Shown one piece after another: positions 1 through 28,995 of a DNA stretch of 28,995 bases (its first letter is position 1; every line of letters starts with the position of its first letter). The position numbers and the translations under genes are program-made. This DNA is from a virus. The notes beneath the pieces were generated by a model, which worked only from the letters and a program-made list of their open reading frames with translations, had not been told where the DNA came from and did not search any database. Location: the IMG/VR virus record IMGVR_UViG_3300035126_000057, positions 1-28,995 of that record; one strand, written 5' to 3'.

Positions 1-820
1 GGCCTTGAGAACCCTGAACAACAATTCCAGTTCCAATTTGCGACCAGTAGGTTGCATTCGATAAATCAACACTACTAAAGACTAGGTTGTTCGCGCTTCC
101 CTCAATCAGCAGCCCTCGCGGAGTGCCGATGCTGGTCGGGTCGTAGTCGAAACGTGGGGCTTGGTAGGCATTTGCAGTTGTTGCGCGATAATCGCGCATG
201 ACTGAACCCGGTTCCAGTTGTCCTCCGAAGACCTGAAATGTTGCCGTCTTTGGAGAACCGCTGTTCAACACGCGGATTTCAATTCCGTCACTTGCGCTTG
301 ATGCTACGAATGTCAGTTGAAATCGCTGCCAAGCGGTAGTAAGCACCGGGGAAAACGCTCCAGTTGGAGTTGCAGCCCGTGCTATGCGAACATTGGAAAG
401 AGTCCCTGAAACAGCACGAATCCAAATTGAAAGCGTGTACTGAATGCCCTGCGATACTGCAACCGCTCTGCTGATTACGGCATCTGTTGATGTCGCATCA
501 AAGGTGAGTTCAACAGCACCAGTTCCTCCAAGCGGATCTGATTTACCAGCCGTTCGCGTCACAGATGTGCCGTAAGCATTCCAATATGCGTTATTGTCTT
601 GCGCTTCGCTGTATGTGAGAATGTTTGCAGCAGCCCACTCCACATACCCCTGCGAGTTGATGAAGGTGGCGTTGGTCGTGCGCGTGAACGTCAGGCGCGG
701 GTCGAGGACGCCCGTGGTGAAGTCCAGCGAGAGCGTGGAGCCGTCATCCACCGTCCCCGGAAAGGGGATCAGGGTGGTCCTGCGATTGTGCCGAGAAGCG
801 ATGATCTTGCTCAATGCCAT
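1..820 (-). CDS. Modular tail/head spike fibre-like protein, C-terminus off window
   Basis: An open frame of 273 codons starts at an ATG at 818-820, after an AGGAG ribosome site, and runs off the left edge without a stop. The protein is Ser/Thr/Ala-rich and looks like beta-sandwich modules. The first module reads LDFTTGVLDPRLTFTRTTNA. A later stretch repeats the theme: PRGLLIEGSANNLVFSS, then SNATYW, resembling the earlier NILTYSEAQDNNAYW. This Arg-Ala-Thr plus LLIE..NL..S pattern is familiar from phage spike and tail proteins with carbohydrate-binding-like domains. I infer an adsorption or decoration role. Base composition changes inside the gene: sample lines counted by hand give about 67% GC at 661-780 and about 48-52% GC at 1-360. 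This suggests a conserved N-terminal anchor joined to a more recently acquired distal part. The exact family is uncertain. Confidence 0.7.
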   Translation of the reverse strand, partial: MALSKIIASRHNRRTTLIPFPGTVDDGSTLSLDFTTGVLDPRLTFTRTTNATFINSQGYVEWAAANILTYSEAQDNNAYWNAYGTSVTRTAGKSDPLGGTGAVELTFDATSTDAVISRAVAVSQGIQYTLSIWIRAVSGTLSNVRIARAATPTGAFSPVLTTAWQRFQLTFVASSASDGIEIRVLNSGSPKTATFQVFGGQLEPGSVMRDYRATTANAYQAPRFDYDPTSIGTPRGLLIEGSANNLVFSSVDLSNATYWSQIGTGIVVQGSQG

Positions 821-835
821 GACGGCTCCTGTTGA

Positions 836-1174
836 TCACTCAATCACCCAAGCGTTGTACACCAGACCGCCGCCATTGACGATGCGGACTCGCAGCATCT
901 TCACCAGCGGAACGACTCGGCACCACGAATTGGCATTGCCGTTGATGTAGGTGGTATCGCTGGGCTTCATGGGCTCAATGTCGAACCAAGTCGTGCCGTC
1001 ATCCAGCGAACCCTGAAGGAAGGCCGCAACGGTGCTGCTGGGGGAGAGGCGGGAGCCGCTGTGGGTGACAATCACCGTGCCGTACTGGTCAGGCTGGAGA
1101 TCCGGGGCGACCGAGGAGGAATCGGTGGGAGAGGTAGAGATCGTCTGTGCATTGATGACGCGAATGACTGCCAT
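836..1174 (-). CDS. Small beta-rich putative virion protein, unknown function
   Basis: A 112-residue protein starts at an ATG after a good ribosome site (AAAGGAACAAC, then ATG). It ends 15 bp before the spike/fibre gene. It has no signal peptide or membrane segment. The composition (many Ser, Thr, Val and Gly) and the alternating pattern, for example TVIVTHSGSRLSPSSTVAAF and SLDDGTTWFDIEPM, suggest a beta-sandwich of the kind found in small phage decoration or fibre-associated proteins. It lies in the fibre module, so a virion role is likely. I do not recognise a specific family. Confidence 0.7.
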   Translation of the reverse strand: MAVIRVINAQTISTSPTDSSSVAPDLQPDQYGTVIVTHSGSRLSPSSTVAAFLQGSLDDGTTWFDIEPMKPSDTTYINGNANSWCRVVPLVKMLRVRIVNGGGLVYNAWVIE

Positions 1175-1183
1175 GTTGTTCCT

Positions 1184-1402
1184 TTAGGAGATTGCTTTTA
1201 CAGCGAGATTGAGCGCAACAGAGACACCAGCCCCGACAGCCGCAGCCATACCCATAGTGAAAGACCGCGAATGCTCCAGTTGCCGAAGTCGTTCTTCATG
1301 GTTCTTCAACTGCTCTTCTTGGATTCGCTGCATTTGAATCAGGGTATCGACCTTGCCTTCAAGGCGGCCAATGGCCAGCATGATTTCTGGTTCGCCGTGC
1401 AT
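1184..1402 (-). CDS. XhlA-like coiled-coil protein with C-terminal membrane segment (possible holin)
   Basis: A 72-residue protein. The ATG at 1400-1402 is preferred because it lies one base after the stop of the collar-domain gene; the longer upstream frame only shadows that gene. Residues about 8-50 form a charged coiled coil (IGRLEGKVDTLIQMQRIQEE, then HEERLRQLEH). They are followed by one hydrophobic segment of about 22 residues (MGMAAAVGAGVSVALNLAV) at the C-terminus. This layout is typical of haemolysin XhlA-type and similar small phage proteins linked to lysis. In T7 the holin gene 17.5 also follows the fibre gene 17, so a holin or lysis-accessory role is a fair inference, not proven. 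The upstream ribosome site is weak, which fits coupling to the previous gene. Confidence 0.72.
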   Translation of the reverse strand: MHGEPEIMLAIGRLEGKVDTLIQMQRIQEEQLKNHEERLRQLEHSRSFTMGMAAAVGAGVSVALNLAVKAIS

Positions 1403-1403
1403 G

Positions 1404-1757
1404 TTACTTGTTCGCGTTGAGGGCTCGGATGATGTAGGTGCCGGATCCAGCGGACAATCCCGCAGGAACGCTGGCCTTGATCGACGGCACCCCGAAGGTG
1501 GTCGTTCCGTTGCCCCCGTAGGTGCTTCCAAGAAGGGCCCCAAGAACCGGGTAATCGGCAATGTTGTAGGTCGATCCGGCGCATTCCAGCCAACCCTCGG
1601 GAACCGCAGCCAAGGGCCATGGCAGGATGATGCCGATGGGGAGGGCCTTGTTGAAACCCGCGTTGGTAAGGACCGTGTTTGCCGTCAGGGACTGGTTGGT
1701 GATGTCCGTCCTCAGGACGTTCTCCGTCATTTCCGGATGGATTTTGGTCGTTGCCAT
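1404..1757 (-). CDS. Tail-collar-domain fibre protein
   Basis: A 117-residue protein whose ATG lies one base after the stop of the main fibre gene. Residues about 41-100 match the phage tail-collar domain: PIGIILPWPLAAVPEGWLEC, then YNIADYPVLGALLGSTYGG and TTTFGVPSIKASVP. In most phages this domain is found near the C-terminus of long tail fibres, where it forms part of the trimeric distal structure. Here it stands alone after a short N-terminal stretch of about 40 residues. It may assemble with the gp17-like fibre or be a second, short fibre. The frame is intact, with no sign of a frameshift joining it to the upstream gene. Confidence 0.85.
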   Translation of the reverse strand: MATTKIHPEMTENVLRTDITNQSLTANTVLTNAGFNKALPIGIILPWPLAAVPEGWLECAGSTYNIADYPVLGALLGSTYGGNGTTTFGVPSIKASVPAGLSAGSGTYIIRALNANK

Positions 1758-1758
1758 G

Positions 1759-3219
1759 TTATGCCGTCCTCACAAGAAGAATAGAATAGCGGGAGGCGTC
1801 TGTGACGTTTGCGGAACACACGGTCCAAGTGCCGCCTACATGGGTTCCGCTTGTGTTGATGACCCAGTCATTGGTGGTTGCGTTTATCACAACTTTATTG
1901 GGAGTACCCGTGATTGTCGTTCCCGGTGCTGGGGCATTGTTGCCCATTGTCGCAGCCACCCATGTCGCAATAGCCAAGGCACCGATTTTGGTTCGATCCG
2001 CTTGTTCTGCTGGAGATGGGATTCCAAGCACACTACGGGCACCTCCTGCATCAAGCGACTCAATGGCTCCTGCATTAGCCGTGATTCGACCAAGGATCCT
2101 TGCCGAGTTAATGGTCGTGAGTTTGGACAGGGCGATTGCGGCGGTGGCATCGATGTCCGTGTTGATAATCGTGGACTTTACGGCCAAGGTGCCGAGTCCA
2201 AGAGTGTTACGTTGTTCGCTGGACGAAGCATCATCCAGAAGCGACCGCCCCGCAAGAGTGCAGATAATCTCTTCGATGTCGCCCCCTCCAGCCGAGGATC
2301 GACCTAGAACCTTGTCCGTGTCCGAGACATTCTGAATCTTGGCGTAGGTCACCGCATCGTTGGCAATCTTTGCGGTGGTGATTGCCGTGTCTCGAATGTG
2401 GTTGGTCGTGACTGCACGGTCCCCATCCACGGACACGCTGTCGGCCAACTTTGCGGCAGTCACCGAGTCATTCACCAGCATGGCCGTGGTGACGGACTCA
2501 TTGATGTTCCGGGCCACGCCGAAGTTGCGGGCATTGATGGCCACACCGCTGCCGACCGGAGTATCAAACACAAGGGCCGTTTCCGTGATCGTGTAGGTAT
2601 CCGGATGCTGAATCACGCCACCCCGTTCGACAAGGAACATCTCTTCAGTCAGGTTGAGAGGCGCGGGACTGAAGGCATAGGCATCACTTCCAGTTCCGGT
2701 CCAAGCCCAGACCTGAGGCGTAGTCGTTGCTCCACCGTACAGGGTAGCCGTGGTCAACTGGGCCATCGTGACGGCATCCTGAGCATCAGTGCCGTCGGCA
2801 AGGTTGGTCAGTTTCTTGGCCCCGGCATCCCAATGGGTCTGAGCAAGATTGAGAGGAAGGGCCCCTGAACCCGTGTCTTCCGCTTCCTGAGAGATGTGCA
2901 ACAGGCCCTTGGCCATGTTGTCGAGGTCTGCTTCGGTCAGAACCGAGGCATCATTGAAGTTGACCACGTTTCCTTGGAAACCGGAAACCGTGCTGGGGGT
3001 CTCTCGCTGAATCCTGACAATGGCAAGGTTGGCCGGAGCCGTGGCAAAGCGGACGAACGGGCTGGCCGTGGTCAGGTCCTGAAGGGTGTACCCCGTGGTC
3101 TGGAGGACATCATTGACATAGACCTTCAGAAAGCCGCTGGAGATCCAACCATCGATGTCGGAAAAGCCGAAGTCTGTGGTGGATCCGTTAGCGGTATGGA
3201 TTTTGTAACTGTTTGCCAT
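1759..3219 (-). CDS. T7 gp17-like tail fibre protein
   Basis: A 486-residue protein. I chose the ATG at 3217-3219 because it follows TCTAAGGAAACTT; the longer frame would start at a TTG overlapping the stop of the previous gene. The N-terminus (YKIHTANGSTTDFGFSDIDG, then FLKVYVNDVLQTTGYTLQD, then FNDASVLTEADLDNMAKGLL) matches the T7 gp17 N-terminal domain that docks the fibre on the tail. The middle carries degenerate fibre repeats of the type ITTAKIANDAVTYAKI followed by VLGRSSAGGGDIEEI, repeated later as ILGRITANAGAIESL. The distal part therefore probably forms a beta-rich trimeric shaft. T7 gp17 is 553 residues, so this protein is somewhat shorter. The extra tip may come from the collar-domain and spike genes immediately downstream. 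Confidence 0.9.
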   Translation of the reverse strand: MANSYKIHTANGSTTDFGFSDIDGWISSGFLKVYVNDVLQTTGYTLQDLTTASPFVRFATAPANLAIVRIQRETPSTVSGFQGNVVNFNDASVLTEADLDNMAKGLLHISQEAEDTGSGALPLNLAQTHWDAGAKKLTNLADGTDAQDAVTMAQLTTATLYGGATTTPQVWAWTGTGSDAYAFSPAPLNLTEEMFLVERGGVIQHPDTYTITETALVFDTPVGSGVAINARNFGVARNINESVTTAMLVNDSVTAAKLADSVSVDGDRAVTTNHIRDTAITTAKIANDAVTYAKIQNVSDTDKVLGRSSAGGGDIEEIICTLAGRSLLDDASSSEQRNTLGLGTLAVKSTIINTDIDATAAIALSKLTTINSARILGRITANAGAIESLDAGGARSVLGIPSPAEQADRTKIGALAIATWVAATMGNNAPAPGTTITGTPNKVVINATTNDWVINTSGTHVGGTWTVCSANVTDASRYSILLVRTA

Positions 3220-3236
3220 GGAAAGTTTCCTTAGAA

Positions 3237-6200
3237 TCAATCCCTGTCTCTAGGTTGCGTCTTTTCCAAATTGTATTCATCAACAATGTCCTGTTCCTTG
3301 ATGTTCAGCCATTGCTTGATGATTGGAATGTTCTGGAATGGGAGCAGCAATCGTGCCTTATGAAGCGTTCCTTGGGTGATCTCCCGTTCAATGTCAAGGC
3401 CAAGCGGCTTGCCAACGGACCTGCCGTAGACATCCTTGGCAATGCCTCCGGCTCTGGATACGGTGGCCAGTCCCGGAAAGCCGTACCAAGCCAGTCCTGA
3501 GTAACGATATGGAGAGAACAGCGGATCCTTGTCCACCAGCGTTGTCCAGAGCGCATCGGTTCCGGTGGTGGGCAGGAAGAATTCGGATGGTCCCATCAGG
3601 CTGCCTCTTAGGGCTCCAGCAACCGTCAAGGTCTTCTCCGTTTCAGCGGCCCTTTCCTTGTCTCCTGCCGCAACCTGAGACCGCCAATCGGCATAGTTAC
3701 GGCCATAGGAAATCAGTCCGCTGAGGAGCATGGTGCTGGTGATTTCCTGAGCCACCTGCACTCCACCACCCTTGGCAGTACGGCCCGCATTCTGGATGAG
3801 GAAGTTGTCGATTCCCTTCAGATTGAAGGTTCGGAACTGAGTCACAAGTCGGCCAAAGAACCCAAATGCCAACTTGTGGAAGTCGCCTCTGGTTGGAATG
3901 CTCTGAATTCGGCTCTCAACCATGCGCTGCACGAAAGCCTTGATCAGGTCCATTTCCTTGGAATCAAGATTCTTGAGATTGGTGATGCGGGCTCCCAAGA
4001 ATCCTTCACGGATCTCTGCATTGCTGCCGACAAAATCAATGATCTGCTGGTACTGCTCAGGTTCAAGTCCAAGGGCTCGGATCGAAGCGTTGTCCATCCG
4101 AGTAGTGACGCCACGGCTTACGTCATAGAGGTGTTGCAGGGTGGATGCGGCGGTCAACTGCTGGGTGAAACTGGTGATCGGAGCAAGACCAGTTATGTCA
4201 GACATCAGGTTGGCGGTGGCGTCAATCCCCTTCTTGAGGACGCCATCCATGGACGAAGGCTGCACCGAGACATCCATGAAGGCCCGCCGCATTCGGTCTG
4301 TCGATGGGGCGAACCAAGTATCAATGAAGGAAGCAAAGTTCTGGGCCTCCTTGTCCATGTTCTTCCAGTTCCCAATCATCTCGTTGAGGATCGGCATCTG
4401 AACAAGCATCTGCCTCCATCCAACCGTGCTGACAATGCGGGCAATTTCACCGAAGGCCGCAAGTCCGAACTGGCCGCCCGTGGTTAGGTAGCCGTATGGG
4501 ATGGCGATTCCAAGGATCCGGTCGCCCCATCCGGTTGTTCCCCGGTGCAGGGGTTCATAGCGGATTGCCGCGATGACTTCCCTCAGGGCCTCTTCCGTTC
4601 CTTGCTCGACTTCTCCGCTGATCTTTCGGGCAATCTTGATGGCGTCATCAATGGATTCGGCCTCAACGATGTCCTTGAACACCTCTCCCGAAGCGTTGCG
4701 GAACTCTGCACCGAAGATCCCACGGGCCCTGAATTCGTCGTTGATGGCGTTCAGAAGCCTCTTCTCGTTGATTGCCCCCATCATGGAGGTCAGGTACTTC
4801 TTGAACACGAAGGGCAGATCATCATTCGTCAGGTCGGCAATGGACATGATTGTCTTGCCGTCCCCGAGGTGGTCAATCCCTCCCCCGTTCTGGATCGTTG
4901 CCTGTTCATTCAGGAGGATTCGAGCCCGACCAAAGGGAGTCTTGCTTCCTGCCTTGGCCTTGAGCGGGCCTTCGAGGCTCTGGAGCGCATCCGCCAGTTC
5001 CTGCTCATGTTCCAGAAGCGGAGCATTCTCAGTCTTGTTTGCGATGCTGATCAGCCGTTCCGCAAAGGCTTGAGCGGCTTCGTCAAGATCCCCGGTGAAG
5101 GTGGTCTCGACGCCGTTGATCACGACCTTGCGCCCGTTTTGATCGATGGACGAGCGGATCAGCCGGATCAGATCCTTCTTTCCCTCAGGAGTGCTGGCCA
5201 GACGCCGGATCCTGTCGAATCGCCACAGGCGGGGGAAATAGTTGACAACACCACCCTTCTCAAATCCCTTCAATCCCACCTGATAGGCCATGTCGTGGAC
5301 CTTGTTCAGGAGTTCCCTGAAGCCCTTGGCGGCATCGTTCACGGCATCCACGGCATCGTCATAGGCCCCGGAACGCATCTGCTGGCCGATTCGGCGGTGG
5401 AACTCCCGGCGCAGATCCTTGTTTCCAAATGCCATCTTGAATGCCGAAGTCAGATTGACCTTGTCCAGCGGCACATTCTGGTTTCCAGCACCGAGGGCAA
5501 ATCGGATGTACTGATTCCTGTAGCCACGGAGAAAGGAGAACATCAGGAAGTGAAGTGCTGACGTACCCGCTTCCATGATGGTCTGAGGTTGAGCCTTGTC
5601 CAGAGACCTGCGGGCATTGAAGGCATGCCATGCAATGTTTCGTACCGCGCCGTTCTTCGACTGAAGAACCCGAGCAGATTGATTTCCGAAGTAACTCCAG
5701 ATTGGAATTCGCTCTGTAAGAAACCGAGTCAGGCGAGGAGTATCGCTGAAAGTAGGATCGGTTCCAACGGCACGGGCAGTACCAGCAGCGGCTCCCGCAA
5801 CAGCCTGTCCGGGAATGATCTTGACCTTGTTCATCAGGCTGGCGGGAATGTAGATCTCCTTGCCAGACTTGGCCCGCTTGTTCACGATCTCTGCAACACG
5901 CATCCGGCGAGTGTTTGCATCAAGGATCGTCCTGCCACGGGCATTCACCCTTGTAGGAGGATTCTGTGCAATCACCCGGAGTTCGTCAACGATCTCTTCC
6001 ACGGCCTTTCGGTTCACCGTTCCACCACGGTTCTTGATCTCATGGAGGATCTGGAAGATCAGCGATCCTTCGGCTTCCTTGGTCAGTTTATTGGTGGTTC
6101 CATCAAGATGGGTACCCATTCGGAAGGCGTCCCAGATTGAAGTCACCATGTCATCTCGGGTAGCCACCGTTTCAAGGCTTCGGTCAATCCCGCCGATGAA

Positions 6201-7553
6201 GGCCCGTTCTCCGCTCTTCCGCAACTTTGCGGCCACCTCTGGAGCCAAGCCCTTGGTCACTTCTTCCCAGAAAGCCTTGTTGAATGCTCCAGCCACCAGT
6301 TTCTGAGACTCAACCTTGACCAACGCGGAAGCCACCAGATTGAAGACTTCCTTGGTCATCGGGCCGCCAGCCAACGAAACCTCAAAAGCGGCTGCCTTGA
6401 TTGCAGACCGGACTCCCATGACTTCTCCACGGACTGCGGCCTGACCAGCAACCCGAAGAGGCATCTCTCTTGTTCCGGGAACGAAGAAGTCCACGCCGGG
6501 TCGGAAGCCGGGAGTGCCGAAGGTGGCCGTCCGCTGCCAATCGTTCCACACCGCATCTGAAGCCTTGCCGACCTCGTCTGCAAGCGTCCCAGTTCCACGG
6601 GCAAACAACATCTGGTCGGCTGCCGCAACGGAATCGAAGGACAAGGCCGGGTCGTAACTGACCGTATATCCGCCGGGAAGGTTCACGGTCTTGGATCGGC
6701 GCAACTTGCTGGCCTCTTCGGCAATACGTTCAGCCGCGAATTGACGGCCAAACAGCAATCCCCCGATAAGGCCGTTGGCTGCTGCTGAAACGACGATGTC
6801 CTGAATTACCTGACCCGCTTCCGGCGAGTAGGTTGGATCCAGACCGTTCTTGGCACTTTGGTATGCGACTTCTTCCGCGATTCCAAAAGCCGTATACCGT
6901 GCGGCGAGACTGGTTCTGCTGATGGTGCTGGCGGCTTCTGTGGCGGACTCAGCGATGGTCTGGTGCATCTTCCAACGGCCAGACACCGAAGCGGCGGCGC
7001 GTCCAGCCAAAATCGTTTCGACGCCCATTCCGGTCAGGATCAGGGGTTCTGCGGCCATTGAGATGGCGGTCAATCCGGCAATATCTCCAACGGTTCCCAC
7101 GATGCCGCCAACACCTTGCGCCTGAGCCTCTGGAAGACCCGCCTTCACGAATCGCAGACGATCCTTGAAGTTCCCGTAGGTCTTGGCACTCAGGATGTAG
7201 TCCCAGTTGTCGAAGGGAACGCCCTGAAGTCCATCGACAATGCCTTCGATGTTGTTGTCCAGACCGAATGTCAGGTCATCCTTCAGGGGATCGGCTTCAG
7301 ACTTGGTCTTGTACAGGTTCAGCGGGGCATCTTCCTCGTCGGTAAACGGGTTGGCAACGGCCTCTCCGAGATACCAACCAAGGACTCCAGAGAGTGAACT
7401 CCTGTTCCCGAGTATGAATCGTCCACCGTACCCATCCACCATGTCCTGAACATCCGGGTCATGGATCTGGGCCTGTGTGGCTTTCTGTTCCATCTCAATT
7501 CGCTCGAACGGAGTGAGCGAGAAGATGGGAGAATCGAATGTTGCCTTTTCCAT
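3237..7553 (-). CDS. Internal virion protein D, T7 gp16-like
   Basis: A 1438-residue protein, the longest in the window, in the gp16 position between the gp15-like and fibre genes (T7 gp16 is 1318 residues). Proteins of this class form the internal core and are ejected into the host envelope to help DNA entry. The N-terminal third has several hydrophobic or glycine-rich stretches, for example GGIVGTVGDIAGLTAISMAA and VVSAAANGLIGGLLFG, consistent with membrane interaction. The C-terminal part has the conserved-looking segment FGRLVTQFRTFNLKGIDNFL. I do not see the N-terminal lytic transglycosylase domain of T7 gp16; the first 100 residues lack the usual catalytic Glu-Ser context. The start ATG has no clear ribosome site and lies 9 bp after the previous stop. 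Confidence 0.85.
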   Translation of the reverse strand: MEKATFDSPIFSLTPFERIEMEQKATQAQIHDPDVQDMVDGYGGRFILGNRSSLSGVLGWYLGEAVANPFTDEEDAPLNLYKTKSEADPLKDDLTFGLDNNIEGIVDGLQGVPFDNWDYILSAKTYGNFKDRLRFVKAGLPEAQAQGVGGIVGTVGDIAGLTAISMAAEPLILTGMGVETILAGRAAASVSGRWKMHQTIAESATEAASTISRTSLAARYTAFGIAEEVAYQSAKNGLDPTYSPEAGQVIQDIVVSAAANGLIGGLLFGRQFAAERIAEEASKLRRSKTVNLPGGYTVSYDPALSFDSVAAADQMLFARGTGTLADEVGKASDAVWNDWQRTATFGTPGFRPGVDFFVPGTREMPLRVAGQAAVRGEVMGVRSAIKAAAFEVSLAGGPMTKEVFNLVASALVKVESQKLVAGAFNKAFWEEVTKGLAPEVAAKLRKSGERAFIGGIDRSLETVATRDDMVTSIWDAFRMGTHLDGTTNKLTKEAEGSLIFQILHEIKNRGGTVNRKAVEEIVDELRVIAQNPPTRVNARGRTILDANTRRMRVAEIVNKRAKSGKEIYIPASLMNKVKIIPGQAVAGAAAGTARAVGTDPTFSDTPRLTRFLTERIPIWSYFGNQSARVLQSKNGAVRNIAWHAFNARRSLDKAQPQTIMEAGTSALHFLMFSFLRGYRNQYIRFALGAGNQNVPLDKVNLTSAFKMAFGNKDLRREFHRRIGQQMRSGAYDDAVDAVNDAAKGFRELLNKVHDMAYQVGLKGFEKGGVVNYFPRLWRFDRIRRLASTPEGKKDLIRLIRSSIDQNGRKVVINGVETTFTGDLDEAAQAFAERLISIANKTENAPLLEHEQELADALQSLEGPLKAKAGSKTPFGRARILLNEQATIQNGGGIDHLGDGKTIMSIADLTNDDLPFVFKKYLTSMMGAINEKRLLNAINDEFRARGIFGAEFRNASGEVFKDIVEAESIDDAIKIARKISGEVEQGTEEALREVIAAIRYEPLHRGTTGWGDRILGIAIPYGYLTTGGQFGLAAFGEIARIVSTVGWRQMLVQMPILNEMIGNWKNMDKEAQNFASFIDTWFAPSTDRMRRAFMDVSVQPSSMDGVLKKGIDATANLMSDITGLAPITSFTQQLTAASTLQHLYDVSRGVTTRMDNASIRALGLEPEQYQQIIDFVGSNAEIREGFLGARITNLKNLDSKEMDLIKAFVQRMVESRIQSIPTRGDFHKLAFGFFGRLVTQFRTFNLKGIDNFLIQNAGRTAKGGGVQVAQEITSTMLLSGLISYGRNYADWRSQVAAGDKERAAETEKTLTVAGALRGSLMGPSEFFLPTTGTDALWTTLVDKDPLFSPYRYSGLAWYGFPGLATVSRAGGIAKDVYGRSVGKPLGLDIEREITQGTLHKARLLLPFQNIPIIKQWLNIKEQDIVDEYNLEKTQPRDRD

Positions 7554-7562
7554 GTGTTTAAA

Positions 7563-10154
7563 TCAATACAGCGGACGGCGAATTGCCCTTTCACGCTCAA
7601 TCTTCTGCTTGGAAACCCGGTCTTTCATGTCACGGACTTCCTTGAAGAACTGAATGGTCTCTGGATTTGCGCTGGAAACATTGAGGGAAGTGCTGGGAAT
7701 AAGGCCGTAATCAAGAGCCTGTCCGTCTTCTCGCGCAGCCAGCATTGCAGTTCCATCCGACAGGTTCTGGACAACGACAAAGGTTGCCCGTGGATTCTTC
7801 GGATACTTGACTCGCAGGTATGCCTCAATGAAATCGGCATCCACGTTCAACTTCCTCTTCGGAATCAGCGAACCACGGACAATCAAGTTGTCTTGAAGAA
7901 CCTTTTCATTTGCGATCTTGATTGCTTTTTCGCCATCCCCCATGGCTTCTCCACGGGCCGCATCCAGATACTTGTTCCAGAACTGCGAAGCGGAATACAT
8001 GGCTGCATCCGGTTCGGTAACGCCGTTTTCCTGCCTGAATGCCATCATTCCAGCATTAAAACTGTCCGAATCCACCCCACTTCCGGCTCCAAACTGAAGC
8101 CATCCAAGTGGATTGGCTCGTTCATAGAAGTTGGTGTCCAGTTCCGTTCCAAAGACCCGGCCCATGGCCAAGTCACGCTGGATATCGGTGGGCTGCACTC
8201 CATTTCCAAGTTGGGATACTGCCCACTTGAGTTCCGTCAGCATCCGCTTTCCGTTGGGAGACTGCGGATTTACGACAACCTGATCAAGGTCTACGCCATT
8301 GAGAACCGCCAGTCGGTAAGCCCGAAGGTTGTCTTCAAACGCATCCGTGTTTTCTCCTCGTTCGGCGGAAGCCGGGTTCATGGCCGCGTTGTAGGCATGG
8401 ACTGCCCGGATCGCTTCACGATTGTCGTTGAACGCCGTGCCCATCTTCATTCGCAGGAAACGCAGGGAAGACCTAGTCTGGGTCTTTGCCTCACGAACGT
8501 CGAGTGAATCGTTGACGTTGGGCTGCAAAGAACCGTTGAACTTTTCCTTTGCCTGAGTTTCGTAGGCGTCAATCACCTTGGACAGGCGGTCATAGTCTGC
8601 CTTGTAGAGGGCGTTGGCTTTCTCGGTGTTCGGCTGAATGCCCATCTGGGTGCGGACTTCATCGATCTGGTTCTTGTAGGAAGCGAAGTTTGGAACCGTT
8701 GGGGCTTCTCCCGGCTTTGGAGCGAAGAAGGTCCCGATCTCGTCCTGCGCCACCTGCATGATCCCCGGAGTCCTGTTTCCATCAGCCCCAATGGAGCCAT
8801 TCCACAGTTCCTCCGTCATTGCCTGAACACGGAACATCATCCGCTTCTCGGAATTGTTCTCCCACTCCTTTGCAAACAGGTTCCGAAACTTCAGTTTGTC
8901 CTCTTCGCTGATCCCGAATTCGACAAACATGTTTTCAAGCCTGTCTTCAAGTTTCCCACGGTATGCATCCTCATTCTGGAGATATTCCGTTGGGACCTGA
9001 AACGAGTCATTGATCGTCTTGTAGATCGTGTTCTCGTTCTGCTTGATTCGCTCCTGCTCGGCCCGCTGCTTTCCTTGGCCGATGGAGTTCAGCAGCCATG
9101 CCCGCTTTGATTCGGATTCTGGCCCGGAAATCGTGATCTCGGACTCCACAAACTTGTCAAACCGCTCCAGAGCCTCTTCTTGGGTGATCTTTCCGGCCAC
9201 CGCCTCTGCCACGGTCCTCTGCGACCAGTCATAGAACTTCTTGGATTCTTCCGTGGTCAGCCGCTGCTTGTTGCTTTCGATCTTGGCTCGGTTGGCAAGC
9301 AGAACACCCTTGGCGTATTCCGTGTCCTTCAGCAGCCCGGTTCCAGACCTCAATTGTGCAAAGATCCGTTCAGCGGCATCGACATCGTCGGTGGTGGCCA
9401 TGACGTTGATCGCATTGTCGATGATGGCCTCATTGACCTGCTTCGGGCTGTATCCCATGCGGATGAATTCATCCGTGGTTTCCTGCAACGAGGCAAGTGC
9501 ATTATTCTTGATGATTGGGTCTTGGCTGCGAGAATCCTGCACGGCCTTGGAAAACTCGGCCCCGATGCCGACAAGAACCTTCTGGTTCCGGGCTTCGGTC
9601 ACCTTCGCCTCATGCTTCATCCCCATTGAGGCAATGTGGGGGTTGAAAGCCTCGTAGAACGACCGAGCCATGTAGGGAGTGTTCCCGATGGTCTTGTTCA
9701 CGTTGTCGGCATACTGTGCTGCAAGGGCGTCAAACGAGGTCTGGTTGTCGAAGAAAGCCTGATCCTGCTGAGACCGCTGCTCATAGATCTGGTTGAAGTG
9801 CGCCCGTGCCTTCATGCCTTCCATGGTTCCGCTGGCTTGCTGGGCACCGATGGCCATCCACGGATTTTCCGTTGGCTTGATCTCCCCGGAATCCATCAAC
9901 TGCTTGTAGGACTTGCGGCTCTGGTTGACCAGATCCATGCCCCTTTGCAGTTCCTTCTCGTTGCTCTCCTTCTTCAGGGTTCCCGCAAGGTTTGCGGCAG
10001 ACACCGACAGGTCCTTGAAGGCATCCGCAAACTGGAGGGCAAGGTTGACGCTCTGCTGGTCGTATAGTTCAACAGCGGGAGCCACGGCAGCCGTAAAGGT
10101 GCTGACGGGAGTGGCCTGAACGTCAAGGCTGGGGCGGCTTCGTTGCTTTGCCAT
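7563..10154 (-). CDS. Internal virion protein C, T7 gp15-like
   Basis: An 863-residue, mostly alpha-helical and charged protein lying between the gp14- and gp16-like genes, which is the gp15 position (T7 gp15 is 747 residues). The N-terminus (VQATPVSTFTAAVAPAVELY) resembles the Pro/Ala/Val-rich starts of other gp15-like proteins. It is followed by long helical repeats such as LAGTLKKESNEKELQRGMDL. In T7 this protein builds the middle of the internal core and lines the channel formed in the periplasm during ejection. Identification rests mainly on synteny, size and composition, because the family diverges strongly in sequence. The ribosome site before the ATG is weak. Confidence 0.82.
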   Translation of the reverse strand: MAKQRSRPSLDVQATPVSTFTAAVAPAVELYDQQSVNLALQFADAFKDLSVSAANLAGTLKKESNEKELQRGMDLVNQSRKSYKQLMDSGEIKPTENPWMAIGAQQASGTMEGMKARAHFNQIYEQRSQQDQAFFDNQTSFDALAAQYADNVNKTIGNTPYMARSFYEAFNPHIASMGMKHEAKVTEARNQKVLVGIGAEFSKAVQDSRSQDPIIKNNALASLQETTDEFIRMGYSPKQVNEAIIDNAINVMATTDDVDAAERIFAQLRSGTGLLKDTEYAKGVLLANRAKIESNKQRLTTEESKKFYDWSQRTVAEAVAGKITQEEALERFDKFVESEITISGPESESKRAWLLNSIGQGKQRAEQERIKQNENTIYKTINDSFQVPTEYLQNEDAYRGKLEDRLENMFVEFGISEEDKLKFRNLFAKEWENNSEKRMMFRVQAMTEELWNGSIGADGNRTPGIMQVAQDEIGTFFAPKPGEAPTVPNFASYKNQIDEVRTQMGIQPNTEKANALYKADYDRLSKVIDAYETQAKEKFNGSLQPNVNDSLDVREAKTQTRSSLRFLRMKMGTAFNDNREAIRAVHAYNAAMNPASAERGENTDAFEDNLRAYRLAVLNGVDLDQVVVNPQSPNGKRMLTELKWAVSQLGNGVQPTDIQRDLAMGRVFGTELDTNFYERANPLGWLQFGAGSGVDSDSFNAGMMAFRQENGVTEPDAAMYSASQFWNKYLDAARGEAMGDGEKAIKIANEKVLQDNLIVRGSLIPKRKLNVDADFIEAYLRVKYPKNPRATFVVVQNLSDGTAMLAAREDGQALDYGLIPSTSLNVSSANPETIQFFKEVRDMKDRVSKQKIERERAIRRPLY

Positions 10155-10157
10155 GTT

Positions 10158-10820
10158 TTAGCGGCTCAGGAGGTAGGGAGTCGATGGGTTGGCTTGGAGG
10201 AACCAAGGAGCATTCGGGTTGTTGACCGTTGGGTTGGCGGCTGCGCCGACATCAGGTGAACGGAAGGAGGACAACGCCCCGTAGGTGGCAATTCCGGTGC
10301 TGATGCCGTTCATGATGCTGGTTGCCGGGGACACCGTGGCCGGAGGCGGCAGCGGGTTGGGATAGCCGTTGTTGATGGCATTCTGCCCACGGGCGTAGAT
10401 CGCCTTCGCTTCCATGGATGACTGAGACCTGAAAGATCGCAGGTTGCGGATGGATGCCGACTCGAATTCAGCGACATCTCTGGCAAACTGGGCGTGGACA
10501 AGATCAACCGTCCTTCCTTCAATGCCAGCAGCCGCCGTCTGAGCCCGAGCCGTTGCTCCAGCCTCGCGGGCATCACGGGCAACCTGCTCCAACTGCATCC
10601 GGGTCGCTGCGGCGGTCTCAATGTCACGCTGTGCCAGTTGGTCGATCTGGAGCCCGACATCACGGACAACGGCTGCGGCATTCTGCTCGTACTGCTTGTT
10701 CTGGGAAATCCCAAGGTCACGGCGGTATCGATTCTGCTCGTTTGCCGCCTTGGATTGGGCTGCCAGATTCACGGCAGTAGAGGCGACTCCAACACCGATT
10801 GCTACGGCTACGAATGCCAT
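10158..10820 (-). CDS. Internal virion protein B, T7 gp14-like
   Basis: A 220-residue protein (T7 gp14 is 196). Its ATG directly follows the stop of the cupin-like gene, with a GGAG ribosome site. A short hydrophobic N-terminus (VAVAIGVGVASTAVNLAAQS) is followed by a long Gln/Ala/Arg-rich helical region of about 110 residues (TAAATRMQLEQVARDAREAG). The tail is Pro/Gly-rich and ends with SPATSIMNGISTGIATYGAL. This profile, and the place before gp15- and gp16-like genes, match gp14, which forms the outer-membrane part of the ejection channel in T7. The central stretch GIEGRTVDLVHAQFARDV is typical of the family. Confidence 0.85.
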   Translation of the reverse strand: MAFVAVAIGVGVASTAVNLAAQSKAANEQNRYRRDLGISQNKQYEQNAAAVVRDVGLQIDQLAQRDIETAAATRMQLEQVARDAREAGATARAQTAAAGIEGRTVDLVHAQFARDVAEFESASIRNLRSFRSQSSMEAKAIYARGQNAINNGYPNPLPPPATVSPATSIMNGISTGIATYGALSSFRSPDVGAAANPTVNNPNAPWFLQANPSTPYLLSR

Positions 10821-11237
10821 TCAGGACTCCGGTAATGCGAGGTTTCTTGTCTGTAGAAGATGGCTTTCGCTGGTCATCTCGTCTTCAGCATCAGCCACGG
10901 AAGTGTGGGAAGTGTGGATCAGGGTTGTCCAATAGGTATCGGAATGAGCCAAGCCGACTCGCTTGTATCCCTTGCTTGCGGGAAGAATGTGATATCCGGT
11001 CAGCCGCATGGATCCCTCATCGGTCGTTACCGTGATGTCCCCAAGGACAATGCAGATGTTGTCGAGGTTCGTCAGGGTTCCGACAAGCGCGGTTCCAGCC
11101 GGGATCAGGATGGTTCTGGCATACATCGACCCGTGCAGCAGGTGGGATGTCTCCAACTGAACCTGCGGATGCTGCCCCAAGATTCTTTGGAGTTCAGTCG
11201 CGGCATCTGAGTCTGGCGAACTCAATGAATGGTTCAT
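10821..11237 (-). CDS. Cupin-like virion-associated protein
   Basis: A 138-residue protein overlapping the end of the gp13-like gene by 44 bp. Its ATG has a good ribosome site (GGAAGGAACA). Short beta strands separated by glycines and histidines resemble the double-stranded beta-helix of cupins: ARTILIPAGTALVGTLTNLD, ICIVLGDITVTTDEG, MRLTGYHILPASKGYKRVG, AHSDTYWTTLIHT. Comparable small proteins occur beside gp13/gp14-like genes in other podoviruses without gp13-type function being shown. T7 has no clear counterpart here. A structural or sugar-binding role is possible. No catalytic claim can be made, although the His-rich segment LAHSDTYWTTLIHTSHTS could bind metal. Confidence 0.75.
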   Translation of the reverse strand: MNHSLSSPDSDAATELQRILGQHPQVQLETSHLLHGSMYARTILIPAGTALVGTLTNLDNICIVLGDITVTTDEGSMRLTGYHILPASKGYKRVGLAHSDTYWTTLIHTSHTSVADAEDEMTSESHLLQTRNLALPES

Positions 11238-11658
11238 TGTTCCTTCCCCTTACCGTACCAATAAAACTGAACCCTACCCAAGAAAGCCAGCGGATGTGAA
11301 GGGCATTTCGCTGATCGACCGCATTGTACAGGAGCGGAACTTTGTCTTGAAACCGTTCAACCCATTCCCTCGACTTACGCAGAAATTCCCACTTGTGCTG
11401 CAAAAGGTCCGTGCTGGCCAGAAGCCACACGATGGCAGACAGTTTCGGGTCAATGACCTTGTTGCCGAAGACAGCCAGAGGAAGCCCGTCAGAGACCCGG
11501 TAGACGGTGTAACATTCATCAGAAGCGATATAGCCGCGAAACAGGGCTTGCCTAGGGCTTTCTCCAGACGCCGCCACGATTTCGGCCCGGTCTTCTGGAC
11601 GCATGGCCTTGGCGACATGGGGTAGGTCTGGTAGTACTGTTCTCCGGGCGTCAATCAA
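11194..11658 (-). CDS. Internal virion protein A, T7 gp13-like (acetyltransferase-like fold)
   Basis: A 154-residue protein in the gp13 position (T7 gp13 is 138 residues). The chosen start is a TTG at 11656-11658, which overlaps the TGA of tail tubular protein B as TTGA and has AAAGG upstream; no in-frame ATG lies near the conserved start. The sequence MRPEDRAEIVAASGESPRQA, then YTVYRVSDGLPLAVFGNKV and ALHIRWLSWVGFSFIG resembles the GNAT-like fold seen in phage gp13-like proteins. T7 gp13 is needed for virion morphogenesis and is not known as an enzyme. Catalysis is therefore not claimed. Confidence 0.8.
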   Translation of the reverse strand: MIDARRTVLPDLPHVAKAMRPEDRAEIVAASGESPRQALFRGYIASDECYTVYRVSDGLPLAVFGNKVIDPKLSAIVWLLASTDLLQHKWEFLRKSREWVERFQDKVPLLYNAVDQRNALHIRWLSWVGFSFIGTVRGRNNEPFIEFARLRCRD

Positions 11659-14414
11659 GCATTGTACCTTTGGGCCCGGTCATTGTAATAGGCTTCGAGT
11701 TCCCCGCTCAGGATCTTGGAAGGCAGGTGGGAGTCATTCAGGATCTTCACCGTCACGTTCTCGTTCTTTGAATGCACCGGAACCCTGAACGTCCCTGAAG
11801 TGATGTTGCTTGACCCAATGGTGGCTATTCCGAGGATCTCCCCAGTAAATGGGTAGGTATAGGTGTCGCCATTGCCGATTGATGCGGTGACCCGGAAATA
11901 GCCAGTATTGGCATATTGCAGCGTCAGATACCGAAGTTGATATCGGCCACTCAGGATCGACACGTTCTTTCCAGACTTGAGGTAGGGGGTCGAGAACTGG
12001 TAAGTCATCGTGTATGGGACGCCGATCCAGACTGCCTTTGCGCTCCAGTTTCCGGCTACCACGACCGTTCCTGCGGTTCCCGGCGCATAGTTGGTTCCAG
12101 ACACCACCGACAGGACATAGCCGTCTACGGTGACAACCTGCACGTTCCCGTAGGACAGGGGTGCAGCAAGGGTAAACGTGGTCCTACCCGTATTCGCGTC
12201 ATACGTCCCCTGCCCAGCGGCATAGTGCTTGCGTTGGTCTAGGTTGGTAATCCAGTCCTTCCCGCTGATCGTGACATCGTTCACCCCAGCCCCCATCCGC
12301 ACCTTTTCCATGGTGATGTAGCCCGTGGTGGAATTGGTGGCCGTCCGCATGAAGGCGATGTACAGGTCTGATTCGATGAACCCAGCCCAGATGGCCTTGG
12401 CAAAACTGGTTGCACCACTAAGGGAGTTTGCGAACGTGAACTTGAACCACGCAGACTGGAGCCGCTCGTTGTTGCTGTTGAAGTAGCGGTATCCGTAGAG
12501 ATTGCCTTGCGACACGATGAAGGCAATGTTGTCGTGGGTCGTGGCGGTGAGGTGCGAGGGAGAACCGGGGATGTACCGGGACACGCTGTTCGTCAGGTCG
12601 TTGGCCAGATAGGCCCCGTCCAGAGATGGCTGTGGGATCAGTTCACGCATCCCGACATAGCCGCCATTCGAGAACGTGAAGAAGATCGAATTTGCCGATG
12701 GGAATGGCTTGATCGTGGAGGACTGGTTCTCGAAATCCGCAGCGGGAATGATTGCGATGGACTTCGGAGACAGGATGTCGCCACCCCGAAGGACCATCTG
12801 GCTGTTGGGCGTGAACAGGATCAGATCCCGGTTGAACGGGATTGCCGCCATGATCTTCCCGATGCGGGGGCTGGAGGACGCGACATCGATTGGATCCGTG
12901 TCCAAGATGTCGAGCGTGGTGGTTCGGAAGAAGTTGAAGAACTCGGAAGTCCCGCTGAAGATGATGTTCTCTCCAGACATGATTCCAAGCCTGTTCTGGT
13001 GGAACACCATGTCCTGAATCTTCAGCCCGAGGAAGGACGGGTAGGGATTGGTCTCGTCGTTGCCGACCAGTCGATTGGTCCACTTGTAGGTGCTGTAGTC
13101 AGCCCCGGCAGGGACATTGGATCCCGGAGTGCTGCCATCGGCGTACTTCAGCATGAAGGTGCCGTCAGACTGCCGGATCAGGATCGCGGGAAGCGTGGAG
13201 TTGGTCCAGAGGTACTTCACGCCCGGAGCAACGGTCTCCTCCCAGATCCCACGGGAGAAAGTTCCGTTGTCTGCCACGAACTTGACATAGTAATCATCGA
13301 TGTCCGACTCGGGGCTGCCGAGGACACGCACGGTGTAGCCATGGGGTGCCGAAGGAGGCAGATCCTCAAAGCGGACCACCTCGTCACGGATGAAGATGAT
13401 TCCCTCTCCGGCAAAGTCATCGACCAGTTCGGCCGTGAAGTCGGCGGTGGACTGGAGGTAGATCACGCCGTCCTGATGCGTGGAGTTCCCATAGGTGGCG
13501 TGAGCATCGATGCCGCCGACAGGGCCGATGTAGCCAGCGCAGTCTCCAGTAAACAGCGCGTCAGCGACATGCTCGGTTCCGAGTTCTCCGGTGGCAAGCG
13601 CAGCAATTTCAACTTCAAAGTTGTTGACATTTCCGATGTTTCCCGGAGCAGCGGTCAACTTGACGCTGAGGTTTGCTGATTCCCATTCGTTTCCATTGGT
13701 TAGAAGATTTACCTTCGTAACCTTTCCACCGGATACCACGATTGTGGCTGTTGGATAAGTCGATGCCTTGGTACCTGACACATAGGTCAACTGCACATTC
13801 GTGTAGGTGCCGTTGGTTCCGCTGGACCCGGCGTTAGTAATCACCTTTGTCCGAGTGTGGTGGGTGAAGATGGTCGTGGTCGCGCCAGCCTTCAACTTCA
13901 CCGTGTGTTCCCGGTTGTAGTTGGCCTGTCGAATCCACAGAAGCCCAGACCGTGCGTAGTCGGTCGGGGTGCTGGAGGAGAGCGTGGCAGGAGCCGTCAC
14001 CGTGGTGGTGGTATTCAGGATGAACGACACATCACCGATGGTCAAGATCTTCCGCTGATCAGCCGTGGCGGTCCCTAGGGTCGTAGCCCCGTCCACATAC
14101 AGCGTCTTCCTGTTACCCGCCAGATCGTAGATGTCCAGCGTCCCGTCCTGCTGCACCGACAACAGATACCGCTCCGACTCGTCCCGCTCAACCATGTGGA
14201 TGAACGGAGGCTGAGAAGTGCTGGCAGTCCTCAGCGTCCCAGCCGACGAGGCAAAGGCAAACAGGTGTTCCGTTGGCGGCCTCTTCATCAACCCCTCGAC
14301 GGGCGATGGAACCGCATTCTCAATTTCCTGAGCCTCGTTTGCGGCACGGACGGCAGAGGGCTGCTGGCTCACGCCGCCAATGAAGTTTGGGATTGAGGAG
14401 GTGATCAGGGGCAT
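11655..14414 (-). CDS. Tail tubular protein B, T7 gp12-like (nozzle)
   Basis: A 919-residue protein (T7 gp12 is 794). Its ATG shares one base with the stop of tail tubular protein A (TGATG). The N-terminus ITSSIPNFIGGVSQQPSAVR is a hallmark of the family, as is the following ANEAQEIENAVPSPVEGLMK. Further segments such as DMVFHQNRLGIMSGENIIFS and NRDLILFTPNSQMVLRGG match the conserved central region. Gp12 forms the hexameric nozzle at the tail tip through which DNA leaves and to which fibres attach. The extra length lies in Thr/Gly-rich stretches around residues 190-260 and near the C-terminus, probably peripheral beta domains. Confidence 0.95.
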   Translation of the reverse strand: MPLITSSIPNFIGGVSQQPSAVRAANEAQEIENAVPSPVEGLMKRPPTEHLFAFASSAGTLRTASTSQPPFIHMVERDESERYLLSVQQDGTLDIYDLAGNRKTLYVDGATTLGTATADQRKILTIGDVSFILNTTTTVTAPATLSSSTPTDYARSGLLWIRQANYNREHTVKLKAGATTTIFTHHTRTKVITNAGSSGTNGTYTNVQLTYVSGTKASTYPTATIVVSGGKVTKVNLLTNGNEWESANLSVKLTAAPGNIGNVNNFEVEIAALATGELGTEHVADALFTGDCAGYIGPVGGIDAHATYGNSTHQDGVIYLQSTADFTAELVDDFAGEGIIFIRDEVVRFEDLPPSAPHGYTVRVLGSPESDIDDYYVKFVADNGTFSRGIWEETVAPGVKYLWTNSTLPAILIRQSDGTFMLKYADGSTPGSNVPAGADYSTYKWTNRLVGNDETNPYPSFLGLKIQDMVFHQNRLGIMSGENIIFSGTSEFFNFFRTTTLDILDTDPIDVASSSPRIGKIMAAIPFNRDLILFTPNSQMVLRGGDILSPKSIAIIPAADFENQSSTIKPFPSANSIFFTFSNGGYVGMRELIPQPSLDGAYLANDLTNSVSRYIPGSPSHLTATTHDNIAFIVSQGNLYGYRYFNSNNERLQSAWFKFTFANSLSGATSFAKAIWAGFIESDLYIAFMRTATNSTTGYITMEKVRMGAGVNDVTISGKDWITNLDQRKHYAAGQGTYDANTGRTTFTLAAPLSYGNVQVVTVDGYVLSVVSGTNYAPGTAGTVVVAGNWSAKAVWIGVPYTMTYQFSTPYLKSGKNVSILSGRYQLRYLTLQYANTGYFRVTASIGNGDTYTYPFTGEILGIATIGSSNITSGTFRVPVHSKNENVTVKILNDSHLPSKILSGELEAYYNDRAQRYNA

Positions 14415-15010
14415 CAGGACACTCGGTAAGAGCCTTCGCGGATCATGGTACGCCAGACATCGGGGCTGTCAAAGATCGTGTAGTCCCCCACCTCGTTCTC
14501 GTACTCGGACAGGCGGGCAAGGGCACCGACCTCGTCCTGTGCGGTGAAGCCGTGAAGCGTCTGGGATCCGACCATTCGATCCTGAAAGATCCTAGATGAC
14601 CGCACGGTGATATACCGCTTGGCCACCTCCGGCATTTCATCGAAGTCCATGAGGTTCACCCGGATGACCTTGATGGTTTCGGAGAACTGGTAGGAATTGG
14701 TCTTCCGGTTGTACAGCCGATTGCCGCGCATCACCACATCGTAGTTGCTGTAGGCAGGATCCATGTCGATGCGGGCGATGCTGTCGCTGACGTAGATGAA
14801 TCCCGTGGCCGTTTCCGGGGACATCTCAATGCCGTCATCGGTGTTGAACTGCCAGCCATAGGACAGGACCTCACGGGTGACCTCATCCAAGATGGTCTGG
14901 GCAATCAGGGAGTCGGACCGCTGTGCCGTCAGGGAGTTGATCGGGGGCTCACCAACGACAGACAGCATCGTGTTGATGGCTTGGAGTTTGGTGGTCTTGG
15001 TCAGGGCCAT
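14414..15010 (-). CDS. Tail tubular protein A, T7 gp11-like (gatekeeper)
   Basis: A 198-residue protein (T7 gp11 is 196) that starts MALTKTTKLQAINTMLSVVG. It continues with EPPINSLTAQRSDSLIAQTI and EVTREVLSYGWQFNTDDGIE, characteristic of the family. Gp11 forms the dodecameric ring below the portal that holds the nozzle and fibres. The gene is the first after the strong terminator downstream of the capsid gene. Its ATG lies immediately after a 14-bp palindrome that includes the only visible ribosome site (TAGGA), so the palindrome could influence both transcription and translation of the tail genes. Confidence 0.95.
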   Translation of the reverse strand: MALTKTTKLQAINTMLSVVGEPPINSLTAQRSDSLIAQTILDEVTREVLSYGWQFNTDDGIEMSPETATGFIYVSDSIARIDMDPAYSNYDVVMRGNRLYNRKTNSYQFSETIKVIRVNLMDFDEMPEVAKRYITVRSSRIFQDRMVGSQTLHGFTAQDEVGALARLSEYENEVGDYTIFDSPDVWRTMIREGSYRVS

Positions 15011-15028
15011 TCTAGGATCCTAGACTCA
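15011..15028. repeat. CTAG palindrome before tail tubular A, related to the 18-mer repeats
   Basis: Positions 15011-15024 are a perfect 14-bp palindrome, TCTAGGATCCTAGA. Positions 15020-15028 read CTAGACTCA on the plus strand, the same 9-mer found at the end of the repeat at 26989-27006 (plus strand) and the one at 22904-22921 (minus strand). It abuts the ATG of tail tubular protein A. Its role is unknown; a promoter, operator or RNA-processing element is possible. Confidence 0.6.
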
Positions 15029-15030
15029 AA

Positions 15031-15072
15031 GAAAAGAGGGGGTGGAACCCAACTAAGGGAACCACCCCCTCT
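15031..15072 (-). terminator. Strong intrinsic terminator after the major capsid gene
   Basis: Read on the minus strand, an 11-bp stem (AGAGGGGGTGG with CCACCCCCTCT) is extended by 3 more G-C pairs across a TT/TT internal loop, with loop TTAGTT. It is followed by a T-rich tail, TTTTCTTTG, of which the first T closes the stem. It lies about 32 bp after the capsid stop. T7 has its main terminator, T-phi, at the same place, which limits tail-gene transcription relative to capsid. Confidence 0.9.
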
Positions 15073-15104
15073 TCATTCCAGAGGAAGTGATCTACACCCG
15101 GCTA

Positions 15105-16241
15105 TTAGGCCGTGGCGTAGAGTTCGTAGCAGCACTCCTCGCGGAGGACGTTGTGACCCATGGCGTACTTGGCAAGCATGAGCGTACCAAGGCGTTCCAT
15201 GATGTACTCCGACTCCAGCGAGAGGTCCATCAACTTGACCGTGCCGAGAGCCTCACGGTGGAAGATGATGCCACGGGTGCTGGTGTAGTTGAGGCCAGAG
15301 TAGCCATCATCAGCAGTACCGCTCACATCGTTCTTGACACCCGTAGCACCGTGCAGCGGATCAGGAGTGCCACCAGAGGTGCGCTCATCAGCAGTCGGCA
15401 CATGGTTGCTCTTCATGATCTGGATGCCAGCAACCCGGATGATCTCGCCACGGGCCACGCTGCCCTCACCCGCATAGTCGCGGTTGATGGCATCGGACTG
15501 GCTGTTGACCATCTTGTAGTACTCGCCCGGAGGCAGGATGGCGAAGCGGTCCTCCGAGGGGACATTGGCCTCGTCCATCTTCTGGGCAGCCACGAAGAAG
15601 GCATCCAGCAGTTCATCACCCGTGGGCGTGGCAGTAGAACCAGCGCGAATACGGGCACCGAGGTAGCCGTCCGAAGCCGTCGAACCGCCGAAGCGATCCG
15701 TGCTCTTACGGGCACCAGCGATCACGCTGCGGATCAGGTTCTTGTCAGCCGTGTAGGCCAGAGCGCGACCGATCTCCGTGCTGTAGATGCTGCGAACATC
15801 GTAGTGGTTCTTCATCTCATCGATGTCGGCCACGAAGACGCTGGAGACAAGCACATCATCGATGAAGATGACCTTCTCGTTGTGCTTGAAGCGGCTGAGG
15901 TACTTGGACGATGCGCTGTTGCCCGTGTCAAACTGAACCGGGCTGCCGTAGGTTGCGCCACCAGTAACGCCGCTGGCATAAGCCTGTGCGCCCGTGGCCT
16001 CGCTGAGGACGGACTCGCCGGGGACATGGTACTTGGCACCAGCCACGCCAGTCACCGGGAAGGTAGCAGACTTGCCGCTCTGGATCGTGCGAACACGGTG
16101 GAGAGGCATCATCACGTTGTACTTCTCGAAGGTGGTGATGATCTCACCGCTGAAGACCTTCAGGAAGAGTGCATCAGCGTCAGCCCCGTAGGACCCGCTG
16201 TACGCCTGTCCCAGACGGGACGGCTGAACAAATTCAGGCAT
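15105..16241 (-). CDS. Major capsid protein, T7 gp10A-like
   Basis: A 378-residue HK97-fold-type shell protein (T7 gp10A is 345). The ATG at 16239-16241 has TTAGGAAACACACA before it. Family signatures include ALFLKVFSGEIITTFEKYNV near residue 24, then VRTIQSGKSATFPVTG, PGESVLSEA, KVIFIDDVLVSSVFVADIDE and RGIIFHREALGTVKLMDLS toward the C-terminus. The gene stands alone between two terminators and has the longest leader in the window, which fits very high expression. I see no obvious slippery site giving a gp10B-like extension: the frame after the stop runs straight into the terminator region, about 30 bp away. Confidence 0.96.
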   Translation of the reverse strand: MPEFVQPSRLGQAYSGSYGADADALFLKVFSGEIITTFEKYNVMMPLHRVRTIQSGKSATFPVTGVAGAKYHVPGESVLSEATGAQAYASGVTGGATYGSPVQFDTGNSASSKYLSRFKHNEKVIFIDDVLVSSVFVADIDEMKNHYDVRSIYSTEIGRALAYTADKNLIRSVIAGARKSTDRFGGSTASDGYLGARIRAGSTATPTGDELLDAFFVAAQKMDEANVPSEDRFAILPPGEYYKMVNSQSDAINRDYAGEGSVARGEIIRVAGIQIMKSNHVPTADERTSGGTPDPLHGATGVKNDVSGTADDGYSGLNYTSTRGIIFHREALGTVKLMDLSLESEYIMERLGTLMLAKYAMGHNVLREECCYELYATA

Positions 16242-16428
16242 TGTGTGTTTCCTAAGTGAAAGTTACGGTTGTAGATGATTGAATGCCTTCTGCCTCGGTT
16301 GTCCCTCGCAAGGGGCCGCCGCTTCAAGCACCTCCCCGGCCCATCTTTTAGCCGGAGAAAGAAAGAGACTCCCCAGATTCCTCTGAGGAGTCCCGATGGC
16401 CTACGCGAATCAGGTGAGGGTCAATGCC
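16242..16428 (-). promoter_or_regulatory. Capsid leader and probable promoter region
   Basis: This 187-bp gap is the largest in the window and contains no credible gene. On the minus strand it begins with a sequence resembling the core of the T3 RNA polymerase promoter (ATTGACCCTCAC against ATTAACCCTCAC). It then has a hairpin with a T-rich tail, a second GC-rich inverted repeat (GGGCCG with CGGCCC, about 16-base loop), and the capsid ribosome site. In T7 the strongest late promoter, phi10, sits at this place. The presence of a promoter is inferred from position; its exact sequence is not established. Confidence 0.4.
16355..16394 (-). terminator. Putative terminator or processing hairpin upstream of capsid
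   Basis: On the minus strand GGGACTCCTC pairs with GGGGAGTCTC, about 10 bp including two G-T wobbles, around a 10-base loop. The tail TTTCTTTCT follows directly. It lies between the lipoprotein gene and capsid. It could end upstream transcription or serve as an RNase III-type processing site that trims the capsid mRNA. Confidence 0.6.
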
Positions 16429-16668
16429 TCACGGCGCAGCCTGTGTGGTCTCTTCGGGCACATCAGCAGCCCACCAGCCAGCCGGGATATCAACCCGATT
16501 GGCCGACTTGACCCGAGTCCCGTCCTTCTGGACGATGAACACATGGGCCTTCACAGGCTCCGCAAGTTGAACCGGGGTTCCCGGCTGGACGATCAGCACG
16601 GTGGTTCCGCACCCGGCGAAGGAAACGAGAGCGAACGCCACCAGCGTCAGGGTCAGCATCTTTCGCAT
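16429..16668 (-). CDS. Small lipoprotein (spanin-like candidate)
   Basis: A 79-residue protein. The ATG at 16666-16668 follows CTAAGGAAACTT, the same 13-base leader TCTAAGGAAACTT used by the fibre gene. The N-terminus MRKMLTLTLVAFALVSFAGC is a lipoprotein signal peptide with lipobox SFAGC and Cys at position 20. The mature part (VQPGTPVQLAEPVKAHVFIV, then VKSANRVDIPAGWWAADVPE) would face the periplasm from a membrane. Similar small phage lipoproteins ending in an IPAGW motif occur beside holin-like genes, but I know of no proven function. Its start lies inside the upstream 83-residue ORF in the +1 frame, an arrangement like Rz/Rz1 spanin pairs. An outer-membrane spanin role is therefore a reasonable inference. 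Confidence 0.78.
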   Translation of the reverse strand: MRKMLTLTLVAFALVSFAGCGTTVLIVQPGTPVQLAEPVKAHVFIVQKDGTRVKSANRVDIPAGWWAADVPEETTQAAP

Positions 16669-16741
16669 AAGTTTCCTTAGATACCAAGCGTTCGATGAAT
16701 TCAAGGATGGCTGCAACAAGTTCCTTGACCCATCCCCACAT
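16490..16741 (-). CDS. Small ORF with amphipathic N-terminus, overlapping the lipoprotein gene out of frame
   Basis: An 83-residue frame. Its ATG shares one base with the stop of the two-helix protein (TGATG). The first 30 residues are plausible protein: MWGWVKELVAAILEFIERLV is an amphipathic or membrane-associated helix. They are followed by a polar Asp/Arg segment, KDADPDAGGVRSRFLRRVRN. The last 30 or so residues (Gly/Pro/Arg/Cys-rich) look like out-of-frame translation of the lipoprotein gene, so the C-terminus may have little sequence constraint. The tight coupling at the start and the 24 codons before the lipoprotein start argue that it is translated. It could be an inner-membrane spanin-like or holin-accessory protein. 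It lacks the long coiled coil of Rz. Confidence 0.5.
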   Translation of the reverse strand: MWGWVKELVAAILEFIERLVSKETYAKDADPDAGGVRSRFLRRVRNHRADRPAGNPGSTCGACEGPCVHRPEGRDSGQVGQSG

Positions 16742-16917
16742 CACTCTTTGGCATCCTTGGCCACGATGAGGCCGAGACCTGCCGTGCAAGCCGCGATGAC
16801 GGCGGCGACATCAAAGGTAGTGGCAGGATTGCCGTCCAGAAGTGCCATCACGGCTGAGGAAACAGCGGTGACGATGGTGGCGATCCCGAGTACGGTGGTC
16901 TTCATGTTGCTCTTCAT
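16741..16917 (-). CDS. Two-helix membrane protein, putative holin
   Basis: A 58-residue protein. Its ATG at 16915-16917 overlaps the scaffold stop as ATGA. A second in-frame ATG lies at codon 5. Two hydrophobic segments are visible: residues about 8-27 (TVLGIATIVTAVSSAVMALL) and about 37-53 (VAAVIAACTAGLGLIVA). A short polar turn (DGNPATTF) separates them, and a charged tail (KDAKE) follows. Small size, two membrane segments and a charged C-terminus are typical of class II holins. The following overlapping ORF and lipoprotein make a lysis cassette plausible. T7 has no genes between scaffold and capsid, so this location is atypical. Confidence 0.75.
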   Translation of the reverse strand: MKSNMKTTVLGIATIVTAVSSAVMALLDGNPATTFDVAAVIAACTAGLGLIVAKDAKE

Positions 16918-17642
16918 CGGTTCACTCCAAGTGCGTTGGAAATGGCGACCCTCTGCTCGACATCCTTGCGATATGCGGGGTCCTTGGCATACCGGGGATC
17001 CTTCATGGCTGCCACGATCTCAGCGATGCTGCGGAAAGCCCCGCCGCTCGGTCCCGTGGTTTCGCCCTGAATCAGACGCCCCCTGACCATGCCATTGGTC
17101 TGCTCATAGCGGGCCTTGAGGCCCTGCACGGCCATTCGGATGGAAGACATGTCGCCGCCATCCATGATCTTGTTGAAGGCGTCAACCTCCGATTCATCAA
17201 GCGCAGAGGCAGCCCATTCAGTCATGGCAGAGTACTGGTCTTCGCCACCGACGATGGACATCACGGCATTGATGTTCCCCTGCTGAACGGCCTTCTGACC
17301 TTCGACATAGGCTCGAACGAGGGGTTCGGGAATGCCCATGGAAGCAATGGCCTTGACCGACTCGTCGCTCAGGTCTCCGCTTTCGGAGAATTCCTGCGTG
17401 TACTTGTCCAGCCCGCTCAGGTCAGCAGCCTTGGTTCCGATCTTTTTCTCAAGTTCCCCGTAAGCCTTGGCAAGGTCTTCGGCACTCTGGAACTTCTCGG
17501 GAAGCCAGCCCGGACGTTGTTCCTGAGCGGGCTCGGATGCTGCGGGCTGAGACTGCTCATTCATGGCCTGAGCCAGAGCATCAGTCTCGTTGTTTGACTC
17601 TGCGGTATCCCGGACGATGGTGACTTGCTGGTGATTGCTCAT
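16914..17642 (-). CDS. Capsid assembly (scaffolding) protein, T7 gp9-like
   Basis: A 242-residue acidic, helical protein (T7 gp9 is 307). Its ATG overlaps the portal stop as ATGA. The N-terminus is Asn/Gln/Glu/Ala-rich and disordered. It is followed by the scaffold signature RPGWLPEKFQSAEDLAKAYG and a coiled stretch. The C-terminus has FRSIAEIVAAMKDPRYAKDP followed by AYRKDVEQRVAISN, the conserved capsid-binding helix region of gp9-like proteins. It guides procapsid assembly with the portal and the major capsid protein and is released on maturation. Confidence 0.92.
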   Translation of the reverse strand: MSNHQQVTIVRDTAESNNETDALAQAMNEQSQPAASEPAQEQRPGWLPEKFQSAEDLAKAYGELEKKIGTKAADLSGLDKYTQEFSESGDLSDESVKAIASMGIPEPLVRAYVEGQKAVQQGNINAVMSIVGGEDQYSAMTEWAASALDESEVDAFNKIMDGGDMSSIRMAVQGLKARYEQTNGMVRGRLIQGETTGPSGGAFRSIAEIVAAMKDPRYAKDPAYRKDVEQRVAISNALGVNR

Positions 17643-19174
17643 TGCGGTTGTGTCATCTGCTTCTCAGCAATGTTGCCCATGGTCTGCGCGGCTTGAGGAC
17701 CCAGTTGCATGAGCATCTGCTGCTGCATTGCGGCTTGCTGCTCTTGCGCGATCTGCTCTTCCGTCTTGACCAGACCCGCCGTGTCGATGCCGAGAGAGGC
17801 GGCACGGCGATTCATGTATTCCCGGAAATCAATGTACTGCTGAAGACCGCCGGGGCCGAGAATCTGGGCAATTCCTTGGAGATAAATATCCAGACGATTC
17901 AGGTCGTTTCCACGGCCAAGGGCATCAATGCCCGTGACGATGGTTGGGGTGATGAAGTCCTTGTTGATCTTGGGCATCTTCTTCGACTTGGTCAGTCGGT
18001 CGATCATGCGGTTGACAAGGGGCAACTGGAATTCAAGGGACAGGAGGCTGTAGATCCCGCCCAACTGCCGTTCGATGCTCTGCGTGACCAGCCGGATCTC
18101 CTCCGCAGTCACCCGCTCCGCATTCCGAATCGATGCTTCGGTCAGCATGAAGGCGTAGGACAGCCGCTCATTCACGCTGTTCATGGTCTGGAGGGCAACG
18201 CTGAGGTCGGCTGCCTTCTGGACCTGAAGAACGGTGACATCGGCGGCATTGCCTTCGATGATTGCCCCGTTTGGACTCTGGGCGATCTTCTTGGCTCGGG
18301 TGCTGCCGACAGGGTTCACCAAGAACAGAACCTTGGCCATGGCTGCGGCGGCCTCCAAGATGCTCTTGGACAGGCTGTCGATGGAGACAAGATCCCCGTA
18401 ATACTGCTCGACGTAGGAGCGACCATAGTCCTCGCCGTCAACCCTGTTCATGCGAAGTGCAAAGAACGGATTCCGTTCAGCCGGGTAGATGGACACGGAA
18501 TCGGGAAGGATGGTGTCCCCGATCTTCTGATGCACCTCAACCTTACCGTCTGGCAGGGTGTAGCAGCAGGTGTAGATGTCCACCGTGTCCTCATGGGCGC
18601 ACATGCAGGTCTTGGCGATGGCCGCAGCCTCGGGAGGAAGCACCGCAGGAGCCACGGTCTCCTTGACCACGATCTTGCGGACGTTGCCCATGGGGTCGCG
18701 CTTAACCACATATCGGTCAAGCCGGATAACCCGCATTGGGCCTTCGTCGGGCAGGTAGATGAGGACGTTTCCGGCCACGATCAACTGCTTGAGGGCCTCA
18801 AAGAGACCTACGCGGATGCTTTGGCCCTCAATCTCCTTCATGACCAGACGCTCCATCTCCGACAGGCTCTGCTCGGCTTCGGAGCGGGCCCGTGGAGACA
18901 GTTGATCCAGATTCTTGGCCGCCTTCGGATCGATCACGAATCGAAAGAACGGAGCGTTTGGAGGCAACAGCGAAAGCAGCAGGGCAGAGGCCAGATTGTT
19001 CACCCCACGCGCACCCACCGACTGGTAGGGAGCGGGGAACTTGCTGGCGGTCTTGTCTCCCTCATCCGGGATCAGGTGCGGAAGAGTGAGCCTAGAGCAG
19101 TCGCGGGCCCTTTCGAGGTAGGAGAACCGCTTGGTCTCTAGATTCAGATAAAGGGCCTTGCCGATTTCAGCCAT
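17639..19174 (-). CDS. Portal (head-tail connector) protein, T7 gp8-like
   Basis: A 511-residue protein (T7 gp8 is 536). The ATG at 19172-19174 has GGAG upstream. Conserved landmarks are RARDCSRLTLPHLIPDEGDK near the N-terminus, YQSVGARGVNNLASALLLSL, and LPPNAPFFRF. A helical C-terminal half contains MLTEASIRNAERVTAEEIRL. The C-terminus is Gln/Met-rich (EEQIAQEQQAAMQQQMLMQL), a typical barrel end. The portal forms the dodecameric DNA channel at one vertex, binds terminase and nucleates assembly with scaffold. A 499-codon antisense frame covers almost the whole gene and is treated as a compositional artefact. Confidence 0.95.
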   Translation of the reverse strand: MAEIGKALYLNLETKRFSYLERARDCSRLTLPHLIPDEGDKTASKFPAPYQSVGARGVNNLASALLLSLLPPNAPFFRFVIDPKAAKNLDQLSPRARSEAEQSLSEMERLVMKEIEGQSIRVGLFEALKQLIVAGNVLIYLPDEGPMRVIRLDRYVVKRDPMGNVRKIVVKETVAPAVLPPEAAAIAKTCMCAHEDTVDIYTCCYTLPDGKVEVHQKIGDTILPDSVSIYPAERNPFFALRMNRVDGEDYGRSYVEQYYGDLVSIDSLSKSILEAAAAMAKVLFLVNPVGSTRAKKIAQSPNGAIIEGNAADVTVLQVQKAADLSVALQTMNSVNERLSYAFMLTEASIRNAERVTAEEIRLVTQSIERQLGGIYSLLSLEFQLPLVNRMIDRLTKSKKMPKINKDFITPTIVTGIDALGRGNDLNRLDIYLQGIAQILGPGGLQQYIDFREYMNRRAASLGIDTAGLVKTEEQIAQEQQAAMQQQMLMQLGPQAAQTMGNIAEKQMTQPQ

Positions 19175-19177
19175 TGC

Positions 19178-19384
19178 TTAGGCTCCGGGAATCTTGGTTC
19201 CGGCAGTCGAACCCATCTGGATGGTAAGAGCCCGCTTGCCGCGCCGCTTGAACAGGTTCTGCTGCTCGGGAGCCGCAGGAGTGGACTGAGTGATCGTCGG
19301 GGCCACCACGTTGGGAATCTGGGGAGCCTCAGGCAACTTCACGGGCTCAGGTGCGGGGGGCGCGGGCATTGAACGAGTACACAT
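19178..19384 (-). CDS. Small Pro-rich virion/tail assembly protein, T7 gp7.3-like
   Basis: A 68-residue protein. Its ATG shares one base with the preceding stop (TAATG). The N-terminal half is Pro/Ala/Glu-rich (MPAPPAPEPVKLPEAPQIPN) and probably unstructured. The C-terminus FKRRGKRALTIQMGSTAGTK ending in IPGA matches the conserved tail of small proteins found just before portal genes; T7 gp7.3 ends with a similar KKSLSV...GGGINI segment. Gp7.3 is a virion component needed for adsorption and tail assembly. The match rests on position and the C-terminal motif only. Confidence 0.7.
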   Translation of the reverse strand: MCTRSMPAPPAPEPVKLPEAPQIPNVVAPTITQSTPAAPEQQNLFKRRGKRALTIQMGSTAGTKIPGA

Positions 19385-19581
19385 TATTCCTGTTGCTCCT
19401 CAAAAAGGCGGATCAAGTACCGTACCACCGAGCGTTGCCCGGAGGCGAAGAAGATATCCGGCATCGGCTGACTGGGGTCTGCACACTTCTCAGGAAACGT
19501 CTGATTCAGGAAACTGAGCAGTTCAGGCGTCAGCCTAGGGCACGGAAAAAGAAAACCTTCCTTAGAAGCAAGGTCATTCAT
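19384..19581 (-). CDS. Conserved small protein upstream of portal, unknown function
   Basis: A 65-residue soluble protein. It overlaps the end of the DUF1599-like gene by 8 bp and shares one base with the gp7.3-like gene. The pattern LTPELLSFLNQTFPEKCADP, then DIFFASGQRSVVRYLIRLFE resembles a small conserved protein found just before the head genes of other podoviruses. I know of no assigned function. Alternating Leu/Phe positions suggest a compact helical domain. The position suggests a head-assembly or late-expression role, by inference only. Confidence 0.72.
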   Translation of the reverse strand: MNDLASKEGFLFPCPRLTPELLSFLNQTFPEKCADPSQPMPDIFFASGQRSVVRYLIRLFEEQQE

Positions 19582-19909
19582 GGTTCTTCTGGCTCTGTGT
19601 GTAGGCGTAGAGGATCACGGAGTAGTTGACGATGTCCAGAATGGTATCCCGAAGGGCCTCATCCTTGACCTTGAATTCCCCCGTGGTGATGAAGGTGGAC
19701 AGGCGTGACATTTTGTCGGTCAGTCGAACCAAGATGCCAGCCTCCGTCTTGCAGATGCCCATGGCCTCGCAACGGGTGAAGTTCAGGAAGGGATGCGTAT
19801 CGTCCTTTCCCCCGCTGTAATCGTGGTTCTTCCTCTCCGACAGGGATCGGGCCTCGTCGCAGAGTTCCTTGTGAAGGGTGAGAAGTCGGCTTCGATTCAT
19901 GGTATCCAT
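19574..19909 (-). CDS. DUF1599/Nmad1-like protein
   Basis: A 111-residue protein. Of two nearby ATGs, the one at 19907-19909 is preferred because GGAGGT lies 6-7 bases upstream; the second, at 19898-19900, overlaps the exonuclease stop as ATGA. The sequence SLSERKNHDYSGGKDDTHPF, then ILVRLTDKMSRLSTFITTG and EALRDTILDIVNYSVILYAY matches the DUF1599 (nucleotide modification associated domain 1) pattern: an N-terminal K..DY segment, a central R..DK, then a D..D..NY motif. The family is helical, resembles MazG-type folds and is common in phages. Its reaction is not established. It sits in the DNA metabolism block, 3.5 kb downstream of thyX. Confidence 0.78.
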   Translation of the reverse strand: MDTMNRSRLLTLHKELCDEARSLSERKNHDYSGGKDDTHPFLNFTRCEAMGICKTEAGILVRLTDKMSRLSTFITTGEFKVKDEALRDTILDIVNYSVILYAYTQSQKNHE

Positions 19910-20622
19910 AGTTTGACCTCCTTGGTGTCCCAGTCGTATTCCCCATGGCGCAGGATCCGGGCACACCGGGCCTGAGTCAGAGCATATTCCTCGTTGAATC
20001 CGGCGGTGGTGTAGGCATTCAAGACCTCTTCCCACGTTCCGTTCTTCAGGATCTTGGCGGCAGAGACCGGGCCCACGCCTTCAAGTCCGGGATACCCATC
20101 GGTCTTGTCCCCGGTCAGGGTCTGCATGAGCCAGTTCCTGTCGGCTTCCTGCTTCGTGATGAAACGCGGCTCATCGTCCTTGTCGGGGTTCCACAGGCCG
20201 CCGGGAATGCAGTTCAGGTCCTTGTCCGATGAAACGATGATCGGATTCTCGTAGGTTCCTTCGGTAGAAAGAATTCCAAGAATGTCATCTCCCTCAAGCC
20301 TTGCTTCTTCCTTGACGAAGAACGCGGAAGCCAGCATCTCCTTGACGGGCTTGTAGCCGCAGGGCTTTCGGCAGGACTTCCGATGGGCCTTGTACTGCGG
20401 GTAGATGTGCTTTCGGAAGTTGTCGTTGCCCGTGAAAGCCACCACCGCAAAGGAGGCGTCCAACTTGACCTTCCACTCCTCCACTCTGGAAATGCAGGTG
20501 ACGAGGGCCTCGTTCACGTTGCAGAAGGCGACATCGGTGTCCTCATCGAATCGTGCCACATACTCCGCAGCGGAGCAGATGGAATAGATCAGGATGTCTC
20601 CGTCGATCAGCAGCGTCCTCAT
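19897..20622 (-). CDS. 5'-3' exonuclease (FEN/PIN-like), T7 gp6-like
   Basis: A 241-residue protein. The second ATG (20620-20622) is chosen because GGAGG lies 7 bases upstream; the first ATG, at 20628, is only one base from it. Acidic metal-binding motifs are in order: LLIDGDILIY at the N-terminus, RLEGDDILGIL, VSSDKDLNCIPG, and LTGDKTDGYPGLEGVGPVSA. The last includes the helix-hairpin-helix that binds DNA. HIYPQYKAHR is the helical-arch region. Such phage exonucleases remove RNA primers and degrade host DNA to supply nucleotides. T7 gp6 is 300 residues; this one is shorter but keeps all the core motifs. Confidence 0.93.
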   Translation of the reverse strand: MRTLLIDGDILIYSICSAAEYVARFDEDTDVAFCNVNEALVTCISRVEEWKVKLDASFAVVAFTGNDNFRKHIYPQYKAHRKSCRKPCGYKPVKEMLASAFFVKEEARLEGDDILGILSTEGTYENPIIVSSDKDLNCIPGGLWNPDKDDEPRFITKQEADRNWLMQTLTGDKTDGYPGLEGVGPVSAAKILKNGTWEEVLNAYTTAGFNEEYALTQARCARILRHGEYDWDTKEVKLWIP

Positions 20623-20624
20623 GG

Positions 20625-20828
20625 TCATTCCTCCGATTGGGCGTCCGTTGCCCGAGTCAGGACTTCGATCAGACCATAGGAACCATGCAGCGAAGCCTTC
20701 ACGGCAATGCTGTAGTTGTCCTCGCCCTTGCCCTTTGCCCTGTAGCCGATGAAGAGCATTTCCTCGTATCGCTTCTTCAGTTCGTGCAGGAGTTCATCGG
20801 TTTCCATGAATTCAATGGGTGTAGACAT
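20625..20828 (-). CDS. Hypothetical small acidic protein
   Basis: A 67-residue protein with an ATG after GAGGCTCAAGC. It overlaps the LAGLIDADG gene by 17 bp upstream and touches the exonuclease start downstream. The first half is a charged helix (METDELLHELKKRYEEMLFI). The second (NYSIAVKASLHGSYGLIEVL) looks like a beta-alpha element. It has no signal peptide or membrane segment. I do not recognise it. The tight packing argues that it is real. Confidence 0.65.
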   Translation of the reverse strand: MSTPIEFMETDELLHELKKRYEEMLFIGYRAKGKGEDNYSIAVKASLHGSYGLIEVLTRATDAQSEE

Positions 20829-21195
20829 GCTTGAGCCTCTTCAGGGAGTTGATGTGCCGTTCGCGCTCATCCTTGTCCTTGGCAGCCGAAGCCGCGAACA
20901 GGGCGACGATCTGGGGATACTTGATGATTGAGTACTGAGCCACGCAGGACAGGTAGGAGAGGGCGTTTGATCCGCAAAGCGTCCATACAAAGATGTCCTC
21001 ATCCTTGAGTCTGACGCTCCCGCCCCACCTGTCCTGCATGTACATGAGAACACCGTAGTGCTTGTTGGTCACTTCGACGGAAGGGGTACGGTTCCACCGT
21101 ATGCACCCCTCGCCATCAAGCAATCCAGCGGCATAGGCGTTCAATGTGTTTCTGCCCAGTTTGCCCCCACTCGGTACTCGCCGTCCAGTTGGCAT
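20812..21195 (-). CDS. Free-standing single-motif LAGLIDADG homing-endonuclease-like protein
   Basis: A frame of up to 127 residues directly after DNA polymerase. The motif AYAAGLLDGEGCIRW matches the LAGLIDADG signature with the catalytic acidic residue (Glu of DGEG). It is followed by VEVTNKHYGVLMYMQDRWGG and FVWTLCGSNALSYLSCVAQY then SIIKYPQIVALFA, the usual beta-beta-alpha pattern of this fold. A single motif implies homodimer action. The start is uncertain: the ATG at 21195 has no ribosome site and overlaps polymerase by 55 bp. A TTG at 21142-21144 overlaps the polymerase stop as TTGA and would give 110 residues beginning just before the motif. No intron or intein is visible in the neighbouring polymerase. 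It could be an active free-standing endonuclease or a co-opted relic. Confidence 0.75.
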   Translation of the reverse strand: MPTGRRVPSGGKLGRNTLNAYAAGLLDGEGCIRWNRTPSVEVTNKHYGVLMYMQDRWGGSVRLKDEDIFVWTLCGSNALSYLSCVAQYSIIKYPQIVALFAASAAKDKDERERHINSLKRLKHVYTH

Positions 21196-22892
21196 CGGAA
21201 GCCAAGGTCCTTTCCGGCCTGTTGGATGGCCTTGACCACGATCTTACCAACTTGGTCTCCATCCCATGGAGAAACGATGAATTGGTATTCGTCATGGACC
21301 GAGGCAACCTGTTCGACTTCGATGCCCTTGGACAGGAAGGCATCCCAAGCAATCACGCAAGCGGCCTTCATCACCACGGCACCAGCGGACTGAAGCAGGG
21401 TGTTGAGTGCCGCGTGTTCCGACCTCGGGTACAGGGGACGGGAGTCCACGCCTCGCAGGAAGCCATTGGCGGCCAGAGCGGTGGAGACATCCTCCTTGAG
21501 CCTGAGGTAAGCCGGGACCTTGGCCTCAAAGTTGGCACGGGCCTTGGAGCCGCGCTTCCTGTCGCCTCCAAGAACCATGCCCAACTTGTCGTTGCCAGCC
21601 CCGTAGATCAGGGCGTAGATGGCTCCCTTGGCTTGGTTGCGGGCAGCCTTGTGTTCTGGGTTGGACTTGTCCTGCACGGCATCCTTGGTCAGGCCAAAGG
21701 CAATGGCGTTGGCCCAATGGATGTCTCCCTCAAGGATAGCCTTCGCATACTCGCCCTTGTCGTATCGACCTAGGAAGTGGGCAAGGCAGCGGAGTTCCAG
21801 ACCAGATGCATCGACGCCTACCAGCACCTTGCCCTTGGAGGCGGTGAACAGGCTGCGGTACTCGGGAGCCGAAGGGATCTGGGCCATGTTGGGATTGCGG
21901 TGGGTGCAGCGTCCGGTGATGGCTCCGTTGGTGTTGACCCGTCCGTGGATCCGGTTGTCGGTGCCGACCAACTTGAGCCACGCTTCGTCGCCGTCAGCCA
22001 ACTGCCCGAGCCGCTTCTGCGTGGTCAGGTAGTCGCTGAGGAGGTCTGCCTCCTTGTATCCAAGCGAAGACAACACGGCTTCATCGACCCGTGGCTTGCC
22101 ATCCGGGGTGAACTCGGTGGGTTTCCAGCCATAACGATCCATCAGGCGTGAGGCGATCTGGACCCGGCTGCCGGGGTTGAACACCTCGACCTTCGGCTTC
22201 AGGGGCTTTCCGGTCTTCGCGGAGGTGCGCTCCGTGGTGATCGGCGGGAATGCCTTCTGAAGTTCCTGTTCGATGGCGAGGTTGGCCTTCAGCAGGTCCG
22301 CATGGAGCCTACGGGCGGCATCGACATCGAAGGGGAAGCCAACCTGCTCCTGCTCACGGATGATCTGGGCGAACCGATGTTCGAGGATGCAAGCCTTCTC
22401 AGCGAGGGGCATGGCCTTGTGGGACAGCAGGTGCTTGTGCAGTTCCACGGTGACGCGGACATCCTGCTTGCAGTACTCGCGGAGTTGAACCGTGTCCTCG
22501 CTGAAGTCCGGGGCATCGGCCTTGAGCATCCCAAGTCGAACGCCCCAAGCCTTGAGGGACTGGCTGCCGATCAACTCCTTCGGGAAGTCCTTGGTCTGGA
22601 AGTCCCGCTCACGCTGATCCGCATGGAGCAGACGAGCCATGAGCAGAGTGTCCGTCATGCGCTTGACCCAGAAGGTGGGATGCTTCTTGGTCAGGGCAGG
22701 AATGTCGAAGGACATGATGTTGTGACCGATGACCTCGTCCGCGTTCTGGAGAAGGGTCAGCCCGTCCTTGATGTCCACGATCTCCGGGTCTGCACCGTCA
22801 ACGCTGACGGCCATGCACAGGATCGTCTTGAGGTCGCTCAGGTGCAGCCAGTCGTTGAGCGCGTTGGTTTCGATGTCGAAGTAGACCTTCAT
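21141..22892 (-). CDS. DNA polymerase, family A with 3'-5' exonuclease domain (T7 gp5-like)
   Basis: A 583-residue replicative polymerase (T7 gp5 is 704). The ATG at 22890-22892 follows AAGGAGAACGCA; the longer frame overlaps the HTH gene and has no conserved residues. Exonuclease motif I is YFDIETNALND (Asp6, Glu8) and motif II is IGHNIMSFDIPAL (Asp63). Polymerase motif A is VGVDASGLELRCLAHFLGRY, motif B is RNQAKGAIYALIYGAG (Lys and Tyr of the fingers helix), and motif C is SVHDEYQF (Asp534). All are nearly identical in pattern to T7. The shorter length probably reflects a reduced thioredoxin-binding thumb insert, so host thioredoxin dependence cannot be assumed. The gene starts next to an 18-bp CTAG-rich repeat. 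Confidence 0.96.
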   Translation of the reverse strand: MKVYFDIETNALNDWLHLSDLKTILCMAVSVDGADPEIVDIKDGLTLLQNADEVIGHNIMSFDIPALTKKHPTFWVKRMTDTLLMARLLHADQRERDFQTKDFPKELIGSQSLKAWGVRLGMLKADAPDFSEDTVQLREYCKQDVRVTVELHKHLLSHKAMPLAEKACILEHRFAQIIREQEQVGFPFDVDAARRLHADLLKANLAIEQELQKAFPPITTERTSAKTGKPLKPKVEVFNPGSRVQIASRLMDRYGWKPTEFTPDGKPRVDEAVLSSLGYKEADLLSDYLTTQKRLGQLADGDEAWLKLVGTDNRIHGRVNTNGAITGRCTHRNPNMAQIPSAPEYRSLFTASKGKVLVGVDASGLELRCLAHFLGRYDKGEYAKAILEGDIHWANAIAFGLTKDAVQDKSNPEHKAARNQAKGAIYALIYGAGNDKLGMVLGGDRKRGSKARANFEAKVPAYLRLKEDVSTALAANGFLRGVDSRPLYPRSEHAALNTLLQSAGAVVMKAACVIAWDAFLSKGIEVEQVASVHDEYQFIVSPWDGDQVGKIVVKAIQQAGKDLGFRCQLDGEYRVGANWAETH

Positions 22893-22903
22893 TGCGTTCT
22901 CCT

Positions 22904-22921
22904 TGAGTCTAGAGTCTAGAG
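22904..22921 (-). repeat. CTAG-rich 18-mer before DNA polymerase
   Basis: On the minus strand the sequence is CTCTAGACTCTAGACTCA, a tandem pair of TCTAGACTC units. The same 18-mer occurs on the plus strand at 26989-27006. The TAG stop of the HTH gene lies inside it, and the polymerase ribosome site follows directly. It could be a promoter, an operator or an RNA-processing site. Confidence 0.8.
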
Positions 22922-23266
22922 GAAGTCGGCGGCGACTAGGCCCTCTTCGGCCCATGTCTGCATGATCTTCTTGATGGCGAGATCGTGAATGGCCTTGATC
23001 TCGGCACCGTTGAGCGGCTTATCGTCAGGGTACAGGAGGTTGTAATCCCGTGCAAGGGCCTCCCAACTCTCGAACTCCCCGCTCGGCATCTTGCTCCGGT
23101 CTCGCTTCTTGTCGGGCCTCCTGTCTGTGTACCCGTACTGGATCACCGTGGAGATGAGTTGGGGACTCACGCCATAGAGTCGGGCGATGTCCACCCGCTT
23201 TATGGTTGTCTTGGCCATCTCCTGAATCTCCTTGACCTGCTCTTCAGTCAACTTTCTCTTTTGCAT
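22916..23266 (-). CDS. Helix-turn-helix protein, unknown role
   Basis: A 116-residue basic protein with an ATG preceded by AGGA, overlapping the previous small gene by 23 bp. Residues about 7-42 form a resolvase/sigma-type helix-turn-helix: EEQVKEIQEMAKTTIKRVDI, then ARLYGVSPQLISTVIQYGY. A basic linker (DRRPDKKRDRSKM) leads to a helical C-terminal half ending KKIMQTWAEEGLVAADFL. The N-terminal part resembles recombinase-type DNA-binding domains used by small phage regulators. It sits directly before DNA polymerase and its stop codon is inside the CTAG repeat. A transcriptional or replication regulator is possible; the target is unknown. Confidence 0.75.
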   Translation of the reverse strand: MQKRKLTEEQVKEIQEMAKTTIKRVDIARLYGVSPQLISTVIQYGYTDRRPDKKRDRSKMPSGEFESWEALARDYNLLYPDDKPLNGAEIKAIHDLAIKKIMQTWAEEGLVAADFL

Positions 23267-23438
23267 CTGAAATCCTGTCTAGCCGATTGACGGCCTGTTC
23301 TAAACGTTCAAAAGCCTTTAACACTTGTGCGCGGCTTTGGATCGTCTTGTTGTTGGAGTGTCTTCGCCAAGCATCGACTGCCTCTCTTGAGGACTCAACG
23401 ATGCTCAGCACGATTCGCTTCATTGACCGCGTGATCAT
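23244..23438 (-). CDS. Hypothetical small helical protein
   Basis: A 64-residue protein. Its ATG at 23436-23438 overlaps the thyX stop as ATGA, which decides the start over a longer in-frame alternative. It is basic and helical: MITRSMKRIVLSIVESSREA, then a C-terminal heptad-like stretch LKAFERLEQAVNRLDRISDA that may form a coiled coil. There is no signal peptide or membrane span. I do not recognise a family. Confidence 0.62.
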   Translation of the reverse strand: MITRSMKRIVLSIVESSREAVDAWRRHSNNKTIQSRAQVLKAFERLEQAVNRLDRISDAKEKVD

Positions 23439-24124
23439 GTGTATCTCTGCAATGCTTGCCAAGCGGCGGGAAAGTATTCGTCACAGTTCCGAGCGATGCA
23501 ATGCGCGATCTCCTGTGTCTCCTTCTGGGCGGTACTGTGTGTGCGCTGCGTTACTACGCGGTGGAAGGCAAGGAGGGAACCTGTCCAGATCCATTCCGTG
23601 TACATCCCTTGGGGAAGGACGGCTCTTGCCTGTTCAGGACATACGCCCTGCCTGAGAAGGTTCTCGTAGGTCCTCTTGGCAAGTTCAACCGCGTAGATGT
23701 AGTCCGAGATCAGCACCGGATTGTCCACCAGTTCCTCGCTGCTGCCCTGCTTGACATTGGGGGCAGCCTTGCGGAATGAACGGTCGGGCCTCCACATTTC
23801 GATGTCGGTCTTGACATAACGGCGACTGACCTCGTTCCACACCAATCCGACCTGATGCTTCGCCAGTTGGCGGGCGACGAAGATCGGTGCCCTGATGCGG
23901 AACTTCAGGCAAGTGTGGGCGAACGGAGACCAATGGTTGTGCTTCGCCAAGAAGTCCAAGAGAGATAGATTCTGCTCTTGGGTGTAATTGTCGGCCCACT
24001 TGTCGAACGACACGCGGGCAGCATTGACGATGGAATCGTCGTTGCCCATCCAGTCAAGCAGCACAACCTCATGGTTTGTTTCCACGCATCCGTGGTTGTT
24101 GCAGATGTTGCATTCGCCGCTCAT
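23435..24124 (-). CDS. thyX: Flavin-dependent thymidylate synthase ThyX
   Basis: A 229-residue enzyme converting dUMP to dTMP with methylene-tetrahydrofolate, FAD and NADPH. The ATG at 24122-24124 overlaps the previous stop as ATGA and has GAGGAG upstream; a GTG three codons earlier is less likely. Motifs are NHWSPFAHTC (folate/FAD site His), RQLAKHQVGLVWNEVSRRYV (the region of the ThyX motif RHRxxSxNExSxR) and ARAVLPQGMYTEWIWTGSLL. These are followed by QRTHSTAQKETQEIA, which holds the dUMP-binding Arg and the AQ.E motif. The signature is variant: Lys-His-Gln replaces Arg-His-Arg and there is one extra residue before NE. The N-terminus has a Cys-rich start (CNICNNHGC) before the catalytic domain. 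It would supply dTMP for phage DNA synthesis. Confidence 0.93.
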   Translation of the reverse strand: MSGECNICNNHGCVETNHEVVLLDWMGNDDSIVNAARVSFDKWADNYTQEQNLSLLDFLAKHNHWSPFAHTCLKFRIRAPIFVARQLAKHQVGLVWNEVSRRYVKTDIEMWRPDRSFRKAAPNVKQGSSEELVDNPVLISDYIYAVELAKRTYENLLRQGVCPEQARAVLPQGMYTEWIWTGSLLAFHRVVTQRTHSTAQKETQEIAHCIARNCDEYFPAAWQALQRYT

Positions 24125-24408
24125 AGTCCACACTCCTCGTCAAGTTGTGAGAGTCGATCCATTGCCTTTTGCTGTTCCGTCTTTGGCTTCTCAAAGCAGT
24201 CCCAACCGCGAGACTCTGCGTATTCGTGTGCGGTCTGCGCTCCCAGACAAACGCTTGGCCGGAGGAACGACACCTCCCGCCTCGCCTCGTCGCGCTCGGC
24301 GGTGAGCCTGTCGATGATGCCGTAAAATCGTTCGTACTGCGCTGCAAGAGCCTTCTGAAACTCCTTGCCAGACTCCGACATCTCAAACTGCGGGGGATCA
24401 AATGTCAT
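24121..24408 (-). CDS. Hypothetical coiled-coil protein between helicase and thyX
   Basis: A 95-residue acidic protein. Its ATG overlaps the primase-helicase end by 11 bp and has GGAG upstream. Its stop overlaps the thyX start as ATGA. Residues about 15-48 are a charged helix (KEFQKALAAQYERFYGIIDR, then LTAERDEARREVSFL) likely to form a coiled coil. The C-terminal third contains two Cys residues and a second charged helix (KTEQQKAMDRLSQLDEE). It has no signal peptide or membrane segment. I do not recognise a family. Confidence 0.68.
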   Translation of the reverse strand: MTFDPPQFEMSESGKEFQKALAAQYERFYGIIDRLTAERDEARREVSFLRPSVCLGAQTAHEYAESRGWDCFEKPKTEQQKAMDRLSQLDEECGL

Positions 24409-25987
24409 CGTTCATCTCCATTTCGACTTCTGCAAGCCGTCCGGTTTCCTTGAAGTAGCGCAACATCCCGGCAACACCTGTGTCTCCGGTGAATCGGTTC
24501 TTGAGTACCCGCAGCACCAGTTCGTTTGGGTTCTCGCCCTGCTGATTCCGCTCCAGACCGATCACCGCATCAGCCAACTGGGCAATGGAGTGGGAGCCTC
24601 GGAGTTGGGCAAGCGAGGTGGTTGCACCTTCCTCATGCCCACGGTCGCCGTCCGGTCTGCGGAGGTGAGAGACAACGAACATGGCCGCCTGTGTCTCCTC
24701 GACGAGTGAGCGCAGGGAGGTCATCGCGTTGTCGATGAGCCGCCTCTCGTCCCCATCACCGAGGCCCGACACGACGATGGACAGGTGGTCGAGGAAGATG
24801 TAGTCGCAACCGCACGACTTGATCATGTACCGGGTTCGTGCGAGGAGGTTCTCCGGGTCAACCGATCCGAAGTGGTCGAAAAGTACAACTTTCGCCACGG
24901 TCGCATCGAATGCCTCTCGCTTCTGCTCCTCAGAGACTCCACGATCTGCCCAAAAGTAGGGCGGTGCATTGAGGTGGATGCCCATGAGGTTCCGTGCCGT
25001 TCGCTTGACGGACTCTTCAAGCATGAGCAGTCCGACCTTCTTGCCGGATCGGATGAGGTGGCAGACCATCTCCCTGCACACGGATGACTTCCCAATACCA
25101 GTACCTGATGTGAGTACGACCAGTTCGCCCTTACGAATGCCAAGCAGTTTCTCGTTGAGGGCTGACCAAGGGTAGGGTATCGAATCGTTGGGATCGTCTT
25201 CGTTGACTGCGTCCCAAAGATCAGACCCAAGTACCACGCCATCCGGCCTGTAAGCCTTCGCACCATAGACAGCATCGATCACCTTCTTTCCTTCGCCAGC
25301 CATGTGGGCTTCGTTCGCGTCCTTGAAGTTCGGGATCGTCCCGATCTTGGCCTTGCCGGGAGTCAGCAGCATGGCGCACTCCTTGGCCGCCTTGCGCCCC
25401 GGCTCATCGTCATCGAACATGATCACTACCGAGTCGAACTTCTCCAGCCACTCTAGGTTGTTCTGGAACGCCTTGATGGCACCGGACGCACCCGTGGGGA
25501 CGGAGACAACAGGCCACTTGTTGCCGAAGAGTTGGCTCACGGTGAGGGCATCCACTTCTCCCTCGGTAACCGTGACCATGCGGCCTCCGTCACGCCACAG
25601 GTGCATTCCGTACAGCGGCAGCGACTTGGTGTCACCGATGCTGATGAAGTCCTTGGACGGGAAGCGGAGTTTCTGGGCCACCACCTCCCCGTCCTTGATG
25701 TATTGGGCGACCTGAACGGTCTGGTTGTTGAACTGGCCGATCCCGTACTTGAAGAACCGACAGGTCTCCTCGCTGATTCCACGCTTCTTGAGGGAGGAGA
25801 AGTCCACCGGGATCAGGTCTGTCCTTCTTGGAAGGCCAGTTGTCTCAACTGGATTCGTGGGGTTCTCGTAGTACTTGCACCCGAAGCAGTACCCGTGTCC
25901 ATCCGTGTAACGGGCGAGGTTGTCCTTGCTCCCGCATCCGGGGCACGGTTCATGCTGTACGAACTCCGATTCGCTGCGGCTGGTCAT
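24398..25987 (-). CDS. Bifunctional DNA primase-helicase, T7 gp4-like
   Basis: A 529-residue protein (T7 gp4A is 566). The ATG at 25985-25987 has GGGAAGAACGAA before it; the longer frame overlaps the RusA gene by 116 bp and adds only low-complexity residues. A zinc ribbon lies at Cys15, Cys18, Cys34 and Cys37 (CPGCGSKDN...CFGC). The primase Toprim domain follows: VTEGEVDALTVSQ and VIMFDDDEPGRKAAKECA. The helicase domain has Walker A VLTSGTGIGKSSVCRE, Walker B region YIFLDHLSIVV, SHLRRPDGDRGHEEGATTS, and LRGSHSIAQLADAVIGLERN, near identical in pattern to T7. The hexamer unwinds DNA and primes the lagging strand with the polymerase and SSB encoded nearby. The C-terminus is acidic (EVEMEMNDDI), as needed for polymerase contact in T7. 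Confidence 0.96.
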   Translation of the reverse strand: MTSRSESEFVQHEPCPGCGSKDNLARYTDGHGYCFGCKYYENPTNPVETTGLPRRTDLIPVDFSSLKKRGISEETCRFFKYGIGQFNNQTVQVAQYIKDGEVVAQKLRFPSKDFISIGDTKSLPLYGMHLWRDGGRMVTVTEGEVDALTVSQLFGNKWPVVSVPTGASGAIKAFQNNLEWLEKFDSVVIMFDDDEPGRKAAKECAMLLTPGKAKIGTIPNFKDANEAHMAGEGKKVIDAVYGAKAYRPDGVVLGSDLWDAVNEDDPNDSIPYPWSALNEKLLGIRKGELVVLTSGTGIGKSSVCREMVCHLIRSGKKVGLLMLEESVKRTARNLMGIHLNAPPYFWADRGVSEEQKREAFDATVAKVVLFDHFGSVDPENLLARTRYMIKSCGCDYIFLDHLSIVVSGLGDGDERRLIDNAMTSLRSLVEETQAAMFVVSHLRRPDGDRGHEEGATTSLAQLRGSHSIAQLADAVIGLERNQQGENPNELVLRVLKNRFTGDTGVAGMLRYFKETGRLAEVEMEMNDDI

Positions 25988-26354
25988 TTCGTTCTTCCCA
26001 TTCGATTTCGATTCGTGGCTCTCTGCCGTACTGCTTGGTGGCTTCGATGCACATGATCTGGACATCGTCCTCCCACGCCCATCCGTTGAGCGAGTCGAGG
26101 ATCGACTTGATGTGATTGTCGATGTCGCCTACTGGCCAAAGATTCGATGGCTTCTTAGGCGACCGACAAAAGAAAGAGATCTTTACATGCAGGGGCCCCG
26201 AGAGGGGGCAGCCCTTGGGCTTCTTGATGGCCGCAAGGGCTGCCTTTGCCTCTCGGCGGAACCGCTCGTAGGTCTTTCCGTAGTAGGCAAACCCCCGCCG
26301 AGAAACTCGGGGGCGGCTTGCCGGGGTCGGATCAACCCACAGGACGATCTTCAT
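25950..26354 (-). CDS. rusA: RusA-type Holliday junction resolvase
   Basis: A 134-residue endonuclease. Its ATG shares one base with the SSB stop (TGATG). The RusA catalytic pattern is clear: VGDIDNHIKSILDSLNGWAW, with acidic residues at Asp77, Asp79 and Asp87, followed by WEDDVQIMCI with Asp96/Asp97. The N-terminus IVLWVDPTPASRPRVSRRGF and its basic residues fit DNA binding. T7 uses a different enzyme, gp3 endonuclease I, at the same place in the gene order to resolve branched DNA before packaging. RusA probably replaces it. It overlaps the primase-helicase start by 38 bp. Confidence 0.88.
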   Translation of the reverse strand: MKIVLWVDPTPASRPRVSRRGFAYYGKTYERFRREAKAALAAIKKPKGCPLSGPLHVKISFFCRSPKKPSNLWPVGDIDNHIKSILDSLNGWAWEDDVQIMCIEATKQYGREPRIEIEWEERNDQPQRIGVRTA

Positions 26355-26971
26355 CAGAAGTCGTTGTCCTCGTCGGTGTCCGTGGCCGCCTCGGTCGCAG
26401 CCTCCTGCGCCTTGAAGCCCTTCGGATCGGCGGTGAAGCCATAGGCATCAAAGCGATCTCCGGGGGTGTACTCGGTCAGGTCGATGATCTGCACCGCCTT
26501 CATGCGAAGGCTCACGCCCGCGCCGATCATGGCGGTGAAGAACGGAACGACCTCGAAGGCCACCTTGATGCGGGAACCGGAGCCCACGTTCGGCGGGGTC
26601 TGGATCGCTGTGCCGGATGCGTCGAAGATCATCGGCTTCTGCGCCCATGACTTCTCGTCGTTGCCCGCCTTGGCCTTCAACTTGAACTTGACTCGCACCA
26701 TGTCTCCCTCGCCGTCCTTGATGGGGAGATCGGCCCGCTTCAACTTCTTTCCGCCCTTGCTCTCGCAGGTTGCCTTGTACGCCTCGTCAGCAGCCTTCTG
26801 GAGCGACGAGATGAACGCGGCGGCCTCCTTGTTGGTGCTGTCGAGTTCAAGGTCCACGCTGTACACGCCGTCCTTGTCGAACTTGGTGTCGGGCGTGGTC
26901 AGCCGTGGGTAGATGGCCGTGCCGACCGGGGTCGTGAGGCGAACGAACTTCTTCTTTGCTGTGGCACTCAT
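26354..26971 (-). CDS. Single-stranded DNA-binding protein, T7 gp2.5-like
   Basis: A 205-residue OB-fold-type protein (T7 gp2.5 is 232). The ATG has AAAGGAGAACTCAC before it, one of the best ribosome sites in the window. The core (FVRLTTPVGTAIYPRLTTPD, then KFDKDGVYSVDLELD and IKVAFEVVPFFTAMIGAGVS) matches phage gp2.5-like proteins. The sequence ends with a disordered acidic tail and a terminal Phe (ATDTDEDNDF). In T7 such a tail contacts polymerase and helicase. It coats ssDNA and promotes annealing and recombination. It is the first gene after RNA polymerase and is preceded by the CTAG-rich 18-mer. Confidence 0.93.
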   Translation of the reverse strand: MSATAKKKFVRLTTPVGTAIYPRLTTPDTKFDKDGVYSVDLELDSTNKEAAAFISSLQKAADEAYKATCESKGGKKLKRADLPIKDGEGDMVRVKFKLKAKAGNDEKSWAQKPMIFDASGTAIQTPPNVGSGSRIKVAFEVVPFFTAMIGAGVSLRMKAVQIIDLTEYTPGDRFDAYGFTADPKGFKAQEAATEAATDTDEDNDF

Positions 26972-26988
26972 GTGAGTTCTCCTTTGGA

Positions 26989-27006
26989 CTCTAGACTCTA
27001 GACTCA
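26989..27006 (+). repeat. CTAG-rich 18-mer before SSB
   Basis: The plus strand reads CTCTAGACTCTAGACTCA, identical to the minus-strand sequence at 22904-22921, so the two copies are inverted relative to each other. It contains the TGA stop of RNA polymerase (27004-27006, read on the minus strand) and lies 17 bp upstream of the SSB ATG. Confidence 0.8.
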
Positions 27007-28995
27007 GTTGAAGTAGTAGTCGGAGTCCCTTACCTTTGAAACGTCCAGAGAACCGTACTCTGGAACTTCAGGTAGTATAACAGAAGAAGGGAGCATTGTC
27101 AAGACCCCCTGACGGAACTCGTTTAGCAGATCCCGCGAGAAAATGTCAACTGTGGCTTCACGGACGCACGACGAGACCGTCAGGTAATCGGAAGACAGGC
27201 ACATGATCTGGTCGTGGACTGAGCCGAGATGGTTGACCTTGTTCGCGGCGCAGAGGTTGATCGTGTGGCCAAGCAATCCACCGAATCCGTCAAGTGAGTG
27301 GATGTAATTGGCTGGACCTCCATTCAGGGCCTTGCGCTTGGACTGGGTTCCATTCTCCTGCCGGAGGGACAGCACCTTGGCCTTGGCCCCGATGCGTGTC
27401 GAAACGGTGACCACATCGTAGTTCTCGTACCGCATTCGGACTGGAAAGCCGATGGGCGTCATCCAATGGGGAGTGACATCGTTGTCGATCAGCACGGCCA
27501 TGCAAGCCCGGATGAAGTCCATGCCTCGCTGGGCGGAACCAACCACATCACCGATGGATTCCCAGATGATCTTGCCGAGGAAGGCCACGGGCCTGTACAT
27601 CTCAAGCCCGAATGGGTTGCTGCCGTTCTTCCGCACCTTGTCCTCAAGCCATTCCCGCGTGTAGTTGATGCAGGAATGCAGGGTCAGGCCGTATGGCAGG
27701 GTCATCGTCTGACGCTTGGTGGTGGTCCGGTCGATTCCGAAGTGGAGCAACTGGGCGGCCAACGGGTCATCGGATCCCTTGAGCCTGTCGATGACCTTCA
27801 GGGCCACGAACTGGTAAGGATCGGATGGCTTGTCGGATGGCAGGACATTGGTGGCAAGACCAGCGACCGGGTCGCGGAGCAGCATCGAATAGATCTGAAG
27901 GCCCTGTGTCGTTGCATCCATGGCAATCGGAAGGCTGCTGACGAATCCATGACCATGCTTCCACATGCCGTGGATCTCACGACAGGCCGCGACAAAGGCG
28001 AACGGCTCGTCAGCATCTCGCCACAGCCCAGCACTCAGGTTTCCGCTGCCGATACGTTCGATGTCGTGCCGATTCTCCTCGACCCACTTGACACGCTCGT
28101 TCAGCGGCAACTTGTCGATGCCGTACTTGTTGGCCACCTGAACGTACAGGGGAAACTGCTGGGCATCGGTCTTCAGAGGCGCACCATCAGCGAAGCGAAG
28201 CATGGCCTTGGCATAGGAAACTCCCTGTGGGTGCAGGAACAGGGGGAGCGGATATCCACGACCACGGAAGTCAAGTTGGTGGGGGAACCACAGCCGACCG
28301 TGGGCCGACATCTTGTCAGCGATGAAGAGCGACTTGAGCGTCAGCAGCCGCTGCGATTCATACGACTCGTTCAGGAAGTGGACCTTGGCCGCAGCCTTTC
28401 GCCATTGGCGACGAGCCTCCTGATCCGTGTCGATGTTGATCGGCTTGGTGGGCAGTTCCTCGTCCCGTGACGGAGGAAGGCCATCGATGGCTATGCCGTC
28501 CTTCCAGCATTCACGGACGAGTTCCATGATGTAGCCATCGACGGTCCACGGGGTGTTCTGGATGAAGTTCACCGCCGAGTAGACCTGTGAAGACAGCGAC
28601 GATGATAGCGATTCCTGATACGCCTTCGACCTGCTCTTGACCAGCGGCCTCGGCTTCCACTCAAGGGATGCATATCCGCCGACCCAAGGGTTGTTCCACT
28701 CAAGCGGCTTCTCAATCGTCGGCAAGAACATCGGTTCAAGCGATTCGTGGTATTCGTGGCACGACTTGATCCAATGCCTGATGTCCTTGGAGGGCTGGAT
28801 GACGCAATAACGCCGCCCACGGGAATTCAACTTCGTGATGATTTCGACCACGTTGGTGCGGGCCGACAGCATTTCGATCAGAAGAAGGCCGACCGCAAGG
28901 GCATCGGCCTTGGCCCAACGCTTGGTGATCAGGTTGACGGCCTTGGCCGCATCACGGGCGAACCGCCGCTTGAACTTCTGCCCGACCTTCTTGAA
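27004..28995 (-). CDS. T7-like single-subunit RNA polymerase, N-terminus off window
   Basis: 663 codons are visible and the frame is open through the right edge, so the protein starts outside; T7 RNA polymerase is 883 residues, so roughly the first quarter is missing. Motifs in order are WFPHQLDFRGRGYPLPLFLH (the T7 DWRGR region), motif A LPIAMDATTQGLQIYSMLLR (catalytic Asp537 equivalent), and motif B RTTTKRQTMTLPYGL (Lys631 and Tyr639 equivalents). HSLDG (His784 region) and motif C LGSVHDQIMCL (Asp812 equivalent) follow. The C-terminus SDYYFN resembles the T7 foot. The promoter-specificity loop lies between GFPVRMRYENYD and NYIHSLDG and differs greatly from T7, so the promoter sequence cannot be copied from T7. 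It transcribes the replication and structural genes. Confidence 0.97.
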   Translation of the reverse strand, partial: FKKVGQKFKRRFARDAAKAVNLITKRWAKADALAVGLLLIEMLSARTNVVEIITKLNSRGRRYCVIQPSKDIRHWIKSCHEYHESLEPMFLPTIEKPLEWNNPWVGGYASLEWKPRPLVKSRSKAYQESLSSSLSSQVYSAVNFIQNTPWTVDGYIMELVRECWKDGIAIDGLPPSRDEELPTKPINIDTDQEARRQWRKAAAKVHFLNESYESQRLLTLKSLFIADKMSAHGRLWFPHQLDFRGRGYPLPLFLHPQGVSYAKAMLRFADGAPLKTDAQQFPLYVQVANKYGIDKLPLNERVKWVEENRHDIERIGSGNLSAGLWRDADEPFAFVAACREIHGMWKHGHGFVSSLPIAMDATTQGLQIYSMLLRDPVAGLATNVLPSDKPSDPYQFVALKVIDRLKGSDDPLAAQLLHFGIDRTTTKRQTMTLPYGLTLHSCINYTREWLEDKVRKNGSNPFGLEMYRPVAFLGKIIWESIGDVVGSAQRGMDFIRACMAVLIDNDVTPHWMTPIGFPVRMRYENYDVVTVSTRIGAKAKVLSLRQENGTQSKRKALNGGPANYIHSLDGFGGLLGHTINLCAANKVNHLGSVHDQIMCLSSDYLTVSSCVREATVDIFSRDLLNEFRQGVLTMLPSSVILPEVPEYGSLDVSKVRDSDYYFN

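Follow-up and report, generated by a model that had tools for sequence, protein, structure and literature searches.

Three small genes lie between the scaffold and major capsid genes of the virus record analysed here, all on the minus strand: a gene for a 58-aa membrane protein, an 83-codon open reading frame (ORF83), and a gene for a 79-aa lipoprotein. The window, by which we mean the whole stretch of DNA that was analysed, is a 28,995-base IMG/VR virus record, and its features are collected in Table 1. The coordinates, frames, and lengths given for the three genes in a preliminary description were reconfirmed from the open reading frames and the sequence. The motif ATGA is common to the stop of the scaffold gene and the start of the 58-aa gene, and TGATG to the stop of the 58-aa gene and the start of ORF83; these coupled starts had been described before, and the coupling proved to be conserved among relatives. 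The lipoprotein gene starts inside ORF83, in the +1 frame, and ends beyond it, again as previously described; the two distances are 73 nt and 61 nt, respectively. Its Shine-Dalgarno sequence, AAGGA, also encodes part of the conserved SKET motif of ORF83.

Table 1. Position and basis of the features of the cassette, of its flanks, and of the second small membrane protein gene.
Feature	Position	Strand	Basis and remarks
Scaffold gene, upstream flank of the cassette	16914..17642	(-)	phrog_1052 E 4e-56; PF05396 E 5e-16
58-aa small membrane protein	16741..16917	(-)	ORF listing; in 8/8 lineage genomes compared
ORF83 (83 aa, whole frame)	16490-16741	(-)	ORF listing
ORF83 selected core, codons 1-48	16598..16741	(-)	open in relatives; codon-position bias for the ORF83 frame
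ORF83 C-terminal tail, codons 49-83 and stop, run-on	16490..16597	(-)	constrained only as lipoprotein frame
Lipoprotein Shine-Dalgarno AAGGA, inside ORF83, 5 nt upstream of the ATG	16674..16678	(-)	sequence; in most relatives
79-aa lipoprotein, signal peptide 1-19, lipobox FAG-C20 (cysteine codon 16609-16611)	16429..16668	(-)	sequence, alignments
Two-frame overlap, 179 nt (ORF83 codons 25-83 / lipoprotein codons 1-59)	16490..16668	(-)	sequence
Intrinsic-terminator-like hairpin between lipoprotein and capsid genes (13 bp, GGAA loop, T-rich tail)	16365..16394	(-)	
Major capsid gene, downstream flank of the cassette	15105..16241	(-)	PF21703 E 5e-61; phrog_267 E 3e-72
72-aa XhlA-like protein, after the tail-fibre genes	1184..1402	(-)	weak PF10779 match; conserved in complete relatives

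The identified genes of the window are all on the minus strand and follow a T7-like order, from RNA polymerase (truncated at the window end), SSB, RusA-like nuclease, primase-helicase, DNA polymerase, and exonuclease to portal, scaffold, capsid, tail tubes, internal virion proteins, and tail fibre. Where no family matched, genes were named from their position and sequence. In the window (24398-26971, minus strand) and in relatives G001-G004 and G384-G386, the genes for SSB, RusA-like nuclease, and primase-helicase are directly consecutive. A pooled scan gave a weak LAGLIDADG_3 match (E 0.003) that presumably stems from a 127-aa ORF after the DNA polymerase gene (20812-21195, minus strand); since each of the eight genomes compared has a relative of this ORF, it may have ceased to be a mobile homing endonuclease. 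The match of the 1438-aa gp16-like internal virion protein (3237-7553, minus strand) to the T7 gp16-type family "internal virion protein with endolysin domain" begins only at profile position 273, and the N-terminal part of the profile thus appears to be missing from the protein. A conserved small protein of a 125-aa class (L044:11719-12087, plus strand, and relatives) is encoded after the terminase gene; it carries a LHEILEMVNEVHDLGLSE-type motif, has no PHROG match, and possibly adopts a zinc-binding peptidase-like fold.

Distribution of the cassette and selection on its two frames

A scan of IMG/VR with the lipoprotein as query returned 29 loci, and profile scans returned 47 loci with the ORF83 core and 80 with the lipoprotein. 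Every locus covering the region has the same three-gene order, with the lipoprotein gene in +1 to ORF83 and the stop of the 58-aa gene touching the ORF83 start, and this layout holds even in relatives with about 50% lipoprotein identity (L149-L158). The ORF83 frame is intact in all the relatives covering the region (at least 28). Either the loss of ORF83 or a stop in it would have spoken against the preliminary description, but none of them lacks ORF83 and none has a stop in its core: across 53 distinct DNA versions (IMG/VR contigs) and the divergent L153 and L154, the first ~48 codons are always open.

Among annotated phages (50,697 records), no convincing match to any of the three cassette proteins was obtained, and the search for relatives in isolated phages was likewise negative for the lipoprotein (best E 0.6), ORF83 (best E 5), and the 58-aa protein. 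Bacterial and archaeal genomes yielded a single match, on a contig of a Proteobacteria MAG (L159) that is apparently phage. Two other pattern matches in host genomes (L160 and L161) were false, and no cassette match was present in 368 other genomes of Proteobacteria.

Selection on the two frames was analysed by codon position on the 53 distinct aligned DNA blocks, with parsimony counts of the changes on a tree that included 48 of these blocks. Before the overlap, the changes at ORF83 codon positions 1, 2, and 3 were 92, 31, and 186, respectively; over codons 25-43, which face the lipoprotein signal peptide, they were 52, 45, and 123 (chi-square p 9e-12). The counts became 103, 19, and 7 in codons 49-60, and 130, 24, and 20 in codons 61-78. 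Coherently, the ratio of synonymous to non-synonymous changes in the signal-peptide stretch was 278:265 in the ORF83 frame and 56:498 in the lipoprotein frame, and it was reversed beyond that stretch (26:933 and 805:173, respectively). From these counts it follows that constraint on the DNA is exerted through the ORF83 frame to about codon 44, and through the lipoprotein frame from there on. At the codon level, both frames are thus protein-coding across the related phages, with a switch from one to the other, and both overlapping frames are under protein-level selection. The signal peptide pays for the overlap, hydrophobicity being its sole requirement. For the SKxT motif of ORF83 alone, conservation may partly reflect the embedded Shine-Dalgarno sequence.

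Other accounts of ORF83 were tried and rejected. That it is a chance open reading frame is ruled out by its conservation and codon-position bias. Its conservation is not a by-product of the signal peptide either, because lipoprotein-synonymous sites are conserved there and the second position of the lipoprotein codons is the most variable one. The 83-residue protein as a functional unit was also discarded, since codons ~49-83 evolve only as lipoprotein sequence. The cassette is a clear natural two-frame gene, in which the hand-over of selection between frames can be located within a few codons.

Predicted products of the three genes

The 58-aa protein has hydrophobic stretches around residues 7-24 and 36-53, a K/R-rich N-terminus, and an AKD C-terminus; the loop between the helices reads DGNPATTFD in the window, and its conserved form is DGDPATTFD. 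Judged from sequence and hydropathy, this is the anatomy of class II holins (two transmembrane helices and charged termini), and it is by anatomy only that the earlier view of a two-helix, holin-like protein is borne out. Compared with holin families, three members gave only E 0.3-0.4 to phrog_263 and phrog_9752, and nothing meaningful emerged in Pfam. Just one other small membrane protein is conserved in the lineage, the XhlA-like protein, with a predicted cytoplasmic coiled coil and a C-terminal transmembrane helix. The gene of the T7 holin gp17.5 sits after the tail-fibre genes, which is the position of the XhlA-like gene. The XhlA-like protein could be a holin or a partner in lysis.

The lipoprotein is the single conserved lipoprotein of the lineage. 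Its lipobox region reads MRKMLTLTLVAFALVSFAGC-GTT, the cysteine being invariant in the alignments, and its mature domain of ~59 aa contains the near-invariant motifs GTPVQLAEPV, DGT, and IPAGWW. The AF2 model (pLDDT 80, pTM 0.43) consists of a signal helix and a small beta domain of short strands. The fold search gave no PDB match, and in BFVD only unnamed viral homologues were found, including A0A6J7WFE6 at 48% identity. A BFVD match in Citrobacter phage CVT22 (71 aa) did not agree in length with the annotated spanins of that phage. The match to phrog_456, "Rz-like spanin," is weak (E 0.02-0.04) and covers residues 2-39 only, mostly signal peptide.

The preliminary description had presented ORF83 as an 83-residue product with an amphipathic N-terminus. 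The amphipathic helix was recovered, with a hydrophobic moment of 0.47-0.72 across 20 members, but the selected core comprises only ~48 codons. Indeed, the end of ORF83 varies among relatives (56-83 aa in total), with stops at 56-60 aa in several of them and at 56-57 aa in the most divergent. The core (MWGWVKELVAAILEFIERLVSKETYAKDADPDAGGVRSRFLRRVRNHR) is made of the amphipathic N-helix, which is neutral, an ADPxAGG linker, and a basic helix, and AF2 predicts helices at residues 3-24 and 33-48 (pLDDT 73). Its net charge ranges from 0 to +8, mostly +2 to +3, and the part after ADP carries +3 to +7. In 18 of the 20 members the hydropathy of the N-helix is too low for a membrane span, with charged residues mid-span and high amphipathicity. 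The other two, L008 and L068, are borderline, scoring 0.64 and 0.22 on a simplified, purpose-made transmembrane score that gave 0.41 for the 58-aa protein used as control. In agreement with the earlier remark that the putative inner partner has neither a long coiled coil nor a strong membrane span, no clear transmembrane span or coiled coil was detected in ORF83. It has no export signal either, and no match to a known spanin family or in the fold search was obtained with it.

The scaffold-capsid slot and the lysis genes of the lineage

The preliminary description had contrasted the cassette with T7, which has no gene between scaffold and capsid. This holds for T7 itself, but related pelagiphages, roseophages, rhizobiophages, and cyanophages do carry small genes there. 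Among sister T7-like phages, the slot is filled in HTVC011P/HTVC025P, CRP-118, RHEph21, and S-TIP37; the varied content of the slot in sister phages comprises HNH genes, hli, psbA, and a predicted outer-membrane-like barrel protein. It follows that the slot is not unusual, only its content here. The genes of the sister phages share the genome position of the cassette, and several of them encode small predicted membrane proteins, that of S-TIP37 being a predicted outer-membrane barrel (PF24653). However, they are different genes, with no sequence relation found to the cassette.

Taken singly, the terminator-like hairpin of the window is not above shuffled expectation. It recurs, at a conserved position, in most relatives, and among 16 distinct versions with a GNNA loop, 9 of the 13 stem positions are paired in all, several of them swapping the base pair (i.e., covarying). 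This recurrence suggests that the cassette is probably transcribed with the portal and scaffold genes and cut off from the capsid gene by a terminator. By analogy with T7, its expression would be late, as the preliminary description had supposed.

Unlike the lineage of the cassette, sister phages keep an Amidase_2 endolysin: it was found between endonuclease I and primase in all three of those tested (HTVC011P, CRP-118, and RHEph21), and in none of eight records of the lineage (seven of them 39-41 kb). The window and its relatives lack this amidase, which is of the T7 gp3.5 type. GH24, M15_4, GH108, SLT, and CHAP domains had no match in the eight lineage records; GH19 stands outside this negative set because the control for its search was silent. 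Furthermore, Pfam scans of the unknown proteins of the lineage revealed no lysin. A divergent endolysin could have been missed by the HMM search.

A scan for N-terminally hydrophobic ORFs in seven genomes and the window returned four kinds present in at least four genomes: the 58-aa gene, the lipoprotein, a gp14-like virion protein, and an out-of-frame ORF inside the primase gene. Thus, no standard i-spanin or other i-spanin candidate emerged from these eight genomes.

Candidate functions and comparison with known systems

Since neither a recognisable lysis enzyme nor an outer-membrane lysis pair of the standard kind was found, the cassette is the best candidate of the lineage for bursting the host envelope. 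The explanation that we favour, tentatively, is that it forms a late, co-translated envelope-disruption (lysis) module, with a spanin-like +1 overlap and without a transmembrane i-spanin. The module would be read with the scaffold gene and closed by its own terminator. The lipoprotein would be sorted to the outer membrane and act in an o-spanin-like manner, while the ORF83 peptide, with its basic tail, would bind a membrane surface through a helix lying in the plane, replacing the missing transmembrane i-spanin. This peptide could dock on the lipoprotein, or destabilise the outer membrane as disruptins do. The holin step could be provided by the 58-aa protein or by the XhlA-like protein, whose gene sits where T7 has gp17.5, and ORF83, having no export signal, would need such a step to reach the periplasm.

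The lysis module is favoured by the joint retention of the three genes in all relatives, including those with only ~50% identity, by the conserved translational coupling, and by the fact that the searches found neither an endolysin nor another i-spanin candidate in the lineage. On the other side, ORF83 lacks the i-spanin hallmark, an N-terminal transmembrane span followed by a periplasmic domain, and, compared with o-spanins, the mature domain of the lipoprotein is conserved to an unusual degree and is not rich in proline. Peptidoglycan cutting also stays without explanation in this proposal, there being no recognisable endolysin. In a more radical form, which we judge decidedly unlikely, the lineage lost both the amidase endolysin and Rz/Rz1 and lyses via the three-gene module, with the overlapping-frame peptide and the lipoprotein replacing the spanin pair and possibly the endolysin step too (e.g., through blocked wall synthesis).

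The lipoprotein and its partner could instead serve superinfection exclusion or envelope remodelling, blocking the receptor or the DNA entry of later phages, with the amphipathic peptide and the 58-aa protein guarding the inner membrane. T5 Llp and Cor are surface lipoproteins that act in this way, and a small phage lipoprotein is the hallmark of such receptor-blocking proteins. Two members weakly match the Cor family (phrog_1119, E 0.18), and the strict GTPVQLAEPV...IPAGWW conservation would fit a conserved host binding partner. Nevertheless, we consider exclusion unlikely: genes in the head block should be expressed late, while exclusion proteins are as a rule early or lysogenic; the coupled +1 overlap, present in all relatives, would be unexplained; and no outer-membrane disruption candidate would remain in the lineage genomes. 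A role as virion or assembly-associated small proteins, in membrane-assisted head assembly or as minor components injected at entry, is suggested by the location between scaffold and capsid, by co-translation with the scaffold, and by the varied cargo that sister phages carry in the slot. We find it improbable, as head proteins rarely have a lipobox and an exported signal peptide and the conserved terminator-like hairpin parts the cassette from the capsid gene.

Two further explanations stay closer to lysis. ORF83 could act as a disruptin-like peptide and lyse the outer membrane by itself, while the lipoprotein has a separate function and merely shares the DNA. Its ~48 aa, with an amphipathic and a basic helix, fit this idea, which is nonetheless improbable considering that its usual net charge is below the +7 of phiKT gp28, that the ORF83 search gave no phiKT match up to E 10, and that all relatives have a bona fide lipoprotein gene overlapping it. 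Alternatively, the pair could be a true two-component spanin in which ORF83 is the i-spanin and, in some members at least, its N-helix crosses the membrane as a short span. Many o-spanin genes have this +1 overlapped arrangement (PMC6139136), and the borderline helices of L008 and L068 point the same way. The mid-span charges and high amphipathicity of the other 18 members tested argue against it, as does the downstream part of ORF83, which is basic, hence predicted to be cytoplasmic, and only ~25 residues long; we give this explanation little credence.

Among known systems, T5 Llp and Cor resemble the cassette lipoprotein in being very small phage lipoproteins. They show no significant match to it, and the cassette lipoprotein differs in that its gene lies in the head block and is accompanied in every case by a second, overlapping gene. 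Disruptins are short peptides that form an amphipathic helix; their archetype comes from the T7-like phage phiKT (PMC12819732), a podophage listed as spanin-less (PMC6139136, Table 10). ORF83 resembles phiKT gp28 in its predicted product, a short helical peptide of amphipathic and basic character, and in coming from a T7-like podophage with no recognisable spanin. Unlike gp28, it is less basic, has no detected sequence similarity to it, and overlaps a lipoprotein gene; moreover, the gp28 gene lies between endolysin and holin, whereas ORF83 adjoins no endolysin gene.

The closest layout is that of two-component spanins, in which a lipoprotein gene overlapping the preceding gene in +1 is the classical o-spanin arrangement (Kongari et al., PMC6139136). 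The resemblance to Rz/Rz1 pointed out in the preliminary description corresponds to the "overlapped, +1" class of that survey, exemplified by P2 LysB/LysC, the Rz/Rz1 genes of lambda and T7 being of the embedded form. The features of such pairs present here are a lipoprotein with signal peptide and lipobox and, in all relatives, the out-of-frame overlap. Shared as well are a small +1 lipoprotein gene that runs past the preceding gene and has its own Shine-Dalgarno sequence, a small, putatively membrane-active partner, and a presumably late block. On the other hand, the upstream product has no clear transmembrane span, coiled coil, or export signal, and the mature lipoprotein is a conserved, predicted beta-containing domain that is not proline-rich. 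The location also differs, between scaffold and capsid and not at T7 18.5/18.7, with no endolysin or holin of a known family adjoining. An i-spanin must be a type II inner-membrane protein (Kongari et al., PMC6139136); ORF83 does not show this feature, and the cassette therefore cannot be filed as an Rz/Rz1 spanin. The same survey lists more than 120 i-spanins without coiled coils and 31 genomes with a lipoprotein but without an i-spanin, and it notes that other topologies could serve (PMC6139136). In about 13% of the Gram-negative phages of that survey no spanin could be identified, which leaves open how they break the outer membrane (PMC6139136). With three short genes, universal in one lineage that has no recognisable endolysin, the cassette is a clean candidate for spanin-less lysis.
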